Shown: in pieces, positions 1 through 64,000 of the stretch
Layout of the letters: each line of letters opens with the position of its first letter
Numbering within the stretch: position 1 is the stretch's first letter
Made by a program: the position numbers and the translations under genes
Notes under the pieces: model-generated
Told to the model about the DNA's origin: nothing
Databases searched by the model: none
What the model saw: only the letters and a program-made list of their open reading frames with translations
Assembly: GCF_900163565.1 (NCBI RefSeq)
Contig: NZ_FUHU01000026.1
Coordinates: 1 to 64,000 of the forward strand
Direction of reading: 5' to 3'
Length of the DNA: 64,000 nt
Source: Agrococcus casei LMG 22410
GTDB lineage: Bacteria; Actinomycetota; Actinomycetes; Actinomycetales; Microbacteriaceae

Positions 1-1
1 G

Positions 2-511
2 AGTCTCTGTCGTGCCTTCCTGGTAACGACTGTCTACAAGAAGTGTCACACCCCAGAGCTCCTGGAGTTGAACGGGTGGGTGGACTGGCTCCGCCACACC
101 TACGGCCTGCCCGCGCAGGTGGTGCCCCCGATGTGGCACCGCCACCCCGAGCTCCTCTGGGAGCTCTCCGCCCTCCGCCAGCACTGGCTGTTCTGCTTCG
201 ACCCCCAGGCGAAAGGCAACCAGGCCCTCGCCTGGCATCACGATTTTTCCCAAGCGCGGGAGCGACTGCGGGATTGGGTCACCATCTCTGGCACCCGCCT
301 CGACCGCGACCGCCCCACCCGCATCACCTCCTGGCCCGGCGGCGAAGCCGAAGACTGGACCGAACCCGACACCACCGAACGCCCCGTCGCAGGGCGCACG
401 GACGACTTCCTCGCATTTGTCGCCGAACAGGTCGCCGCACGACGCGCAGAACAAGACGCAACGATCCATGACGTGATCTCCGAAGAACAGCAGGCCCGTG
501 ATGGCCGGTAG
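2..511 (+). CDS. DUF4913-like hypothetical protein, 5' end outside window
   Basis: The frame is open from the window edge to the TAG at 509-511, so the gene probably starts upstream. A TTG at 68 is the first possible internal start, but the residues before it look coding. The visible part has a Trp- and His-rich core (WVDWLRHTYGL, then MWHRHPELLWELSAL, then WHHDFSQARERLRDW) and a charged C-terminus. This pattern resembles DUF4913-type proteins seen on actinobacterial plasmids and conjugative elements; the match is from memory and function is unknown. Codon choice favours CTC, CCC and GCC more than the chromosomal genes to the right. It lies inside the integrated element, just before a small gene and the recombinase. 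Confidence 0.5.
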   Translation, partial: SLCRAFLVTTVYKKCHTPELLELNGWVDWLRHTYGLPAQVVPPMWHRHPELLWELSALRQHWLFCFDPQAKGNQALAWHHDFSQARERLRDWVTISGTRLDRDRPTRITSWPGGEAEDWTEPDTTERPVAGRTDDFLAFVAEQVAARRAEQDATIHDVISEEQQARDGR

Positions 512-746
512 GCGTCGCCCGTATCAGCGGAAGACCGGGTACGTCCCGCAAGCGGAACGCTCTTACGGGATCCGGGTGGTGCACCGGGAGCGTCCGAACA
601 TGGCCGCGTTGACGGAGTTGTTCGTCCGGTTCACGCTCGCCGAAGCCCACGCCAGTCGCGATCTCCAGAACGAGCCTGTGATCGCGCGTCCGGAAGTGCT
701 GAAACCCGTTCGCGGTGCCCCGGATCTCACTGCCGAAGGAAGGTAA
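501..746 (+). CDS. Small hypothetical protein of the integrated element
   Basis: An 81-residue basic protein that I do not recognise. ATG at 501 (or GTG at 498) overlaps the end of the previous gene by about 10 bases, and the stop at 744-746 lies 55 bases before the preferred recombinase start. This is the close packing expected of an element operon. It begins MAGRRRPYQRKTGYVPQ and has no visible membrane segment or metal motif. It might be a small DNA-binding or accessory protein of the element, but that is only a guess from its charge and place. Confidence 0.5.
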   Translation: MAGRRRPYQRKTGYVPQAERSYGIRVVHRERPNMAALTELFVRFTLAEAHASRDLQNEPVIARPEVLKPVRGAPDLTAEGR

Positions 747-801
747 CATCACCACCCGCCCAGAACACGCATCGGCGGGGAGAAAACCGAGGACCCCCGC
801 C

Positions 802-2859
802 ATGCTGCATGCCACTGACACCATCGCACCTCCATCCACTCCGCCTGCGGAAACGATGCTTGCTCCCGCAGTGACCTATCTGCGGGTGTCGACGAAGGAG
901 CAGGCCACCAAGGGCGGAAACGACGAAGGATTCTCGATCCCCGCCCAACGCGCCGCGAACCACGCCAAAGCCGACGCCCTCGGCGCGGGCATCGTGAAAG
1001 AGTTCGTCGACGCGGGCGAGTCGGCGAAGAAAGCCGACCGGCCCGCACTACGGGAGATGATCGCCTACGTCAAGGCGCACAAGGTCGCGTACTGCATCGT
1101 CCACAAGGTCGACCGGCTTGCCCGCAACCGTGCAGACGACGTCGAGATCCACCTCGCGCTCCGCGAAGCAGGCGTGCTGCTGGTGTCGGCGACGGAGAAC
1201 ATCGACGAGACCCCGTCGGGGATGCTGCTGCACGGGATCATGTCCTCGATCGCGGAGTTCTACTCGGTGAACCTCGCCAACGAGGTCATGAAGGGCCTCG
1301 TCCAAAAGGCCTCTACCGGCGGCACCCCCATGCGCGCCCCCATCGGCTACCGCAACACCCTCCACCGCGACGATCTCGGACGCGAAGTGCGAGGCATCAC
1401 CCTCGACCCCGACAGGGCGCGCCTGGTCAAGTGGGCATTCACCGCGTACGCATCCGGGAACTACAGCCTCGCCCAGCTCCGCACCGAACTCACCAAGAAA
1501 GGTCTTCGCAGCGTCCCGACGCCCAAGCGTCCCGCACGCCCGCTCGGGCTATCGTCGGTGCACCGGATGCTGCAGAACCCCTATTACAAGGGCGACGTCG
1601 TCTACCGCGGCGTCCGCTACGACGGCGCGCACGAACGTCTCATCGAACCCGAGATCTGGTACCAGGTGCAGTCCGTGCTCCGCTCCCACGCTCAGTCCGG
1701 GGTCCGCACCCAGAAGCACGATCACTTCCTCAAAGGCACCCTGTACTGCGGGCGCTGCCGTCAGCGGATGACGATCATCCACGCGAAAAACCGGCACGGG
1801 AACATCTACCCGTACTTCATCTGTCTGGGCCGTAACAACAAGCGCACCACTTGCGACATGCCCTACGCACCCGTCGACAGGGTCGAGCAGCTCGTCGCCG
1901 ACTACTACCAGCGCATCACTCTCACTCCAGCGATGACCGACGCCCTCCGGGGGATGCTCGCCCACGAGTTCGACCAGCTCACCGCAGGCACGAATCAGTC
2001 CATCCGCGAGCTAACCGAACGCCGCAAACAAAACCTCAACGAGCAGGACAAGCTCCTCGAAGCACACCTCGCCGACGCCCTGTCATTGGACCAACTGAAG
2101 AAGTTCCAGACCCGGCTGCGCGCCGAACTCGACGGCATCGAGGCGCAGATCGCTGAACACCACAACGACTACCAAGGAGCCCGCAACCTCATCGACGGAG
2201 CCCTCGACCTCGCCCGCGACTTCGCCCAGATCTACGAGCGCTGCGACGACCAGAACAAGCGCCTGGCGAACCAGACCTTCTTCACCCGCATCTACCTCAA
2301 CGAGGGCGGCACCCTCACCGCCAACACCGCCGCACCCTTCACCATGATCCTCGACGAGAGCACGAAGCAGCAGGCCATCGCCTGGGCCGAAGCACGCACC
2401 ACCACCAACGAAGAGAGCGATGCTGTAACCCAAGACCTGTCTCTTCAGGCCGGGGTTACAACATCGCTCATTGTGTGCGGAAGGCGGGACTTGAACCCGC
2501 ACGCCGTGAGGCACAGGAACCTAAATCCTGCGTGTCTGCCAATTCCACCACTCCCGCGCAGTCTTCTACCTTACCGGGGTCTCCTGTGGATAACTTCGGC
2601 CCCGTCTGACGGCTTTGTGCTTGCCTGTTGGCCGTGCACGAGAATTCATCAGAGCATGCGGCCGAGGCTGTCGCCGACATCACAGCAGCGGTGCGCGATC
2701 GCGTTCGCCGAGAAGGCATCGACCTGGCCCACTCTGGCGATCGGGCTGAGCGGTACGTGCACGATGCGGTGCGCGACTACGCCGAGCGATCGCTCGGAGG
2801 CGGCATACCGGTGCTGCTCGACGAAGAGGCCGCCCGAGCCTCGGTGCTCGCAGCGCTGA
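802..2859 (+). CDS. Large serine recombinase (integrase) with read-through 3' end
   Basis: Site-specific recombinase that would cut and rejoin element and host att sites. From ATG 802, which has GAGGA about eight bases upstream, the resolvase domain opens with YLRVSTKEQ (catalytic Ser near residue 30). The recombinase domain follows, then a zinc ribbon (YCGRCRQRM ... YFICLGRN ... TTCDMPY) and a coiled coil rich in Glu, Lys and Leu. A longer start is GTG 715. Recognisable integrase ends near base 2400. After that the frame runs through an inverted repeat, antisense across tRNA-Leu (giving GRRDLNPHAV) and on to a TGA at 2857-2859, inside tadA in another frame. The tail is therefore host DNA, not a domain. 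The stop used in the excised circle cannot be seen. Family call is firm; the 3' end is uncertain. Confidence 0.85.
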   Translation: MLHATDTIAPPSTPPAETMLAPAVTYLRVSTKEQATKGGNDEGFSIPAQRAANHAKADALGAGIVKEFVDAGESAKKADRPALREMIAYVKAHKVAYCIVHKVDRLARNRADDVEIHLALREAGVLLVSATENIDETPSGMLLHGIMSSIAEFYSVNLANEVMKGLVQKASTGGTPMRAPIGYRNTLHRDDLGREVRGITLDPDRARLVKWAFTAYASGNYSLAQLRTELTKKGLRSVPTPKRPARPLGLSSVHRMLQNPYYKGDVVYRGVRYDGAHERLIEPEIWYQVQSVLRSHAQSGVRTQKHDHFLKGTLYCGRCRQRMTIIHAKNRHGNIYPYFICLGRNNKRTTCDMPYAPVDRVEQLVADYYQRITLTPAMTDALRGMLAHEFDQLTAGTNQSIRELTERRKQNLNEQDKLLEAHLADALSLDQLKKFQTRLRAELDGIEAQIAEHHNDYQGARNLIDGALDLARDFAQIYERCDDQNKRLANQTFFTRIYLNEGGTLTANTAAPFTMILDESTKQQAIAWAEARTTTNEESDAVTQDLSLQAGVTTSLIVCGRRDLNPHAVRHRNLNPACLPIPPLPRSLLPYRGLLWITSAPSDGFVLACWPCTRIHQSMRPRLSPTSQQRCAIAFAEKASTWPTLAIGLSGTCTMRCATTPSDRSEAAYRCCSTKRPPEPRCSQR
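2415..2469. repeat. 17-bp imperfect inverted repeat beside tRNA-Leu
   Basis: Arms at 2415-2431 and 2453-2469 match in 16 of 17 positions. The loop is 21 bases and holds a small inner stem, CCTG/CAGG. The repeat lies seven bases beyond the 3' end of the tRNA-Leu gene and inside the 3' part of the recombinase frame. Read on the minus strand it could terminate the tRNA transcript (followed by TCTTCGTT, a weak T-run). Its size, about 55 bp, would also suit a recombinase attachment-site arm. The repeat is seen directly; both roles are inference. Confidence 0.7.
2476..2557 (-). tRNA. tRNA-Leu (anticodon UAG)
   Basis: An 82-nt class II tRNA on the minus strand. The acceptor stem is GCGGGAG with CTTCCGC (one G-U pair), followed by discriminator A. 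The anticodon stem CAGGA/TCCTG closes a seven-base loop TTTAGGT, giving anticodon UAG for CUN leucine codons. A long variable arm and the T-arm GGTTCAAGTCC are present. No CCA is encoded. The 3' end faces the recombinase, the usual geometry when an element has integrated into the 3' part of a tRNA gene. Confidence 0.95.
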
Positions 2860-3884
2860 CCGGCTTCGGGCCTCTGCAGCCGTTTCTCGACGACCCCGAG
2901 GTCGAAGAGGTCTGGGTCAACGACGCCTCGCGAGTCTTCATCGCCAGGCGCGGCATGAACACCGAAGTGGCAGTCAGCATTTCGGAACGAGAGCTGAGTG
3001 ACCTCGTCGAGCGGATGCTCGCCACGACCGGGCGGCGCGTCGACCTCTCGACGCCGTTCGTGGACGCATCGCTGCCCGACGGGTCGCGTCTGCACGTGGC
3101 AACGGGCGAAGTGGCGCGCGGCATGAGCATCAACATCCGCAAGTTCCTGAGGCGCATGGACTCGCTCGCCTCGATCGTAGACGCGGGCACCATGACTGAG
3201 CAGGCCGCACGATTTCTGCAGGCATCGGTCATCGCAGGCTGCAACGTGCTGGTGTGCGGAGCGACGCACACCGGCAAGACCACGCTGGTCAATGCGCTGA
3301 TCGGCGTGATCCGCGACAGCGAGCGCATCGTGACGGTCGAGGAGACATTCGAGCTGCGTCCGCGAGCACGCGACATCGTGGCGATGCAGTGCCGCCAGCC
3401 GTCGCTCGAAGGCACGGGCGAGGTGACGCTGCGCAAGCTCGTGAAGGAGAGCCTGCGCATGCGCCCCGATCGCCTGATCGTCGGCGAGGTGCGTGAAGCC
3501 GAGGCGCTCGACCTGTTGATCGCGCTCAACTCGGGCATCTCGGGCATGTGCACCATTCACGCGAACTCGGCCCGCGAGGCGCTGCTCAAGCTCACGACCC
3601 TGCCGCTGCTGGCCGGGCGCAACATCGACATCGGATTCGTGGTGCCCACCATCGCCTCTGCCCTCGACATCGTCGTGCATCTCGACATCGACGCTCGCGG
3701 CAACCGCGGAGTCACCGAGATCACGGCGGTGACCGGTGCCGTCACGTCATCGGGAGGGCTCGAGACCACTCGCATTTTCGAGCGCATCGACGGGCAGCTG
3801 CAGGCGACCGGATCGATGCCCGTCAAGACCGAGCGCTACCGGCGGGCAGGCGTCGACATGGGCAGCTGGACGAGGGCAGCATAG
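2628..3884 (+). CDS. tadA: TadA/CpaF-family pilus assembly ATPase
   Basis: Cytoplasmic type II/IV secretion ATPase that powers assembly of a Tad (Flp-type) pilus. Walker A is GATHTGKTTL near residue 210-219, the Walker B region is RLIVGEVRE, and the His-box-like CTIHANS follows. The N-terminal domain has the usual FGPLQPFLDDPEVEEVWVN motif. At 418 residues it is of normal length. The start is weakly determined: TTG 2628 or GTG 2634, with no clear ribosome site. It is the first gene of the tad operon, right after the tRNA. A TadZ/Ssd partner, which often precedes tadA in actinobacteria, is not seen here. Confidence 0.92.
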   Translation: MAVHENSSEHAAEAVADITAAVRDRVRREGIDLAHSGDRAERYVHDAVRDYAERSLGGGIPVLLDEEAARASVLAALTGFGPLQPFLDDPEVEEVWVNDASRVFIARRGMNTEVAVSISERELSDLVERMLATTGRRVDLSTPFVDASLPDGSRLHVATGEVARGMSINIRKFLRRMDSLASIVDAGTMTEQAARFLQASVIAGCNVLVCGATHTGKTTLVNALIGVIRDSERIVTVEETFELRPRARDIVAMQCRQPSLEGTGEVTLRKLVKESLRMRPDRLIVGEVREAEALDLLIALNSGISGMCTIHANSAREALLKLTTLPLLAGRNIDIGFVVPTIASALDIVVHLDIDARGNRGVTEITAVTGAVTSSGGLETTRIFERIDGQLQATGSMPVKTERYRRAGVDMGSWTRAA

Positions 3885-4756
3885 TGACGCTCGGAATCCT
3901 GCTGGGAAGCGCGTTCGGCGCCGGCCTGCTGCTGTGCGCGTCGCCGTGGATGTGGCCCCGCACCGCCGAACGGCCTGCACGACCCCCTTCGAAAGCCGCT
4001 GCGCGCATCCGCGATCGCATGGCACAGGCGGGGCTGGGCCACGTGCCGCTGTTCGCTGTGGTGCTCGTGTCGCTCATCGCCGGCGCGATGGCCGCTGCGA
4101 TCGCGACGCTGCTGACGGGCATCATCGCCCTCGCGCCGATCGCCTTCGCCGGCGGTGCCGCTCTGCCGGTGGTCGGGCTGCAGTGGCGGGCGCGGAACAA
4201 GCGCAGCCGAATGGCGACCGTCTGGCCCGAGGTCATCGACCACATCACTGCCGGGGTTCGCAGCGGTCTGGCGGTTCCTGAAGCGCTGGCCCAAGTTGCG
4301 ACGGCAGGCCCCGATGCCGTTCGCGCAGAGTTCACGGCCTATGCAGCCGACTACCGCTCGACCGGTCGCTTCGAGCACAGCGTCGACCGGCTGAAGGCTG
4401 CTCTGGCCGATCCTGTCGCAGACCGGATCCTCGAGACGCTTCGCATGGCTCGTCAGGTCGGCGGCGGTGAAGTCGGAGCCGTGCTGCGGCAGCTCGGCAG
4501 CTATCTTCGGGTCGAGCATGCGATTCGCGGTGAGGTCATCGCGCGGCAGTCGTGGATCGTTTACGCCGCGCGTCTCGGGCTCGCAGCCCCGTGGCTGGTG
4601 CTGCTCGCGCTCTCGTTCCGACCCGAGGCGGCCCAGGCGTACAACACACCGGGAGGCATGGCTGTCATCCTCGGCGGCGCTGTCGTCACGCTGGTCGCCT
4701 ATCGCGTCATGATCGCGATCGGCAGGATGCCTGAAGACGAGAGGTCATTCGCATGA
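3884..4756 (+). CDS. tadB: TadB-like pilus assembly inner-membrane protein
   Basis: Type II secretion F-domain (GspF-like) membrane protein, 290 residues, that works with TadA and TadC as the platform for pilin polymerisation. GTG 3884 overlaps the tadA stop (TAGTG), after a GAGGGCAG ribosome site. The N-terminus has two hydrophobic stretches. The central F domain runs from WPEVIDHITAGVRSGL through DRLKAALADPVADRILETLRMA, and one or two membrane segments lie near the end. Reading frames that start further upstream within tadA are not real. The call rests on the domain pattern and operon order. Confidence 0.87.
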   Translation: MTLGILLGSAFGAGLLLCASPWMWPRTAERPARPPSKAAARIRDRMAQAGLGHVPLFAVVLVSLIAGAMAAAIATLLTGIIALAPIAFAGGAALPVVGLQWRARNKRSRMATVWPEVIDHITAGVRSGLAVPEALAQVATAGPDAVRAEFTAYAADYRSTGRFEHSVDRLKAALADPVADRILETLRMARQVGGGEVGAVLRQLGSYLRVEHAIRGEVIARQSWIVYAARLGLAAPWLVLLALSFRPEAAQAYNTPGGMAVILGGAVVTLVAYRVMIAIGRMPEDERSFA

Positions 4757-5682
4757 GCGCGGCATGGGCGCTGCTGCTGGGGAGCACCTTGGGCCTCGGC
4801 CTCTGGATGATCGCTAGCGTGGCTCCGGTGATGCGCAGGCCGCTGCTGATGCACCGCGTCGCACCGTACGTGCAGGGAGTCTCGGAGGGCGCCCGCGATC
4901 TGCTTTCGAGGCGCTCGGTGAACCCGCTGCACGTGCTCTCCAGCACCGCGGGCCCCGTGTGGCAGCCGCTCAGCACGCTGTTCAGCAGGATCGCGGGCGG
5001 CAGCGAGCTGACTCTGCAGAGGCTCCGTCAGGCCAAGTCGTCGCTGACGCTGTCGCAGCTGCGCTCACAGCAGGCGATCACCGCCGCGGCCGGTGCGGGG
5101 GTCGGAGGAGCTGCCGGCATCGTCGTCGCTGCCACGGGCGGCCAGGTGCTGCTGCCGCTGGCTCTTGCACCGGTGTGCGCTGTGATCGCCGTCGCCGGCT
5201 CCGACTGGCTGCTGCAGCAGCGCGCCCAGCGCAGGCTCCGTCGCATCTCGAGCGAGCTGCCGACCGTGCTCGAGTTCATCTCGCTGTCACTGTCGGCGGG
5301 CGAATCACTGGGCGATTCGCTGCGCCGCGTGTCGGCCCGCGGTCGAGGCGAGTTCGCCGGAGAGCTGGCAGAAGCCATGCGCGAGCATGCCACCGGTGTG
5401 CCGCTCGCAGACGCGCTGACGCGGCTGGAACGCGAGCTCGCGCATCCGCCCGTCACCAGGCTGATCGAGCAGCTGCGGGGTGCAATCGAGCGCGGTGCGC
5501 CGCTTGCCGCAGTGCTGCAGGCCCAGTCGTCGGATGTGCGCGACGAGGCCAAGCGCGCGCTGCTGGAGAGCGCTGGTCGCAAGGAGATCACCATGCTCGT
5601 TCCGCTGGTGTTCGGCTTGCTGCCCGCAACGATCGCGTTCGCCCTGTGGCCGGGCATCTACGTTCTGCAATCCGGATTCTGA
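4753..5682 (+). CDS. tadC: TadC-like pilus assembly inner-membrane protein
   Basis: Second F-domain platform protein, 309 residues, starting at ATG 4753 in a four-base ATGA overlap with tadB. An N-terminal hydrophobic segment is followed by a middle membrane pair (roughly 100-155). The F domain follows, with ELPTVLEFISLSLSAGESL and a second half that ends in a C-terminal membrane span (LVPLVFGLLPATIAFALW). With TadB it would form the cytoplasmic-membrane scaffold bound by TadA. Overlap with its neighbour indicates translational coupling. Confidence 0.87.
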   Translation: MSAAWALLLGSTLGLGLWMIASVAPVMRRPLLMHRVAPYVQGVSEGARDLLSRRSVNPLHVLSSTAGPVWQPLSTLFSRIAGGSELTLQRLRQAKSSLTLSQLRSQQAITAAAGAGVGGAAGIVVAATGGQVLLPLALAPVCAVIAVAGSDWLLQQRAQRRLRRISSELPTVLEFISLSLSAGESLGDSLRRVSARGRGEFAGELAEAMREHATGVPLADALTRLERELAHPPVTRLIEQLRGAIERGAPLAAVLQAQSSDVRDEAKRALLESAGRKEITMLVPLVFGLLPATIAFALWPGIYVLQSGF

Positions 5683-5708
5683 GACCGACAACCAACAAGG
5701 AGAGAACC

Positions 5709-5885
5709 ATGAAGACCATCACACGACGATTCGCGAGCCAGCTGCGTGACGACCGAGGGGATGTTCCCGGATGGGTGCTGATCTGCCTCATGACGGCCGG
5801 CATCGTCATCGTGCTCTGGGGAGTCGCCGGCCCTGCCCTCACTGGTGTTTTCCAATCGGCTATTGATCGCGTGATGGGTGTCTGA
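5709..5885 (+). CDS. Small Flp-pilin-like membrane protein
   Basis: A 58-residue protein in the pilin position of the tad operon, with a strong ribosome site (AAGGAGAG) and ATG 5709. It has a basic N-terminus, then DDRGDVPGWVLICLM leading into one hydrophobic helix, and a short amphipathic tail. Flp pilins are cut after a Gly and carry Glu at +5 (GxxxxE). Here the matching place reads RG-DVPGW, so the glutamate is missing, whereas the neighbouring TadE keeps RG-SATVEF. It may be the major pilin of a divergent family or an accessory pseudopilin. The strong ribosome site suggests high expression. Confidence 0.75.
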   Translation: MKTITRRFASQLRDDRGDVPGWVLICLMTAGIVIVLWGVAGPALTGVFQSAIDRVMGV

Positions 5886-6268
5886 TGCTCCGTCGCCTGC
5901 GCTGTGACAGGGGGTCTGCGACCGTGGAGTTCACGCTCGTCGCCCTCCTGCTGGTGCTGCTGGTGGTCTCGATCGTGCAGATCTCGCTTGCCCTCTACGT
6001 GCGCAACGTCGTGGTGGATGCAGCGGGCGAGGGTGCGCGTCACGGGGCGCTGCTCGGAGGAGACCGGCAGAGCGCGATCGAGCGCACCGAGCAGATCATC
6101 ACCGCAAGCGTGAGCGAACAGTACGCCCAGCAGATCACCTCCGAATACGCGACGGTCGACGGCATCGAGACGCTGGTCGTCTCGGTCGCGGCGCCGATTC
6201 CCGTGTTCGGGCTGGCAGGCATCGGGCAGGTCGAAGCAGAGGGCCACGGTGTTCTCGAGCTGCTGTGA
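5885..6268 (+). CDS. TadE-like minor pseudopilin
   Basis: A 127-residue protein with the TadE signature: CDRGSATVEFTLVALLLVLL (Gly, then Glu at +5, then a hydrophobic helix) followed by an extracytoplasmic domain. ATG 5885 overlaps the preceding TGA (TGATG). TadE proteins are minor pseudopilins processed by a dedicated peptidase and are needed for Flp pilus assembly. No peptidase gene is visible in the window. Assignment is by signature and operon place. Confidence 0.83.
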   Translation: MLRRLRCDRGSATVEFTLVALLLVLLVVSIVQISLALYVRNVVVDAAGEGARHGALLGGDRQSAIERTEQIITASVSEQYAQQITSEYATVDGIETLVVSVAAPIPVFGLAGIGQVEAEGHGVLELL

Positions 6269-6707
6269 GGCGGTGTTCGGGCGGATGCGCGACGACAGGG
6301 GGTCAGCCGCCATCGAGTTCGTGACGTTCGGGGTGCTGCTGACCGTGCCGATGCTCTACCTGGTGATCGCGCTCGCACAGCTGCAGGCCGGCTTCATGGC
6401 CGCCGAGGCGGCAGCGCGCAACGGCGCCAGGATGATCGCCGTCTACGGCGACCAGGCTGATGCGACCGCCGCGGCCGGAGCCGCCCTGGCCTTCTCGGAC
6501 GCAGGCTTCGGCGACCTCGAGCACACCATGACGATCGCCTGCAGCGGAGACGACTGCTCTCAGCCCGAGGGAACCGTCGCCGTGTCGGTGACAGCGCACA
6601 TCCCGCTGCCGCTCGTTCCCACGTTCGGCAACGCGGCCGGCGCCTCCGGCATACCCGTCTCAGCGACCGCAACCATGCCGATCTCGGCCTACGCAGAGGA
6701 GCCGTGA
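6249..6707 (+). CDS. TadE/TadF-like pseudopilin
   Basis: A second TadE-type protein, 152 residues from GTG 6249 and overlapping the previous gene by 20 bases. GTG 6273 and ATG 6285 are alternative starts, and the conserved part begins at MRDDRGSAAIEF. The hydrophobic helix (TFGVLLTVPMLYLVIAL) and a periplasmic-type domain with two Cys (IACSGDDCS) follow. It probably plays the TadF role next to TadE. The Cys pair might form a disulfide outside the membrane. The start codon is the weakest part of the call. Confidence 0.8.
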   Translation: MFSSCCEAVFGRMRDDRGSAAIEFVTFGVLLTVPMLYLVIALAQLQAGFMAAEAAARNGARMIAVYGDQADATAAAGAALAFSDAGFGDLEHTMTIACSGDDCSQPEGTVAVSVTAHIPLPLVPTFGNAAGASGIPVSATATMPISAYAEEP

Positions 6708-7153
6708 AGCAGATGACGAGACTCAGGCGAGTGCTGCGCGACGACGAGGGCAGCACGCTGCTGCTCACCATTGGCATGGCCATGCTGGCCCTCACGCTCA
6801 TTCTGACGGTGACCGCCGCCACGAGCCTCGCGGTCGAGCGCAGGCAGCTGTTCACCGTGGGCGACGGCGCCGCGCTGGTGGCATCCGAGACCTTCGTCGT
6901 CGATGACCTTGTCGGCATCTCGGCACCCACACAGCAGCTGCAGCAGGAGGCCCTGATCGCGGCTGCCCGCGACTGGGTCGCGCAGCAGGACCCGAGCGGC
7001 GAGACGACGGTGGTCGACGCGTACAGCGCTGACGGGCACAGTGCCACGGTCGTCGTGGCGAAGCGGTGGCGGCCGGCATGGCTGGGGTGGCTGCTGCCCG
7101 AAGGGCTGGTGATTCAGGTGACGGTCACGGCCCGCACGATGTTCGGGCAATAG
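6704..7153 (+). CDS. TadG-like pilus assembly protein
   Basis: Last gene of the tad operon (149 residues, GTG 6704, overlapping the previous stop). The sequence LRDDEGSTLLLTIGMAMLAL matches the N-terminal helix of TadG-like proteins, and a 100-residue extracytoplasmic part follows. It is much shorter than proteobacterial TadG (no von Willebrand domain) but typical of the short actinobacterial form. Role: minor component of the pilus or its anchoring. Note that Glu is replaced by Leu at the +5 place seen in TadE. Confidence 0.75.
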   Translation: MKQMTRLRRVLRDDEGSTLLLTIGMAMLALTLILTVTAATSLAVERRQLFTVGDGAALVASETFVVDDLVGISAPTQQLQQEALIAAARDWVAQQDPSGETTVVDAYSADGHSATVVVAKRWRPAWLGWLLPEGLVIQVTVTARTMFGQ

Positions 7154-7177
7154 CCAGCCTGCGTTGCCGAGGGCTGT

Positions 7178-7183
7178 TAGCGT
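7178..7183 (+). promoter_or_regulatory. -10 element TAGCGT of a leaderless transcript
   Basis: TAGCGT is followed by exactly six bases and then TTG 7190, the start of the next gene. The layout fits transcription starting at or next to the start codon and supports TTG 7190. Confidence 0.45.
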
Positions 7184-7189
7184 CAGAGC

Positions 7190-7975
7190 TTGTCTCTGCA
7201 GCCGGTCGCCATTGCGCGACGCGACCGCTCATGGCTCAGCTGGATATTCGTCTTCTACGCGCTGTTCGGACTGGCCTGCACACTGACCGCTGCCATGGGC
7301 GGCCTACATCTGCTGGCGCTGTTTCCCGAGAAATCCGGCGTGACTGGGCCCATCGCAATCGCCTGCGCATCGACTGCAGTCGTGGCCGGTGCCGTGCTCC
7401 TCATGGCCCCCGGAGCGATCCTCGACACAGGGTCCGTTCGCTCGTCGTGGTCGGTGATCCGGCGCATGACCCTTGCGATGATGTTCCTGACGCTGCTGCT
7501 GGGCACACTGTTCGGCGCGATTGCGATCGCGGTTGATCCTGCAGTGCTCGAGTGGCAGCAGTGGCTCATCACGCTGTCTGCAGCCGCCGTCTTCGCGATC
7601 GGCTACGCGGTGACCGTGCGCAGCATCAAGCGCTTGCACACGGTGGGCGCTGCCCGCGCGGGCCGAGGCGCCGCCTCCGCCGAGGTGGTCGCGCCCGCGG
7701 CGTTCCCGCAGGCCCAGATCATCCGAACGTCGAAGGGCGGAGTGATCTTCCTTCTCGTGGTGGTGCAGTACGCAGACGAGCAGGGGCGGGCGCGATTCGC
7801 CAAGGTGATCGTCGACGGATGGGTGAAGCGACTCGAGCCCGGACGTGCGTGGGTCGTGTTCGAACGGGGCCAGGCTCACAGGCCGAGACGGCTTGTCCTC
7901 CACCCGGATTCGCACCTCACCGACGTGGCCTTGAAGAAGCGTCAGGGAGGGGCGACAGCGAGCGCGGATCGGTAA
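7190..7975 (+). CDS. Four-helix membrane protein of unknown function
   Basis: 261 residues, unrecognised. Four hydrophobic segments lie at about 14-36, 53-75, 91-113 and 122-143, followed by a cytoplasmic-looking C-terminal domain of about 110 residues (VIFLLVVVQYADEQGRARFAKVIVDGW). That domain could be a small beta-rich fold. Start TTG 7190 is chosen because a -10 element ends six bases upstream. It follows the tad operon by 36 bases but probably has its own promoter. A -10-like TAAGCT for the next gene overlaps its stop codon. No function is proposed. Confidence 0.65.
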   Translation: MSLQPVAIARRDRSWLSWIFVFYALFGLACTLTAAMGGLHLLALFPEKSGVTGPIAIACASTAVVAGAVLLMAPGAILDTGSVRSSWSVIRRMTLAMMFLTLLLGTLFGAIAIAVDPAVLEWQQWLITLSAAAVFAIGYAVTVRSIKRLHTVGAARAGRGAASAEVVAPAAFPQAQIIRTSKGGVIFLLVVVQYADEQGRARFAKVIVDGWVKRLEPGRAWVVFERGQAHRPRRLVLHPDSHLTDVALKKRQGGATASADR

Positions 7976-7986
7976 GCTTTGCTGTC

Positions 7987-9162
7987 ATGACAACCGGATA
8001 CTCCCACATTGTGATCGGCGCCGGCGGCATCGGCTCAGCCGCCGCCTACTGGCTCTCTCGGGCGGGCGCCGAGCGCGTGCTCGTGCTCGAGCAGTACGGG
8101 CTCCTTCCGACTCAGGGATCGAGCGGAGACCACTCTCGGATCATCCGGCACTCGTACCACTCGACGAAGTACACGCGCCTGACGCCGGCGATGTTCGACA
8201 CGTGGGCAGAGGTCGAAGACCACTCCGGATTCCAGATCTACACGAAGACGGGCGGGATCGACCTCGCTCGAACGGGAACCCCTGGTCACAGCACGCTGGG
8301 GGAGTACCGCGGTGCACTCGGAGCAGTCGGCATCCCATATGAAGACCTCAGTGTCGACGACGTTCGCTCTCGCTGGCCCCAATGGCGCGTTGAAGACGAC
8401 ACCGTCGGCATGTGGCAGGAAGACACTGGCATCCTCGACATCCGCAAGTCCGTCAGCGCCCACACTTCCATGGCTCTTGCGGCCGGCGTCGAGTTCAGAC
8501 CGCACACCAAGGTCACCGACATCGAGCTGCGCGACGGCAGCGTGAAGGTGCACGCCGGGTCAGAGGCGTTCGAAGGCGAGCAGCTGATCGTGTCGACTGG
8601 CTCGTGGCTGGGCGACCTCATGGGGTCGCTCGGATTCTCGTTCCCGCTGACGCTCTCGCAGGAGCAGGTGTCGTACTTTGCCACCCCGAAGCTGCGCGAC
8701 TTCACGCCTGACCGCCACCCGGTCTGGATCTACCACGGCGATCAGCACTACTACGGGTTCCCTGTCTACGGCGAGGCTGCGACCAAGATCGCACGCGACA
8801 TGCGCGGACACTTCATCGAGAGCGACGAGCGCCGCTTCGAAGGCGACGACATCGAAGGCGAGATCCTGACGGAGTTCCTGCGCAGTCACCTGCCTGACGC
8901 GGTCGGGCCTGCGCTGCTGCACCGCACATGCGTCTACGACATGCCTGCGGATCGCGACTTCGTCGTCGACGCTCTGCCCGGGCATCCGAATGTCACTGTC
9001 TTCAACGGTGCCGGCCACGCCGGAAAGTTCGCATCGCTCATGGGCCGCATCCTTGCCGACCTGGCGACTTCGGGCGAGACCCGGCATGACATCAGCGCGT
9101 TCTCGCTCGACCGGCCCGCGATCACCGATCCGGACTTCGCTCCCGCATTCATTCTGCGCTGA
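7987..9162 (+). CDS. Sarcosine oxidase/N-methyltryptophan oxidase family flavoenzyme
   Basis: FAD-dependent amine oxidase of the monomeric sarcosine oxidase (MSOX/SolA) family, 391 residues. The N-terminal dinucleotide fold has GAGGIGSAAAYWLSRAG (11-16), and the flavin-binding SSGDHSRIIRHSY region follows. Cys315 in RTCVYDMPADRDFVVD lines up with the cysteine that binds FAD covalently in MSOX. The C-terminal NGAGHAGKFAS closes the FAD site. It would oxidise a secondary N-methyl amine, giving hydrogen peroxide; the exact substrate is not clear. ATG 7987 has a TAAGCT -10-like element eight bases upstream. The convergent neighbour is an MFS transporter, nine bases away. Confidence 0.88.
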   Translation: MTTGYSHIVIGAGGIGSAAAYWLSRAGAERVLVLEQYGLLPTQGSSGDHSRIIRHSYHSTKYTRLTPAMFDTWAEVEDHSGFQIYTKTGGIDLARTGTPGHSTLGEYRGALGAVGIPYEDLSVDDVRSRWPQWRVEDDTVGMWQEDTGILDIRKSVSAHTSMALAAGVEFRPHTKVTDIELRDGSVKVHAGSEAFEGEQLIVSTGSWLGDLMGSLGFSFPLTLSQEQVSYFATPKLRDFTPDRHPVWIYHGDQHYYGFPVYGEAATKIARDMRGHFIESDERRFEGDDIEGEILTEFLRSHLPDAVGPALLHRTCVYDMPADRDFVVDALPGHPNVTVFNGAGHAGKFASLMGRILADLATSGETRHDISAFSLDRPAITDPDFAPAFILR

Positions 9163-9171
9163 TGACCGCCG

Positions 9172-10404
9172 TCAGCTGAGCTTTCGAGGCACCGTCTTCA
9201 CGAGCACCGCTGCGCCGAGTGCGCAGACGACCACGACGCCTCCTGCGGCAGCCGAGATCGTTGCGAGCTGAATAGCACCGGCGATCGCGATCGGAGCCAG
9301 GGCCGAGCCGGAAGTCGTCGCCATTCGCCAGGCGCCGAGGAACGGCGCTGGGTTGTGCTGTGGCGCGAGATCAGACCCCAGGGTCATGAGGATGCCCGAG
9401 CCGACGCCGTTCGAGAGTGCGAGCACCCCTGCCGCGATGATCCATGCCAGGACAGCTCCCGGTATGTCATGCGTGAAGGCGAGCACAGCGAACCCTGTGC
9501 CGAGCCCGATGATGCTGGGCACGACGGCCCACATGCGTCCGAATCGATCCATGACCCAGCCCGACAGGAAGAAGAGTGCGAAGTCGACGAGCCCGGCCAG
9601 CCCGACGACGAGACCCGTGGTTGCATCGCTGACGCCGATCGAGACGGCCCACAGGGGGATGAGCACCGTTCTGGCATTGCGAGCGAACGCCATCATCGAT
9701 GCGCCGACGCCCACGGTCATGAGCGTTCGCCCGTGCGCCCGGAACGTCGTCCACATGCCTGACGACTCCTGCAGGGCGTCGCGCTGACCTTGCCGAGACG
9801 GGTCCGACGTGAACGTCGTGGTCGGGTCAGGGAGGAAGAACAGGATGATCACAGCGACGAGAGCGCCGACTCCGAACACCAGCAGGGTCACCGATGTGTC
9901 GAAGCCAGCCGAGATGAGGGCTGCCGAGATCAGCGGGCCGACGGCGACGCCGAGGCGAAACGCCCCGCCGAGGGTCGCCAGCGACCGAGCTCGGTATCTC
10001 GCGGGCACGAACGTCGTCATGAATGCGTGTCGCGCGAGCGAAAACACGGCGGTGCCGAGTCCCGTCACGAGGATGCAGAGGGCCAGCTGCCACCACTCGG
10101 TGCAGAAGTACGCTGCAGCGAGGGCGGCCAGCACGAAGAGGCCTGCGTAGATCATCATGGCGCGCTCGCCGAATCGTGCCACCAGCGCACCGCCCGGAAC
10201 ATTGCCGACCAGCTCGCCGATCGTGCTCATCGCAGCCACGAGACCCGCGATCGCCAGTGAGGCGCCCAAGTCTCGCGAGAGCAGCGGAATGTAGGGGAGG
10301 AGCGCACCCTGGCCGATGGCGAACGCGACCGTCGGAGCGAATACTGCAATGGCGACGGAGCGGAAGGGGAATCTCTCGTCCGGCGCACTGCTCACAGAGA
10401 GCAA
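9172..10404 (-). CDS. MFS transporter
   Basis: 410-residue major facilitator with about twelve hydrophobic segments in two halves. The second-to-third helix loop has GGALVARFGERAMM, resembling the MFS motif GxLaDrxGrr, and the mirrored loop in the C-half has GWVMDRFGRMW. Start is TTG 10404, or GTG 10395 three codons later. Its substrate cannot be told from sequence. It is convergent with the amine oxidase and divergent from prfB, so it is probably a single-gene unit. Confidence 0.85.
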   Translation of the reverse strand: MLSVSSAPDERFPFRSVAIAVFAPTVAFAIGQGALLPYIPLLSRDLGASLAIAGLVAAMSTIGELVGNVPGGALVARFGERAMMIYAGLFVLAALAAAYFCTEWWQLALCILVTGLGTAVFSLARHAFMTTFVPARYRARSLATLGGAFRLGVAVGPLISAALISAGFDTSVTLLVFGVGALVAVIILFFLPDPTTTFTSDPSRQGQRDALQESSGMWTTFRAHGRTLMTVGVGASMMAFARNARTVLIPLWAVSIGVSDATTGLVVGLAGLVDFALFFLSGWVMDRFGRMWAVVPSIIGLGTGFAVLAFTHDIPGAVLAWIIAAGVLALSNGVGSGILMTLGSDLAPQHNPAPFLGAWRMATTSGSALAPIAIAGAIQLATISAAAGGVVVVCALGAAVLVKTVPRKLS

Positions 10405-10434
10405 GCCTACGCCGAGGGTGCGTCCTCACCCGAG

Positions 10435-10440
10435 TAGGCT
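10435..10440 (+). promoter_or_regulatory. -10 element TAGGCT upstream of prfB
   Basis: TAGGCT lies nine bases before the prfB ATG, with GGAGGG between them. The 5' leader would be only a few bases long. Seen in sequence; start of transcription is inferred. Confidence 0.4.
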
Positions 10441-10449
10441 GGAGGGATC

Positions 10450-11574
10450 ATGAGCGAAATCGACATCAGCCAGGAGCTGCAGGCGCTGCGCACGACATTC
10501 GGCGACATCCGCACCGTCATCGACACCGACTCGCTGGAGGCCGATATCGAGCGGCTCAATGAACAGGCTGTCGCACCCGATCTCTGGGACGACCCCGAAG
10601 CAGCGCAGAAGGTCACGAGTGCGCTCAGTCACAAGCAGTCCCGCCTCAAACGCGTGCTGTCGACGCAGGAGCGGCTCGACGACATCGAAGTCCTCGCCGG
10701 CCTCGCCAACGAGGAAGACGACGAAGAGGTCAAGGCTGAGGTCCGAAAGGAGCTCGCTGCACTCAAGAAGAGCATTGGCGACATGGAGGTGCAGACGCTC
10801 CTCGACGGCGAGTTCGACGAGCTGCCCGCGGTCGTGACCATCCGCGCCGGTGCCGGCGGCGTCGACGCGAGCGACTTCGCAGAGATGCTGATGCGCATGT
10901 ACCTGCGCTACGCCGAGCATCACGGCATGGCTGCGAGCGTGCACGACACGTCGTACGCAGAAGAGGCCGGCATCAAGTCAGCGTCGTTCGAGATCGACGC
11001 GCCGTATGCATTCGGCACGCTGTCGGTCGAAGCCGGCACGCACAGGCTTGTGCGCATGAGCCCGTTCGGCGCGGCCGGAAAGCGCCAGACGTCGTTCGCG
11101 GCAGTCGAAGTGGTGCCGCTGTTCGAGCAGGTCGACGAGATCGAAGTGCCCGAGAACGACATGCGCGTCGATGTGTTCCGCTCATCGGGGCCCGGCGGCC
11201 AGAGCGTCAACACCACCGACTCCGCGGTGCGCATCACCCACATCCCGACCGGCATCGTCGTCTCGATGCAGAACGAGAAGAGCCAGATCCAGAACCGCGC
11301 AGCTGCGCTGCGCGTGCTGCAGAGCCGTCTGATGCTGCGCAAGCGCGAAGAGGAGGCCGCGAGGAAGAAGGAGCTCGCCGGCAACATCTCCGCAAGCTGG
11401 GGAGATCAGATGCGCTCGTATGTGCTCGCGCCGTACCAGATGGTCAAAGACCTTCGCACGAACCACGAGGTGAACAACCCGCAGGCGGTCTTCGACGGCG
11501 ACCTCGAGGGCTTCATCGCAGCCGGAATCCGGTGGCGCAAGCAGGAGCAGGCGGCCAGCGAAGCTGCGGAGTGA
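10450..11574 (+). CDS. prfB: Peptide chain release factor 2
   Basis: RF2, 374 residues, releases finished proteins at UGA and UAA codons. The GGQ motif that triggers hydrolysis is at 249-251 ([10 protein letters not shown]) and the stop-codon-reading tripeptide SPF is at 204-206. RF1 would have PxT there. The reading frame is continuous, so the programmed +1 frameshift that controls prfB in many bacteria is absent. The next genes are ftsE and ftsX, a standard actinobacterial order. Confidence 0.97.
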
Positions 11575-11638
11575 TCGCACGCGCCGGTCAATCCGACGGA
11601 TCGCGGAGCGCCTGAGCACAACCCATAGGCGCGGTGCG

Positions 11639-11644
11639 TACGCT
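11639..11644 (+). promoter_or_regulatory. -10 element TACGCT before ftsE
   Basis: TACGCT, seven bases, then GTG 11652. It favours GTG 11652 over the upstream GTG 11634 as the ftsE start, because the latter would lie upstream of the transcription start. Confidence 0.45.
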
Positions 11645-11651
11645 TTCCGAC

Positions 11652-12425
11652 GTGATTCTCTTCGATAACGTCACGAAAACGTACTCGCGCAAAGCGCGAC
11701 CAGCCCTCGGCGGCGTCTCCATGGAGATCCTGAAGGGCGAATTCGTGTTCCTCGTCGGTGCCTCGGGCTCCGGCAAGAGCACCATGATCCGGCTCATGAT
11801 GCGCGAGGAGCAGCCCAACTCGGGCGACATCCACGTGCTCGGCCAGCGGCTCGCCGCGATCTCGAACAGCAAAGTGCCGTTCTTCCGTCGCAACCTCGGG
11901 GTCGTCTTCCAGGACTTCAGGCTGCTTCGCAACAAGACCGTCTACGAGAACGTCGCGTTCACGCTGCAGGTCATCGGCAAGAGCCGCGGCTTCATCTCTG
12001 AGGCCGTGCCCGACGTGCTGAAGATCGTCGGGCTCGCCGGCAAGTCCTCGCGCTTTCCGCATGAGCTCTCGGGCGGTGAGCAGCAGCGCGTGGCTATTGC
12101 CCGCGCGGTGGTGAACAAGCCGCCGATCCTGCTGGCAGACGAGCCCACCGGAAACCTCGACCCCGCCACCAGCGCGGGAATCATGGCGCTGCTCGCGCGA
12201 ATCAACGAGGGCGGAACGACCGTCGTCATGGCGACGCACGAGGCCTCGATCGTCGACGCGATGCAGCGCCGAGTGATCGAAGTCGACTCGGGCAAGATCG
12301 TCCGCGACCAGAAGACGGGCGCGTACGGCAGCAAGCTCTCGACCACGCCCTCCGGCAAGCAGGTCACCGTGAATGAGAATGAGCCGATGCTCGAATCCGA
12401 AGATGCTGAGGAGGCTGGCGCATGA
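11652..12425 (+). CDS. ftsE: Cell division ATP-binding protein FtsE
   Basis: ABC ATPase, 257 residues, that with FtsX forms the divisome complex activating peptidoglycan hydrolases. Walker A is GASGSGKST (about 37-45), Q-loop VFQDFRLL, signature LSGGEQQR, Walker B ILLADEPTGNLD, and the H-loop is in MATHEAS. GTG 11652 is preferred (a -10 element ends seven bases before it, and FtsE normally starts with a short Met-Ile/Val-x-Phe run). GTG 11634 would add six residues. A 40-residue C-terminal tail rich in acidic residues is longer than in mycobacterial FtsE. Confidence 0.95.
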   Translation: MILFDNVTKTYSRKARPALGGVSMEILKGEFVFLVGASGSGKSTMIRLMMREEQPNSGDIHVLGQRLAAISNSKVPFFRRNLGVVFQDFRLLRNKTVYENVAFTLQVIGKSRGFISEAVPDVLKIVGLAGKSSRFPHELSGGEQQRVAIARAVVNKPPILLADEPTGNLDPATSAGIMALLARINEGGTTVVMATHEASIVDAMQRRVIEVDSGKIVRDQKTGAYGSKLSTTPSGKQVTVNENEPMLESEDAEEAGA

Positions 12426-13333
12426 GGGCTGCACTCGTACTGCAGGAGGTCTGGACCGGCCTCAGGCGAAACATGTCGATGGTCGTCTCCGTCATCCTGG
12501 TCACGTTCATCTCGCTGACGTTCGTCGGCGCGGCCATGCTGCTGCAGGGCCAGATCAACCAGATGAAGGGCTTCTGGTACGACAGGGCTCAGGTCGCGGT
12601 CTACTTCTGCAACGAAGGCGACGTCGGTCCGAACTGCACCGGCGAAGCGACCCAGGAGCAGATCGACGAAGTCACTGCGACGTTGGAGACGGATGCGATC
12701 GCACCGTTCGTGCAGACCGTCGAGTTCGAGGATCGCGCCCAGGCATTCGAGAACTTCAAGGATCAGTTCGAGGGCACGCAGGCTGCCGAGTTCGCGACTG
12801 AGGAGTCGATGAGCCAGGCGCTGCGCGTGCAGCCGCAGTCCCCGCAGGATGCCTCGATCGTGGCAGAGGCGACGTCCTCGCTGCCAGGGGTGCTCGAGGT
12901 GCAAGACCAGCGAAGGCTGCTCGAGCCGATCTTCCAGGCGCTGAACACAGCAAGCCTCGTCGCGGTGAGCGTCGCCGTGATCATGCTGGTCGCCGCCGTC
13001 CTGCTGATCTCCACGACCATCCGTCTCTCTGCCTTCTCGCGTCAGCGAGAGCTCGGCATCATGCGTCTTGTCGGTGCATCGAACCGCTTCATCCAGACGC
13101 CCTTCATCCTCGAGGGCGTGATATCTGCGCTGATCGGATCCGTGCTGGCCAGCGGTGCCGTGCTGGCGCTGGTGCAATGGGGAGTGCAGGGGTATCTCGC
13201 CCCGCTACTGCCCACGTATCCGCTCGTCGGCATCGACGCGACGCTGCTGGTGATACCCGTGCTGCTGGCGATCGGTGTGCTGCTCTCGGGAGTCGCGGCC
13301 GCTGTCGCCATCCGCCGCTATCTTCGCGTATGA
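12422..13333 (+). CDS. ftsX: Cell division permease-like protein FtsX
   Basis: 303 residues, with an N-terminal helix (about 20-42), a large extracytoplasmic loop with a Cys pair (YFCNEG ... NCTGEA), and three C-terminal membrane helices of the FtsX domain. ATG 12422 overlaps the ftsE stop by four bases (ATGA). FtsX has no transport role; it passes the FtsE ATP cycle to a cell-wall hydrolase through the outer loop. The Cys pair may form a disulfide in that loop. Confidence 0.94.
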   Translation: MRAALVLQEVWTGLRRNMSMVVSVILVTFISLTFVGAAMLLQGQINQMKGFWYDRAQVAVYFCNEGDVGPNCTGEATQEQIDEVTATLETDAIAPFVQTVEFEDRAQAFENFKDQFEGTQAAEFATEESMSQALRVQPQSPQDASIVAEATSSLPGVLEVQDQRRLLEPIFQALNTASLVAVSVAVIMLVAAVLLISTTIRLSAFSRQRELGIMRLVGASNRFIQTPFILEGVISALIGSVLASGAVLALVQWGVQGYLAPLLPTYPLVGIDATLLVIPVLLAIGVLLSGVAAAVAIRRYLRV

Positions 13334-13395
13334 CATCCGTGTAGACTGGCAGGCTGTCGTCGCATGCCCGCGATGACGAAGGAGAGGGAGCCAGC

Positions 13396-13872
13396 GTGCC
13401 ACGCGAACAGGGGCGAAAGCTCATTGCGCAGAACAAGAAGGCCAGACACGACTACTCGATTGAGGATCGTCTCGAGGCCGGCATCGTGCTGACCGGAACC
13501 GAGGTCAAGAGCCTCCGGGCCGGCCGAGCATCGCTGGTCGACGGCTACGCCTTCATCGAGCACGGCGAAGCCTGGCTCGACGCAGTGAACATCCCCTCAT
13601 ACGCTCAGGGCACCTGGACGAATCACCCTCCGCGCCGCAAGCGGAAGCTGCTGCTGCATCGCCACGAGATCGACAAGCTGGCAGGTCGCGTCGCACAGGG
13701 CGGTTACACGCTCGTGCCGCTCAGCCTCTACTTCTCAGACGGACGCGCCAAGGTCGAGCTCGCGGTCGCCAAGGGCAAGCGCGAGTACGACAAGCGCCAT
13801 GCGCTGCGTGAGCGTCAGGACAAGCGCGAAGCCGATCGCGCGATGCGCCTTCGCAACCGCATGGGCGACTAG
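13396..13872 (+). CDS. smpB: SsrA-binding protein SmpB
   Basis: 158-residue partner of tmRNA in rescue of stalled ribosomes. It begins [20 protein letters not shown], keeps [10 protein letters not shown] and the C-terminal basic tail [21 protein letters not shown] that enters the empty mRNA channel. GTG 13396 follows a purine-rich site (GGAGAGGGA). A TAGACT element lies about 50 bases upstream (13345-13350). tmRNA itself is 2.6 kb downstream, past pfkA. Confidence 0.97.
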
Positions 13873-13890
13873 CGCCCCGCGCCGCACTCG

Positions 13891-15243
13891 CTAGGCGAGC
13901 ACGGCGTCGCGGGCTTCGACGATCTCGCCGGTGAGCTGGTTCCACTCGTCGGCGAGCGTGTAGAGCGGGTTCTCTGTCGAGCTGGACGACGGGCTGTTCT
14001 TGTCGTTCCAGTCGTTGAAGTCGTCGATGGCGTTGTTCATCGAGTACTGCGACTGCTCGTGCTTCTCAAGGTCCTGCTTCGGAGAGACGAGCAGCGCGTC
14101 TGCGATCTTCTGCTCCCGCTTCGCCCGCTCGGTGTAGTACTCGGCCCACACGTCGCAGTCAGCCTGCACGTCTTCGGACGGGCAATTGTTCGACCAGAAG
14201 TCTGCCGATGCGTTCGCGTGGTCGACCCAGGCCGCAACCCATGCCTCGTGGTTCTTCTGCCGGCTCTCAGACGTGTCTGACTTCCAGCAGCCTGAGCTCG
14301 AGGTGCAGGTGATCGTCCATGTTCCGTCGTCGACCTGGACTTCGTACTCGTCGCCGTTCTTCAGCTGGCTGCGGCGCTCGCCCACCGCGGCGAGTGCGAC
14401 AGAGTGCTCATCGAGAATGGAGGCGTACTCGGCCTGCATCGCGCAGAGGGTCTTGAGACGGTCGACGTTAGAGTCGAGCGTGCTCAGCAGGCTGCCGCTT
14501 GCTGCGAATCGGTCGGACTTCGAGTTGTAGTCTGCGACGGCCGCGTCGTACTCGGGGTTGCCTTCTGCGCCTTCGACGCTCGGCTGCTCCGGCGCTGCGC
14601 CGTCACCGAGGTCGGAGCGGAGCTGCGTCAGCGCATCAAGCTGCGAGCACTGCTCCATGGGCGCCTGGTAGTCGCTGCCGTTCGGGTTCTCGGCACGGCT
14701 GCCAGATGCGACGCTGTCAGGATTGATGCCGTCGAAAGCGGATTCGATGCCGACCAGCTTGTCTTCTGTGAATGTCGACTCCCAGGCGGCCGTCTGATCG
14801 TTGTAGGTCTGCACTGCCTCGTCGATGGAGTTCTGCTTCATCCAGGCGGGCACGGCGATGGCCGCGATGATGCCGAGGATCAGAACGAGGGCTACCGGAA
14901 TCGAGATGCCGAGAATGAGTCCGAGGCGCTTCTTCTTGGGCTTCTCGCCCGGCTGCTGCGCACCGCCGGGCTGGCCGTAGCCTGCCTGACCCGGCTGAGG
15001 CTGACCTGGCTGAGGCTGCCCCGGAATGGCGCCGTGCGGATACGGTGTCGGCTGCGAGGGATGCTGCCCTGTGGGCTGGCCCTGCTGGTAGGGGCCAGGC
15101 TGCTGACCGTACTGCGGCTGCTGCTGACCGTACGGGTTCTGCTGGCTGCCCTGGGGATTGGGCTGACCCTGCTGATTCGGATTCCATTGCTGGCCGGGAG
15201 GGGGAGCGCTGGGTGGCTGGTCTCCGGGAAAGTTGTCGCTCAT
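13891..15243 (-). CDS. Pro/Gln/Gly-rich single-pass membrane protein
   Basis: 450 residues, not recognised. Residues 1 to about 105 are low complexity (Pro, Gln, Gly, Tyr; repeats like GQPQPGQ). A short basic stretch EKPKKKRLG and one membrane helix (LILGISIPVALVLILGIIAAIAV) come next. About 300 extracytoplasmic residues with helical, charged character and six cysteines follow, probably in pairs (for example TCTSSSGC, NNCPSEDVQADC). The topology resembles actinobacterial surface or stress proteins with a disordered cytoplasmic tail. ATG 15243 is chosen over ORF extensions because AGGAG-type purines precede it. It is convergent with smpB (stops 19 bases apart). Confidence 0.72.
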   Translation of the reverse strand: MSDNFPGDQPPSAPPPGQQWNPNQQGQPNPQGSQQNPYGQQQPQYGQQPGPYQQGQPTGQHPSQPTPYPHGAIPGQPQPGQPQPGQAGYGQPGGAQQPGEKPKKKRLGLILGISIPVALVLILGIIAAIAVPAWMKQNSIDEAVQTYNDQTAAWESTFTEDKLVGIESAFDGINPDSVASGSRAENPNGSDYQAPMEQCSQLDALTQLRSDLGDGAAPEQPSVEGAEGNPEYDAAVADYNSKSDRFAASGSLLSTLDSNVDRLKTLCAMQAEYASILDEHSVALAAVGERRSQLKNGDEYEVQVDDGTWTITCTSSSGCWKSDTSESRQKNHEAWVAAWVDHANASADFWSNNCPSEDVQADCDVWAEYYTERAKREQKIADALLVSPKQDLEKHEQSQYSMNNAIDDFNDWNDKNSPSSSSTENPLYTLADEWNQLTGEIVEARDAVLA

Positions 15244-15393
15244 GGCAGATGTCGTCCTCACGGTGCAGGAGGTGGAGAAGGGTTTCGTCTACTGTAGAAG
15301 ACTCATCTGAACATCAGCTACATGCATGGGCCACAATGGAATAGGCGGCCGCACTTCGCGAGGCTGGCGCACGGTGAGTGACAAGGAGCTGGG

Positions 15394-16422
15394 ATGCGCA
15401 TTGGAATACTGACCTCGGGCGGCGACTGCCCGGGCCTCAACGCGGTGATCAGGGCCGCTGTGCTCACTGGAATCAAGGAATACGACTTCGAGTTCGTCGG
15501 CCTGCGTGACGGATGGCGTGGCCTCGTCCAGGGCGATGTCCGCACGCTGAACCGCTCGGCAGTGCGAGGAATATCGCGCGTCGGCGGCACGATTCTCGGA
15601 ACAAGCCGAACGAATCCGTACGATGCCGAAGGCGGTGGCGCTGACAATATCGCCGCAACCATGAAGCGACTGGGCATCGACGGCATCATCGCAATCGGGG
15701 GAGAGGGCACGCTCGCTGGCGCCAAGAGGCTCGCTGACGACGGCATCCCCGTGCTCGGAGTTCCGAAGACGATCGACAACGATCTCGCGGCCACCGACTA
15801 CACCTTCGGGTTCGACACGGCCGTCGAGATCGCCACAGAGGCCGGCGACAGGCTGCGAACGACCGGCGACAGCCACATGCGCTGCATGGTGCTCGAGGTC
15901 ATGGGGCGTCATGTCGGCTGGATCGCCCTGCACTCGGGCATCTCAGTCGGCGCGCACGCGATCCTCATTCCCGAGCATCCGATGACCATTGAAGAGATCT
16001 CCGAGTACGTGCGCAGCGTCTACGACCGAGGACGCGCGCCTCTGGTCGTCGTCTCCGAGGGCTTCAAGCTTGCAGGCATGGACGAGGAGTACTCGCGCAA
16101 GGGCGTCGACGCCTCGAACCGGCCCAGACTCGGCGGCATCTCAGAGATGCTCGCTCCCATGATCGAGGAGGCGACCGGCATCGAGTCGCGCTCCACGGTG
16201 CTCGGCCACATCCAGCGAGGCGGAGCGCCGACCGGATCCGACCGCGTGCTGGCAACTCGATTCGGCATCGCAGCGGTGCGCGCCGCGGCAGACGGCGAAT
16301 GGGGCTCCATGGTCGCGCTGCGCGGAACCGAGATCGAGCGGGTCTCGTTCGCAGAAGCGCTCGGAGAGCTGAAGACGGTGCCGCAGAGTCGGTACGAGGA
16401 GATCAAGCACCTGTTCGGATGA
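15394..16422 (+). CDS. pfkA: 6-phosphofructokinase
   Basis: 342 residues; phosphorylates fructose 6-phosphate in glycolysis. The N-terminal nucleotide loop is LTSGGDCPGLN, and the catalytic PKTIDND contains the general base Asp. At the donor-choosing positions it has GGEGT (Gly105, matching E. coli Gly104, expected for ATP) and Lys125 (E. coli Gly124, Lys in PPi enzymes). This Gly/Lys mixture is known from ATP-using actinomycete group III enzymes, so ATP is the likely donor. AAGGAG precedes ATG 15394. ssrA follows closely. Confidence 0.95.
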   Translation: MRIGILTSGGDCPGLNAVIRAAVLTGIKEYDFEFVGLRDGWRGLVQGDVRTLNRSAVRGISRVGGTILGTSRTNPYDAEGGGADNIAATMKRLGIDGIIAIGGEGTLAGAKRLADDGIPVLGVPKTIDNDLAATDYTFGFDTAVEIATEAGDRLRTTGDSHMRCMVLEVMGRHVGWIALHSGISVGAHAILIPEHPMTIEEISEYVRSVYDRGRAPLVVVSEGFKLAGMDEEYSRKGVDASNRPRLGGISEMLAPMIEEATGIESRSTVLGHIQRGGAPTGSDRVLATRFGIAAVRAAADGEWGSMVALRGTEIERVSFAEALGELKTVPQSRYEEIKHLFG

Positions 16423-16434
16423 GCTGGTGCGTGG

Positions 16435-16440
16435 TATAGT
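16435..16440 (+). promoter_or_regulatory. -10 element TATAGT for ssrA
   Basis: TATAGT lies about 65 bases before the mature tmRNA 5' end and just after pfkA. A precursor trimmed at its 5' end would result. The -35 region (around 16412) is weak. Confidence 0.45.
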
Positions 16441-16505
16441 CGAAGGCTGGCTCGAAAGGGTCAGTTGCACATCTGACAAGTCAACAGCGCGCGACGCTTC
16501 CGCAC

Positions 16506-16874
16506 GGGGATGATCGGTTTCGACATTGTTCTCAACTGTGACGGGAAGCGGGTCGAGGATGCAGGGTTATCTCGAAAACGCTCCCTGCAAAACCATAGGT
16601 GCCAACGAAAAGCGCACCGACTTCGCCCTCGCTGCTTAAGCGAGCCTGAAGTCCGTCAGATCTGGGTCGCTCTCGCCCAGAACCCTGGCGTCGTTTTGAG
16701 AGCTTGCTGCACGGCTGCGTCACAGGACCGTGCGGGACTTGCACTGTGACTGGGCCTGTCGTCTTAGATGTCTGTGACAAAAGGCGGGGCCGAGCAGAAC
16801 GCACAACCACAGACTGCACCCGGAGAAGCCTCACTGTGAGCCGATGGACGGGGGTTCGATTCCCCCCATCTCCA
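16506..16874 (+). ncRNA. ssrA: tmRNA
   Basis: 369-nt transfer-messenger RNA. The 5' GGGGAUG pairs with 3' CAUCUCC (one G-U), discriminator A at 16874, and the T-arm reads GGGGGTTCGATTCCCCCC. The resume codon is GCC at 16601 and the tag frame encodes ANEKRTDFALAA, ending at TAA 16637-16639. No CCA is encoded. Together with SmpB it rescues stalled ribosomes and marks the product for proteolysis. The stretch 16423-16505 holds the promoter and the 5' precursor, and 16875-16939 shows nothing obvious. Confidence 0.96.
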
Positions 16875-16939
16875 CTTTGGGCGTCGCGCGCTGTTGATGC
16901 AGAGTCTGTGCACTTCCATGCACATCCTTCGGCGCCTTG

Positions 16940-16945
16940 TACGTT
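16940..16945 (+). promoter_or_regulatory. -10 element TACGTT, leaderless layout
   Basis: TACGTT, six bases (GGAGGC), then ATG 16952. GGAGG is too close to the ATG to act as a normal ribosome site, which favours a leaderless start. Confidence 0.45.
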
Positions 16946-16951
16946 GGAGGC

Positions 16952-17968
16952 ATGAGCATTCACGAGCTATTGCAGCGAAGAGTCTGGGTCGCCCCGATGG
17001 CGGGCGGCACGACGACGGTCGCACTGGTCTCCGCCGCTTGTGAGTCAGGAGGCTTCGGGCTGCTGGCGGCCGGGTACAAGCCGGCCGACGAGGTGCGCGC
17101 GCAGATTGACGAACTGCGAGAGCTGGGCGCGCATCCGATCGGCGTGAACGTGTTCGCACGTCAGCAGGCCGCACCCGATGCTGCCGCCCTCGATCGGTAC
17201 GCCGAGAGACTCGCGCCCGTGGCCGATCGGCTGGGCGTCGAGCTCGGTGCTCCGCGTCACGATGACGACGAGTTCGACGCGAAGATCGACCTGCTCGTCG
17301 CCGAGCGACCCGATCTGGTGACGTTCACCTTCGGCATGCCGTCGGCGGCGGAAGCAGAGCGACTCCAGCAGGCAGGCGTGCTCGTGGGGCTGACGGTGAC
17401 TTCGGCCGAGGAGGCCACGGCCGCCATGGCGCTGTCGCCCGACCTGCTGATCGCCCAGGCGTCGGCAGCCGGAGGGCACAGAGGCTCGCATCGGCTCGAT
17501 CCCAAGCCGGGCGACGAGTCTCTCGCCCAGCTGCTGCGCGACACCGTCTCGCTCGGCGTGCCCATCGTGGCAGCTGGCGGCATCATGACCGCTACCGACG
17601 TGCAGGACGCACTGGACGCAGGCGCATCCGCGGTCTCGTGCGGCACGGCCTTCCTGCTTGCTGACGAAGCCGGCACATCCAAGGCGCATCGTGCAGCGCT
17701 GACAAGCAGCGACTTCTCATCGACCGTCGTGACGCGCGCGTTCACCGGACGCTGGGCGCGTGCTCTTGAGAACGAGTGGGCGAGAGCAGAGACGGATGCG
17801 CCGGCCGGGTACCCGGAGGTGCACTTCCTGACGAAGGGCATTCGAGGGGCGGCTGCAGCGGCCCACGACCTGCAGTGGGCCCATCTCTGGGCCGGACAGG
17901 GCTGGAAGAGCGCTCGTCAGGGCTCGGCAGCAGAGATCATGACTGGCCTTCGCGGCGTCGCGCGATAG
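16952..17968 (+). CDS. Nitronate monooxygenase family flavoprotein
   Basis: 338-residue FMN enzyme of the nitronate monooxygenase (2-nitropropane dioxygenase) TIM-barrel family. The start RRVWVAPMAGGTTTVALVSAA, the FMN-binding QASAAGGHRG (with the catalytic-type His) and the phosphate-binding VAAGGIMTATDVQDALDAGA followed by GTAFLLADEAG are typical. It would detoxify alkyl nitronates such as propionate-3-nitronate; substrate is inferred from the family only. ATG 16952 fits the -10 element six bases upstream. Confidence 0.88.
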   Translation: MSIHELLQRRVWVAPMAGGTTTVALVSAACESGGFGLLAAGYKPADEVRAQIDELRELGAHPIGVNVFARQQAAPDAAALDRYAERLAPVADRLGVELGAPRHDDDEFDAKIDLLVAERPDLVTFTFGMPSAAEAERLQQAGVLVGLTVTSAEEATAAMALSPDLLIAQASAAGGHRGSHRLDPKPGDESLAQLLRDTVSLGVPIVAAGGIMTATDVQDALDAGASAVSCGTAFLLADEAGTSKAHRAALTSSDFSSTVVTRAFTGRWARALENEWARAETDAPAGYPEVHFLTKGIRGAAAAAHDLQWAHLWAGQGWKSARQGSAAEIMTGLRGVAR

Positions 17969-18020
17969 GCTGATCTGAGCTGTCCAGGCAGACGTTTGAA
18001 CAACAGGTGCAGGAGCCGAA

Positions 18021-19391
18021 ATGACCCACTACAAAGTCGTAAATCCCTACACGGGCGAGACGGTCAAGGAATACCCGACCGCAACGAACGAAGAGATTCA
18101 CGCAAGCCTCGACCGTGCGCACGGCGCTTTCGCAGAGTGGGCAGCGCGCCCGCTCTCAGAGCGAGCCGAGATCCTTCACCGCGCAGGTCAGATCTTCATC
18201 GATCGCAAGGAGGAGCTCGCCGAGATCATCCGAGTCGAGATGGGCAAGCCCCTCGACCAGGGCATCTTCGAAGCCGAGTTCTCGGGCGAGATCACGCAGT
18301 ACTTCGCCGACAACGCCGAAGAGTTCCTCGCTGACGAGGTGCTCAAGAACCGCTCGGGCGTCAACGCTCGCGTTCGCAAGTCGGCCCAGGGCGTCGTACT
18401 CGGCATCATGCCGTGGAACTTCCCGTACTACCAGGTCGCCCGCTTCGCGATGCCGAACCTGATCCTCGGAAACACCGTGCTGCTGAAGCACGCGCCGCAG
18501 TGCCCCTGGTCGGCGACGGTGATCGCCGAGATCCTCGCAGAAGCCGGTGTTCCTGAAGGCGTGTACGAGAACATCTTCGCGACCAACGAGCAGATCGCAG
18601 ACATCATCATCCCCGCTCCCGAGGTGCGCGGCATCTCGCTCACGGGCTCGGAGCGCGCAGGCGCCGCAGTGGCCGAGGTCGCTGGCCGCAACCTCAAGAA
18701 GGTCGTGCTCGAGCTCGGCGGATCCGACCCCTTCATGGTGCTCGGAGTCTCTGACCTCACACCCGTCATCGAGGCCGCAATCGAAGGCCGGATGGAGAAC
18801 TCGGGCCAGGCGTGCAATGCCTCGAAGCGCTACATCGTGCTCGACGAGCAGTACGACGAGTTCGTCGAGAAGGTGTCGGCAGCCATCTCAGCGATGTCGA
18901 TTGCCGAAGAGGGCGACAACGCCGAGCTCGTCGGTCCGCTCTCGTCGCAGCAGGCGGCAGACGGCCTTCGCAGGCAGGCAGGCGCCGCCATCGCCGAGGG
19001 TGCTCAGGTCATCGCCGGCGAGGTCGCATCCGAGGGTGACGCCCGCGTCGCTCCGGCGCTGCTGGCTGGCATCACCGAGACGATGGACGCCTACACGCAG
19101 GAGCTGTTCGGCCCGATCGGCACCGTGTACCGGGCCAAGGACGTCGACGATGCAGTGCGCATCGCCAACGGCACACCGTTCGGCCTCGGAAGCCGTGTCT
19201 GGGCAGACGACCTCGAGCTCGCTCGCAGCGTCGCGGACCGCCTCGACGTCGGCATGGTCAGCATCAACGGAGCAGGCGCTGAGGACTACGACATGCCCTT
19301 CGGCGGCGTCAAGCGCTCGGGCTTCGGCCGCGAGCTCGGCCCCCACGGCATGGAGGAGTTCATGAACAAGAAGCTGGTGGTCGAGGCCTAA
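18021..19391 (+). CDS. NAD(P)-dependent succinate-semialdehyde dehydrogenase
   Basis: Aldehyde dehydrogenase of the GabD/SSADH class, 456 residues. Catalytic Cys265 is in NSGQACNASKR and the general base Glu near 231 in LELGGSDP. The Rossmann part has PWNFPYYQ, and the C-terminal closing segment is MPFGGVKRSGFGRELG. It oxidises succinic semialdehyde to succinate. Kgd, encoded 5 kb away, can yield that aldehyde from 2-oxoglutarate, so the two could form a bypass of the TCA cycle. GGAG precedes ATG 18021. Its stop codon overlaps the convergent rhodanese stop by four bases. Confidence 0.88.
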   Translation: MTHYKVVNPYTGETVKEYPTATNEEIHASLDRAHGAFAEWAARPLSERAEILHRAGQIFIDRKEELAEIIRVEMGKPLDQGIFEAEFSGEITQYFADNAEEFLADEVLKNRSGVNARVRKSAQGVVLGIMPWNFPYYQVARFAMPNLILGNTVLLKHAPQCPWSATVIAEILAEAGVPEGVYENIFATNEQIADIIIPAPEVRGISLTGSERAGAAVAEVAGRNLKKVVLELGGSDPFMVLGVSDLTPVIEAAIEGRMENSGQACNASKRYIVLDEQYDEFVEKVSAAISAMSIAEEGDNAELVGPLSSQQAADGLRRQAGAAIAEGAQVIAGEVASEGDARVAPALLAGITETMDAYTQELFGPIGTVYRAKDVDDAVRIANGTPFGLGSRVWADDLELARSVADRLDVGMVSINGAGAEDYDMPFGGVKRSGFGRELGPHGMEEFMNKKLVVEA

Positions 19392-19696
19392 GCCTCTGCA
19401 GCACCCTTCTCAACAGACAGGCCCTCGGCGATCCACGCCTTCGTTCCTCCGGAAACGTTGTGCGTGACGATCCCGAGGGCCTGTTCGAGATACTGCACGA
19501 CGCGGCCGCTGCGGCCGCCTGAGGCGCAGATGATCGCGGCGCCGTCAGGGATCTCGGCGTAGCGCTCGGGAATCTCGCCCATGGGGATGTGCACGGCGTG
19601 CGGAACATGGGCTTCGTCCCACTCGTGCTGCTCGCGCACGTCGATGACGGGCATTCCGGTGTCGGCCGCGAGGTCGGTCACAGTCACTTCACGCAT
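19388..19696 (-). CDS. Single-domain rhodanese-like protein
   Basis: 102 residues with one rhodanese fold: VIDVREQHEWDEAHVPHAVHIP, then the active loop CASGGRSGRV, whose Cys would carry the persulfide sulfur. ATG 19696 lies inside the end of the upstream gene (stop codon at 19689-19691), with AAGGAGAC just upstream, so translation is coupled to the phosphatase gene. Sulfur carrier and partner are not known. Confidence 0.88.
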   Translation of the reverse strand: MREVTVTDLAADTGMPVIDVREQHEWDEAHVPHAVHIPMGEIPERYAEIPDGAAIICASGGRSGRVVQYLEQALGIVTHNVSGGTKAWIAEGLSVEKGAAEA

Positions 19697-20471
19697 GGTT
19701 GTCTCCTTGGATGCGCTGCAGCAGCTCGTCGTGCAGCAGCGAGTTGGTGGCCACGGCACTGCCGTGCCAAGGGCCTGGTCTGCCTTCGGCTGAGGTGAAC
19801 GTGCCGCCGGCTTCGGTCACGATAGGCACGAGCGCCGCCATGTCATAGGGCTTGAGGTCGAATTCGGCGACTGCGTCGACGCTGCCCTCGGCCAGCAGCA
19901 TGTAGCTCCAGGCGTCGCCGTAGGAGCGCGCGCGCCACACGTGCCTCTGCAGGTCGATCAGAGCGTCGAGTCTGCCGACGAGATCCCAGCCCTGAACCGA
20001 GTTGTATGAGATCGCCGAGTCTTCAAGGCTCGCGACGCGCGAGACCTCGAGCCGCTCGGGAGAATCGGGGTTGGTCCAGGCTCCTCCGCCTTCGGCCGCC
20101 CACCAGCGCTTGCCGAATGCAGGGGAGGAGCACACGCCCACGACGGGTCGACCGTCGATTGCGAGGGCGATGAGCGTCGCCCACACGGGAGCCCCGCGCA
20201 TGAAGTGCGCCGTGCCGTCGATCGGATCGATGATCCACTGTCTGCGAGAGTCGCCCTCGGTGCCGAACTCCTCGCCGAGGATGCTGTCATCCGGTCGGCG
20301 CTGTGAGATCAGCGCACGGATGGCGCGTTCGACCTCCTGGTCGCCCTCGGTGACGAAGGTTCCGTCTGGCTTCTTCTCATGCCGGAGGTCCTGCTCCTGG
20401 AAGTACCGCATGGAGATCGAATCAGCAGTGTCAGCCAGCTCGAGAGCCAGCGCGAGGTCGTCGTCGTGCAT
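19689..20471 (-). CDS. Inositol monophosphatase-family phosphatase, HisN-like
   Basis: 260-residue Mg-dependent phosphatase. Metal ligands sit in LGEEFG, in WIIDPIDGTAHF (the DPIDGT signature) and in SYGDAWSYMLLAEG (the second Asp motif). FMRGAPVWATLIAL closely resembles actinobacterial histidinol-phosphate phosphatase HisN, so the likely reaction is histidinol phosphate to histidinol, the penultimate step of histidine synthesis. Inositol-1-phosphatase is the alternative. It overlaps the rhodanese gene by eight bases and is divergent from a lipoprotein gene. Confidence 0.8.
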   Translation of the reverse strand: MHDDDLALALELADTADSISMRYFQEQDLRHEKKPDGTFVTEGDQEVERAIRALISQRRPDDSILGEEFGTEGDSRRQWIIDPIDGTAHFMRGAPVWATLIALAIDGRPVVGVCSSPAFGKRWWAAEGGGAWTNPDSPERLEVSRVASLEDSAISYNSVQGWDLVGRLDALIDLQRHVWRARSYGDAWSYMLLAEGSVDAVAEFDLKPYDMAALVPIVTEAGGTFTSAEGRPGPWHGSAVATNSLLHDELLQRIQGDNHA

Positions 20472-20506
20472 GCCTCCACGCTACCCGCCTCGCTCGCAGG
20501 TTGGTG

Positions 20507-20527
20507 TGCAATCGTGGCATCATTGCA
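20507..20527. repeat. Perfect inverted repeat TGCAAT-N9-ATTGCA
   Basis: Six-base arms at 20507-20512 and 20522-20527 lie in the 100-bp divergent region between the HisN-like gene and the lipoprotein gene. The spacing suits a dimeric repressor site. No cognate regulator is encoded nearby, so a role as operator is only a suggestion. Confidence 0.4.
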
Positions 20528-20542
20528 ACGAACCTCAAGGTT

Positions 20543-20571
20543 GGGGTTCTTCAGAACGAGCGGAGAACCCC
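20543..20571 (+). promoter_or_regulatory. Hairpin covering the ribosome site of the lipoprotein gene
   Basis: GGGGTTCT (20543-20550) is perfectly complementary to AGAACCCC (20564-20571), which contains part of the GGAGA ribosome site and touches the ATG at 20572. A competing small stem, GTTC-TTCA-GAAC (20546-20557), would free the site. The pairing is seen; regulation is inferred. Confidence 0.45.
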
Positions 20572-21054
20572 ATGCGTCGTCCAGCAGCACTCACAGCACT
20601 CGCCGCGCTGGTGGCCGCGTCACTGTCTGGCTGCGTGTTCGTGCCCGGACTCGTCGGGCAGGACGATCCTGAGCCGCCGGTGATCACTGACGTCGGTCCG
20701 GCACCTTCGCCCGATGACACTGACGAGACCGACGACACTGGCGAGACCGATGACACCGACGTCGACGAGTCTGATGACCCGAACTCGAGCTACGGCCTCA
20801 GCGAATGGCCTGACGAGGTGCCGAAGCCTCAGGGCGAGGAGTATCCGTCCGACGACCCGTCGCTCATCATGGTCGAGGGCGACCAGGCTGCGTACGACGC
20901 GTACGTGGCTGAGATCAAAGCGGCCGGCTTCACTGCCGATTACGATACTGGCGACGACGAGAGCCTGTCTTGGTGGACGAACGGCGAATACCGGGTCCTG
21001 GTGATGAACCTCGACCCCATCCTGAGCGTCACCGTCACAGAAGAGTACTTCTAG
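20572..21054 (+). CDS. Acidic lipoprotein of unknown function
   Basis: 160 residues with a lipoprotein signal: MRRPAALTALAALVAASLSG followed by Cys21 (lipobox LSGC). A linker very rich in Asp, Thr and Glu (about 45-65) precedes a folded-looking C-terminal domain with DQAAYDAYVAEIKAAGFTAD and SWWTNGEYRVLVM. It would be anchored to the outer face of the membrane. ATG 20572 follows GGAGA. The stop overlaps the convergent rsgA stop by four bases (shared CTAG). Confidence 0.72.
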   Translation: MRRPAALTALAALVAASLSGCVFVPGLVGQDDPEPPVITDVGPAPSPDDTDETDDTGETDDTDVDESDDPNSSYGLSEWPDEVPKPQGEEYPSDDPSLIMVEGDQAAYDAYVAEIKAAGFTADYDTGDDESLSWWTNGEYRVLVMNLDPILSVTVTEEYF

Positions 21055-22091
21055 AAGTCGAATCGGCCCTGTCGGGCTGTGACCAGGGTCTCGAGCATCG
21101 ACTGCATGCTCGAGACCAGCCTCGAGTCGAGTGATCCGGCCTCGGCGGCCTCTGCCATCGCGCAGTCTGGAGCGTCAGCGAGGTGCGTGCAGCCGCGGGG
21201 GCATGTCGCGGCCACCTCTGCCAGCGCCGGAAACGCCGCGATGATGCTGGCGGTGTCGACATGGCCGAGCCCGAACGAGCGCACGCCTGGGGTGTCGATG
21301 ATCCAGCCGCCGCCGATGCGATAGCTGGCGGTCGACGATGAGGTGTGGCGTCCGCGGCCCGTGACTGCATTCACATGGCCAGTGGCTCGCTTCGCATCGG
21401 GAACAAGCGCGTTGACGAGTGTCGACTTGCCGACCCCGGAGTGACCCACAGCCACCGAGATGCGGCCCTCGAGACGCTTGCCGAGCGCCTCGACGGGAGG
21501 CGCATCCGGAGTCGAGAAGAACGTCTCGATGCCGAAGCCCTCGAAGTGCGCCAGGAGCGGCTGGGGGTCGGCGAGGTCGGTCTTCGTGACCACCATGATC
21601 GGCGTGACGCCAGCGTCGTATGCGGCCACGAGGTAGCGGTGAATCAGCCGCGGCCGTGGCTCGGGATCAGCTGCTGCCGTCACCATGAGCATGGTGTCGG
21701 CATTCGCGACGATGACGCGCTCGAACTCGTCGGAGTCGTCTGCGCTGCGCCGAAGCAGCGTCGTTCGGGGCTGGATGCGCACGATGCGCGCGAGGGTGCC
21801 CTCATTTCCTGAGACATCGCCGACGACGTCGACGCGATCGCCCGCGACGATGGCCTCTTTGCGCAGCTCGCGAGCCCGTGTGCACGTGATGGAGCGCTCC
21901 TGTGCTCCGCCCTCGTCGATCACGACGCTGTACCTGCCTCGGTCGACGCTCGTCACGAATCCGTCGTGGGCATCGCCGTGCTCGGGCCGCTGCTTGGTGC
22001 GCGGCCGATTGGCCTTCGGATTGGGGCGTTCGCGGATGAGCGACTCGTCATACCGCTCGTACGGGTCGTCGTAGTCGCTCAGCCAGCTCAT
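21051..22091 (-). CDS. rsgA: Ribosome small-subunit GTPase RsgA
   Basis: 346 residues; late-stage 30S assembly GTPase. The order of motifs is circularly permuted as in the YjeQ family: TKTDLAD (G4) precedes the P-loop GHSGVGKSTL (G1), then the GRGRHTSSS switch and DTPGVRSFG (G3). An N-terminal OB-type domain and C-terminal zinc ligands (CPRGCTHLADAPDC) are present. ATG 22091 overlaps the aroA stop by four bases (ATGA), so it is coupled to aroA. Confidence 0.95.
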   Translation of the reverse strand: MSWLSDYDDPYERYDESLIRERPNPKANRPRTKQRPEHGDAHDGFVTSVDRGRYSVVIDEGGAQERSITCTRARELRKEAIVAGDRVDVVGDVSGNEGTLARIVRIQPRTTLLRRSADDSDEFERVIVANADTMLMVTAAADPEPRPRLIHRYLVAAYDAGVTPIMVVTKTDLADPQPLLAHFEGFGIETFFSTPDAPPVEALGKRLEGRISVAVGHSGVGKSTLVNALVPDAKRATGHVNAVTGRGRHTSSSTASYRIGGGWIIDTPGVRSFGLGHVDTASIIAAFPALAEVAATCPRGCTHLADAPDCAMAEAAEAGSLDSRLVSSMQSMLETLVTARQGRFDF

Positions 22092-23431
22092 GCGACGCCG
22101 GTTCCTGCCATGGAAGTCCAGAGCTCAGCGAACTCGGGAATCGTCTTCGACGTGGCCTCGATGTCGTCGACTGCCAGTTCGAACGCGAGGCCCAGAACTG
22201 CGCCGGAGGTCGCAATGCGGTGGTCTGCGTAGGCCTCCCATTCAGCGGGCCTGATCGAAGCCGCGTCTGCCGGATGCACGGTGACAGTCTCGTGCGTCGT
22301 CGTGCACTCGATGCCCAACCGCGCCAGGTTCGACTGCATGGCTTCGAGACGGTCGGTCTCGTGGCCACGAGTGTGGCCGATGCCGGTGATGGTCAGCGGC
22401 GTCTCGCAGACGGCGCCGAGGGCGGCGAAGGTGGGTGAGAGCTCGCCGGCGTGCGACAGGTCGAGAGCGCCGCCGGTGAAGCGGTGACCCTGCAGAAAGC
22501 CAGCGTCTGCCGAGACCGTGCAGCGTCCGTCGGCGACGTGCGCATCTGCGCCGAGGCGGGTGAGCAGTTCAGGAAGCAGGGCGCCGACCTGCGTCGTCTC
22601 GGCAGGCCAGCCGTCGATCGTGACCGAGCCGCCGGCGACGAGGGGAGCGGCGAGGAACGGCGCGGCGTTCGAGAGGTCGGGTTCGATCTCGACGGATGCG
22701 CCTGCGATCTCGCCCGGCTCGACGCGCCATACAGACTCGCTCAGCGACGTCGCGCTGACGCCCCTGGCTCGCAGCGTGGCGAGCGTCATCTCGATGTGCG
22801 GCAGCGACGGCAGCCGGTCGCCTCGGTGCACGAGCGTGAGGCCGTGGGTGAAGCGCGGGGCAGCCAGAAGCAGCGCCGAGACGAACTGACTCGATCGCGA
22901 CGCGTCGATGGTGAGCTCGCCGCCGTCGATCGCTCCCGAGCCGTGGACCGTGAACGGCAGCGTGCCGGAGCCATTGTCGTCGACGGATGCGCCGAGGGCT
23001 CGCAGCGAGTCGATCGTCTCCTGCATGGGGCGCATGCGAGCGTGCGGGTCGCCGTCGAAGTGGGCCGTGGCATTCGAGAGGGCGGCCACGAACGGCAGGA
23101 ACCTCATCGCGGTGCCCGCGAGCCCGACATCGATGCTCACGTCGCCGGTCGCGGTTCCTGGTGTCACGATCAGGTCAGGGCCGAACGAGCCGTCGCCGGC
23201 CTGCTCCTCGACGCGTGCGCCGAGCGCCTTGAGGCCCTCGAGCATGAGCACGCTGTCGCGCGAGTGCAGCGGTCGCCTGAGGGTGCTGGTGCCGGACGCC
23301 AGCGCCGACAGCACGAGCTCTCGGTTGGTGAGCGACTTCGAGCCTGGCAGCTGCAGCACAGAGTGCAGGGGGGCGGATGCGCGGGGTGCGCTCCATGCGT
23401 CGGGCGACTGGGGCGAGGGCGAGGGGTTCAT
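22088..23431 (-). CDS. aroA: 3-phosphoshikimate 1-carboxyvinyltransferase (EPSP synthase)
   Basis: 447 residues; joins shikimate 3-phosphate and PEP in the shikimate pathway. [20 protein letters not shown] holds the PEP-binding Lys, [11 protein letters not shown] matches the conserved Gx[16 protein letters not shown] holds the catalytic Asp, and [16 protein letters not shown] is the second signature. ATG 23431 is chosen because the conserved protein begins there; a longer frame would run through the sigR promoter. Divergent from sigR, coupled to rsgA. Confidence 0.95.
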
Positions 23432-23464
23432 TGCCCTCAACTCTACTTCGCAAGCGCGGCCGCG

Positions 23465-23491
23465 GGGAATGCGACAGCCACGGCGGTCGTT
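23465..23491 (+). promoter_or_regulatory. SigR/SigH-type promoter (GGGAAT-N18-GTT) upstream of sigR
   Basis: GGGAAT at 23465-23470 and GTT at 23489-23491, 18 bases apart, match the consensus bound by actinobacterial SigR/SigH (GGGAAT-N18/19-GTT). The start of transcription would fall near 23498, just before the GGGGAG ribosome site for ATG 23514. This implies that SigR drives its own gene. Confidence 0.8.
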
Positions 23492-23513
23492 GCACTCGGG
23501 GAAGGGGGAGCAC

Positions 23514-24134
23514 ATGACAGGCATCGCGACTGCAACACGCCTAGACTCAGAGGCGATGAGCAAGAGCAATGACACCCATACGCGGTTCGTGAACGACGCG
23601 CTGCCCTACACCGATCAGCTGTACGCGGCGGCAATGCGCATGACCCGCAATCCTGCCGATGCTTCTGATCTCGTGCAGGAGACCTTCGCGAAGGCCTACG
23701 CGGCCTTCGACTCGTACACGCAGGGAACCAATCTGAAGGCCTGGCTCTACAGGATCCAGACGAACACCTTCATCAACCAGTACCGCAAGGCCAAGCGCCA
23801 GCCGTTCCAGAACCCGCTCGAAGAGCTTGAAGACTGGCAGATCGGCGACTCGGACTCCATCACCTCGACGCATTCGCGCTCGGCTGAGGCCGAGGCCATC
23901 GACCGCATGCCCTCCGGCATCGTCAAGGACTCGCTGCAGCAGCTCTCGGTCGATCGGCGAATGGTGGTCTACCTGGTCGATGTCGAAGGGTTCTCGTACC
24001 AGGAGACCGCCGACATGATGGAGACCCCCGTCGGCACGGTCATGAGCCGACTGCACAGAGGAAGAAAGCAGCTTCGAGAGATGCTTGCAGGCTATGCCGC
24101 CCAACAGGGCATGAAGACAGAGGAGAAGCAATGA
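23514..24134 (+). CDS. sigR: ECF sigma factor of the SigR/SigH thiol-stress family
   Basis: 206 residues from ATG 23514 (GGGGAG four bases upstream) or 192 from ATG 23556, which has a TAGACT -10 element eight bases before it. Region 2 is [20 protein letters not shown] with the [14 protein letters not shown] helix. Region 4 is [20 protein letters not shown] with a following HRGRKQLRE. It directs RNA polymerase to oxidative and thiol-stress promoters and is held by RsrA, encoded immediately after with an ATGA overlap. Two starts recall the long and short SigR forms of Streptomyces. Confidence 0.93.
23542..23547 (+). promoter_or_regulatory. Internal -10 element TAGACT for a short SigR form
   Basis: TAGACT lies inside the long sigR frame, eight bases before ATG 23556. 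A transcript from here could be nearly leaderless and give the 192-residue form. No clear -35 is seen. Confidence 0.45.
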
Positions 24135-24406
24135 CAACGGGAGAGACTCAGGGGGTTGCCCCGGCGTCCGACTGCCAGAGAGCCAAGCGAGAGCTCGAGG
24201 AGTACATCCACGGAGAGCTGTGCGCGGCCGATGCCGGTGACATCCGTCGTCACCTCGAGACTTGTGACGACTGCAATGCTGAGCACACGGTCGGTGTGAC
24301 ACTCACGAACGCTCTGAAGGGGGCGTGCAAGGAAGCCGCACCAGAAGAGCTGCGCGACAGCATCATGAACGCGCTTCGCCGGGCTCAGGCTGAGCACCAG
24401 GGCTGA
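24131..24406 (+). CDS. rsrA: Zinc-binding anti-sigma factor (RsrA-like)
   Basis: 91-residue redox-sensing anti-sigma factor. The zinc ligands appear at Cys15, His41, Cys45 and Cys48 (HLETCDDC). The Cys15 to His41 spacing of 26 equals that of Streptomyces RsrA (Cys11, His37, Cys41, Cys44). Cys31 corresponds to a further conserved cysteine. Oxidation would form a disulfide, release zinc and free SigR. ATG 24131 overlaps the sigR stop (ATGA), giving coupled, balanced synthesis. Confidence 0.93.
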
Positions 24407-24424
24407 CACAGCCCCGAACGAGCA

Positions 24425-24474
24425 GAACAACGAAGAAGGGGAGCCGCGCACGCGGCTCCCCTTCTTCGTTGTTC
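24425..24474. terminator. Bidirectional terminator between rsrA and kgd
   Basis: A perfect inverted repeat with 24-base arms (24425-24448 and 24451-24474). GC-rich GGGGAGCCGCG forms the top of the stem, flanked by AACAACGAAGAA on one side and TTCTTCGTTGTT on the other. It stands between the convergent rsrA and kgd genes and can act in both directions. It is by far the strongest hairpin that I noticed in the window. Confidence 0.9.
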
Positions 24475-24481
24475 GAGGCGA

Positions 24482-27400
24482 TCAGTCGAGCTTGAGTGCC
24501 TCGTCGAGGATCTGCACGAGCTCAGCAGCCGAGCGCTTCGGCGAACCGGTTGCGGGGCTTGCCGAGGGTCGGCGTCCGACACCGCGAACAGCGCGACCGT
24601 CGAGGTGCTTCGGGAGCGTGTAGTGGATGAACGGCCACGAGCCCTGGTTGAGCGGCTCTTCCTGCACTGCCACGACATCGGCATTCGGGTAGCCGTCGAG
24701 GATCTCGCGGATGCGCTCGACGTCGAGGGGGTACAGCTGCTCGACGCGCAGCACAGCGATGTCTTCGATTTCGCGCTTGCGGAGTTCGCCGCGGATGTCG
24801 TGCACGATCTTGCCGCTCGCGAGGAGGACGTGTCGCGTCTTCTCGGGGTTCTGCGTTGCGTCGTGCAGCACCGTCTCGAACTTGCCGGTCGTGAACTCTT
24901 CAGGCTGGCTCACCGCGTCGCGGAGGCGCAGCATCGACTTCGGGGTGAAGACGATGAGCGGCTTGCGCTGGTGGGACTGGGCCTGACGACGCAGCAGGTG
25001 GAAGTGGGATGCGGGCGTCGACGGACGCGCGATCGACATGTTCTGCTGGGCGGCAAGCTGCAGGAATCGCTCGATTCGAGCCGAGGAGTGGTCGGGACCG
25101 GCTCCTTCGTAGCCGTGGGGGAGCAGCAGCACGAGGCTCGAACGCTGTTCCCACTTCTGCTCGGCGGCAGCCAGGAACTCGTCGATGACGATCTGTGCGC
25201 CGTTGACGAAGTCGCCGAACTGCGCCTCCCACAGGACCAGCGCATCCTGGTTCTCGACGGAGTAGCCGTACTCGAAGCCGAGTGCGGCGTACTCGCTCAG
25301 GTACGAGTCGTAGATCGACATGCGCGCCTGGTCTTCGCTGAGGTTCGCGAGCGGCACCCATTCCTGACCGTTGTTCTGGTCGTGCATGACCGCGTGACGC
25401 TGCACGAACGTGCCGCGACGGGTGTCCTGTCCGCTCATGCGAACCGGCTTGCCCTCGATCAGGATCGATCCGAGAGCGAGCAGCTCGCCGAACGCCCAGT
25501 CGATGTTGCCGGTCGTGGCCATTGCGACACGCTTCTTGAGCAGCTGCGCCACCTTCGGGTGCACCGTGAAGCCTTCGGGAGCGTTGCCCTGTGCCTGCGT
25601 GATGGTCTGCAGCATGGCTTCGGAGATGCCGGTCGACTCGGGAGCGCCCGTGAGCGGTGTCTCGGGGTGCGTCGTGATGATCGGGATCGATCCGGTGGTG
25701 GCCTCGTGCGTCTCGACGAAGGCGCGCTCGAGGCGGTCCTGGAAGTCAGCCTGCGCTGTCTCGTACTCGTCGCGAGTGAGGTCACCGCGACCGACGAGGT
25801 TCTCGGCGTAGAGCGTGCGAACCGAGCGCTTCTTCTCGATCAGCGAGTACATGAGCGGCTGCGTCATCGTGGGGTCGTCGCCCTCGTTGTGTCCGCGTCG
25901 GCGGTACGAGAGCAGGTCGATGACGATGTCGCGGTTGAACTCCTGGCGGTATGCGAACGCGAGCTCTGCGACGCGCACGACCGCTTCGGGGTCATCGCCG
26001 TTCACGTGCAGGATCGGAGCATCGATCGCCTTGGCGATGTCGGTCGCGTAGGTCGACGAGCGGCCGTCGCGCGGCGTCGTGGTGAAGCCGATCTGGTTGT
26101 TGACCACGAGGTGCACGGTTCCGCCTGTGCGGTATGCGCGCAGCTGCGACATCTGCAGGGTCTCGAAGACGACGCCCTGGCCTGCCATAGCGGCGTCACC
26201 GTGCACGAGGATCGGCAGGACGGAGAACTGGCCGTCGCCGATGCTGTCCTGGCGTGCGCGCACCATGCCCTCGAGCACGCCGTTGACGGCCTCGAGGTGT
26301 GAAGGGTTGGCAGCGAGGTACACGGAGATCTCGGCGCCGAGAGCAGTCTTGAAGGTGCCCTCCGTGCCCAGGTGGTACTTGACGTCACCGGAGCCGTTCA
26401 CGGATGCGGCGCCTTCGAACTCCTGGAAGATCTGTGCGTAGGTCTTGCCGGCGATGTTCGAGAGCACGTTGAGGCGGCCGCGGTGCGGCATGCCGATCGC
26501 GACCGAGTGGAGCTCCTGCTCGGCGGCACCTGCGATGACTGCGTCGAGGAAGGCGATCATCGACTCGGAGCCCTCGAGGCTGAAGCGCTTCTGCCCGACG
26601 TACTTGGTCTGCAGGAAGGTCTCGAAGGCCTCGGCCTGGTTGAGCTTGCCGAGGATGCGCATCTGCTCGTCGTGCGTGGGCTTGACGTACGGCACCTCGA
26701 GGTGCGACTGCAGCCACTCGCGCTGAGCGGGGTCGGAGATGTGCATGTACTCGACGCCGATGGTGCGGCAGTAGGTGTCGCGCAGCACGCCGAGGATGTC
26801 GCGCAGCAGAGCCTGGCGCTTGCCGCCGAAGCCGCCGACGACGAACTCGCGGTCGAGATCCCAGAAGCTGAGTCCGTGATGCTCGATCTCGAGGTCGGGG
26901 TGCGTACGCTGCACGTACTCGAGCGGGTCGATGTCGGCCATCAGGTGGCCGTTCGTGCGGTAGGCGTTGATCAGCTGGCTGACACGGGTCTGCTTCGAGA
27001 GCTCGGTCGCCGAGTTGACCGTGACGTCGGTCGACCACAGGATCGGCTGGTACGGAATGCGGAGGTCAGCGAAGATCTCGCGGTAGAAGTCCTGCTCGCC
27101 GATCAGCAGCTGGTGCACGATCTTGAGGAACTCGCCGCTTCCGGCTCCTTGGATGACGCGGTGGTCATAGGTGGAGGTGAGGGTGATCGTCTTGCCGATG
27201 CCGGCTTCGACGAGGCGCTCGGGCGACGAGCCCATGAACTCAGCCGAGTAGTCGAGGGCGCCGGCACCGATGATGCAGCCCTGGCCCTGCATGAGGCGCG
27301 GCACGGAGTGCACCGTGCCGATGCCGCCGGGGTTGGTCAGCGAGACGGTGGTGCCTGCGAAGTCTGCAGCGCCGAGCTTGTTGCCGCGGGTGCGCTTGAT

Positions 27401-28183
27401 GAGGTCTTCGTATGCGGCCAGGTACTCCTGGAAGTCCATGTTCTGGGTCTTCTTGATACTCGGCACGAGCAGGGCGCGGCTGCCGTCGGGCTTCGGGAGG
27501 TCGATCGCGATGCCGAGATTGACGTCCTTGTGCTGCACGAGCGTCGGCTTGCCGTCGACGACTTCGTACGAGACGTTCTGGCTCGGGAACTGCTTGAGCG
27601 CCTTGATGAGCGCGTAGCCGATGAGGTGCGTGAACGAGATCTTGCCGCCACGCGTGCGCTTCAGGTGGTTGTTGATGACGATGCGGTTGTCGATCATCAG
27701 CTTGGCCGGAATGGTGCGCACGCTGGTCGCGGTCGGGACGCTCAGCGACTGCTCCATGTTCGCGGCGAGCGACTTCGGCATGCCCTTGAGCTGCTTGCGG
27801 ATCGGCTCGGACGAGTCTTCTTCTGTCTCAGCGGCCTTCGGCTTGGGCTGTGCGTCTGCAGGAACGGGCGTCGGGCGAGCCGGCGTCTTCGTCGTCTTCG
27901 CTGCGAGGGGAACCTCGGCCTTGGGCGTCTCGCTCGTGGCCTTCTCCTGCAACTTCTGCTGTTCAGGCTTCGGCTCGCTGGAACCGCCGGCAGCGGGCGA
28001 AGGAGCGGGCGGCGTGGCGACAGCGCCCTTTGCCTGCTCGTTCTTCAGCTGAGCCTCATAGCGCTCGAGGATCGGCCACCATGACTTGGCAACCTGATTT
28101 CTGTCGTTCTTGAAGAGTTCGTACTGCTCGTCTACGAGCCATGCGTTCGCTCCAAGGTCATTGGGCCCGGTGGGGTTAGCCAC
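24482..28183 (-). CDS. kgd: Multifunctional 2-oxoglutarate decarboxylase/dehydrogenase E1-E2 (Kgd)
   Basis: 1233 residues, the fused actinobacterial enzyme of 2-oxoglutarate metabolism. Residues 1-40 match the E1 N-terminal segment (GANAWLVDEQYELF). A Pro/Ala/Lys-rich linker follows, then an E2-type succinyltransferase domain with His341 in TYDHRVIQG. The rest is a thiamine-diphosphate E1 domain: PHRGRLNVL, GDAAMAGQGVVFE, and VVNNQIGF near 660-690. It makes succinyl-CoA with E2/E3 partners, or succinic semialdehyde by decarboxylation. GTG 28183 is preferred over GTG 28222, as AGAGG lies about ten bases upstream and homologues begin there. Regulation by a GarA-type FHA protein is known in relatives, not visible here. 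Confidence 0.95.
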   Translation of the reverse strand: MANPTGPNDLGANAWLVDEQYELFKNDRNQVAKSWWPILERYEAQLKNEQAKGAVATPPAPSPAAGGSSEPKPEQQKLQEKATSETPKAEVPLAAKTTKTPARPTPVPADAQPKPKAAETEEDSSEPIRKQLKGMPKSLAANMEQSLSVPTATSVRTIPAKLMIDNRIVINNHLKRTRGGKISFTHLIGYALIKALKQFPSQNVSYEVVDGKPTLVQHKDVNLGIAIDLPKPDGSRALLVPSIKKTQNMDFQEYLAAYEDLIKRTRGNKLGAADFAGTTVSLTNPGGIGTVHSVPRLMQGQGCIIGAGALDYSAEFMGSSPERLVEAGIGKTITLTSTYDHRVIQGAGSGEFLKIVHQLLIGEQDFYREIFADLRIPYQPILWSTDVTVNSATELSKQTRVSQLINAYRTNGHLMADIDPLEYVQRTHPDLEIEHHGLSFWDLDREFVVGGFGGKRQALLRDILGVLRDTYCRTIGVEYMHISDPAQREWLQSHLEVPYVKPTHDEQMRILGKLNQAEAFETFLQTKYVGQKRFSLEGSESMIAFLDAVIAGAAEQELHSVAIGMPHRGRLNVLSNIAGKTYAQIFQEFEGAASVNGSGDVKYHLGTEGTFKTALGAEISVYLAANPSHLEAVNGVLEGMVRARQDSIGDGQFSVLPILVHGDAAMAGQGVVFETLQMSQLRAYRTGGTVHLVVNNQIGFTTTPRDGRSSTYATDIAKAIDAPILHVNGDDPEAVVRVAELAFAYRQEFNRDIVIDLLSYRRRGHNEGDDPTMTQPLMYSLIEKKRSVRTLYAENLVGRGDLTRDEYETAQADFQDRLERAFVETHEATTGSIPIITTHPETPLTGAPESTGISEAMLQTITQAQGNAPEGFTVHPKVAQLLKKRVAMATTGNIDWAFGELLALGSILIEGKPVRMSGQDTRRGTFVQRHAVMHDQNNGQEWVPLANLSEDQARMSIYDSYLSEYAALGFEYGYSVENQDALVLWEAQFGDFVNGAQIVIDEFLAAAEQKWEQRSSLVLLLPHGYEGAGPDHSSARIERFLQLAAQQNMSIARPSTPASHFHLLRRQAQSHQRKPLIVFTPKSMLRLRDAVSQPEEFTTGKFETVLHDATQNPEKTRHVLLASGKIVHDIRGELRKREIEDIAVLRVEQLYPLDVERIREILDGYPNADVVAVQEEPLNQGSWPFIHYTLPKHLDGRAVRGVGRRPSASPATGSPKRSAAELVQILDEALKLD

Positions 28184-28255
28184 GAATCGATCGCCTCTTT
28201 CGCGTCGGATTTGACTGCGCACGTCTCTCGCGGCAGTTCCGTCTCACAATCATAG

Positions 28256-28777
28256 TCAGGTCTTTGCGCCAGCACTGGCACGAATCCCGAGTTCTTCGAG
28301 GTCGACGCCCGCAGCCTCGACCGCGAGCATCATGACCTCGCGGCGCCACACGGCGCGCGGCTCGAACTCGAGCGGCATGCTCGCCTCATGCGGCATCCGG
28401 TCGCCCTTCTTGCCGTTGCACCTCACGCACGCGGTGATGGTGTTCAGCCAGGTCGACTCGCCGCCGCGCGACACAGGGGTGATGTGGTCGATGGTGTCGC
28501 CCTTGCCGCCGCAGTAGGCGCAGGTGCGCCGGTCTCGATCGAGGACCCCGCGACGCGACCAGGGCATCCGGTCGTACAGGCGCGAGTGTGGGATGGCGAC
28601 GTACTCGTTGAACACGACGACCCGGGGGACAGGCATCTCGAGGCTGTTCGACCTGATCGTCTCGTCGGAGGCCAGGACGATCTGCGCGCGCTCTTTGAGC
28701 ACGAAGGCGACGGCGCGCTGCAGCGAGGCGACCCCGATCGGTTCGAGCGTCGCGTTCAGAACCACCACTTTGGCCAT
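28256..28777 (-). CDS. HNH endonuclease-fold protein
   Basis: 173 residues with a complete HNH domain: Cys86-x2-Cys89, Asp97-His98, SRGG, Asn112, Cys117-x2-Cys120-Asn121. The N-terminal 80 residues (MAKVVVLNATLEPIGVASLQ) form a conserved partner domain seen in stand-alone actinobacterial HNH proteins. ATG 28777 has AGGAGG seven bases upstream. Substrate is unknown; a housekeeping nuclease is likelier than a mobile one since the gene sits in core sequence. Confidence 0.85.
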   Translation of the reverse strand: MAKVVVLNATLEPIGVASLQRAVAFVLKERAQIVLASDETIRSNSLEMPVPRVVVFNEYVAIPHSRLYDRMPWSRRGVLDRDRRTCAYCGGKGDTIDHITPVSRGGESTWLNTITACVRCNGKKGDRMPHEASMPLEFEPRAVWRREVMMLAVEAAGVDLEELGIRASAGAKT

Positions 28778-28880
28778 CAGCAAGCCTCCTGTGTCTGGCT
28801 GACCAGTCTGCCTCTGTCGAAATTACACGCTCTGTGTGAACGGCGCATGACGCGGGAGTGGCCGTGTCGTATGCGTGCAA

Positions 28881-28886
28881 TACGGT
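28881..28886 (+). promoter_or_regulatory. -10 element TACGGT before guaB1
   Basis: TACGGT, six bases, then ATG 28893, a leaderless layout. A TTACAC-N5-GTGTGAA near-palindrome lies upstream at about 28824-28841 in the divergent region and could be an operator. Confidence 0.45.
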
Positions 28887-28892
28887 TGGAGC

Positions 28893-30338
28893 ATGCGCTT
28901 TCTCGAAGATCGTCCCGAGCACGACCTGACGTATTCCGACGTGTTCCTCGTTCCGTCGAAGTCCGACGTGGGGTCGCGATTCGCGGTCGATCTCGCACCC
29001 GATGACTCGACTGGGGCGACGCTGCCGATCGTGGCCGCCAACATGAACTCGGTGACAGGCCCGCGCCTTGCCGCAACCCTCGCGCGTCGCGGCGGGCTCG
29101 CTGTGCTCACACAGGACTTCGACGAGCACGACACCTTCGCCTCGATCGACTGGGTCAAGCGCCAGTCGACTCGATTCTCGTCTCCTTATACTGCGTCGCC
29201 CGACGAGGCCGTTTCTGACGTGCTGCGCAGGCTGCCCGCGGTCGAGGGCCATGTGCTGTGCGCCGTCGACGAGTCCGGCGAGTTCATCGGTGCGATCCCT
29301 GCCGCCCGGCTCGGGCAGTCGTTGGCGGATGCGCAGATCGGCGACCTGCTGCACGGCAAGATCCCGCACATCACCGAAGACGAGGCGGCAGAACCCCGAC
29401 AGGCCTTCAGCCGCCTCTCCGAGCTCGATGTCGAAGCGGCGCCCGTCGTCGACGGCAACGGGGTGCTCGTCGGCGTCGTCAGCCGACACGGCAGCCTGCG
29501 CAACGAGATCTACAAGCCCGCCGTCGACAGCCAGGGCCGTCTGCGCGTCGCAGCTGCGGTCGGCGCCAGCGGCGACCCCGGAGTGCGCGCCGCGCGACTG
29601 GTCGAGGCCGGCGCCGATGTCATCGTCGTCGACACAGCCCACGGGCACCAGCAGGGCATGCTCTCTGCTGTCGAGGCGGTCCGCTCGGCGGTCGGCGACG
29701 ACGTGGCAGTCGTTGCGGGCAACGTCGTGACCAAGCAGGGCGTGCGAGACCTCGCGTCAGCGGGCGCGAGCGTGCTCAAGGTCGGCGTCGGGCCCGGAGC
29801 CATGTGCACGACTCGCATGATGACGGCCGTCGGCAGGCCGCAGTTCTCGGCCGTGCTCGAGACGAGCGAGGCGGCGATCGAGGTCGGCGCGCGAGTCTGG
29901 GCAGACGGAGGAGTGCGATACCCGCGCGATGTGGCGCTCGCTCTTGCCGCCGGCGCATCGAGCGTGATGATCGGCTCGTGGTTCGCCGGCACGATCGAAG
30001 CGCCCGGAACCCTGTTGCATGACGATGAGGGCCGCATCTTCAAGGAGAGCTGGGGGATGGCCTCGACCAAGGCCGTCACACAGCGATTCGGCGGCCTCGA
30101 CCCATTCGACCTGGCTCGCAAGACGATGTTCGCAGAGGGCATCTCGTCGTCGCGGATCATGCTCGACCCGCTGCGGCCGAGCCTCGAAGACCTGCTCGAC
30201 ATGATCACGACCGGTGTCCGCTCGTCGTTCACCTACGCGGGTGCGGCCACCGTGCCCGAGTTCCGTGAGCGAGCCGTCGTCGGCATCCAGTCGGCTGCCG
30301 GCTATGAAGAGGGCAAGGCGCTGCCGGTCTCCTGGTAG
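28893..30338 (+). CDS. guaB1: GuaB1-family IMP dehydrogenase-like protein (GMP reductase with CBS domain)
   Basis: 481 residues of the IMPDH/GMPR fold. The N-terminus TYSDVFLVPSKSDV and the first barrel strand come first, then a CBS-pair insertion (about 95-220). The catalytic loop GPGAMCTTRMM places the nucleophile at Cys305, and WADGGVRYPRDVALALAAGA and MIGSWFAGT bind the phosphate. The mycobacterial GuaB1 clade has been characterised as a GMP reductase, returning GMP to IMP, which is the likely role here rather than IMP dehydrogenase. ATG 28893 fits a -10 element six bases upstream. Confidence 0.88.
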   Translation: MRFLEDRPEHDLTYSDVFLVPSKSDVGSRFAVDLAPDDSTGATLPIVAANMNSVTGPRLAATLARRGGLAVLTQDFDEHDTFASIDWVKRQSTRFSSPYTASPDEAVSDVLRRLPAVEGHVLCAVDESGEFIGAIPAARLGQSLADAQIGDLLHGKIPHITEDEAAEPRQAFSRLSELDVEAAPVVDGNGVLVGVVSRHGSLRNEIYKPAVDSQGRLRVAAAVGASGDPGVRAARLVEAGADVIVVDTAHGHQQGMLSAVEAVRSAVGDDVAVVAGNVVTKQGVRDLASAGASVLKVGVGPGAMCTTRMMTAVGRPQFSAVLETSEAAIEVGARVWADGGVRYPRDVALALAAGASSVMIGSWFAGTIEAPGTLLHDDEGRIFKESWGMASTKAVTQRFGGLDPFDLARKTMFAEGISSSRIMLDPLRPSLEDLLDMITTGVRSSFTYAGAATVPEFRERAVVGIQSAAGYEEGKALPVSW

Positions 30339-30344
30339 CGCGAA

Positions 30345-30373
30345 ATGACCCTGTGCCGAATCACCTGTAGAAT
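30345..30373 (+). promoter_or_regulatory. Promoter ATGACC-N17-TAGAAT of the CNNM operon
   Basis: -35-like ATGACC at 30345-30350 and -10 TAGAAT at 30368-30373 are 17 bases apart. GTG 30380 follows after six bases, so the first codon of the transcript would be the leader peptide start. Confidence 0.65.
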
Positions 30374-30379
30374 GAGCCT

Positions 30380-30421
30380 GTGAACGACGACGACCATAGT
30401 CCTTCTTCCTCGACCGCATGA
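30380..30421 (+). CDS. 13-codon Asp-rich leader peptide coupled to the CNNM gene
   Basis: GTG 30380 opens MNDDDHSPSSSTA, ending at TGA 30419-30421. That stop overlaps the ATG 30418 of the transporter gene (ATGA). The start lies six bases after a TAGAAT -10 element, so it would be read from a leaderless mRNA. The transporter ATG has no ribosome site (the preceding bases are CTTCTTCCTCGACCGC), so its translation probably depends on ribosomes ending this peptide. Three Asp codons in a row near the N-terminus are of the kind reported to weaken ribosomes at low magnesium. Regulation is inference. Confidence 0.6.
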   Translation: MNDDDHSPSSSTA

Positions 30422-31728
30422 ACGAGTGGGTCTTACTTGCCTTGGGCATGGTGCTCTCTCTGGGCACAGGAATCTTTGTTGCGAGCGAATTCGCGCTAGT
30501 CAACCTCGACCGCAGTGACCTGCAGTCGCGCCGTGACCGCGGAGAACGCGGCCTCAACCACACGATCGCGGCGCTCAAGCACACGTCAACGCACCTGTCG
30601 AGCGCTCAGCTCGGCATCACGCTGACGACACTGCTGACCGGAGCCACATTCACACCGGCCATCGAGACGCTGGTCGGGCCGCTGCTGAGCGGGTGGGGGC
30701 TGGCCGACGGCACAGCGCTGATCGTCGCAGCCATTCTCGGCGTGCTGCTCGCGACGCTCTTCTCGATGCTGTTCGGTGAGCTGCTGCCGAAGAACCTGGC
30801 ACTTGCCGTGCCGCTGGCCACCTCCAAGGTGGTCGCTCCGCTGCAGCGTGCCTTCACATTCATGTTCAAGCCTGCGGTGCTGCTGCTGAACGGCTCTGCC
30901 AATGCGATGCTGCGCGGCATTGGCATCGAGCCCAAAGAAGAGCTCTCGGGCGCGCGCACTCCCGAAGAGCTGGCGTCGCTCGTGCGACGCTCGGCGATGG
31001 AGGGGTCGCTCGACGAGAACGCGGCGTCGCTGATCTCGCGCACGCTCCACATCACCACCCTCTCGGCAGGCGATGTGATGACGCCGCGCACCCGGGTCGA
31101 GTCCATTGACCGCGAGTCGACTGTCGCCGATCTCGTCGACCTGGCCCGCACATCCGGCTTCTCTCGATTCCCGATCGTCGACGGCGACCTCGACGAGGTC
31201 ACGGGCATCGCACACCTCAAGCTCGCAGTGGCCGTTCCGCGCGAGAAGCGCGCCAGCGTCCCGGTGCAGGCCATCGCTACAGACCCCGCTCGAGTGCCAG
31301 AGTCGCTCGAGGTCGAAGTGCTGCTCGGCGACCTGAAGGAGCGCGGCTACCAGCTGGCAGTCGTCATCGACGAGTACGGGGGCACGGCCGGCCTCGTGAC
31401 CCTCGAGGACTGCATCGAAGAGCTCGTCGGCGAAGTGAGCGATGAGCACGACCGCATGCGCGTCGACGTCGTCCACGGCCCCGGCTGGCTGACGCTGCCG
31501 GGTCTGCTGCGTCCCGACGAGGCCCGCGAGAGAGCCGGCCTCGAGATTCCAGAAGACTCTGAGTACGAGACGGTGGGCGGATTCATCATGAATGCCCTCG
31601 GCGATGTTCCGACGGTCGGCGACGAAGTCACGACCCCACAGGGCAGGCTCATCGTCGAGCGCCTTGACGGCCGACGAATCGATCGCGTGAAGTTCATTCC
31701 GCATCCGGTGCTGGAGAGGGAGTCATGA
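30418..31728 (+). CDS. CNNM/CorC-HlyC family ion transporter
   Basis: 436 residues. The N-terminal DUF21 membrane domain has about four hydrophobic segments (VASEFALVNLDRSDLQSRR, then SAQLGITLTTLLTG, LFGELLPKNLALA). A CBS pair follows (DVMTPRTRVESID to EYGGTAGLVTLEDCIEELVGE), then the C-terminal CorC/HlyC domain (VGGFIMNALGDVPTVGD). Relatives move magnesium or other divalent ions. The absence of a ribosome site and the ATGA overlap with the leader peptide suggest coupled translation. A second CNNM gene follows with another ATGA overlap, suggesting a heteromeric pair. Confidence 0.9.
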   Translation: MNEWVLLALGMVLSLGTGIFVASEFALVNLDRSDLQSRRDRGERGLNHTIAALKHTSTHLSSAQLGITLTTLLTGATFTPAIETLVGPLLSGWGLADGTALIVAAILGVLLATLFSMLFGELLPKNLALAVPLATSKVVAPLQRAFTFMFKPAVLLLNGSANAMLRGIGIEPKEELSGARTPEELASLVRRSAMEGSLDENAASLISRTLHITTLSAGDVMTPRTRVESIDRESTVADLVDLARTSGFSRFPIVDGDLDEVTGIAHLKLAVAVPREKRASVPVQAIATDPARVPESLEVEVLLGDLKERGYQLAVVIDEYGGTAGLVTLEDCIEELVGEVSDEHDRMRVDVVHGPGWLTLPGLLRPDEARERAGLEIPEDSEYETVGGFIMNALGDVPTVGDEVTTPQGRLIVERLDGRRIDRVKFIPHPVLERES

Positions 31729-32765
31729 GCGACTGGATGGGAATCGTATGGCTCGTCGTCCTGCTGCTGATCAACGCATTCTTCGTCGGCGCCGAATTCG
31801 CCGTGATCTCTGCGCGTCGCTCGCAGATCGAGCCGAAAGCCGATCGCGGGTCGAAGGCCGCGGGCCTCGCGCTGAAGGCCATGGAGAATGCGTCGCTGAT
31901 GCTCGCAATGTGCCAGCTCGGCATCACGGTCTGCTCGCTGCTGATCCTCTACGTCTCTGAGCCGAGCATTCACCACCTCCTCGAGGTGCCCATGCACGCC
32001 CTGGGATGGAGCCCGCAGGTCATCTCGGTCGTCGGCTACGCGGTCACGCTGCTGCTGGTGACGTACCTGCACGTCGTGTTCGGCGAGATGATGCCGAAGA
32101 ACGCGTCGTTCTCGATGCCGACCCGTGCTGTGCTGCTGCTGGCACCGCCGCTGGTGTGGATCGCGCGTGTGTTCAAGCCGATCATCTGGCTGCTCAATGC
32201 GATCACCAACCAGATGCTGAGGCTGATGCGCGTCGAGCCCAAGGCCGAGGCGAACACCGCATTCACGCTCGACGAGGTCGAGACGATTGTCGAGACCTCG
32301 AAGCGCGAGGGGCTGCTGTACGACCGAACAGGCGCGCTTGCGAAGACGTTCGAGTTCACGAACCGCACCGTCGGCGAAGTCGCGATTCCGACCGCCGAGA
32401 TCGTCACGCTGCCGCAGGGGGCGACGACAGCCGATGTCGAGGCTGCCGTTCGAGAGCACGGCTTCTCGCGCTACGTCGTGGTCGACGGCGATGACGAGCC
32501 GGTGGGCTACCTGCACCTCAAGGACGTCATCGACGCCGATGACGAGCAGAGCGCGCTTCCGGTCAAGCAGAAGCGCGTGCGACAGCTGATCTCGGTCTAC
32601 TCCGGCAGCGAGCTCGAGGATGCCATGCAGCTGATGCGATCGAGCGGAGCGCACATCGCGAAATCGTTCGACGCTGACGGCCGGACGACCGGGCTCCTCT
32701 TTCTCGAAGACATTCTCGAAGAGCTTGTCGGCGAGGTGCGCGACGCGACGCGGAGGCTGAGTTGA
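31725..32765 (+). CDS. CNNM/CorC-type ion transporter, short form
   Basis: 346 residues, paralogue of the preceding protein. The DUF21 membrane domain (VGAEFAVISARRSQIEPK, QLGITVCSLLILYV, FGEMMPKNASFS) and a CBS pair ending in GLLFLEDILEELVGEV are present. The C-terminal CorC/HlyC domain, about 80 residues, is missing. ATG 31725 is in an ATGA overlap. Side-by-side long and short CNNM genes are common and may form a heterodimer. Confidence 0.9.
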   Translation: MSDWMGIVWLVVLLLINAFFVGAEFAVISARRSQIEPKADRGSKAAGLALKAMENASLMLAMCQLGITVCSLLILYVSEPSIHHLLEVPMHALGWSPQVISVVGYAVTLLLVTYLHVVFGEMMPKNASFSMPTRAVLLLAPPLVWIARVFKPIIWLLNAITNQMLRLMRVEPKAEANTAFTLDEVETIVETSKREGLLYDRTGALAKTFEFTNRTVGEVAIPTAEIVTLPQGATTADVEAAVREHGFSRYVVVDGDDEPVGYLHLKDVIDADDEQSALPVKQKRVRQLISVYSGSELEDAMQLMRSSGAHIAKSFDADGRTTGLLFLEDILEELVGEVRDATRRLS

Positions 32766-34060
32766 CGCAGGCCCTCGCGCTTGCGAAGCGCGGTCCGACT
32801 CGATCGGCTGCCACGCTCGTCTGGGTTCTCTTCTCTGTCTCGCACGTCTGGCTCGCAGCAGTCAACACTTCGATCAGACCAGGCACGTTCGCTGACGTCA
32901 CCGGCGTCTACCGGTTCTGGTTCGCCCAGGCTCTCGGCGGCAACGTCATGGGCATCGACGAGCCCTGGGTGTATCCGATGCTCGCGTGGCTGCCGATCGC
33001 CCTGGCAGGAATCGGCGGCCTCAGCCTCTACGGCCTGATGTGGCTGCTGCTCATCACCGTGCTCGACGGCCTTGCCATCTGGATGCTCCTGCGCCGTCAC
33101 CAGGGCATCATGCTCGCCTGTGTGTACTTGGGCGTGCAGCTGCTGCTCGGTCCGATTGCGGTGGGTCGTCTCGACACGATCACCGTGCCGCTGGTGGTCA
33201 TGGCGCTGATCGCCGTGCGAGATCGCGAGATCGGCACGGCTGGCGTGCTGCTGACTGTCGCGGCCTGGATCAAGGTATGGCCGGGCGTGATCTTCCTGGC
33301 GCTTTTGGCCATCCGTGGCAAGCAGTGGTGGAAGCGGCTGCTGGGGGCGGGCCTTGCCGTTTCGGTGCCCGTTGTGCTGGTCTCGCTGCTCATGGGCTCG
33401 GGGGCGAACGTGCTGTCGTTCTTCTCGCAGCAGGGGAGTCGCGGCCTGCAGGTCGAGTCGGTCGGTGCGACGCCGTACCTGTGGATGTCTGCGCGCGGCG
33501 ACGCGAAGGTGTACTTCGACCAGGACATTCTGACGTACCAGGTCGACGGCGCTGGAGTCGAGATCGTGTCGGCGCTGCTCACGCCGCTGCTGGCTGTGGC
33601 CGTCGCTGTCATCCTGGTGTTCGGCTGGCTGGCGAATCGCCGCGGCGTCGCGCCGCACACCGTGCTCGCACGAATGCTGTTCGCGCTGGTCATGGCGCTG
33701 ATCGTCTTCAACAAGGTGGGCTCGCCGCAGTTCGTGATGTGGCTGATTCCCGTTGCGATCGCTCTCGCGGCCGTCAGCTGGCAGCGACATTACCTCGAGC
33801 TGGCGATGATCGCTGCCGTGGCATTCTTCACCCAGCTGGTGTATCCGTGGGCCTACGGGGCCGTGCTCGACGCATCCGGCTTCGGACTCCTGCTGATCAG
33901 CGGGCGCAATGCCCTGGAGGTGATCCTGCTGGTCGTCGCCGTGATTTCGCTGGCCAGGGCATCCGTCGTCAAGACGCCAGCGGCGGAGTCTGCAGTCAGC
34001 CCTGAGGCTGCAGAGGCGGAAGCAGCTGCAGCGCCTGCGTCACAGCAGCCGATTCGATGA
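32762..34060 (+). CDS. GT-C fold membrane glycosyltransferase-like protein (DUF2029 type)
   Basis: 432 residues with about ten hydrophobic segments. The pattern of an early loop with Asp (FADVTGVYRFW) followed by QLLLGPIAVGRLDTITVPLVV and AAWIKVWPGVIF resembles polyprenyl-phosphate mannosyl/arabinosyl transferases of the GT87/DUF2029 group. Such enzymes decorate lipoglycans or cell-wall glycans outside the membrane. TTG 32762 overlaps the preceding stop (TTGA). The C-terminus (Ala/Glu-rich) overlaps the convergent metX by 65 bases. The link to the CNNM pair is positional only. Confidence 0.72.
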   Translation: MTQALALAKRGPTRSAATLVWVLFSVSHVWLAAVNTSIRPGTFADVTGVYRFWFAQALGGNVMGIDEPWVYPMLAWLPIALAGIGGLSLYGLMWLLLITVLDGLAIWMLLRRHQGIMLACVYLGVQLLLGPIAVGRLDTITVPLVVMALIAVRDREIGTAGVLLTVAAWIKVWPGVIFLALLAIRGKQWWKRLLGAGLAVSVPVVLVSLLMGSGANVLSFFSQQGSRGLQVESVGATPYLWMSARGDAKVYFDQDILTYQVDGAGVEIVSALLTPLLAVAVAVILVFGWLANRRGVAPHTVLARMLFALVMALIVFNKVGSPQFVMWLIPVAIALAAVSWQRHYLELAMIAAVAFFTQLVYPWAYGAVLDASGFGLLLISGRNALEVILLVVAVISLARASVVKTPAAESAVSPEAAEAEAAAAPASQQPIR

Positions 34061-35207
34061 GGAACGCGTCGTGTCCGTACGGAGACGACATCACATGCGG
34101 CTCGTCGCCCGTGACCGAGTTCGGCAGCGCCTGAGCCAGACGCCTCTGGTCTCCGAGGGGGAACGTGCGGTCGGTGTCGATGCCAAGCACGAGTGTCGGC
34201 ATGGTCAGCTGCGCTGCTGCGGCCTCGATGCCGCCCCGATCGCGACCGATGTCGTGTGAGGCCATCGAGATCGACAGCGTGCGGTAGCTGCCGGCATCGA
34301 ACCGGCGTGTGAAGCGGTTGCCGTGCACGTCGAGGTACGACTCGACCTGAAAGCGGCCGCCATGCTGCGGTTCGATGCTCGACTGCAGATTGCGGGCGAA
34401 GCGCTCGTTGATCTCGGCTTCGCTGCGGTAGTTGAGCATCGCCATGCGGCGTGCGAGAGCCAGGCCCCTGTGGGGTCCGCCGCCGTTCGGGGCGTCGTAG
34501 TAGTCGCCTCCGTGCCAGTGGGCGTCGCGTTCGATCGACTCGATCTGCAGCCCGCAGTACGCGACCTGGTCGGCAGCGGTGGCCGCCGGTGCGGCCAGTG
34601 CAGCGAGCGCACCCGTCCGGTCGGGGTTCAGCAGCGCGAACTCGAGTGCGTGCATGCCGCCCATCGAGCCGCCGATGACGGCAGCGAACCGATCGATGCC
34701 GAGTTCGTCGGCGAACAGGTGATGCGCGCGGGCCTGATCGCGGATGCTCAGATACGGGAATCGAGACCCGAATTCGGTTCCGTCGGGCGAGATGGATGCG
34801 GGCCCGGTCGATCCCTGGCAGCCGCCGAGCACATTCGGTGCGACGACGAACCAGCGATCGGTGTCGATGGCAAGGCCGGGGCCCACGATCTCGGGCCACC
34901 AGCCGGCAGTCGCATGTGCGGGGCCTGCTTCCCCCCGCACATGCGAGTCGCCAGTCAGCGCATGCAGAATCAGCACAGCATTCGAGCCGTCGGGTGCGAG
35001 TTCGCCCCAGCTCTCGTATGCGATGGTCGCCCTGCCCAGGGTGACCCCCGCATCCGTCGTGAATCCGTCGAGTGTCACGAACTCGCGCCCGCCGACCGGG
35101 TCGCCGGGGAGCCACGCCCCGGTTGCCGGAATCAGTCCGCGGTCGCCCTGCCAGGCGGAGTCGATCGCCTGCAGGAGCTGTGTGTCTTCGCTGCGCTGCC
35201 AGTCCAC
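33996..35207 (-). CDS. metX: Homoserine O-acetyltransferase
   Basis: 403-residue alpha/beta-hydrolase-fold acyltransferase of methionine synthesis. Nucleophile Ser181 lies in GGSMGGMHALE. The Asp is in GIDTDRTFPL and the His in GHDAFLIES near the C-terminus. HALTGDSHVRG and NVLGGCQGSTGPAS line the substrate site. GTG 35207 is two bases after the metY stop, so the pair is an operon metY-metX. The last 65 bases overlap the convergent glycosyltransferase gene. Confidence 0.94.
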   Translation of the reverse strand: MDWQRSEDTQLLQAIDSAWQGDRGLIPATGAWLPGDPVGGREFVTLDGFTTDAGVTLGRATIAYESWGELAPDGSNAVLILHALTGDSHVRGEAGPAHATAGWWPEIVGPGLAIDTDRWFVVAPNVLGGCQGSTGPASISPDGTEFGSRFPYLSIRDQARAHHLFADELGIDRFAAVIGGSMGGMHALEFALLNPDRTGALAALAAPAATAADQVAYCGLQIESIERDAHWHGGDYYDAPNGGGPHRGLALARRMAMLNYRSEAEINERFARNLQSSIEPQHGGRFQVESYLDVHGNRFTRRFDAGSYRTLSISMASHDIGRDRGGIEAAAAQLTMPTLVLGIDTDRTFPLGDQRRLAQALPNSVTGDEPHVMSSPYGHDAFLIESAAVTQALQLLPPLQPQG

Positions 35208-35209
35208 GA

Positions 35210-36493
35210 TCAGTTGGCGGCGAGACCGCGCTCGAGGTCTGCGATCAGGTCGTCGACGTGCTCGATGCCGACAGACAGGCGCACGAGGCCGGGAGTCACG
35301 CCGGCGGCGAGCTTCTCTTCTGGGCTCAGCTGCGAGTGCGTCGTCGAGGCGGGGTGGATGACGAGCGAGCGCACGTCTCCGATGTTCGCGACGTGGCTGA
35401 ACAGCTCGAGGGTTTCGACGAACTTCTTGCCGGCGTCCTCACCGCCCGCGAGCTCGAACGAGAGCACGGCTCCTGCTCCCTTGGGCGAGAGCTGCTTGCC
35501 GATCTCGTGCCAGGGGCTCGACGCCAGGCCTGCGTAGCTGACGCTGGAGACCTCGGGGCGTGCCTCGAGCCACTCAGCGACCTTCTGTGCGTTCTCGACG
35601 TGGCGCTCGATGCGCAGCGACAGGGTCTCGATGCCCTGCAGCAGCTGCCAGGCGTTGTCGGGCGAGGCCGCGGCGCCGGTGTCTCGGAGCAGCTGCACGC
35701 GGATCTTCATGATGTAGGCGATGGCGTCGCCGAGAGCCTGGGTGTAGACGACTCCGTGGTAGCTCGGGTCGGGCTCGTTGAGGTCGGGGAACTTGTCGGA
35801 CTTCGACCATTCGAACTTGCCGCCGTCGACGATGACGCCGCCGAGCACGGAACCGTGCCCGCCGAGGAACTTCGTCGCCGAGTGCACGACGATGTCTGCT
35901 CCGTGCTCGAGGGGGCGGATCAGGTACGGCGTCGCAATGGTGTTGTCGACGATCAGCGGCACGCCCGCGTCGTGGGCGATTGCTGAGACCTCGGGGATGT
36001 TCAGGAAGTTGGTCTTGGGGTTGCCGATCGACTCTGCGAAGAAGAGCTTCGTGTTGGGCTTGATCGCGGCCTTCCACTCGTCGAGGTTGTCCTGGTCTTC
36101 GATGAACGTGACCTCGATGCCGAGCTTGCGCAGCGTGTGCGCGAAGAGGTTGTAGGTGCCGCCGTAGATCGATGCGGATGAGACGATGTGGTCGCCCGAG
36201 CGCGTGAGGTTGAGCACCGCGTAGGTCTCGGCTGCCTGGCCGCTTGCGACGAGGAGGCCGGCGGTTCCGCCTTCGAGTGCGGCGACGCGCTGCTCGACGA
36301 CATCGTTGGTCGGGTTCATCAGCCGCGAGTAGATGTTGCCGGTCTCAGCCAGGCCGAAGAGGTTGGCGGCGTGCTCGGTCGACTTGAACGTGTACGCGGT
36401 GGTCCGGTAGACGGGCGTGACGCGCGCGCCGGTTGCTGGGTCAGATGCTGCCCCTGCATGCACCTGGAGGGTCTCGAAGCGCTGCTCGCTCAT
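35210..36493 (-). CDS. metY: O-acetylhomoserine sulfhydrylase
   Basis: 427-residue PLP enzyme of the Cys/Met metabolism family. It makes homocysteine from O-acetylhomoserine and sulfide. The PLP lysine is Lys208 in VVHSATKFLGGHG, and NIYSRLMNPTNDVVE and ASGQAAETYAVLNL are conserved. ATG 36493 follows GGAAGG. A TAGGCT -10 element (minus, 36533-36538) would give a 5' leader of about 35 bases, too short for a SAM riboswitch. Confidence 0.95.
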   Translation of the reverse strand: MSEQRFETLQVHAGAASDPATGARVTPVYRTTAYTFKSTEHAANLFGLAETGNIYSRLMNPTNDVVEQRVAALEGGTAGLLVASGQAAETYAVLNLTRSGDHIVSSASIYGGTYNLFAHTLRKLGIEVTFIEDQDNLDEWKAAIKPNTKLFFAESIGNPKTNFLNIPEVSAIAHDAGVPLIVDNTIATPYLIRPLEHGADIVVHSATKFLGGHGSVLGGVIVDGGKFEWSKSDKFPDLNEPDPSYHGVVYTQALGDAIAYIMKIRVQLLRDTGAAASPDNAWQLLQGIETLSLRIERHVENAQKVAEWLEARPEVSSVSYAGLASSPWHEIGKQLSPKGAGAVLSFELAGGEDAGKKFVETLELFSHVANIGDVRSLVIHPASTTHSQLSPEEKLAAGVTPGLVRLSVGIEHVDDLIADLERGLAAN

Positions 36494-36647
36494 GGAAGGC
36501 CTTTCGTCTTTCGGGTGATGTCCGTACTGGTCAGCCTAGGAAGTCCGTCGGCTGCCAGCAATGTGCGCCACAATACGGCGTAACAATGGCGGAGCGCTCG
36601 AATGGAGAGCGGATGCCCGGGTGCCGCCGATGTGGTTGCATGAGGGC

Positions 36648-37415
36648 ATGAGCAGTCGACTGATCGTGACAGGTGCATCCAGCGGAATCGGCAGGGCGGT
36701 GGCCGAACAGGCCGCAGGGCGCGGCTGGGAGGTGCTGGCAGTCGCCCGCCGTGAAGACCGGCTGCGGAAGCTCGCGGAGGAGATCGGGTGCCGGCATGCG
36801 GCGCTCGACCTCACGCGGGCGGCAGACGTTGCAGAGCTGGGCCGGCTCGCGGCCGACTTCGGGGCAGACACGCTCGTCAACATCGCGGGCGGCGCGAAGG
36901 GCCAGGAGTCGATCAGCGAGACGAGCGACGACGACTGGCGATGGATGTTCGAGGCAAACGTGATGGCGACGAAGAACGTCATCGCGGCGACGCTGCCGCA
37001 GCTGCGCGCATCCACGCATGACGGCTCGTACGCGACCGTCATGACGGTCACGAGCGTGGCCGCGACGACGCCGTATGTCGGGGGATCGGGATACAACGCC
37101 GCGAAGGCGGCCGAGAAGGCCCTGAGCGACGTGCTGCGCCTCGAGCTTGCCGGCGAGCCCATTCGCGTCATGGAGATCAGGCCCGGCATGGTGCACACGG
37201 AGGAGTTCTCGCTCGTGAGGTTCGGCGGTGACGAGAGTCGTGCCGCGAAGGTGTACGACGACGTGCAGGATCCGCTCACGGCTGACGACGTGGCACGCGT
37301 CATGACTGACATGCTGGCGCTGCCGGGGCACGTGTCGGTCGACGAGGTCACGATCAAGCCGGTGGCCCAGACGCACCCGTGGATCGTCAATAAGGGAACA
37401 CTGACCGCTCGTTGA
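36648..37415 (+). CDS. Short-chain dehydrogenase/reductase
   Basis: 255 residues, classical SDR fold. Cofactor loop is TGASSGIGRAVAEQAAGRG, then NIAGGAKGQE. The catalytic Ser-Tyr-Lys are in VTSVAATTPYVGGSGYNAAKAAEK, with Tyr and Lys four apart. RPGMVHTEEFSLVRF resembles YdfG-type 3-hydroxy-acid dehydrogenases acting on serine and similar acids, with NADP likely. ATG 36648 follows GAGGGC. Stand-alone gene ending just before the DUF177 promoter. Confidence 0.88.
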   Translation: MSSRLIVTGASSGIGRAVAEQAAGRGWEVLAVARREDRLRKLAEEIGCRHAALDLTRAADVAELGRLAADFGADTLVNIAGGAKGQESISETSDDDWRWMFEANVMATKNVIAATLPQLRASTHDGSYATVMTVTSVAATTPYVGGSGYNAAKAAEKALSDVLRLELAGEPIRVMEIRPGMVHTEEFSLVRFGGDESRAAKVYDDVQDPLTADDVARVMTDMLALPGHVSVDEVTIKPVAQTHPWIVNKGTLTAR

Positions 37416-37437
37416 CGGCAGAAGGGCCAAAGGCCCG

Positions 37438-37443
37438 TACACT
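37438..37443 (+). promoter_or_regulatory. -10 element TACACT of the DUF177-rpmF-rnc-mutM unit
   Basis: TACACT, six bases, then GTG 37450. TTGACG at 37412-37417 lies 20 bases upstream, a little far for a -35 element, and overlaps the SDR stop codon. Confidence 0.55.
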
Positions 37444-37449
37444 GGATGC

Positions 37450-37998
37450 GTGCCTACAGCGAAACCATTTGTTCAGCATGTACGCGACATCACACACAAG
37501 CCTGGTGAATCCCGCGAGCTGTCGTTCGACGCAAGCTTCGGCGAACCCGTCGGCGAAGGCCTCGCGGTCATTCCCGCAGACGCAGAAGTGCGTGTGCACG
37601 GGCTTCTCGAGAGCGTGCACGAGGGAATCCTGGCGACAGGACAAGCCGACACCACCGCCAAGGCGGACTGCTCACGGTGTCTTGATCCGGTGACACTCGA
37701 TGTCGAAATCGACTTTACCGAGCTCTTCGCGTATGATCGGTCGGAGGATTCCGATCTGCTCGTGGCCAAAGAGACCATTGACCTTGAGCAGATTGTGAGG
37801 GACGCGGCGGTGCTAGCACTGCCGTTCCAGCCGGTGTGTCGACCGGATTGCGCAGGACTCAATCCCGAAACGGGAGAGAAGCTGACGCCCGGCACAGAGT
37901 GGAATCCCCCAGAGGAGATCGACCCCAGGTGGGCCGCGCTCGAGGGGTTCCAGACCAGTGAAGACGTGCCCGCTGATTCAGCGGGAGATTCTAAATAA
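37450..37998 (+). CDS. DUF177/YceD-family protein
   Basis: 182 residues. The conserved part is KADCSRCLDPVTLDVEIDFTELF followed by the cysteine pair CRPDCAGLNPETG, typical of the YceD family. It is thought to be tied to 23S rRNA accumulation, and almost always precedes rpmF as here. GTG 37450 is six bases after a TACACT -10 element (leaderless). Acidic C-terminal tail of about 20 residues. Confidence 0.9.
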   Translation: MPTAKPFVQHVRDITHKPGESRELSFDASFGEPVGEGLAVIPADAEVRVHGLLESVHEGILATGQADTTAKADCSRCLDPVTLDVEIDFTELFAYDRSEDSDLLVAKETIDLEQIVRDAAVLALPFQPVCRPDCAGLNPETGEKLTPGTEWNPPEEIDPRWAALEGFQTSEDVPADSAGDSK

Positions 37999-38007
37999 GG
38001 AGTAAAC

Positions 38008-38211
38008 ATGCCAGTTCCCAAGCGGAAGATGTCGCGCGCAAACACGCGCGCACGCCGTTCGCAGTGGAAGGCGCAGGTGCCTGCACTCGTGAAGACCGTT
38101 GAAAACGGCCGCACGGTCTACAGCCTGCCCCACCGCGCGAAGGTCGTTGAAGACTCAGTCGGCACGCCGCTGTTCTTCGAGTACAAGGGCCGCAAGGTCG
38201 CCGACGCATAG
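38008..38211 (+). CDS. rpmF: 50S ribosomal protein L32
   Basis: 67 residues, starting [20 protein letters not shown], the standard L32 opening. The zinc-binding cysteines found in many L32 proteins are absent, so this is a zinc-free (C-minus) form. AAGGAG lies seven bases before ATG 38008. The stop overlaps the rnc start (TAGTG). Confidence 0.96.
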
Positions 38212-38900
38212 TGAGTGAAGCCGATTACGGCTCCCTCAACGAGAAGCTCGGAGTCGACATCGACTCCGAGCTTCTCGTTTTGGCATTGACGCATCCGTCA
38301 TGGGCCTATGAGCACGGGGGCGTTCCGCACAACGAGCGCCTCGAGTTTCTGGGCGACACCATCCTCGGACAGGCGATCACGATCGAGCTGTACCACCGGT
38401 ACCCCGACGTCGACGAGGGTGAGCTGTCGCGACGTCGTGCAGGCGTCGTGTCAGGACTCGCACTTGCCGAAGTGGCCCGTTCGATCGGCCTCGGTGACTA
38501 TCTCAGGCTCGGACGAGGCGAAGAGAAGACCGGCGGCCGGAGTCGCGACTCGATTCTCGCCAACACCATGGAGGCCGTCTTCGGCGCTGCGTACCTCTCG
38601 GCCGGTCACGAGCCCGCTTCGCAGCTGGTGCTGCGACTGGTCGGCCCGCTGCTCGACGACGCTGCCCGGTTCGGAGCAGCCCTCGACCCCAAGACTTCGC
38701 TGCAGGAGCTCGCCGACTCACTGGGCAGGGGAGCGCCGGCATACTCTGTCGCCTCTTCAGGTCCAGACCACGCACGAAGCTTCGTGGCTGAAGTCAGCAT
38801 CGATGACGCGGTCGTCGGCGAGGGAACCGGGTCGTCGAAGCGCCAGGCCGAGATGGCCGCTGCGCTCGAGGCCTGGAAGCAGCTGCGGAACGACGCCTGA
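38211..38900 (+). CDS. rnc: Ribonuclease III
   Basis: 229 residues; cleaves double-stranded RNA in rRNA maturation and mRNA decay. The signature NERLEFLGDTILG is at 41-53, with the second catalytic pair in ANTMEAVFGAAYL. A double-stranded-RNA-binding domain occupies 155-225 (DPKTSLQELADSLG, then GEGTGSSKRQAEMAAA). GTG 38211 overlaps the rpmF stop. mutM starts directly after the stop. Confidence 0.95.
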   Translation: MSEADYGSLNEKLGVDIDSELLVLALTHPSWAYEHGGVPHNERLEFLGDTILGQAITIELYHRYPDVDEGELSRRRAGVVSGLALAEVARSIGLGDYLRLGRGEEKTGGRSRDSILANTMEAVFGAAYLSAGHEPASQLVLRLVGPLLDDAARFGAALDPKTSLQELADSLGRGAPAYSVASSGPDHARSFVAEVSIDDAVVGEGTGSSKRQAEMAAALEAWKQLRNDA

Positions 38901-39767
38901 GTGCCCGAGCTGCCTGAGGTTGAAGTCGTTAGGCTCGGCCTCCTGCCCGCGGTCACCGACGCCGTGATCGCATCCGTCGAGGTCTTCGACGACCGTTCGC
39001 TCGCGAGGCACGACGGTGACTCCTCGATGTTCGAGGCCGCCCTGGTCGGCCGAGTGATGCAGGCGCCGCGTCGACGCGGCAAGTTCCTCTGGGTGCCTCT
39101 TGTCTCACCCGCACAGCCAGGCGAGGCCCTTGTCGTGCATCTCGGCATGAGCGGACAGGTGCTGATTCGCGAAGTCGGCGCGTCGCCTGACCGCCATGTG
39201 CGCATCCGCTTCGTCGTGCACTCCGCTGACGGGAACGAGTACGAGATCCGATTCGCCGATCAGCGGATCTTCGGCGGCATGGCCGTGCGTCCTGTCGATG
39301 ACGACGGTTTGCCTGACCAGGTGCAGCACATCGCTCTTGACCCGCTGGATGCACGGTTCGACGCCGAGGACGTCGCGCGTCGACTGCGCCGTCGGCGGCA
39401 GAGTGTGAAGGCAGCGCTGCTTGACCAGCAGCTGCTGAGCGGCATCGGCAACATCTACGCGGACGAGGCGCTCTGGCGTGCCCGTCTGCACTATCTGACC
39501 CCCGGCCAGCGTCTCAGGCGGCCCCGTGCGCTTGAGCTGCTGGGGCACGTGCAGGACGTGCTCGAGAAGGCGCTTGCCGAGGGCGGCACGTCGTTTGACG
39601 CGATGTACGTCGATGTGAACGGGCAGTCGGGGTACTTCGCTCACAGTCTGAACGCGTACGGCCGCGGGGGCGAGCCGTGCCCACGGTGCGGCACGGATAT
39701 TCGTCGTGTGCCGTTTGGCGGGCGCTCATCGCATTTCTGCCCGAGGTGCCAGCGGCCGCCCCGATAG
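38901..39767 (+). CDS. mutM: Formamidopyrimidine-DNA glycosylase
   Basis: 288 residues; removes 8-oxoguanine and FapyG from DNA. Start is PELPEVEVV (Pro1 is the nucleophile after Met removal, Glu2 catalytic), with the conserved Lys in RRRGKFLW. The helix-two-turn-helix is QQLLSGIGNIYADEALW, and a C-terminal zinc finger Cys-x2-Cys-x16-Cys-x2-Cys follows. GTG 38901 follows the rnc TGA with no gap. The fourth residue after PELPEVE is Val where Thr is usual. Confidence 0.95.
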   Translation: MPELPEVEVVRLGLLPAVTDAVIASVEVFDDRSLARHDGDSSMFEAALVGRVMQAPRRRGKFLWVPLVSPAQPGEALVVHLGMSGQVLIREVGASPDRHVRIRFVVHSADGNEYEIRFADQRIFGGMAVRPVDDDGLPDQVQHIALDPLDARFDAEDVARRLRRRRQSVKAALLDQQLLSGIGNIYADEALWRARLHYLTPGQRLRRPRALELLGHVQDVLEKALAEGGTSFDAMYVDVNGQSGYFAHSLNAYGRGGEPCPRCGTDIRRVPFGGRSSHFCPRCQRPPR

Positions 39768-39769
39768 GC

Positions 39770-39786
39770 GCCAGCTGCATGCTGGC
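39770..39786. terminator. Short hairpin after mutM
   Basis: GCCAGC-TGCAT-GCTGGC starts three bases past the mutM stop, in the gap to the convergent membrane protein. Six perfect pairs, but no T-run on either side, so termination is weak or uncertain. Confidence 0.35.
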
Positions 39787-39808
39787 TGATCGTCGCCGAG
39801 ACTTGCGA

Positions 39809-40252
39809 CTACGCGATCGGAGTCGACGTCCTCGGTCGGTCGCGGCGAACCCAGAGCGCGGAGTGTCCGAAGAAGAGCACAGCACCCGCTGCAAAGACCG
39901 TCACGACCAGCGTGTTCGTGTGCGCGTCGCGGGCCTGCGAGCACGCGAGACTCACCCGGAGAGACTCGATGTCGTTCTTCAGGATCTGCTGATTGTGGGT
40001 CTGCATGGGCGGGGCGAAGTCGTTGGAGAGCTCTTGGCCACGGTTCACCGTGGGCGGGTCCCACGTGGACGGGCCTGAATTGGTGCACCGCAGCGTGATG
40101 TTCTCATTGCCAGCGCCATCTGCGGCGACTACGACCGTAGGGGTGTGGAACCACGTGAACAGCACTGTCGCGACTGCGGCAACCGCGAGAACGAGATAGA
40201 GGGGCCGCTTCCAGCGTGCGGGCGAGGCAGGCGTCGTCTGGGTATCGTTCAC
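39809..40252 (-). CDS. Membrane protein of unknown function, two helices
   Basis: 147 residues from GTG 40252; a longer frame from 40333 is less likely, as its N-terminus is basic and irregular. One helix lies at about 16-37 (LYLVLAVAAVATVLFTWF). About 75 extracytoplasmic residues with two Cys (LRCTNSG, SLACSQ) follow, then a second helix near 113-132. The two cysteines could pair outside the cell. I do not recognise the family. Confidence 0.6.
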   Translation of the reverse strand: MNDTQTTPASPARWKRPLYLVLAVAAVATVLFTWFHTPTVVVAADGAGNENITLRCTNSGPSTWDPPTVNRGQELSNDFAPPMQTHNQQILKNDIESLRVSLACSQARDAHTNTLVVTVFAAGAVLFFGHSALWVRRDRPRTSTPIA

Positions 40253-40380
40253 TGTTCTGCTTTCTTTCGGCGCCGACCGTGGCAGCCCAAAGCGTACCGC
40301 GAACCTGCTCGCGAAGGAGAGCGCGGCAGACATGCAGGCCTCGCGGGCCCGAGGCTCCGCAGCGGAAGCTCAGGCGCAGC

Positions 40381-40614
40381 TCATTGGCTGGGCTGATGCT
40401 CACGCTCTGATTCGCGTGCATGCCAGCGGTGCTCGAGTGTGAACTTGAGGATCAGCAGCACCACGAGCGGGACTGCGAGGATCGAAACGACCGTCTGCAC
40501 GATGCCGGGACCCAGCAACGAGCCAGCGCCCATTCCGAACATGAACACAGCGGCAATGGGCAGCGCAATCGCGAGGATGCGAGTGAGCATGGGCTTCTTC
40601 GTCACGTTCTCCAC
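40381..40614 (-). CDS. Small two-helix membrane protein
   Basis: 77 residues from GTG 40614, or 69 from ATG 40590. Two hydrophobic stretches (ILAIALPIAAVFMFGMGAG and VVSILAVPLVVLLILKF) are followed by a charged His/Glu-rich tail. No family recognised. It sits between two genes on the same strand, 57 bases after the aldehyde dehydrogenase stop. Confidence 0.5.
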   Translation of the reverse strand: MENVTKKPMLTRILAIALPIAAVFMFGMGAGSLLGPGIVQTVVSILAVPLVVLLILKFTLEHRWHARESEREHQPSQ

Positions 40615-40670
40615 ACTTGTACAAGAGACACGGAAGTGAGAAAAACGCGATGAAGCCTATGCGAGTGCCT

Positions 40671-42056
40671 CTAGCGGAAGACCAGCCGCAGCAGACGCCG
40701 CTTCGCATCGCTGTACGGCGGGTAGACGAGCTGCAGCGTGTCGAGCTGCGTGGGCTTCACGAGCACCGACTTCTCGTGCGTGAACGTCTCGAACGAGCGT
40801 CGCCCGTGGTAGGCGCCCATCCCGCTCTCTCCGACTCCGCCGAAGGGCAGCGACGGCGCGGCAACGTGCGCCAGCGAGACGTTGATGCCGAGGCCGCCTG
40901 ACGAGGTCTCCTGCTGAAAGCGGTGTGCGACGGCGTAGTCCTCGGCGTAGACGTACAGCGCCAGGGGCTTGTCGCGGTCGTTGATGAACCGGATGGCCTC
41001 GCTTGCGTCTTCGACGTCGAGCAGCGGCAGGATGGGGCCGAAGATCTCGTCGCGCATGAGCTCTGAGTCGGCGTCGACGTCGGTCATGACGGTCGGCTCG
41101 ATCTTGTGGTCGTCGTGATTGATGCCGCCTCCGATCAGAATGCGGCCCTGCGTGAGCAGGCCGCGCAGGCGATCGAAGTGACGCTCATTGACGATGTGCG
41201 CGTAGTCGGGGTTGACTGCGCCAGCGGACCCCAGCTGCTCTGCGAGAGCCACGCGGAGGGCGTCTTCGAAGTCGCCTCGCACGGCTTTGTGCACGAGCAC
41301 GTAGTCGGGCGCGATGCAGGTCTGGCCGGCGTTCATCGTCTTGGCCCACACGAGCCGGCGCGCAGTGACCAGCAGGTCGGCGCTCGAGTCGACGTAGACG
41401 GGGCTCTTGCCGCCCAGCTCGAGAACAGTCGGCGTGAGATGCTTCGCCGCGGCGGCCGCAACGATGCGGGCAACGCCTGAATTGCCCGTGTAGAAGATCA
41501 AGTCCCAGCGCTGCTCGAGCAGCTCGGTCGTTTCGTCGACAGCGCCTTCGACGACCTGCACTGCGCGGTGGTCGAGGTAGATGGGTGCAAGCGACGCCAG
41601 CAGCGCGCTGGTTGCCGGGGCGTGCTCGCTCGGCTTGATCACGACCGAGTTGCCGCCGGCCAGGGCACCCACCATCGGCAGAATCGTGAGCTGCACTGGA
41701 TAGTTCCAGGGGCCGATCACGAGCGCTGCGCCGTATGGCTCGCGCACCGTCTGACCGTATGCGGGCTGCAGCGTGACCGGCACGGGCCGCGGCGACGGAA
41801 GCATCCACCGCCACAGGCTGCGCTTGGTCTTGCGGATCTCGCCCAGCACGAGCGAGATCTCGGTCATGTGCGCTTCGATGTCGCTCTTGCCGAGGTCGGC
41901 CGCGAGCGCGTGCTCCCAGAGCGAGATGTTCTGTGTGAGCATGCTGGCGACGCCGTCGAGCTGGTCGAGGCGCCAGTTGCGCGATGCCCAGAAGCGCGTT
42001 GAACGCTGTGAGCGCAGGTTGTCTGCGAGCTGGTCTATCCGAAGGTCTGCAGTCAT
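40671..42056 (-). CDS. Aldehyde dehydrogenase, class 3-like
   Basis: 461 residues. Catalytic Cys is in NAGQTCIAPDYVLV, the general-base Glu in VLELGGKSPVYVD, and the cofactor site in PWNYPVQLTILPMVGALAGGN. The length and the C-terminal SFETFTHEKSVLVKP are like class 3 (ALDH3, YwdH/CalB) enzymes that oxidise fatty or aromatic aldehydes. Substrate is not determined. ATG 42056 is 24 bases after the GNAT array and may be co-transcribed. Confidence 0.88.
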   Translation of the reverse strand: MTADLRIDQLADNLRSQRSTRFWASRNWRLDQLDGVASMLTQNISLWEHALAADLGKSDIEAHMTEISLVLGEIRKTKRSLWRWMLPSPRPVPVTLQPAYGQTVREPYGAALVIGPWNYPVQLTILPMVGALAGGNSVVIKPSEHAPATSALLASLAPIYLDHRAVQVVEGAVDETTELLEQRWDLIFYTGNSGVARIVAAAAAKHLTPTVLELGGKSPVYVDSSADLLVTARRLVWAKTMNAGQTCIAPDYVLVHKAVRGDFEDALRVALAEQLGSAGAVNPDYAHIVNERHFDRLRGLLTQGRILIGGGINHDDHKIEPTVMTDVDADSELMRDEIFGPILPLLDVEDASEAIRFINDRDKPLALYVYAEDYAVAHRFQQETSSGGLGINVSLAHVAAPSLPFGGVGESGMGAYHGRRSFETFTHEKSVLVKPTQLDTLQLVYPPYSDAKRRLLRLVFR

Positions 42057-42080
42057 ACAGCCATTGTCACGGCTGCGGGC

Positions 42081-43151
42081 TCAGGAGCCAAGCCTGAGCT
42101 GAAACACGGCGAGGTGCGTGACCGTCTCGAAGCCGACCTGCTCGTTGACGCGCAGCATGTGGCGGTTCTCCTCGGCATTCATGGTGGTGACCGCCGTGGC
42201 GTGGGGTGCCTCCCGAATCAGCTGGTCGAGCCCGGCGAGCTTGATCAGCATGCCGAGCCGATGGCCCCGGTGCTCCTGCAGCACGATCAGGTTGTGCTGT
42301 CTTGCCAGCCCGTCCTCTGCGATGAGCATCTGCGTGTAGCCCACGAGCTCGCCGGATTCGATGTGCTCCGCCGCAGCGGTGAGCAGCGTTCGCCCGCCGC
42401 CGATCTTGTGCCGCTCGAACTCGGCGAGTCGCGCATCCGACCAGGTCTGCGCTTCGAGTTCTAGTGAGCCTGTGGGGGAGTCGGTCGACATGCGCTCGTG
42501 CAGGTGCCGCATGTCGGGTCTGTGGCGCGGGGGAGTCTCGCCGGTCCAGACGAGCGATCGGTAGCCGGCGGCGGATGCGGCGGCCGCGTCGAGCTGCGAC
42601 TGCAGGCTCTCGAGGCGGTCGAGGCGAAGCCAGCTCGACCGGTACACCTGCGACAGCGCTGCTCCGCGACGGAGCCACGCCGCCGATTCCGGGTCGCTGC
42701 GCGAGACGCCGCCGAAACCGGTCTCGGCCATGACTTCGCCGTCGGCCGCTGCCTCGCCGCCGCCGAGCACGATCGTGCGGCCGATGCCTTTGGCGTGCTC
42801 AACGCTTGCGTCCACCAGCTGCTCGCAGACGTCCTCCCGGCGTGCGGCATCGAGGCTCGGATCGACGAACAGCATGGTGTCGGATGTGTGCGTCGACTCG
42901 GTCTGCGGCAGGAAGAGGTCGGCGAGACCCAGCACTCTGCCATCGTCTGCGGCGACGAGGGTCGTGACCGCTTCCGCTGACGTGCCCTGCCGCATGGTGA
43001 GGGCAAAGCGGCTGTTGAGCACGGGCGAGGCTGCTCCGTAGACGGCCTCGTTGCATCGCGCGACCAACTCGACTGCGGCGCGAAAGAAGTCGCCGCGATG
43101 CGACTGCTCGTCGGCAGTGTCGGGCAGCTCGAGTGTGGTGATCTGCATCAT
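42081..43151 (-). CDS. Double-GNAT acetyltransferase, third of a tandem triplet
   Basis: 356 residues with two GNAT-like halves. The C-terminal half is the clearer one: LQEHRGHRLGMLIKLAGLDQ fits the acetyl-CoA loop (Q/RxxGxG/A) and is followed by TTMNAEENRHMLRVNEQVGF. A shared linker RMSTDSPTGSLELE appears in all three paralogues. ATG 43151 overlaps the preceding stop by four bases. It is the most diverged copy, lacking the double N-terminal RG(x)G loop seen in the others. The substrate is unknown. Confidence 0.82.
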   Translation of the reverse strand: MMQITTLELPDTADEQSHRGDFFRAAVELVARCNEAVYGAASPVLNSRFALTMRQGTSAEAVTTLVAADDGRVLGLADLFLPQTESTHTSDTMLFVDPSLDAARREDVCEQLVDASVEHAKGIGRTIVLGGGEAAADGEVMAETGFGGVSRSDPESAAWLRRGAALSQVYRSSWLRLDRLESLQSQLDAAAASAAGYRSLVWTGETPPRHRPDMRHLHERMSTDSPTGSLELEAQTWSDARLAEFERHKIGGGRTLLTAAAEHIESGELVGYTQMLIAEDGLARQHNLIVLQEHRGHRLGMLIKLAGLDQLIREAPHATAVTTMNAEENRHMLRVNEQVGFETVTHLAVFQLRLGS

Positions 43152-44251
43152 GCTGCTGCCTCCCGACGCTGCCAGGCGCCTTCGAATCCGATGGCTTCGA
43201 ACCCGAGCTGCTCGTTCACATCGAGCATGTGCCTGTTCTCTTCGGCGTTCCAGGTCGTCACCCTCGTGCGCTCGGGGTGCTTCTCAAGCAGCTGCAGCAG
43301 GTTTGCGGCCTTGACGAGCGCGCCGAGTCGGTGTCCGCGGTGGTCTGCGTGCACGAGTGTGTCCTCCTGGAAGGCCACCTCGCGGCCAGCCCCCAAGGAG
43401 AGCAGCGTGAACGCGACCGGGGCACCGTGCGCGTCATAGGCGACAGCGTGCAGCAGCTGCCGCTGCATGTGCTCCAATGCGTTCTGCTCGTAGTCGGCCA
43501 GGCGCTTGGCGTCCCACTGCTCGGGCTCGACCTCGAGTGCGCCCGCCGGAACATCGGTCGACATGCGAGCATGCAGCTGCGCGAGCGACTCAAGCTCGTC
43601 GTCGGGGGTGCGTCCTGACCAGGTTCGCACGCTGTATCCGTCAGCCTTCTCGGCGGCCGTGTCGCGCATCCGCTCGAACATCGCAGGCGACTCGGCTCCG
43701 AGCCTCAGGGAGCTCATGCGCTCCACCTGCTCGAGGGCGAATCCGGCGCGCTCGAGGAAGCGCACTGATGGCGTGTCTGCCGGAACGACGCCCCAGCCAG
43801 TTGCGGCCGTGCGAGTCGGGCCGGGCGCCGGGGGATGCACGACCCACGTCTGCGTGGCGCTTCTGCCCTCTTCGTGCAGGAGCCTGTCGACTTCTGCAAG
43901 CAGCGCGGCTGCGACGCCACGGCTCCTGAAGCCCTCGTGCACGCCTACGTCGGCGTAGGCAGGCGCCTGCAGCTCGTGGAGGCTGACGTCGACTGCTCCT
44001 ATGCCGATGACGTGCCCCTCGTGGATCGCCAGCAGCCGGTGCTGACGCTCTGAGGTCTGGCCCTTCGCCTGCCCGAGCGACTCGCGATAGGTCGCGGAGA
44101 AGTCGTCTGCCCCTCCGGTCTGCTCGCTGCTGATCGCATTGCGAAGGTCGACGTACTCGCGAAAGAGCCGTGCTGACTCGCTCGTGTCGTCGACATTCTC
44201 GGGGAGCTCGCGCTCAGCGATGGTGATCTGCAGGGTGCTCATGTGACTCAT
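43148..44251 (-). CDS. Double-GNAT acetyltransferase, second of a tandem triplet
   Basis: 367 residues. N-terminal half GNAT: VGVHEGFRSRGVAAALLAEV (an acetyl-CoA loop), with RFLERAGFALEQVERM ending the fold. C-terminal half: HADHRGHRLGALVKAANLLQ and TTWNAEENRHMLDVNEQLGF. Linker RMSTDVPAGALEVE is shared. ATG 44251 overlaps the upstream stop (ATGA); ATG 44242 is a possible second start. The frame is open far upstream on this strand, but that part is shadow of the first copy. Confidence 0.85.
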   Translation of the reverse strand: MSHMSTLQITIAERELPENVDDTSESARLFREYVDLRNAISSEQTGGADDFSATYRESLGQAKGQTSERQHRLLAIHEGHVIGIGAVDVSLHELQAPAYADVGVHEGFRSRGVAAALLAEVDRLLHEEGRSATQTWVVHPPAPGPTRTAATGWGVVPADTPSVRFLERAGFALEQVERMSSLRLGAESPAMFERMRDTAAEKADGYSVRTWSGRTPDDELESLAQLHARMSTDVPAGALEVEPEQWDAKRLADYEQNALEHMQRQLLHAVAYDAHGAPVAFTLLSLGAGREVAFQEDTLVHADHRGHRLGALVKAANLLQLLEKHPERTRVTTWNAEENRHMLDVNEQLGFEAIGFEGAWQRREAAA

Positions 44252-45327
44252 CGTTCTCTTCGCTGCCAGGCGCCTTCGACCAGAACCCGGCCGAAGCCGA
44301 GCTGATCGTTGACGGCCAGCATGTGCTGATTCTCTTCTGCGTTCCAGGTGATGACGCGGTCGAAGTTGGGATGCTCCTGGCGCAGCTGCAGCAGGTTCGC
44401 GGCCTTGACTCGCAACCCGAGGCTGTGGCCCCTGTGGTCGCCGTGCACGAGTGTGTCCTGCTGTATCGCCTGCCTGGTGCCGGTGTTCGGCAGCAGCAGC
44501 TTCGTGTAGGCGACGGATTCGTCGCCGTCGAACGCGGCGCCCTGCAGATAGCGTCTGCCCTGACCGTCGATCTCGTTGTGCTCGAATGCGGCAAGCCGAT
44601 CTGCGTGCCAGACCTCTTCGACCGCTTCGAGGCCGCCGGCGGGCGCATCGGTAGACATGCGGGCGCCGAGCGCGGCCATGGTCTGCAGCAGATGCTTGGG
44701 GGTCTTGCCCTGCCAGGTCTCGAGTCGATACCCGGCAGACCGCGTCGTCGCGGCCTCGAGCTGCTCGGCGAGATGCTCGACAGAGGCAGCATCGAGCTCG
44801 AGCCGGCTCACACGCTCTGCCTGCTCGAGCGTGAAGCCGGCCTTCGTCAGTGCCTGCGCCTCCGCGTTGTCGGCAGGAATGCTGCCGTGCCCCGTCGATG
44901 CGACCAGCCTGGGGCCAGGCCCCTCCGGATGCTCGACGCCCAGCTGCGTGTACGCACGGCCCTCGTCGCGGATGACTGCAGCTGCGGCCGTCAGCAGCGC
45001 GGATCCGATGCCCTGCCTGCGGTGCTGGGGGAGCACGCTGATCAGCAGACGGGCCGGTGCATCCATCTCGTGGCGGCTCACTTCGACGCGGCACACGCCG
45101 ACAACCCGATCGTCGACGACTGCCGCGAACCGGTGCTGCCGCTCCTCGACGCTGTCGCGCGCGCTCATGAACGTCTCGCGGTACGAGAAGTCAAGATCTG
45201 CCGACCCGCCCCAGGCCTCGCGGCGCACCAGATTGCGGGTGTCGACGAAGCCGCGGAAGAGCGCGGCAGCCGCTGACTCGTCGTCGATGCTCTCGGGCAG
45301 GGCGACTTCGTCGATGCGCATGCTCAT
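44248..45327 (-). CDS. Double-GNAT acetyltransferase, first of a tandem triplet
   Basis: 359 residues and probably the first gene of the operon. N-terminal loop SVLPQHRRQGIGSALLTAA is a textbook acetyl-CoA motif, and C-terminal HGDHRGHSLGLRVKAANLLQ with ITWNAEENQHMLAVNDQLGF is the second. Linker RMSTDAPAGGLEAV. Mycothiol synthase MshD also has two GNAT halves, but these proteins are longer and I see no specific MshD mark. Divergent from smc; a minus-strand TATTCT at 45378-45383 may be its -10. Confidence 0.85.
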   Translation of the reverse strand: MSMRIDEVALPESIDDESAAAALFRGFVDTRNLVRREAWGGSADLDFSYRETFMSARDSVEERQHRFAAVVDDRVVGVCRVEVSRHEMDAPARLLISVLPQHRRQGIGSALLTAAAAVIRDEGRAYTQLGVEHPEGPGPRLVASTGHGSIPADNAEAQALTKAGFTLEQAERVSRLELDAASVEHLAEQLEAATTRSAGYRLETWQGKTPKHLLQTMAALGARMSTDAPAGGLEAVEEVWHADRLAAFEHNEIDGQGRRYLQGAAFDGDESVAYTKLLLPNTGTRQAIQQDTLVHGDHRGHSLGLRVKAANLLQLRQEHPNFDRVITWNAEENQHMLAVNDQLGFGRVLVEGAWQRRER

Positions 45328-45443
45328 GGTGTCCTAGGCCGCTCGCAGCTGACGAGTTTCGCGCCGGGCAGCCTTGCAGAATACATCGAGAGGGCATCCT
45401 CGCGATAGATTTGTGCGATCCGAGTGTCGTGGCAAGGAGTGCC

Positions 45444-48400
45444 GTGTATCTGAGAACCCTGACCGTGAAGGGCTTCAAGTCGTTCGCGCGCGCCACGACA
45501 TTTCAGTTCGAACCCGGTGTTACCGCGGTCGTCGGCCCCAATGGGTCTGGCAAGTCGAACGTTGTCGATGCACTCGCATGGGTCATGGGCGAGCAGGGCG
45601 CGAAGACGCTGCGCGGCGGCAAGATGGAAGACGTCATCTTCGCTGGCACCTCGACACAGGGGCCGCTGTCGCGTGCGCACGTTGAGCTCACGATCGACAA
45701 CACCGACGGCGCGCTGCCCATCGAGTACACCGAGGTGCAGATCTCGCGCACGCTGTTTCGAAACGGAGGCAGCGAGTATGCGATCAACGGCGAGTCGGTG
45801 CGCCTGCTCGACGTGCAGGAGCTGCTGAGCGACTCGGGGCTCGGCCGAGAGATGCACGTGATCGTCGGGCAGGGCCAGCTCGACAACGTGCTGCAGGCGA
45901 CCCCTCAGGACCGCCGGGGCTACATCGAAGAGGCCGCCGGCATTCTCAAACACCGTCGCCGCAAGGAGAAGACGCTGCGCAAGCTCGAGGCCATGCAGCA
46001 GAACCTGACGAGGCTGGGCGACCTGATCGGCGAGATCCGCAGGCAGCTGAAGCCGCTCGGGGCGCAGGCCGAGATCGCCCGCGAGGCGCAGACGGTGCAG
46101 GCAGACGTGCGCGACGCCAGGGCGCAGCTCTACGCATACGAGGTCGGTCTGCTCAAGAAGACCCTCGAGAAGGCGTCGACGTCTGAGCAGCAGCGAAAGA
46201 ACGAGCGACTCGTGCTGCAGGAGCAGCTCGACCGCGCGAAGCTTCGAGCAGGCCGGATCGAAGAGCAGATGATCGGCGACGAAGTCGACAAGGCGCGCAC
46301 GATCGTGCACCGGCTCGAGAGCGTGCGCACGAGGCTGCAGTCGCTCGAGGCGCTGGCGAACCAGCAGCGAACGCTCCTTGCGGCATCCGACGACGACGCA
46401 CAGGCCGATCACGGCGGAGTCACGGCTGAGGCTGTCGACGCCGCAGTGCGCGAGGCGGCTGAGTACGAAGACCGCGTTGCCGAGCTGCAGTCGCTGGCGG
46501 CGGCCAAGGCGTCTGCGGTTGCGCGCGCCAAGGCCAGCCTCGACGCACTCGATGACGAGATCGCCCAGCAGTCGGCGCTCGTGTCGAAGCACGACCTCGA
46601 GCTGGCAGGCAAGCGCTCGGCCGTTGAGGTCGCCACGTCGACGCAGAGCGCACGGCAGAACGACCGCGAGCGCAGAGCGGCGGCGGTCGAGCAGGCGCGC
46701 GAGCGTCTCGAGCATGCAGAAGCCCATGCGGCCGAGGCAGGCGACGACGAGGGCGACGCAGGAGACACGGATGCGCTCACAGCCGCGTACAGGGCCGCAG
46801 ACGAGCGCGCATCGGCGTTGCAGCAAGGGCTCGACTCGAGCCGTGAGCAGCTGCACGCGAAGGAGCGCGAGCGCGATTCGCTGGCTGCCAAGGCGCAGGC
46901 ACTGTCGATGGCGCTGCAGGCCAAGAGCGCCGCGTCGGCCATTCTCGAAGCGGGCCTCGACGGGGTGCTCGGCACCGTCGCCGAGCGGATCACCGTGAAG
47001 AAGGGCTATGAGGCGGCGATAGCGGCGGCGCTCGGCTCCCTCGCCGAAGCAGTGCTCGTCGAGAGTCGCGATCACGCTGTCGCAGCCGCTGAGTCTGCTG
47101 CGAGCGGAGACCTGGGCCGGGCCGAGCTCGTCGTGGCTGGCGCGGCGACCATGGTCGAGCGCGCACCGAAGACCACCCTGAAGCACGCGTATGACGTGCT
47201 CGAGGCGCCAGAGGGCGTGCGCGGCATCCTGGCATTCACGTTCATCGCCGATGACCTGCAGCAGGCGGCCTCTGCGGGCCCCGAGCTTGCAGCGCTCGAG
47301 CTGGGCGGCCCGATCACCGTCGTGACGCGATCCGGCGACGTGATGACCGAGCACATCGTCAGGGGCGGTTCCGGCAAGGACACCTCCCGGCTCGAGCTGG
47401 CGGCCCAGCGCGATGAGGCGCAGACTGCGCTCGACTCGCTCTCGGTCGAGATCGAAGCCGATGCGGGTGCCCTCGACGACATCCGCCACGACCAGCAGGA
47501 GGCCAAGCGGTCTGCGCAGGAGTCGCTCGACCGACTGCGCGAGCACGATGCGGCAAGTGCTGCACGGGGCCAGGAGCGATCACGGGCCCGGGCACAGCTT
47601 GAGTCGGCCAAGGCCGAGCTGACCCGTGCCACACAGGCCCTTGCGGACTCCGAAGCGCAGGCTGAGGCGGCGACACGAGCCGTTGCCGATGCGCAGCGGG
47701 GTCTCGAGGAGTTCGAGCAGCAGCCTCGCCCCATGCTCGATGCATCTGCCCGAGGCGAACTCGTCGACGAGCTCGAGACCGCACGGAGCGACGAGACTGA
47801 GCTGCGCATCCAGCTTGAGACGGCACGAGAGCGAGTCCGCACCGAACGCCAGCGGGCCGCCGATCTCGGCCGCGAGATCGAGGCGCAGCGCGCCCGCGCC
47901 GAGGAGCAGGCACGTCGCGCTGTGCTCCGCGAGCGCGGAAGGATTCGCGCCGAGCGGGTCGCGAACGCGCTGCCGCGAGTGCTGCAGTCGATCGACGGGT
48001 CGCTCGAAGAGGCACGGCTCGAGCTCGCGCACAAGGAGTCGTCGCGGCGACAGAACTCTGAAGCTCTCGGAGCACTGCGACGCGAGCAGTCCGAACTCGC
48101 CGACCGCATCCGCGAACTCACTGACGACGTGCACGGGCTCGAGATGCAGACGTACGAGCAGCGGCTGCAGCTGTCGAATCTCGTCGAGCGCAGCGCGAGC
48201 GAGCTGGGCCTGTCAGAGAACGACCTGCTGAGCGAGTACGAGCCAGGGGAGGACTTCGACAGGAGCGAGCAGCAGCAGCGACTCAAGGAGGCCGAGCGCA
48301 GACTCGCGCGGCTCGGCAAGGTCAACCCGCTGGCGCTCGAAGAGTTCGCAGCGCTCGAGCAGCGACACCAGTTTCTGACCGAGCAGCTCACCGACCTGAC

Positions 48401-48917
48401 GCAGACCCGCGAAGACCTGCAGCAGATCATCGGTGACCTCGACGTCAAGATGGAGCGCATCTTCGGCGAGGCATTCGAAGACACCAAGGCGGCCTTCAAC
48501 GAGGTGTTCCCGATCCTGTTCCCGGGCGGCAGCGGCTCGCTCGCGCTCACCGACCCCGACAACCTGCTCGAGACGGGGGTTGAGGTGACAGTGCGGCCCG
48601 CTGGCAAGAAGATCGACCGCCTCTCGCTGCTCTCGGGCGGCGAGCGGTCGCTGGCTGCGGTCGCGTTCATGGTTGCGATCTTCCAGGCGCGGCCGAGCCC
48701 GTTCTACATCATGGACGAGGTCGAAGCCGCCCTCGACGACGCGAACCTCGGTCGTCTGCTCGGCGTCTTCGAGCGTCTGCGCGACTCGAGCCAGCTGATC
48801 ATCATCACGCACCAGAAGCGCACGATGGAGATCGCGGATGCGCTTTACGGCGTCTCGATGCGCCAGGATGGGATCACGCAGGTCGTCGGTCAGAGAACGA
48901 CCCGCGAAGTTGACTAA
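45444..48917 (+). CDS. smc: Chromosome segregation protein SMC
   Basis: 1157 residues. Walker A is GPNGSGKSNV (31-40), the ABC signature LLSGGERSLAAVAF and Walker B FYIMDEVEAALDD lie near the C-terminus. Long coiled coils (about 165-500 and 660-1000) flank a hinge (GVLGTVAERITVKKGYEAAI onward). GTG 45444 follows AAGGAG; a TAGATT -10 element is at 45406-45411. It compacts and segregates the chromosome with ScpA/ScpB. The stop codon TAA is the first three bases of a DtxR-type box. Confidence 0.96.
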   Translation: MYLRTLTVKGFKSFARATTFQFEPGVTAVVGPNGSGKSNVVDALAWVMGEQGAKTLRGGKMEDVIFAGTSTQGPLSRAHVELTIDNTDGALPIEYTEVQISRTLFRNGGSEYAINGESVRLLDVQELLSDSGLGREMHVIVGQGQLDNVLQATPQDRRGYIEEAAGILKHRRRKEKTLRKLEAMQQNLTRLGDLIGEIRRQLKPLGAQAEIAREAQTVQADVRDARAQLYAYEVGLLKKTLEKASTSEQQRKNERLVLQEQLDRAKLRAGRIEEQMIGDEVDKARTIVHRLESVRTRLQSLEALANQQRTLLAASDDDAQADHGGVTAEAVDAAVREAAEYEDRVAELQSLAAAKASAVARAKASLDALDDEIAQQSALVSKHDLELAGKRSAVEVATSTQSARQNDRERRAAAVEQARERLEHAEAHAAEAGDDEGDAGDTDALTAAYRAADERASALQQGLDSSREQLHAKERERDSLAAKAQALSMALQAKSAASAILEAGLDGVLGTVAERITVKKGYEAAIAAALGSLAEAVLVESRDHAVAAAESAASGDLGRAELVVAGAATMVERAPKTTLKHAYDVLEAPEGVRGILAFTFIADDLQQAASAGPELAALELGGPITVVTRSGDVMTEHIVRGGSGKDTSRLELAAQRDEAQTALDSLSVEIEADAGALDDIRHDQQEAKRSAQESLDRLREHDAASAARGQERSRARAQLESAKAELTRATQALADSEAQAEAATRAVADAQRGLEEFEQQPRPMLDASARGELVDELETARSDETELRIQLETARERVRTERQRAADLGREIEAQRARAEEQARRAVLRERGRIRAERVANALPRVLQSIDGSLEEARLELAHKESSRRQNSEALGALRREQSELADRIRELTDDVHGLEMQTYEQRLQLSNLVERSASELGLSENDLLSEYEPGEDFDRSEQQQRLKEAERRLARLGKVNPLALEEFAALEQRHQFLTEQLTDLTQTREDLQQIIGDLDVKMERIFGEAFEDTKAAFNEVFPILFPGGSGSLALTDPDNLLETGVEVTVRPAGKKIDRLSLLSGGERSLAAVAFMVAIFQARPSPFYIMDEVEAALDDANLGRLLGVFERLRDSSQLIIITHQKRTMEIADALYGVSMRQDGITQVVGQRTTREVD

Positions 48918-48939
48918 GGTAAGCCTTACCTAATAGATT
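48910..48939 (+). promoter_or_regulatory. DtxR/IdeR-repressed promoter of the siderophore operon
   Basis: The palindrome TAAGGTAAGCCTTACCTAA (48915-48933) closely fits the DtxR/IdeR box (TTAGGTTAGSCTAACCTAA type). It sits exactly in the 18-base spacer between TTGACT (48910-48915) and TAGATT (48934-48939). Iron-loaded DtxR would shut the promoter. The -35 lies inside the last codons of smc, and the box overlaps the smc stop. About 100 bases follow to the first gene. Confidence 0.85.
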
Positions 48940-49037
48940 GGGAACGTTGGGCGCTGCCACTGACGGAGCACCCATTCTTCTGCCGTGAACTTGCAACGGC
49001 GATGCGCACAGCTGCCATCTGACAAAAGGAAACAGTC

Positions 49038-50018
49038 ATGTCTCAGAACCGATCGATAATCGCCGTGTCTGCCCTCGCAGCCGCCGCAGTTGCCCTGACA
49101 GGATGCGCCACCGGCACAGAAGCGGCAGAGGCGCCGCAAGCCGACACGATCACCGTCGAAGACAACTCCGGTCAGATCGAGGTTCCGGCTGACCCCACAT
49201 CCGTCATCGCCCTCGACAACCGCTCGTTCGAGACGCTCGACGCCTGGGGGATCGAGCTCTCGGCAGCAGCCGTCTCGCTCATGCCCGACACGATCGGCTA
49301 CACGACCGATGAGTCGCTCATCGACATCGGCAACCACCGCGAGCCCGACCTCGAGCAGATCGTGGCGGTGCAGCCCGACCTCATCATCTCGGGGCAGCGC
49401 TTCTCGCAGTTCAACGAGCAGATGGCTGAGCTCGCACCAGACGCCGTCATCGTCGACCTCGAGCCTCGTGAGGGCGAGCCATTCGCCGATGAGCTGAAGC
49501 GCCAGATCACGGTGCTCGGCGAGATCTTCGACAAGCAGGACGAAGCCAGCGCCATGGTCGCCGACTTCGACGCCGCCATCGACCGTGCAGCCGCCGCATA
49601 CGATTCGGCAGACACCGTGATGGCGCTCAACGCCTCCGGCGGAGAGCTCGGCTACCTCGCACCTGGCGTCGGCCGCACGCTGGGTCCCGTGTTCGACATC
49701 CTCGCGCTCACTCCGGCACTCGAGGTCGCTGACGCGAGCGACGACCACCAGGGCGACGACATTTCGGTCGAGGCTGTCGCAGATTCAAACCCGGACTGGA
49801 TCCTGGTGATGGACCGCGACGCGGCAGTGTCGGCAGACGACCCCGAGTACTCGCCCGCCGCATCCGTCATCGAAGACTCCGAGGCGCTCGCCCGCGTCAG
49901 CGCAGTCGAGCAGGGCCAGATCGTCTACATGCCAGCAGACACCTACACGAACGAGGGACTTCAGACCTACACAGAGTTCTTCAACGACTTCGCTGACGCC
50001 CTCGAGGCCGCGAAGTAG
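49038..50018 (+). CDS. Iron-siderophore ABC transporter substrate-binding lipoprotein
   Basis: 326 residues. Signal with lipobox ALTG-Cys23, then a FecB/FhuD-type two-domain fold (VIALDNRSFETLDAWGIELSA, EQIVAVQPDLIISGQRFS, NPDWILVMDRDAAVS). The opening TITVEDNSGQIEVPADPTSV and overall form resemble the YclQ/CeuA catechol or petrobactin binders. AAAAGGAAA precedes ATG 49038. First gene of an iron-controlled operon of four. Confidence 0.92.
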   Translation: MSQNRSIIAVSALAAAAVALTGCATGTEAAEAPQADTITVEDNSGQIEVPADPTSVIALDNRSFETLDAWGIELSAAAVSLMPDTIGYTTDESLIDIGNHREPDLEQIVAVQPDLIISGQRFSQFNEQMAELAPDAVIVDLEPREGEPFADELKRQITVLGEIFDKQDEASAMVADFDAAIDRAAAAYDSADTVMALNASGGELGYLAPGVGRTLGPVFDILALTPALEVADASDDHQGDDISVEAVADSNPDWILVMDRDAAVSADDPEYSPAASVIEDSEALARVSAVEQGQIVYMPADTYTNEGLQTYTEFFNDFADALEAAK

Positions 50019-50030
50019 CGCACCCCCTTC

Positions 50031-51026
50031 ATGACGAGCCAGACGCTGCCCGACCGAGAGACACGCTCTCGGTCGCGGCAGCGTCTTCTCGACTGGAAGC
50101 TGCTGGTCGGCGTCGCAGTCGTCGTGGGCCTCCTGGTGCTGTCGCTCTACACAGGTGTCTACGACGTCGTGGGTGCTGAAGACGGCGGCGAGATGTTCGC
50201 GATCACGCGCATCCCGCGCACCGTGGCGATCATGCTGGCCGGTGCGGCCATGGCGATGTCGGGCCTGGTGATGCAGCTGCTGACGCAGAACCGGTTCGTC
50301 GAGCCGACGACCACGGGCACGACCGAGTGGGCGGGCCTCGGCCTGCTTGCGGTCATGCTGCTGTTCCCCGGTGCGAGCATCTCGATGCGGATGCTCGGCG
50401 CAGTGCTGGCGGCGTTCGTCGGCACGATGGTCTTCTTCCTGTTCCTGCGACGCGTCTCGCTCAGGTCGTCGCTGATCGTTCCGATCGTGGGGATCATGCT
50501 GGGCGCTGTCGTCGCATCCGTGTCGACCTTCATCGCGCTGCAGACCGACACGCTGCAGAACCTGGGCGTGTGGTTCGCGGGCAGCTTCACGTCGGTCATG
50601 CGCGGCCAGTACGAGTTCCTCTGGGTTGTCGCGGTCGTCGCAGCCGCCGTGTTCTTCGTCGCCGACCGATTCACGATCGCAGGCCTCGGCGAAGAGGTCT
50701 CGACGAATGTCGGGCTCAACTACCACCGCGTCGTGCTGCTCGGCACCGTGCTGATCGCGATCGCCACCGGCGTGGTCACCGTCGTGGTCGGCAACCTCCC
50801 GTTCCTCGGGCTCATCGTGCCGAACGTCGTCTCGATGGTTCGCGGCGACGACCTTCGCAGCAATCTGCCGTGGGTGTGCCTGCTGGGCATCGCCATCGTC
50901 ACCGTCTGCGACCTCGTGAGCCGCACGATCATCGCACCGTTCGAGGTGCCGGTGTCGCTCATCCTGGGCATCCTCGGAGCCGTTGTCTTCGTCGCCCTGA
51001 TCCTGAAGCAGCGCCGTCGTGGCTGA
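50031..51026 (+). CDS. Iron-siderophore ABC transporter permease (FecCD family), first
   Basis: 331 residues with eight to nine membrane helices. The family marks RIPRTVAIMLAGAAMAMSGLVMQLLTQNRFVEPTTTGTTEW (start) and VVGNLPFLGLIVPNVVSM (coupling region) are present. It resembles YclN-type permeases. ATG 50031 follows the binding-protein stop by 12 bases. Works with the next permease as a heterodimer in the cytoplasmic membrane. Confidence 0.93.
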   Translation: MTSQTLPDRETRSRSRQRLLDWKLLVGVAVVVGLLVLSLYTGVYDVVGAEDGGEMFAITRIPRTVAIMLAGAAMAMSGLVMQLLTQNRFVEPTTTGTTEWAGLGLLAVMLLFPGASISMRMLGAVLAAFVGTMVFFLFLRRVSLRSSLIVPIVGIMLGAVVASVSTFIALQTDTLQNLGVWFAGSFTSVMRGQYEFLWVVAVVAAAVFFVADRFTIAGLGEEVSTNVGLNYHRVVLLGTVLIAIATGVVTVVVGNLPFLGLIVPNVVSMVRGDDLRSNLPWVCLLGIAIVTVCDLVSRTIIAPFEVPVSLILGILGAVVFVALILKQRRRG

Positions 51027-52050
51027 AACAGCGCAGGCCGTCGACACGACGCGCGAGTCGGGCCCGCTGCCATCCCCAAGGGCGCGACGCCGCTATGCGA
51101 TCGTGCTCGCATCGCTCATCGTCCTCGCGGTCGTCTTCGGCGCGGGGCTGCTCGTCTGGGACAACCCGGTGCCGTTCGGCACTGCGGGCTTCTGGAAGGT
51201 CGCCGAGCTGCGCGGCACGAGCATCATCGTCATGGGGGTCGTCGCCGTGTGCCAGGCGACCGCGACCGTGAGCTTCCAGACGGTCACGAACAACCGCATC
51301 GTCACACCGTCGATCATGGGCTTCGAGTCGCTCTACGTCGCAGTGCAGACGTCATCTGTCTACTTTCTCGGTGCCGCCGGCATCCTCGCCGTGCAGGGGC
51401 GCATCCAGTTCGTGCTGCAGATCGCGCTCATGGTCGGCTTCTCGCTGCTGCTCTACGGCTGGCTGCTCTCGGGCAGGTTCGGCAGCATCCACGTCATGCT
51501 GCTGATCGGCATCGTGATCGGAGGAGGGCTCGGATCAGTCTCGGCGTTCATGCAGCGGCTGCTGACGCCCAGCGAGTTCGACGTGCTCACAGCCCGCCTG
51601 TTCGGCAACGTCTCGAACGCCAACCCCGACGATCTGCCTGTGGCGATCCCGCTGTGCATTGCGGCAGCAGCGCTGCTCTGGCTGCGGTCGCGACGGCTGA
51701 ACGTCGTGGCGCTCGGGCGCAACGTGAGCACAGCGCTCGGCATCAGGCACAGGTCTGAAGTCATGATCACGCTGCTGCTGGTGTCGGTGCTGATGGCCGT
51801 GTCGACGGCGCTGGTCGGCCCCATGACCTTCCTCGGATTCCTCGTCGCGACCCTCGCATACCAGTTCGCCGACACCTACGATCACAAGCGCATCTTCCCG
51901 ATCGCGGTGCTGATCGGATTCGTCGTGCTCGCCGGGTCGTACTTCATCATGAGGCACGTGTTCTACGCACAGGGAGTGGTCTCGATCATCATCGAGCTCA
52001 TCGGCGGAAGCGTGTTCCTGATCGTGATTCTCAGAAAGGGCAGACTGTGA
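51019..52050 (+). CDS. Iron-siderophore ABC transporter permease (FecCD family), second
   Basis: 343 residues, a second FecCD permease. Helix and loop marks include VVAVCQATATVSFQTVTNNR, IVTPSIMGFESLYVAVQT and VGPMTFLGFLVATLAYQF. GTG 51019 overlaps the first permease by eight bases and the stop overlaps the ATPase start by four, so the set is translationally coupled. It resembles YclO. Confidence 0.93.
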   Translation: MAETAQAVDTTRESGPLPSPRARRRYAIVLASLIVLAVVFGAGLLVWDNPVPFGTAGFWKVAELRGTSIIVMGVVAVCQATATVSFQTVTNNRIVTPSIMGFESLYVAVQTSSVYFLGAAGILAVQGRIQFVLQIALMVGFSLLLYGWLLSGRFGSIHVMLLIGIVIGGGLGSVSAFMQRLLTPSEFDVLTARLFGNVSNANPDDLPVAIPLCIAAAALLWLRSRRLNVVALGRNVSTALGIRHRSEVMITLLLVSVLMAVSTALVGPMTFLGFLVATLAYQFADTYDHKRIFPIAVLIGFVVLAGSYFIMRHVFYAQGVVSIIIELIGGSVFLIVILRKGRL

Positions 52051-52802
52051 TCAAGCTGCAGGGCGTCTGCAAGTCATACGGGGACGAAGTGACGATCGGC
52101 CCGGTCGATCTCGAGATCCCGCGCGGGGGAGTGACGGCGCTCGTCGGCCCCAACGGCGCGGGCAAGTCGACCCTGCTGACCATGATGGGGCGGCTGCTGA
52201 AGCCCGACGCTGGCTCGATTGAGATCGGCGGCCATGGTGTGGGCACCACGCCGTCGAAGGAGCTCGCGCGCGTTGTCTCGATCCTGCGGCAGGAGAATCA
52301 CTTCATCACCCGGCTCACGGTTCGCCAGCTGGTCGGCTTCGGGCGCTTTCCGCACACCAAGGGGCGGCTGAAGCCAGAAGACGAGGAGCACGTGAGTCGG
52401 GCCATCGACTTCGTCGACATGCACGGCCTCGAGCACCGTTACCTCGATGAGCTCTCGGGCGGTCAGCGACAGCGCGCATACGTTGCGATGGTGCTGGCGC
52501 AGGACACGGAGTACCTGCTGCTCGACGAGCCGCTCAACAACCTCGATCTGCGTCACTCGGTGCAGATGATGAAGCACCTGAAGCGGGCGGCCGACGAGCT
52601 GGGACGCACGATCGTCATCGTCGTGCACGACATCAACTTCGCAGGCCACTACGCCGACCGCATCTGCGCCATGAAAGACGGGCGTATCGTCGAGTTCGGG
52701 CCCGCCGACGACGTCATGACCCGCGACACCCTGACCCGTGTCTTCGACACCCCTGTGCAGATGGTCGAAGGACCCAACGGCAAGCTCGCGGTCTACTACT
52801 GA
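52047..52802 (+). CDS. Iron-siderophore ABC transporter ATP-binding protein
   Basis: 251-residue ABC ATPase. Walker A GPNGAGKSTL, Q-loop ILRQENHF, signature LSGGQRQRAYVAM, Walker B YLLLDEPLNNLD, H-loop VVHDIN. GTG 52047 overlaps the permease stop. Powers import through the preceding permease pair and belongs to the DtxR-type operon. Confidence 0.95.
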   Translation: MIKLQGVCKSYGDEVTIGPVDLEIPRGGVTALVGPNGAGKSTLLTMMGRLLKPDAGSIEIGGHGVGTTPSKELARVVSILRQENHFITRLTVRQLVGFGRFPHTKGRLKPEDEEHVSRAIDFVDMHGLEHRYLDELSGGQRQRAYVAMVLAQDTEYLLLDEPLNNLDLRHSVQMMKHLKRAADELGRTIVIVVHDINFAGHYADRICAMKDGRIVEFGPADDVMTRDTLTRVFDTPVQMVEGPNGKLAVYY

Positions 52803-52814
52803 GATGATCGTTGC

Positions 52815-53918
52815 GTGACCCAAGACGCACTCTTCGCCTCGCTCAGCCGGCATCCCGACGTCGAAGCCGACAACCTCTTCGCATATGATTCGGCAGACGC
52901 GCTGATCCTCGATGAGGCAGGCGATCTCAGCGGGCTCGGCGTCACCGTCGTCGGCGACCGCTACGGCGCGCTCACGCTGGGTGCGCTCGTGCGAGGCGCG
53001 AGGCACGTGCGCGTGCACCAGGACTCGATCGTGGGAGAACGAGCACTGCTGGGCAATGCTGGCCATGCGGGCCGCTCGGAGTTCGAGCAGCTGCCGCTCG
53101 CGTCGTCACTCGTGTCGGATGCGCGGCTCGTCCTGGTGCAGCTGCCCCGGTCGCTGAACGCGCTGGAAGAGATCGCTGAGCTGATTGCCGCACACGCGCA
53201 TCCGGGTGTCCGTGTCGTGGCAGGCGGCCGCGTCAAGCACATGAGCCTTGGCATGAACGACGTGCTCGCGCGCAGCTTCGACACGGTGCAGGCGTCGCGC
53301 GGCGTGCGCAAGGCTCGCGTGCTGCATGCATCCGGGCCTCGTGCTGCCGCGCCGACATGGCCGAGGCGCGAGACGCACGACGCGGGCGGCACACAGGTGA
53401 CGGTCGTGGCGCACGGAGCGGCATTCGCCGGCGCATCCATCGACATCGGGGCGCAGACCCTGATCGAGTGCTTCAGCCAGATGCCGGAGGCTGCCGAGGT
53501 GATCGATCTCGCCTGTGGCACGGGGGTGCTGGGAGCCACCCTCGCGCTGCAGCGACCGCAGCTGCTCGTGCACGCGTTCGACGCATCCGCCGCCGCTGTC
53601 GACTCTGCCCGCGCGAGCGCCGAATCGAACGGACTTGCCGAGCGCATGTCCGTCACGCGCGCCGATGGCCTCGAGGGCGTTGCCTCGGGTTCGGCGCAGC
53701 TCGTACTGCTGAACCCGCCGTTTCACATCGGCGCCACGGTGCACACCGGCATTGCCGAGCGGCTGATCGCCGACGCCATGCGCGTGCTGGCTCCTGGCGG
53801 CGAGCTGTGGTGCGTGTGGAACAGCCACCTCGGCTATCGGGGCCTGCTCGATTCGCTGGGGCAGACGCGGCAGATCGTGAGAAACAGCAAGTTCACGGTC
53901 ACTGCGACGCGCGCATGA
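52815..53918 (+). CDS. RlmG/RsmC-like methyltransferase
   Basis: 367 residues. The C-terminal half is a class I methyltransferase: VIDLACGTGVLGATLAL (SAM loop), HAFDASAAAVDSA, and the catalytic LLNPPFHIG (NPPF motif of N2-guanine or N6-adenine base methylases). The N-terminal half is a degenerate copy of the fold, as in RlmG and RsmC, which methylate guanines of 23S and 16S rRNA. Target is not certain. GTG 52815 is 12 bases after the ATPase, so it may be carried on the iron-operon transcript. Confidence 0.85.
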   Translation: MTQDALFASLSRHPDVEADNLFAYDSADALILDEAGDLSGLGVTVVGDRYGALTLGALVRGARHVRVHQDSIVGERALLGNAGHAGRSEFEQLPLASSLVSDARLVLVQLPRSLNALEEIAELIAAHAHPGVRVVAGGRVKHMSLGMNDVLARSFDTVQASRGVRKARVLHASGPRAAAPTWPRRETHDAGGTQVTVVAHGAAFAGASIDIGAQTLIECFSQMPEAAEVIDLACGTGVLGATLALQRPQLLVHAFDASAAAVDSARASAESNGLAERMSVTRADGLEGVASGSAQLVLLNPPFHIGATVHTGIAERLIADAMRVLAPGGELWCVWNSHLGYRGLLDSLGQTRQIVRNSKFTVTATRA

Positions 53919-54814
53919 GCGAGACGAGCCCCCGCAACCCGCGCCGGCAGGAGTTCACGGGAGTCGAGCGCGCGATCGACGCGTGGGCCGCGGAGCGCCT
54001 GCGCAGACGCGGCCGCTCCAGGTGGCGACGGGTGGTGCTCGAGCTGCTCGTGTTCGGCGCCAAGCAGGCGTGGGCCTGCGTGTTCGGTGCGCTGATGCTC
54101 GTGGGAATCGTGGCTGCGAGGCTCTGGTGGCCAGACGACGCTGCCGTTGCGAGAAATGATGCGCTGACGGTCTACGCAGTGCTGATCCAGGTCGTCATGC
54201 TCGCGACGAGGCTCGAGACCGCGCGGGAGCTGTGGGTGATCATGCTCTTCCACGTCGCAGGAACCGGCATGGAGCTGTTCAAGACCGACGTGGGCTCGTG
54301 GTCCTACGAAGCCGAAGGGGTGCTTCGGCTGGGCGCTGTGCCCCTGTTCACAGGCTTCATGTACGCGTCAGTCGGCTCATACATGGTGCGAACGATGCGC
54401 ATGTTCGACCTGCGGTTCAGCCACTACCCGCCGCTGGCCGTCACGATCGTCATCGGCGCGCTCATCTACGCGAACTTCTTCGCCCACCACTACGTCTTCG
54501 ACTTCAGGTGGCTGCTGCTGGGCGCTGTCGTGATCGCGTGGGGTCGATGCATGATGCACTTCAGGGTGCACAGGCGGCGATTCCGGATGCCCGTGCTGGT
54601 CGCGTTCGCGCTGGTTGCGGTGTTCATCTGGTTCGCAGAGAACATCGCGACCTCTGCGGGGGCCTGGGCATACCCTGACCAGGTCGACGGCTGGACGATG
54701 GTCTCGCCCCAGAAGATCGTCAGCTGGTTCCTGCTGATGATCATCTCGGTCGTCCTGGTCACGTTCGTGCACAGGCCCCGCAGTCCCGATCAGGACGAAG
54801 AGGTCGGGTCCTGA
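53915..54814 (+). CDS. DUF817-family membrane protein
   Basis: 299 residues with about seven hydrophobic helices after a basic N-terminus (RRQEFTGVERAIDAWAAERL). FKTDVGSWSYEAEG, GFMYASVGSYMVR and WFAENIATSAGAWAYP match the DUF817 pattern. ATG 53915 overlaps the methyltransferase stop by four bases. Function is not known. The last 25 bases overlap the convergent terC. Confidence 0.85.
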   Translation: MSETSPRNPRRQEFTGVERAIDAWAAERLRRRGRSRWRRVVLELLVFGAKQAWACVFGALMLVGIVAARLWWPDDAAVARNDALTVYAVLIQVVMLATRLETARELWVIMLFHVAGTGMELFKTDVGSWSYEAEGVLRLGAVPLFTGFMYASVGSYMVRTMRMFDLRFSHYPPLAVTIVIGALIYANFFAHHYVFDFRWLLLGAVVIAWGRCMMHFRVHRRRFRMPVLVAFALVAVFIWFAENIATSAGAWAYPDQVDGWTMVSPQKIVSWFLLMIISVVLVTFVHRPRSPDQDEEVGS

Positions 54815-56049
54815 CTGTCGTACTCGCGACGGAGGGCGTCGCGCTGCTCGTCTGACAGGTCGGTCTTCACCGCGTCGAGCAGCGTCTCGCGATCGAACTC
54901 CTCGGGGTGCGCCTCGTTGCCCTGAGCGTCGACGATGCGCACGGCTCCGTTGCTCTCATCGAGCTGGAGGGGGCGCATGAACGACGTGCCGGCCGCGTTG
55001 ACGATGTGATAGTGACCTGACTCGTCGACCTCGGCGTCCGAAGGACCGAAGTGGAGCGGTTCGGCATCGGCCCCGCCGGACTTTACATCCATGCGGTTCT
55101 TGACGAGCGACGCGACGATGGCGATGGCCATGGCGGCCACGATCACGACCAGGGAGTGCCAGGTCTCGATGTGGGGGACCCACCCGATGGGCTCTCCGCC
55201 GTTCAGCCACGGGAGCTCGTTTGCCTCCATCGCGTGGAAGACGAGCTTCACGCCGATGAAGCCGAGGATCGCAGCGATGCCGTAGTGGAGGTACACCAGG
55301 CGGTCGAGGAGGCCGCCGAGCAGGAAGTAGAGCTGGCGAAGGCCCATGAGCGCGAAGATGTTGCAGGCGAAGACCAGGAACGGATCGGTCGTGACCGAGA
55401 AGATCGCGGGAATCGAGTCGATCGCGAAGAGCAGGTCGGTCGTGCCGAGCGCCAGGATGACCATGAGCATCGGCGTGAAGTAGCGGTGGCCCTCGTACTG
55501 GATGCGAACCTTGCCGCCGCGCCATTCGTCGGTCATGCGCACGCGCTTCTTCAGGATGCGGATGAGCAGGTTGTCCTTGGCGCCTTCGTCCTCTTCGCCA
55601 CCGAACGCCTGCTTCCAGGCGACGTAGACGAGGTAGGCGCCGAAGATGTAGAACACCCACGAGAACGACTCGATGATCTGCACGCCGACGACGATGAAGA
55701 TGCCGCGGAGCACGATCGCGATCATGATGCCGATCATCAGCACGCGCTGTTGCATCTCCTTCGGCACCGCGAACTTGGCCAGGATGATGATGAAGACGAA
55801 GAGGTTGTCGATCGAGAGCGAGTACTCGAGCAGCCAGCCGGTGACGAACTCGCCAGCCTTCTGCGAATCGCCCATGACGAACAGCACTCCCGCGAAGAGG
55901 AGTGCCAGCGAGACGTAGATCGCCACCCAGACGGTCGCCTCCTTCATGGAGGGAACGTGGGGGCGCTTGACGACGATGAGGAGATCGAAGATCAGGATTG
56001 CGACGAGGATCGACATGGAGACGATCTCGAAGATGGCGTACGGAGTCAC
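54790..56049 (-). CDS. TerC-family membrane protein, likely manganese efflux
   Basis: 419 residues with eight or nine helices. Acidic membrane motifs typical of TerC are SLSIDNLFVFIIILAKF and ALGTTDLLFAIDSIPAIF. A 100-residue cytoplasmic tail rich in Asp and Glu follows. GTG 56049 has AAAGGA six bases upstream. A manganese riboswitch precedes the gene, and several TerC proteins under such control export manganese, so that role is likely. Tail-to-tail overlap with DUF817. Confidence 0.88.
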   Translation of the reverse strand: MTPYAIFEIVSMSILVAILIFDLLIVVKRPHVPSMKEATVWVAIYVSLALLFAGVLFVMGDSQKAGEFVTGWLLEYSLSIDNLFVFIIILAKFAVPKEMQQRVLMIGIMIAIVLRGIFIVVGVQIIESFSWVFYIFGAYLVYVAWKQAFGGEEDEGAKDNLLIRILKKRVRMTDEWRGGKVRIQYEGHRYFTPMLMVILALGTTDLLFAIDSIPAIFSVTTDPFLVFACNIFALMGLRQLYFLLGGLLDRLVYLHYGIAAILGFIGVKLVFHAMEANELPWLNGGEPIGWVPHIETWHSLVVIVAAMAIAIVASLVKNRMDVKSGGADAEPLHFGPSDAEVDESGHYHIVNAAGTSFMRPLQLDESNGAVRIVDAQGNEAHPEEFDRETLLDAVKTDLSDEQRDALRREYDSQDPTSSS

Positions 56050-56094
56050 TGAATTCCTTTGTGGAGGGTACGGGGAACTGCCTCCGTCTCTCCC

Positions 56095-56191
56095 GCGCAA
56101 GGCATGAAGCCTGTCTGCGCCGCAACACCCGGTCGGACTGCACTGCCCAACGTGATGACGGATGCTGCGAGATGGGGTACTCCCGTTGCGC
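56095..56191 (-). promoter_or_regulatory. yybP-ykoY (manganese) riboswitch upstream of terC
   Basis: Outer stem P1 is GCGCAA (5', 56191-56186) with UUGCGC (56100-56095). Just inside is the near-invariant GGGAGUA loop, then CCGUCAUCACG, and on the 3' side GACA followed by a GGC-UUCAU-GCC hairpin, the order seen in yybP-ykoY aptamers. The RNA would begin right at P1, as a TACACT -10 lies six bases upstream. Manganese binding would raise terC expression. About 45 bases of expression platform lead to the terC ribosome site. Confidence 0.82.
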
Positions 56192-56196
56192 TGTCG

Positions 56197-56202
56197 AGTG
56201 TA
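56197..56202 (-). promoter_or_regulatory. -10 element TACACT of the terC riboswitch transcript
   Basis: TACACT on the minus strand ends five bases before the 5' arm of the riboswitch P1 stem, setting the RNA start. It is only 16 bases from the divergent ftsY -10 element. Confidence 0.55.
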
Positions 56203-56218
56203 GCCCACTTGACTCGCC

Positions 56219-56224
56219 TAGCAT
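56219..56224 (+). promoter_or_regulatory. -10 element TAGCAT before ftsY
   Basis: TAGCAT, six bases (GGAGGC), then ATG 56231. Leaderless layout identical to the nitronate monooxygenase gene. Confidence 0.5.
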
Positions 56225-56230
56225 GGAGGC

Positions 56231-57100
56231 ATGGCACAGAAATGGTCGCTCTCAGGAGCGCTTCGCGGAATGTTCGCACGAGAGACGATCACAGAAGACA
56301 CCTGGGACGACCTCGAGACGGCGCTCATCACGGCCGATTTCGGGCCGACCATCACAGAAGAGGTCATTGACAGCCTCCGCGCAGACGTCGACCGCTTTCG
56401 CACCGACGACCCCCGCGATCTGCAGCGCATGCTGCGTGAGCGCCTCGAGGAGCGGTTCGCGCAGTACGACCCCACGCTGAACCTGAAGGAGCGGCCGGCA
56501 GTCGTGCTCGTGGTCGGGGTGAACGGCGTCGGCAAGACGACGACGATCGGCAAGTTCGCGAAGTTCCTGACCGTTCGCGGCCAGAGCGTCATCGTGGGCG
56601 CCGCCGACACATTCCGTGCCGCAGCCGTCGAGCAGCTCGCGACCTGGGCTGAGCGAGGCGGGGCGAGCATCATCAAGCCCGAGCGCGAGGGCCAGGACCC
56701 AGCGTCGGTCGCATTCCAGACCGTCGCCGCGGCGCAGCAGCAGGGCATCTCGATGTGCCTGATCGACACGGCTGGCCGCCTGCAGACCAAGGGCGGGCTC
56801 ATGGACGAGCTCTCGAAGGTGCGCCGCGTCATCGAGAAGCAGGCGCCGGTGTCTGAGGTGCTGCTGGTGCTCGACGCCACGACTGGGCAGAACGGCGTGT
56901 CGCAGGCCGAGGCGTTCATCGAGCACGCCGGCGTGACCGGGCTCGTGATCACGAAGCTCGACGGCAGTGCCAAGGGCGGCTTCGTGCTTGCGGTGCAGGA
57001 GCGCACCGGCCTGCCGATCAAGCTGATCGGCCAGGGCGAGGGCATCGACGACCTGACGGGCTTCACCGGCCACGTGTTCGTGCAGCAGCTCGTCGGCTGA
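56231..57100 (+). CDS. ftsY: Signal recognition particle receptor FtsY
   Basis: 289-residue SRP receptor GTPase. The N domain (about 1-85) is followed by G1 GVNGVGKTTT (96-105), GAADTFRAAAVEQL, DTAGRLQTKGGLM (G3) and TKLDGSAKGG (G4). The long acidic A domain of E. coli FtsY is missing, leaving a minimal NG protein that starts MAQKWSLSGALRGMF. Docks ribosome-SRP complexes at the membrane. ffh lies 1.2 kb away. Confidence 0.96.
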   Translation: MAQKWSLSGALRGMFARETITEDTWDDLETALITADFGPTITEEVIDSLRADVDRFRTDDPRDLQRMLRERLEERFAQYDPTLNLKERPAVVLVVGVNGVGKTTTIGKFAKFLTVRGQSVIVGAADTFRAAAVEQLATWAERGGASIIKPEREGQDPASVAFQTVAAAQQQGISMCLIDTAGRLQTKGGLMDELSKVRRVIEKQAPVSEVLLVLDATTGQNGVSQAEAFIEHAGVTGLVITKLDGSAKGGFVLAVQERTGLPIKLIGQGEGIDDLTGFTGHVFVQQLVG

Positions 57101-57122
57101 CGGTCCGCGGCAGGTCAGTGCG

Positions 57123-58280
57123 TCAGGTGAGCTCTCGGTTCACCGCAGGCGAGTCGACATAGAGCTGGCGGTCGATGACGCGCCCGTAGTCGTTCGTGAT
57201 GACGGTGCGGTTGCCTCCGCGCACCCAGATCTGGCCCTCGGCATCTGCATGGATCGGCTCGCCGACTATGCCGATCTCGACACCTGAGAGCGGGAATCCG
57301 ACTGTTCCAGGATTCGCTGCGACCTGTTCTGGTGATGCCACGGTCACGGTGCCGGTCTCGGTCATGGCGTAGGCATTGAGCACCACCGGACCCCAGATGT
57401 CGGTGAGCCTGCTGACGAGTGCCTCTGTGAGCGGCTCGGCACTGCACACGACTCGTCGGAGCGACGGCGGCTCAGCGCCGCTGCTCTCGAGGATGTCGGC
57501 CATGTCGCTGAAGTGGGAGGGGATGCCGCTTGCGAGCGTGACGCCTTCGTTGCGCATCAGGTCGAGTCGCTCAGGCGCGGTCGCGTGCGGCGCGTAGACC
57601 AGCTGCGCACCCGTGAAGAGGCACGAGGCGAGCAGCTGAAGCCCGTGTCCGTGGTGCAGCGGCGAGCAAGCGAGCACGGAGTCGCCCCGTTCGATGCCGA
57701 TCCGCCTGTGCAGCGAAGCCAGTTGGCGAACGCCGCCGTAGCCGACAGGACGCGTCACGTGCGCCCGAGGCGACCCGGTGCGGCCCGACGACAGCAGGAT
57801 GATGCGAGACCTGCGCCTGGTGCGCCCGAGCGAGGTTCCGGAGGACTGCGCCAGCTCAGAGACCCGGCTTGCCGAGATCGCCGGCCCGGTGTGCCAGTCG
57901 GGCTTCTCGCCGTCATGGATGAGCAGGGCGTCGCGCGGCACGACGTGGGGCACGACCTCTGCGTGGGTTGCGGCGTTGATGGGCATGACGTCGAGCCCGA
58001 GCCGGTGCGCGGCCAGCAGGGGCAGGATCATGTCCTCGCCCTCGCTCGAGACCACGATCATGCGGGGCTGGCGGCCGAGCACATGCAGGTACAGGCCGGC
58101 AGCCAGCGACTCTGCGGTGTTCCACAGCTCGCGGAAGGAGTAGCGCTTCGTGGCGGTCACGAGCGCCGTGCTGTCGCCGAAACTCGTCGCAGCCGCCTCA
58201 GCCAGTGTGGCGATCGACATGCCGTGTCGACGGGCGGCACGCACGAGGCGTCTGGTGTTCTGCGGGGTGAGTTGCAACAC
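57123..58280 (-). CDS. AMP-ligase-like protein lacking the C-terminal domain
   Basis: 385 residues matching the large domain of acyl-CoA synthetases (ANL family). The phosphate loop is changed to LLSSGRTGSPRAHVTR (normally SGTTGxPKG), AYAMTETGTVTVASPEQVA keeps the TE motif, and GFPLSGVEIGIVGEP is normal. The protein stops after IWVRGGNRTVITNDYGRVIDRQLYV. The ribose-binding Asp motif (TGD) and the 110-residue swivelling domain with the catalytic Lys are missing. It may be inactive or use another partner. GTG 58280 follows TACGCT-N6. Confidence 0.75.
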   Translation of the reverse strand: MLQLTPQNTRRLVRAARRHGMSIATLAEAAATSFGDSTALVTATKRYSFRELWNTAESLAAGLYLHVLGRQPRMIVVSSEGEDMILPLLAAHRLGLDVMPINAATHAEVVPHVVPRDALLIHDGEKPDWHTGPAISASRVSELAQSSGTSLGRTRRRSRIILLSSGRTGSPRAHVTRPVGYGGVRQLASLHRRIGIERGDSVLACSPLHHGHGLQLLASCLFTGAQLVYAPHATAPERLDLMRNEGVTLASGIPSHFSDMADILESSGAEPPSLRRVVCSAEPLTEALVSRLTDIWGPVVLNAYAMTETGTVTVASPEQVAANPGTVGFPLSGVEIGIVGEPIHADAEGQIWVRGGNRTVITNDYGRVIDRQLYVDSPAVNRELT

Positions 58281-58286
58281 ACTGAC

Positions 58287-58292
58287 AGCGTA
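58287..58292 (-). promoter_or_regulatory. -10 element TACGCT before the AMP-ligase-like gene
   Basis: TACGCT, six bases, GTG 58280 on the minus strand. Leaderless layout that supports this start. Confidence 0.45.
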
Positions 58293-58346
58293 TACAACCT
58301 CGGCCGCGCATCCGCCTGCCGGTTGCTTGGTACCATCGACTCCACA

Positions 58347-59930
58347 ATGGCTGCTTTCGGTTCTCTCTCATCCCGCCTGACGGAAACGCTCGCGAAGCTG
58401 CGCACGAAGGGTCGACTCTCTGCGAGTGACGTCGACGGCACCGTGCGCGAGATTCGCCGTGCGCTGCTCGAGGCAGACGTCTCGCTCGACGTCGTCAAGG
58501 ACTTCACTGCAAACGTGCGCGAGCGAGCGCTCGGCGAAGAGGTCTCGAAGGCCCTCAACCCGGCCCAGCAGGTCGTGCAGATCGTCAACGACGAACTCGT
58601 GCGCATCCTCGGCCAGGACCAACGCCGCATCGAATTCGCGAAGCAGCCTCCCACGGTCATCATGCTTGCCGGTCTGCAGGGTGCCGGAAAGACGACGCTT
58701 GCGGGCAAGCTCGCGAAGTGGCTGGCCGGCGAGGGCCACACGCCGCTGCTGGTCGCAGCCGACCTCCAGCGCCCCAACGCCGTCAACCAGCTGCAGGTCG
58801 TCGGCGAGCGCGCTGGTGCCGTGGTCTACGCGCCTGAGCCCGGCAACGGCGTCGGCGACCCCGTCAAGGTGGCCAAGGCGGGTGTGAAGCTCGCCCAGCA
58901 GCGCCAGCACGACGTCGTGATCATCGACACCGCCGGTCGTCTCGGCGTCGACGCCGAACTCATGAAGCAGGCCGCGAACATCCGCAAGGCGGTCAACCCC
59001 GACGAGGTCCTGTTCGTCATCGACTCGATGATCGGCCAGGACGCCGTCGCGACGGCCAAGGCCTTCCAGGAAGGCGTCGACTTCACGGGCGTCGTGCTGA
59101 CCAAGCTTGACGGCGACGCCCGCGGTGGTGCCGCGCTGTCGATCAGGGGAGTGACCGGCAAGCCGATCATGTTCGCGTCGACGGGCGAGGGGCTCGACGA
59201 GTTCGAGCCGTTCCACCCCGACCGCATGGCGAGTCGCATCCTCGACCTCGGTGACATCCTCACCCTGATCGAGCAGGCGCAGAAGGCGTTCGACGAGGAC
59301 GAGGCACGTGCGAGCGCAGAAGCGCTCATGAACGACACCTACTCGCTCGAGGACTTCCTGAAGCAGCTGCAGCAGATGCGCAAGGCGTCGAACATGAAGA
59401 GCCTGCTCAGCATGTTCCCCGGGCAGAGCAAGCAGATGAAAGAGGCTGTCGAGAACTTCGACGAGGCTCAGCTGGTGCGCTACGAGGCCATCATCCAGTC
59501 AATGACCCCCGTTGAGCGGCGTCAGTCGAAGATCCTCAACGGCTCGCGTCGCCTCAGGATCGCAAAGGGCGCCGGAGTCACGGTGACCGAGATCAACCAG
59601 TTCATGAAGCAGTTCGACGGTGCCGCCAAGCAGATGCGCACCATGGCCAAGGGCGGCATGCCGAACATGCCCGGCATGGCTCCGATGCCCGGCATGCACT
59701 CGTCGAAGAAGGCCAAGAAGGGCGCTCCTGTGAAGGCCAAGCGCTCCGGAAACCCAGCCAAGCGGGCTCAGCAGGAGGCCGCTGCGGCTCAGGCCGGTCA
59801 AGGCAAGCAGGGCTCGTCCTTCGGCGGAGGCGCGTTCGGCGGCGGTCAGACGGCCGACGCTGATGAGTACAACGCGCTCACCGGCGACGATCAGGCCACG
59901 CTGCAGAAGATGCTTGGCAACAAGCAGTGA
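58347..59930 (+). CDS. ffh: Signal recognition particle protein Ffh
   Basis: 527 residues. NG GTPase with G1 GLQGAGKTTL (109-118), DTAGRLGVDAEL, TKLDGDARGG. The M domain with MSLL-like hydrophobic signal-binding helices and the SRP RNA-binding ILNGSRRLRIAKGAGV follows. After about 435 there is a Met/Gly/Pro-rich repeat (PNMPGMAPMPGM) and a Lys- then Gly-rich tail. ATG 58347; a TACCAT element lies ten bases upstream. SRP RNA is not in the window. Confidence 0.96.
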   Translation: MAAFGSLSSRLTETLAKLRTKGRLSASDVDGTVREIRRALLEADVSLDVVKDFTANVRERALGEEVSKALNPAQQVVQIVNDELVRILGQDQRRIEFAKQPPTVIMLAGLQGAGKTTLAGKLAKWLAGEGHTPLLVAADLQRPNAVNQLQVVGERAGAVVYAPEPGNGVGDPVKVAKAGVKLAQQRQHDVVIIDTAGRLGVDAELMKQAANIRKAVNPDEVLFVIDSMIGQDAVATAKAFQEGVDFTGVVLTKLDGDARGGAALSIRGVTGKPIMFASTGEGLDEFEPFHPDRMASRILDLGDILTLIEQAQKAFDEDEARASAEALMNDTYSLEDFLKQLQQMRKASNMKSLLSMFPGQSKQMKEAVENFDEAQLVRYEAIIQSMTPVERRQSKILNGSRRLRIAKGAGVTVTEINQFMKQFDGAAKQMRTMAKGGMPNMPGMAPMPGMHSSKKAKKGAPVKAKRSGNPAKRAQQEAAAAQAGQGKQGSSFGGGAFGGGQTADADEYNALTGDDQATLQKMLGNKQ

Positions 59931-59931
59931 T

Positions 59932-61023
59932 TCAGGCGCGCAGGTCGTCGATCAGCATGTCGACGACACTGTGCATGCCGCCGGCTTCGGCCCCGCGGCG
60001 CTGACGGCTGGCGGCGTTGCCGGTCGACAGGATGCGCGGCACCTGCTGCAGAGCGGCTGCGGCGCCGATCTCGTCGGCAATCGGCATGAGGCGATCGACT
60101 GCCTCGGCCGCCGCTGTTCGCACGGGAGCCGTGCGCCCCTTTTCGATGACGATCTCGGCCTCCAGCCCGTAGCGGGCGGCCCTCCAGCGGTTCTCGCGGA
60201 GCAGCCATTCTGGAAGCTGCTGCGTCGCTGACTGCGAGACGGATGCGCGACGCGCCTCCTCAGCAAGGGCTGCGGTCAGTGCGCTCACGGCGGCGACCTC
60301 TGCGATCGACGTCGCGCCGTCGGCGATGCGCGACTCGACCGTGCCGAAGGCGGCGGCGGGCCGCACGTCCCAGCGGAGCTCGTTGACCGAATCGACCGCT
60401 CCGCAGTCGATGAGATCGGCTGCGGCCGCCTCGTAATCGGCCCAGCTGGCAAAGACAGGCGGAAGGCCTGCGTTCGGCAGCTGCTGGAAGATCATGGTGC
60501 GCTGCGAGTCGAAGCCGGTGTCGGTGCCGTGCCAGAACGGGCTGGAGGCGCTGAGGGCCAGCACCAGCGGAAGGCTGCCGACGAGGGATCGCTGCAGGGC
60601 GATGGCCGTCTCGCGATCGTCGACGCCGATGTGCGTGTGCACTCCGAGGATGATCTGGCGCGCGCCCCAGCTGCTGGCTTTGGCGAGGAGGCGACGGTAC
60701 ATGTCGTCGTCGGAGACGCGCTGGTCGCGCCAGTGGGCTGCGGGGTGGATGCCCATGCCGACGAGCGCGAGGCCGCTTGCCTCGGCATGGGCCAGCACGG
60801 AGTCGCGCAGCCCCTCGAGCTCAGCCACAGCGGCGTCGACGCCGACGTGGACTCCGGTGACGAGCTCGATCGTGTTCGTGAAGAACTCGCTCTTGACCCG
60901 CTGGTCGCCGAGCGTGCTCACGAACTGCTGCGCGCATCCGACGAGTGCACGGCTGGAGGGGTCGACGAGCTGCAGCTCCCATTCGATTCCGATGGTGCCG
61001 GATGCAGAAGTAGCGAAGTCCAC
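59932..61023 (-). CDS. GCS2-family carboxylate-amine/glutamate-cysteine ligase
   Basis: 363 residues of the YbdK/GCS2 family: GTIGIEWELQLVDPSSRAL (metal/glutamate site), EFFTNTIELVTGVH, GVHTHIGVDDRE and LRWDVRPAAAFGTVESRI are conserved. These enzymes join glutamate to an amine using ATP; weak glutamate-cysteine ligase activity is reported for YbdK. Physiological substrate is unknown. GTG 61023 is six bases after a TACGCT element, favouring it over the longer frame. Stop is one base from the ffh stop. Confidence 0.85.
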   Translation of the reverse strand: MDFATSASGTIGIEWELQLVDPSSRALVGCAQQFVSTLGDQRVKSEFFTNTIELVTGVHVGVDAAVAELEGLRDSVLAHAEASGLALVGMGIHPAAHWRDQRVSDDDMYRRLLAKASSWGARQIILGVHTHIGVDDRETAIALQRSLVGSLPLVLALSASSPFWHGTDTGFDSQRTMIFQQLPNAGLPPVFASWADYEAAAADLIDCGAVDSVNELRWDVRPAAAFGTVESRIADGATSIAEVAAVSALTAALAEEARRASVSQSATQQLPEWLLRENRWRAARYGLEAEIVIEKGRTAPVRTAAAEAVDRLMPIADEIGAAAALQQVPRILSTGNAASRQRRGAEAGGMHSVVDMLIDDLRA

Positions 61024-61029
61024 GTTATG

Positions 61030-61035
61030 AGCGTA
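61030..61035 (-). promoter_or_regulatory. -10 element TACGCT before the GCS2-family gene
   Basis: TACGCT, six bases (CATAAC), GTG 61023. Same leaderless layout as other genes here. Confidence 0.5.
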
Positions 61036-61102
61036 AAGCCACGCACGCGACTTCTGCCAGGAGACGCACCGAACGCGATGGGACACGTGCGCCGAAACTG
61101 TG

Positions 61103-61109
61103 TAAGAAT
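61103..61109 (+). promoter_or_regulatory. -10 element TAAGAAT of the rpsP operon
   Basis: TAAGAAT lies about 123 bases before the rpsP start. The leader 61116-61231 holds no gene that I can support; its GC content and length would allow a regulatory fold, but I see no known motif. Confidence 0.4.
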
Positions 61110-61231
61110 AGATGCTTGGAGTTCGACGTGCCTGCCCTCTCTCGTGGCGCGGCGACTCTTCCTAGCCTCCCCGTTGATTTCGGCCCCACGAAGTCGGCGG
61201 GTGCACCGTTCGCAAGACAAGTTGGAGAAAC

Positions 61232-61693
61232 GTGGCAGTCAAGATTCGCCTCAAGCGCTTCGGTAAGATCCGCAGCCCCCATTACCGCATCGTCGTCGCC
61301 GACTCACGCACCAAGCGTGACGGTCGCGTGATCGAAGAGATCGGCAAGTACCACCCGACCGAGCAGCCCTCGTTCATCGAGGTCGACTCAGAGCGTGCGC
61401 AGTACTGGCTCAGCGTCGGCGCACAGCCGAGCGAGCAGGTCGCAGCACTCCTGAAGCTGACCGGCGACTGGGCCAAGTTCAAGGGCGAGGGTGACACCGA
61501 GTCCAAGGTCCAGGCCCCCGAAGGCAAGCGCGAGTTCACGGTTGACGCCGCGAAGAAGACCGTGCTCAAGCCCAAGGCTGAGCCCAAGGCCGAAGAGCCG
61601 GCTGCAGCCGAGGCTCCCGCTGAAGAAGCAGCTCCCGCTGCCGACGAGGCTCCTGCCGAAGAGGCAGCTGCCGAGACCGAGCAGTCGGAGTAA
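61232..61693 (+). CDS. rpsP: 30S ribosomal protein S16
   Basis: 153 residues. The first 80 are standard S16 ([20 protein letters not shown], then [14 protein letters not shown]). After about 110 there is a long Ala/Glu/Pro tail ([18 protein letters not shown]) that is not part of the core fold and makes it nearly twice the E. coli length. Such tails are common in actinobacterial S16. GTG 61232 follows TTGGAGAAAC. First gene of the rpsP-khpA-rimM-trmD unit. Confidence 0.96.
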
Positions 61694-61695
61694 TC

Positions 61696-61932
61696 ATGCT
61701 GCAGGAGGCTCTCACGCACCTCGTCTCGGGTATCGCTCTGCGACCCGAAGACGTCAGCGTTGCCTCCCGCTCAACCGATCGCGGCGAGGTCCTCGAGGTG
61801 CGTGTGCACCCCGAGGACCTCGGTCGCGTCATCGGACGGTCGGGACGCACCGCGAAGTCGCTCCGAACCGTCATCACGTCGCTTGCCGATGGGCGTCGCG
61901 TCCGCGTGGACGTGGCGGACACCGATCGCTAG
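61696..61932 (+). CDS. khpA: KH-domain RNA-binding protein (KhpA/YlqC)
   Basis: 78 residues, a single KH domain with the VIGRSGRTAKSLRTVITSLA loop (GxxG within GRSGRT). It starts two bases after the rpsP stop. In other bacteria KhpA binds RNA with KhpB and influences cell size. The place between rpsP and rimM is conserved. Confidence 0.94.
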   Translation: MLQEALTHLVSGIALRPEDVSVASRSTDRGEVLEVRVHPEDLGRVIGRSGRTAKSLRTVITSLADGRRVRVDVADTDR

Positions 61933-61954
61933 CGAGGCAGCCGCACGCACTCAG

Positions 61955-62485
61955 TTGCGTGTCGGCAGGCTCACCAAGGCTCACGGCCTCAAGGGCGGTC
62001 TCAAGATCGAGCTCTACACCGATGAGCCGCAGCGCCGCTTCACCAAGGGCGCGACATTCACGCTGCAGGTTCCTGCAGCGAGCAAATGGCACCGCAAGTC
62101 ACTCGAGATGACTGACTTCCGTGTCTACAACGGGCACCCCGTCGGCTTCTTCAAGGGCGTCGACGACCGCTCCGAAGCCGAGACGCTCGTCAAGGCGATC
62201 CTGTGGGTCGACCAGGATCCGCTCGAGCTCCCCGCCGAGCCAGACGCATGGTACGTGCACCAGCTCTCCGGGCTGAAAGTCGTTCGCGACGGAGTCGCCA
62301 TCGGCATCGTCTCGAGAGTCGACGCGTTCCCGGCGCAGGACATCCTGGTCATCGACGTCGACGGCGCAGAGGTCATGATGCCCTTCATCAAGGCATTCGT
62401 GCCGTCGGTCGATCTGCAGGAGGGCACCGTGACGATCACGCCCCCCGGCGGACTCTTCGAAGAGCTTCCCGACGAGGCAGAGTAG
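61955..62485 (+). CDS. rimM: Ribosome maturation factor RimM
   Basis: 176 residues from TTG 61955, which begins [21 protein letters not shown], the normal RimM N-terminus. ATG 61889 would add 22 unusual residues overlapping khpA and is not favoured. N-terminal beta-barrel and the C-terminal PRC-barrel ([32 protein letters not shown]) are complete. It helps the 30S head mature, with S19. trmD begins five bases past the stop. Confidence 0.92.
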
Positions 62486-62490
62486 CGCCC

Positions 62491-63216
62491 GTGCGCATCG
62501 ACATCATCACCATCTTTCCGGAGTACTTCGGTGTTCTTGACGTCTCCCTGATGGGCAAGGCTCGGCAGAGCGGCCTCATCGACGTCGGCGTGCACGACCT
62601 TCGTGAGTTCACAACTGACCGACACCGCACGGTCGACGACACTCCGTACGGCGGAGGCGCGGGCATGGTCATGAAGGCCGAGCCCTGGGCGCTGGCGCTC
62701 GACAGCATCGTGCGCGCTGACGGCACCAGCACCGTGGTGTTTCCGACGCCATCCGGCACCGTATTCACGCAGCGCTCTGCGCGCGAGCTCTCAGAGCACA
62801 CCCACCTCGTGTTCGCGTGCGGTCGGTACGAGGGCATCGACGCCCGAGTTCCCGAGTACGCGGCCTCGATCGCCAGCGTGCGCGAGTTGTCGCTCGGCGA
62901 CTACGTGCTCAACGGGGGAGAAGTGGCGTCGATGGCCATGATCGAGGCCGTCGCCAGACTCATCCCCGGCATGGTCGGCAACCCCGACTCCCTTGCAGAA
63001 GAGAGTCACGAAGGCGGCCTCCTCGAGTACCCGAATTTCACCAAGCCGGCGCTGTGGCGTGACCGCGAGGTTCCTGAAGTGCTGCTCAGCGGCAACCACG
63101 CTCGAATCAGCGGCTGGCGACGCGACCAACAGATCGCCCGGACTGCAGCGGTTCGTCCGGATCTCCTCGCGACAGAAGCAGAAGATGCCCCCGAGCCTCC
63201 CAAGGCAGATCGGTAG
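62491..63216 (+). CDS. trmD: tRNA (guanine-37-N1)-methyltransferase
   Basis: 241 residues; methylates G37 next to the anticodon. Trefoil-knot SPOUT fold: [49 protein letters not shown] and [21 protein letters not shown] are the expected motifs. GTG 62491. A TAGGAT -10 element for the next gene overlaps the stop codon. Confidence 0.96.
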
Positions 63217-63226
63217 GATCGACGGC

Positions 63227-63820
63227 ATGGCTCTCCGACGCGCTCTCTTCTGGGTGTTCATTGCGAGCATCATCGTGCTGCCTGGCTGGATCATGTTCGG
63301 CCGTGCGCTGTTCGGCGCGCCCCTCGGCAGCGGACTCCTGCTCTTTGCACTGCTTGCCCCACTGTTTGCGCTGGGCATCGCCGCTGTGGTCGGCATCACT
63401 ATCCTTCGCAATGAGGTGCGCAAGCCTCGTGCCGTGATGTGGCGCGACGTCGCCTGGGTCGGGCCGTGGCTGCTGCTCATTCTGCTCTTCGGCTTCTTCG
63501 TCGTGGTCGAGGGGCCATCCGGTTCCGCGAGCGCGTTCAGCGCAGTTGCCGGTGAGGGCGCAGTCGGCGCCTCGAGCGTCATCGCAGTCATCCTCGCGTA
63601 CGCCATTCCGATCTCCGGCGTCGTCGTGTTCTGGAAGCAGATGCGTGCCGTCGCCCGCGAGACGCAGAACCGCCTCAAGAACTTCGCAGAGCGGGTGCAG
63701 GAGGAGTCTGGTGCTCCCCGGCCTCCGAAGCAGATGGACGCCAAATTCGAGCGCCCCGACGCGCCGCAGTCCGGTCAGCGGATCATTCTCGACAACGACG
63801 ACGATTCTGTGGCAAGATAG
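63227..63820 (+). CDS. Four-helix membrane protein between trmD and rplS
   Basis: 197 residues, unrecognised. Hydrophobic segments at about 5-27, 33-58, 74-93 and 112-135 are followed by a cytoplasmic tail rich in Lys, Asp and Pro (MRAVARETQNRLKNFAERV ... NDDDDSVAR). ATG 63227 follows a TAGGAT element by seven bases. The gene stands within an otherwise standard rpsP-trmD-rplS order. Confidence 0.65.
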   Translation: MALRRALFWVFIASIIVLPGWIMFGRALFGAPLGSGLLLFALLAPLFALGIAAVVGITILRNEVRKPRAVMWRDVAWVGPWLLLILLFGFFVVVEGPSGSASAFSAVAGEGAVGASSVIAVILAYAIPISGVVVFWKQMRAVARETQNRLKNFAERVQEESGAPRPPKQMDAKFERPDAPQSGQRIILDNDDDSVAR

Positions 63821-63933
63821 GTAGCTGTGCCTCGTGCAGTCTCTGCCGTAGGGGAGCAAAGCGAGTGCACTTCGTCACAGACCATCATGACAACAGCAGC
63901 CGACCCGCGGCGGTTGCAGAGAGCGATACCGCT

Positions 63934-64000
63934 ATGCACATTCTCCAGGACCTCGACAAGCAGAGTCTGAAGAGCGACATCCCCGACTTCCGCACCGGTG
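63934..64000 (+). CDS. rplS: 50S ribosomal protein L19, 5' part only
   Basis: The first 22 codons read MHILQDLDKQSLKSDIPDFR, the standard L19 opening, and then the window ends. GAGAG lies nine bases before ATG 63934. An in-frame ATG at 63886 would give a 16-residue extension and is less likely. The stretch 63821-63933 is its leader, with no gene in it. Confidence 0.9.
   Translation, partial: MHILQDLDKQSLKSDIPDFRTG

Follow-up and report, generated by a model that had tools for sequence, protein, structure and literature searches.

What a 13-codon open reading frame with a run of Asp codons does between a promoter and the start of a CNNM-type transporter gene is the question raised by positions 30345-31728 of the DNA analysed here, a stretch of 64,000 nucleotides of Agrococcus casei LMG 22410 (contig NZ_FUHU01000026.1; the window). 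An earlier note on this sequence had read the frame as a leaderless upstream open reading frame (uORF) that could report magnesium by altering how many ribosomes reach the transporter start. The locus was compared with its counterparts in the genus (Agrococcus), family (Microbacteriaceae), order and class, and this reading was weighed against other explanations.

Sequence sets and controls

The genus set consisted of the best match in each of 24 genomes. The family listing covered 100 genomes of 84 genera and gave 110 places, or 108 once two that belong to the genus are set aside; 18 of these were left out as low-scoring or second copies and 90 were used. With seven family loci from the order-level listing added and L116 removed, the family set held 96 loci; L116 was dropped because a contig end had shifted its start, although an MDDPP start was nonetheless found there. 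The order set comprised 60 of the places listed, minus L156, which had an odd start, giving 59. The class set had 23 loci, three of them repeating order-level genomes and 20 new. Feature counts take the last uORF called at each locus, and by this rule L210 was counted by another frame despite its MDDPP frame. Because the genomes share ancestry, the counts are not independent events.

Candidate leaderless genes (141, from two family genomes and the window) served as control; they were called by pattern, as long ORFs with GC3 of at least 0.8 and TAnnnT 5-11 bases before ATG or GTG, and are not mapped starts. A background of 991 long ORFs was taken from two family genomes (400 kb each) and the window.

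Organization of the window locus

A sigma-70-like promoter, ATGACC-N17-TAGAAT, lies at 30345-30373 on the + strand, with its -10 hexamer at 30368-30373. It agrees with the consensus at 9 of 12 positions and was the sole promoter-like match in 29800-30700, the mean for shuffled sequences being 0.1. A six-base spacer (GAGCCT) separates the hexamer from the GTG at 30380, which opens the 13-codon uORF (30380-30421, + strand; GTG AAC GAC GAC GAC CAT AGT CCT TCT TCC TCG ACC GCA TGA). Its product is MNDDDHSPSSSTA, read as V(M)NDDDHSPSSSTA and then stop, with three Asp and one Pro (residue 8) in 13 codons. The Asp codons 3-5 (30386-30394, + strand) form an acidic head and are followed by the U-ending codons CAT AGT CCT (H-S-P; 30395-30403, + strand), the retained part of a genus motif AGT CAT AGT CC. 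The uORF ends in an ATGA (30418-30421, + strand) in which its TGA (30419-30421) overlaps the ATG of the transporter gene (30418-30420), and the transporter is read in a different frame. The consensus scan, the sequence and the frame translation thus agree with the earlier note on the promoter, the GTG six bases after TAGAAT, the 13 codons with Asp at codons 3-5 and the stop overlapping the transporter ATG. The note had also called the uORF leaderless; the spacing between the -10 hexamer and the start codon fits this description, and the uORF is presumably leaderless, its 5' end being placed from that spacing alone.

The transporter gene (30418-31728, + strand) encodes 436 aa with CNNM, CBS and CorC_HlyC domains, all above Pfam cut-offs, and its relatives in the PDB are solved structures named CorC and CBS-containing hemolysin. 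By family membership the product is probably a Mg2+ exporter. A second CNNM/CBS gene of 346 aa (31725-32765, + strand) begins at a further ATGA overlap at 31725, so that the uORF stands first in a coupled chain. Upstream, also on the + strand, there is an IMP dehydrogenase-type gene. No Shine-Dalgarno (SD)-like word was found directly upstream of 30418 in the window (TCCTTCTTCCTCGACCGC). The earlier statement that the transporter has no ribosome site holds for the window and does not extend to all relatives, since a G-rich, SD-like word precedes the transporter start at 44 of 73 family loci with MDDPP-type leaders; at these loci the transporter could be initiated independently.

Conservation of the uORF in the genus and family

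A promoter-linked uORF overlapping the CNNM start was found at 24/24 genus loci, 88/96 other family loci and 44/59 loci of the rest of the order. The same rule applied to dinucleotide-shuffled upstream regions gave expectations of 0.4/24, 3.4/96 and 1.0/59, respectively. Judged from these counts, a conserved, start-coupled uORF in front of the CNNM gene is almost certain.

All 24 Agrococcus orthologs carry a promoter-linked GTG uORF, commonly of a form like MNDDHSHSPEPEPIG followed by a stop codon. All 24 genus loci have 6 or 7 bases between TAnnnT and the start; in the family the spacing is 9 or 10 at 74 of 88 loci, which would imply a 5' leader of about 0-4 nt. Stop-end offsets are mostly +4 or +8 (21/24 genus and 69/88 family uORFs); in the genus the stop ends at +4 relative to the aligned transporter start in 21 of 24, and in L089, L092 and L096 it lies 5 bases before the aligned start, with an ATGA at an alternative start 9 bases upstream. 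The uORFs range from 11 to 53 aa and their sequence drifts past residue 6 while the overlap with the transporter start is retained; this range of lengths and this drift make a trans-acting small protein unlikely. An in-frame N-terminal extension of the CNNM protein, or a frameshift, was rejected as the general layout because the window uORF is in another frame and the relatives use several registers.

Among the eight family loci that escaped the rule, L182 has a GDPPS frame and L199 a DDPPS frame, both without a matching -10; in L171, L198, L218, L224 and L225 the promoter-linked start is that of the CNNM gene itself, and L219 has neither an acidic-head frame nor a promoter-linked CNNM start. 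In some lineages the CNNM start is promoter-linked and there is no uORF.

The acidic start of the leader peptide

DD or DE occurs within residues 2-5 of 22 of the 24 genus uORFs. In the family, 65 of 88 uORFs start with MDDPP, and 68 have two acidic residues and two prolines at residues 2-5. At least two acidic residues at positions 2-6 are present in 22/24 genus and 78/88 family uORFs, that is 100 of 112, compared with 23 of 141 candidate leaderless genes (Fisher p 1.7e-33, in a test that ignores shared ancestry). With a looser measure, at least two D/E and one Pro in residues 2-12, the figures were 22/24 for the genus, 86/88 for the family, 20/44 for the order and 38/141 for the control. The start of the peptide is, by these comparisons, the conserved part of the leader. 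Order-level leaders have at least two acidic residues at positions 2-6 in 11 of 44 cases and a basic residue there in 20, and the two nearest relatives of the window genome have a single Asp (MNDCHHSPWPIAA, then stop).

The 73 MDDPP-type leaders have D at residue 2 in 71 cases and at residue 3 D in 66 and E in five; the third-base entropies of codons 2-5 are 1.10, 0.71, 1.02 and 1.72 bits. The pattern M[DG][DEHG]PP used to select these leaders fixes PP, so that their third-base variation is informative and their PP is not.

The uORF, its acidic start and the overlap with the CNNM start are therefore kept in the genus and family, and the lack of conservation that the earlier note had named beforehand as telling against its reading was not found. 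The DDD run that it had pointed to is not kept: among the 24 genus genomes it occurs in the window genome only, and the conserved core is DD (or DE) and DDPP.

Association with CNNM genes and a natural fusion

A promoter-linked MDDPP start (TAnnnT-N9/10-ATGGAYGAYCCNCC) occurs at 60 sites in 100 whole family genomes, 58 of them no more than 260 bases upstream of a same-strand CNNM match; read backwards, the same pattern gave no site in the 100 genomes. The two remaining sites are in G076, where a CNNM match lies 13 bases from the contig end, and in G045, where the CNNM match lacks its first 53 residues, and for these reasons both loci may be split by assembly. The second CNNM copies L226 and L227 likewise carry an MDDPP leader. 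A promoter-linked uORF of any kind overlaps an in-frame start in 20 of the 991 background ORFs, and two of these uORFs have at least two acidic residues at positions 2-6, namely the window uORF and one 74-aa frame.

In genome G064 (locus L225) the MDDPPS head and the CNNM transporter form one continuous frame (MDDPPSAELLLLIAGLLLTVGTGLFVA), the sole such case among the family loci examined. This fusion suggests that ribosome passage over the head matters whether or not a separate peptide is made.

No DD-type leader was found at Mg2+ importer genes, namely five MgtE loci (one cut by a contig end) and six CorA loci of 11 genus genomes. Two of the six CorA loci (L342 and L343) have short promoter-linked uORFs, MTDFREGPRDAHR and MGDLTRPR, each followed by a stop and ending near a CorA start.

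Proposed role of the leader

We propose that ribosomes would load at the 5' end, on the GTG at 30380, and would first make an acidic, Pro-containing peptide, some of it encoded by U-ending codons. Ribosomes that come through this stretch would stop at the TGA that overlaps the transporter ATG and start again on that ATG. Conditions that make ribosomes unstable, most probably low cytoplasmic Mg2+, would increase drop-off in the acidic head, so that fewer ribosomes would arrive at the ATGA and less exporter would be made; at high Mg2+ the exporter would be produced. In this way the leader would gate, like a toll, the expression of an operon that encodes two cation exporters of the CNNM/CorC type.

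That the head limits ribosome passage is fairly probable. Mg2+ as the signal, suggested by analogy with known leaders, may be right or wrong with about equal probability, and we give an even chance to the reading as a whole, in which drop-off in the acidic head gates the coupled CNNM exporters. The magnesium sensor of the earlier note is thus supported in part, by the conservation of the leader and by a family head like that of MgtL, and a role for Mg2+ is plausible on that analogy. Evidence against a Mg2+ gate comes from the one-Asp nearest relatives, the window leader with no more than one Pro, the non-acidic order-level leaders, the low yield at class level (2 of 20 loci), the lineages that have no uORF, the SD-like words and the MgtE and CorA genes without a DD leader.

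More tentatively, and with somewhat less than even confidence, ribosome stability may be how actinomycetes gauge cytoplasmic Mg2+, with a leaderless acidic/Pro head of U-ending wobble codons gating a coupled exporter; as part of the same tentative proposal, the gate might be an exporter-side mirror of MgtL that works without an RNA switch. If true, this would be a very simple magnesium gate, made of a promoter, a dozen codons and an ATGA and working in leaderless mRNA. It would also give a clear prediction for CNNM/CorC exporters, and dozens of natural variants, the transporter fusion included, with which to probe the nascent-chain features that destabilise ribosomes.

Alternative explanations

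Plain translational coupling would have the uORF only deliver ribosomes to an SD-less transporter start, its peptide sequence having no regulatory role. The conserved stop/start overlap, the window start without SD, the drift of length and of sequence after residue 6 and the many order-level leaders that are not acidic are all in agreement with it. It leaves unexplained the acidic residues and prolines at residues 2-5 across the family (68/88), the rarity of at least two acidic residues in candidate leaderless genes (23/141) and the survival of the head as a fusion in G064. We consider coupling alone rather unlikely.

The head might instead sense the state of translation factors, through EF-P or prolyl-tRNA at PP, or ATP/ADP through an EttA-like factor at the acidic residues. 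PP is present in 79 of 88 family uORFs, and in the parts of the cited papers that were available EttA relieves pausing at early acidic residues, those of MgtL included (PMC11282234), mgtP is sensitive to charged tRNA-Pro, and paired prolines cause stalling and require EF-P (PMC8092293). On the other hand, none of the 24 genus uORFs has PP, for which reason PP stalling was rejected as a core feature in the genus, and the cation-efflux family of the downstream gene fits Mg2+ better. Factor sensing is thus improbable.

Codon choice in the leaders is unusual. U-ending codons make up 35% of leader codons 2-10 in both genus and family and 22.5% in order-level leaders. For candidate leaderless genes the share is 11.5% in the two family genomes and 10% in the window, and over all long ORFs it is 7-8%. 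There is no such enrichment of A-ending codons (0.9% of genus and 9.8% of family leader codons, against 10-12% in leaderless genes); since the U-ending enrichment of Agrococcus comes without them, low GC alone does not explain it. CCT stands at codon 4 in 51 of the 73 MDDPP-type leaders and TCT at codon 6 in 38, compared with 4.5-7% of Pro codons and 2.5-3.5% of Ser codons, respectively, in genome samples. If wobble codons are decoded slowly at a stage when the nascent chain is still short and acidic, this would favour drop-off. The 17 Agrococcus leaders that are 15 aa long have AGT CAT AGT at codons 6-8, apart from a single leader that differs at codon 6. AGT CAT AGT CC was seen to be near-constant in L084-L104 although AGT is a rare Ser codon.

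The same positions could be read as parts of an RNA-level device, in which a pyrimidine-rich head (GACCCUCCUUCU in many leaders), presumably resembling the 3' end of 16S rRNA, pairs with the transporter SD, or a factor binds to the AGUCAUAGUCC stretch. Codon 4 ends in a pyrimidine in 71 of the 73 MDDPP-type leaders, and this, the nearly invariant AGT CAT AGT and the SD-like words at 44 of 73 loci would be expected of such a device. Against this, the leader heads did not pair more strongly with their own SD than with swapped ones (-12.4 and -12.6 kcal/mol, a weak test because both parts are nearly constant), and nine loci with 32-40 bases between the two starts lack a GGAGG-like word although MDDPP or MDEPP is retained in them. 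Folding was also close to that of shuffled sequences (mean z +0.37 in the genus and -0.11 in the family), and an Rfam scan of 12 loci at the gathering threshold, among them the window CNNM locus L081, gave no leader or M-box match and one tRNA only, leaving an RNA device very unlikely.

Comparison with known leaders

The acidic head as a brake on ribosomes has its closest counterpart in MgtL, the leader of mgtA in Salmonella and E. coli. According to the available parts of the papers cited, ribosomes on MgtL drop off at EPDP (residues 2-5) under limiting Mg2+ (PMC11282234, PMC11552253), EttA counters this drop-off (PMC11282234), and MgtL acts through Rho-dependent transcription termination and raises the importer at low Mg2+ (PMC11552253, PMC11282234). 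The two are alike in being short leaders before a Mg2+ transport gene with acidic residues and Pro at residues 2-5; EPDP and the family DDPP have the same composition, and the family MDDPP is nearer to EPDP than the window peptide is. Unlike MgtL, the leader described here has a stop that overlaps the start of an exporter-family gene and a predicted effect of opposite sign, and no unusual RNA folding was found for it. Because the downstream gene is CNNM/CBS/CorC_HlyC and not the importer gene mgtA, we class it not as MgtL but as a leader that would work like one.

On the exporter side, the accessible text of PMC12421838 describes a ribosome-destabilising sequence in the N-terminal region of E. 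coli CorC (YbeX) itself and the induction of corC and mgpA by increased Mg2+, and the available parts of PMC12421838, PMC11552253, PMC11282234 and PMC9718836, taken together, link the CorC family of genes with Mg2+ efflux. As far as the available text of PMC9718836 goes, the destabilising effect of acidic chains is offset when Mg2+ is high. CorC and the present system thus share a CorC-family gene, a sequence on the ribosome path and an expected expression at high Mg2+ (PMC12421838, in part), and the G064 fusion (MDDPPSAELL...) has the CorC layout. They differ in that the head described here is mostly a separate uORF and that a CNNM membrane domain is present in the transporter but not in CorC.

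The YoaL leader overlaps the upstream region of mgpA (yoaE), and MgpA is fully translated only if the YoaL start codon is present (PMC12421838, available parts). The similarity is that a leader overlaps a gene with a CorC domain that serves in Mg2+ protection; mgpA, however, is an enterobacterial TerC-CBS-CorC gene, and the comparison concerns the layout. In the portion of PMC8092293 that was available, early acidic residues in mgtQ of Salmonella lower its translation; mgtQ too is a tiny ORF with early acidic residues that acts on a Mg2+ transporter gene. There, in contrast, alternative stem-loops free the mgtB ribosome site, and poor mgtQ translation raises the transporter. In the literature covered, which includes few subscription papers and in part only excerpts, no such CNNM leader was described in actinobacteria and no ribosome-destabilising leader was found for the phylum. 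The nearest case is the M-box upstream of pe20 in M. tuberculosis, according to the available text an actinobacterial magnesium-linked leader with a conserved small uORF (PMC12810186); it differs in being riboswitch-dependent and in its downstream gene, and no M-box was present in the 12 loci scanned here.

Leaders outside the family

Similar leaders were seen in Acidipropionibacterium and Actinomyces (MDSDSCSRQSAEPPP..., MDSDSCGRQSADPPP...), Brevibacterium (MTSDSPCRREAG...), Sanguibacter (MTADDDLSRHMCSP...), Arcanobacterium (MDDDTWSIC, then stop), Trueperella (MTDDDVPAAVTPVC, then stop) and Planctomonas (MDDPPSHMPSP...). Acidity is not universal, as the complete Oerskovia leader MKSKPRYPWSTPW illustrates. 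In the class set the promoter rule found a uORF at two of the 20 new loci (L311 and L327). Other class-level loci have frames ending at the CNNM start, such as MSTPPDDPPSRRVAPSRSGAT and stop, without TAnnnT at the tested spacing, and these could partly be due to chance. Related-looking leaders in other families of the class, MDSDSC..., MSTPPDDPPS... and MKDSDDAGC..., would suggest, under the more tentative proposal above, that the gate may be as old as the class.

In one class family (f36), nine CNNM loci (L312, L314, L315, L317, L318, L319, L321, L323 and L324) have a very uniform frame, MKDSDDAGCSSGRPTRAEAPAGVDR with a stop and similar forms, ending at +4 behind an SD-like GGAAGGGATC; this frame is perhaps an SD-led relative of the leader. 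Many of the mostly mycobacterial CNNM loci L031-L080 share a different stretch, GTGCCGCAGGCAC, up to about 170 bases upstream of the match. It often follows a purine-rich word and reads MPQAPVEA... or MPQARVEA...; it might be a further leader of the CNNM gene, in this case an SD-led one.
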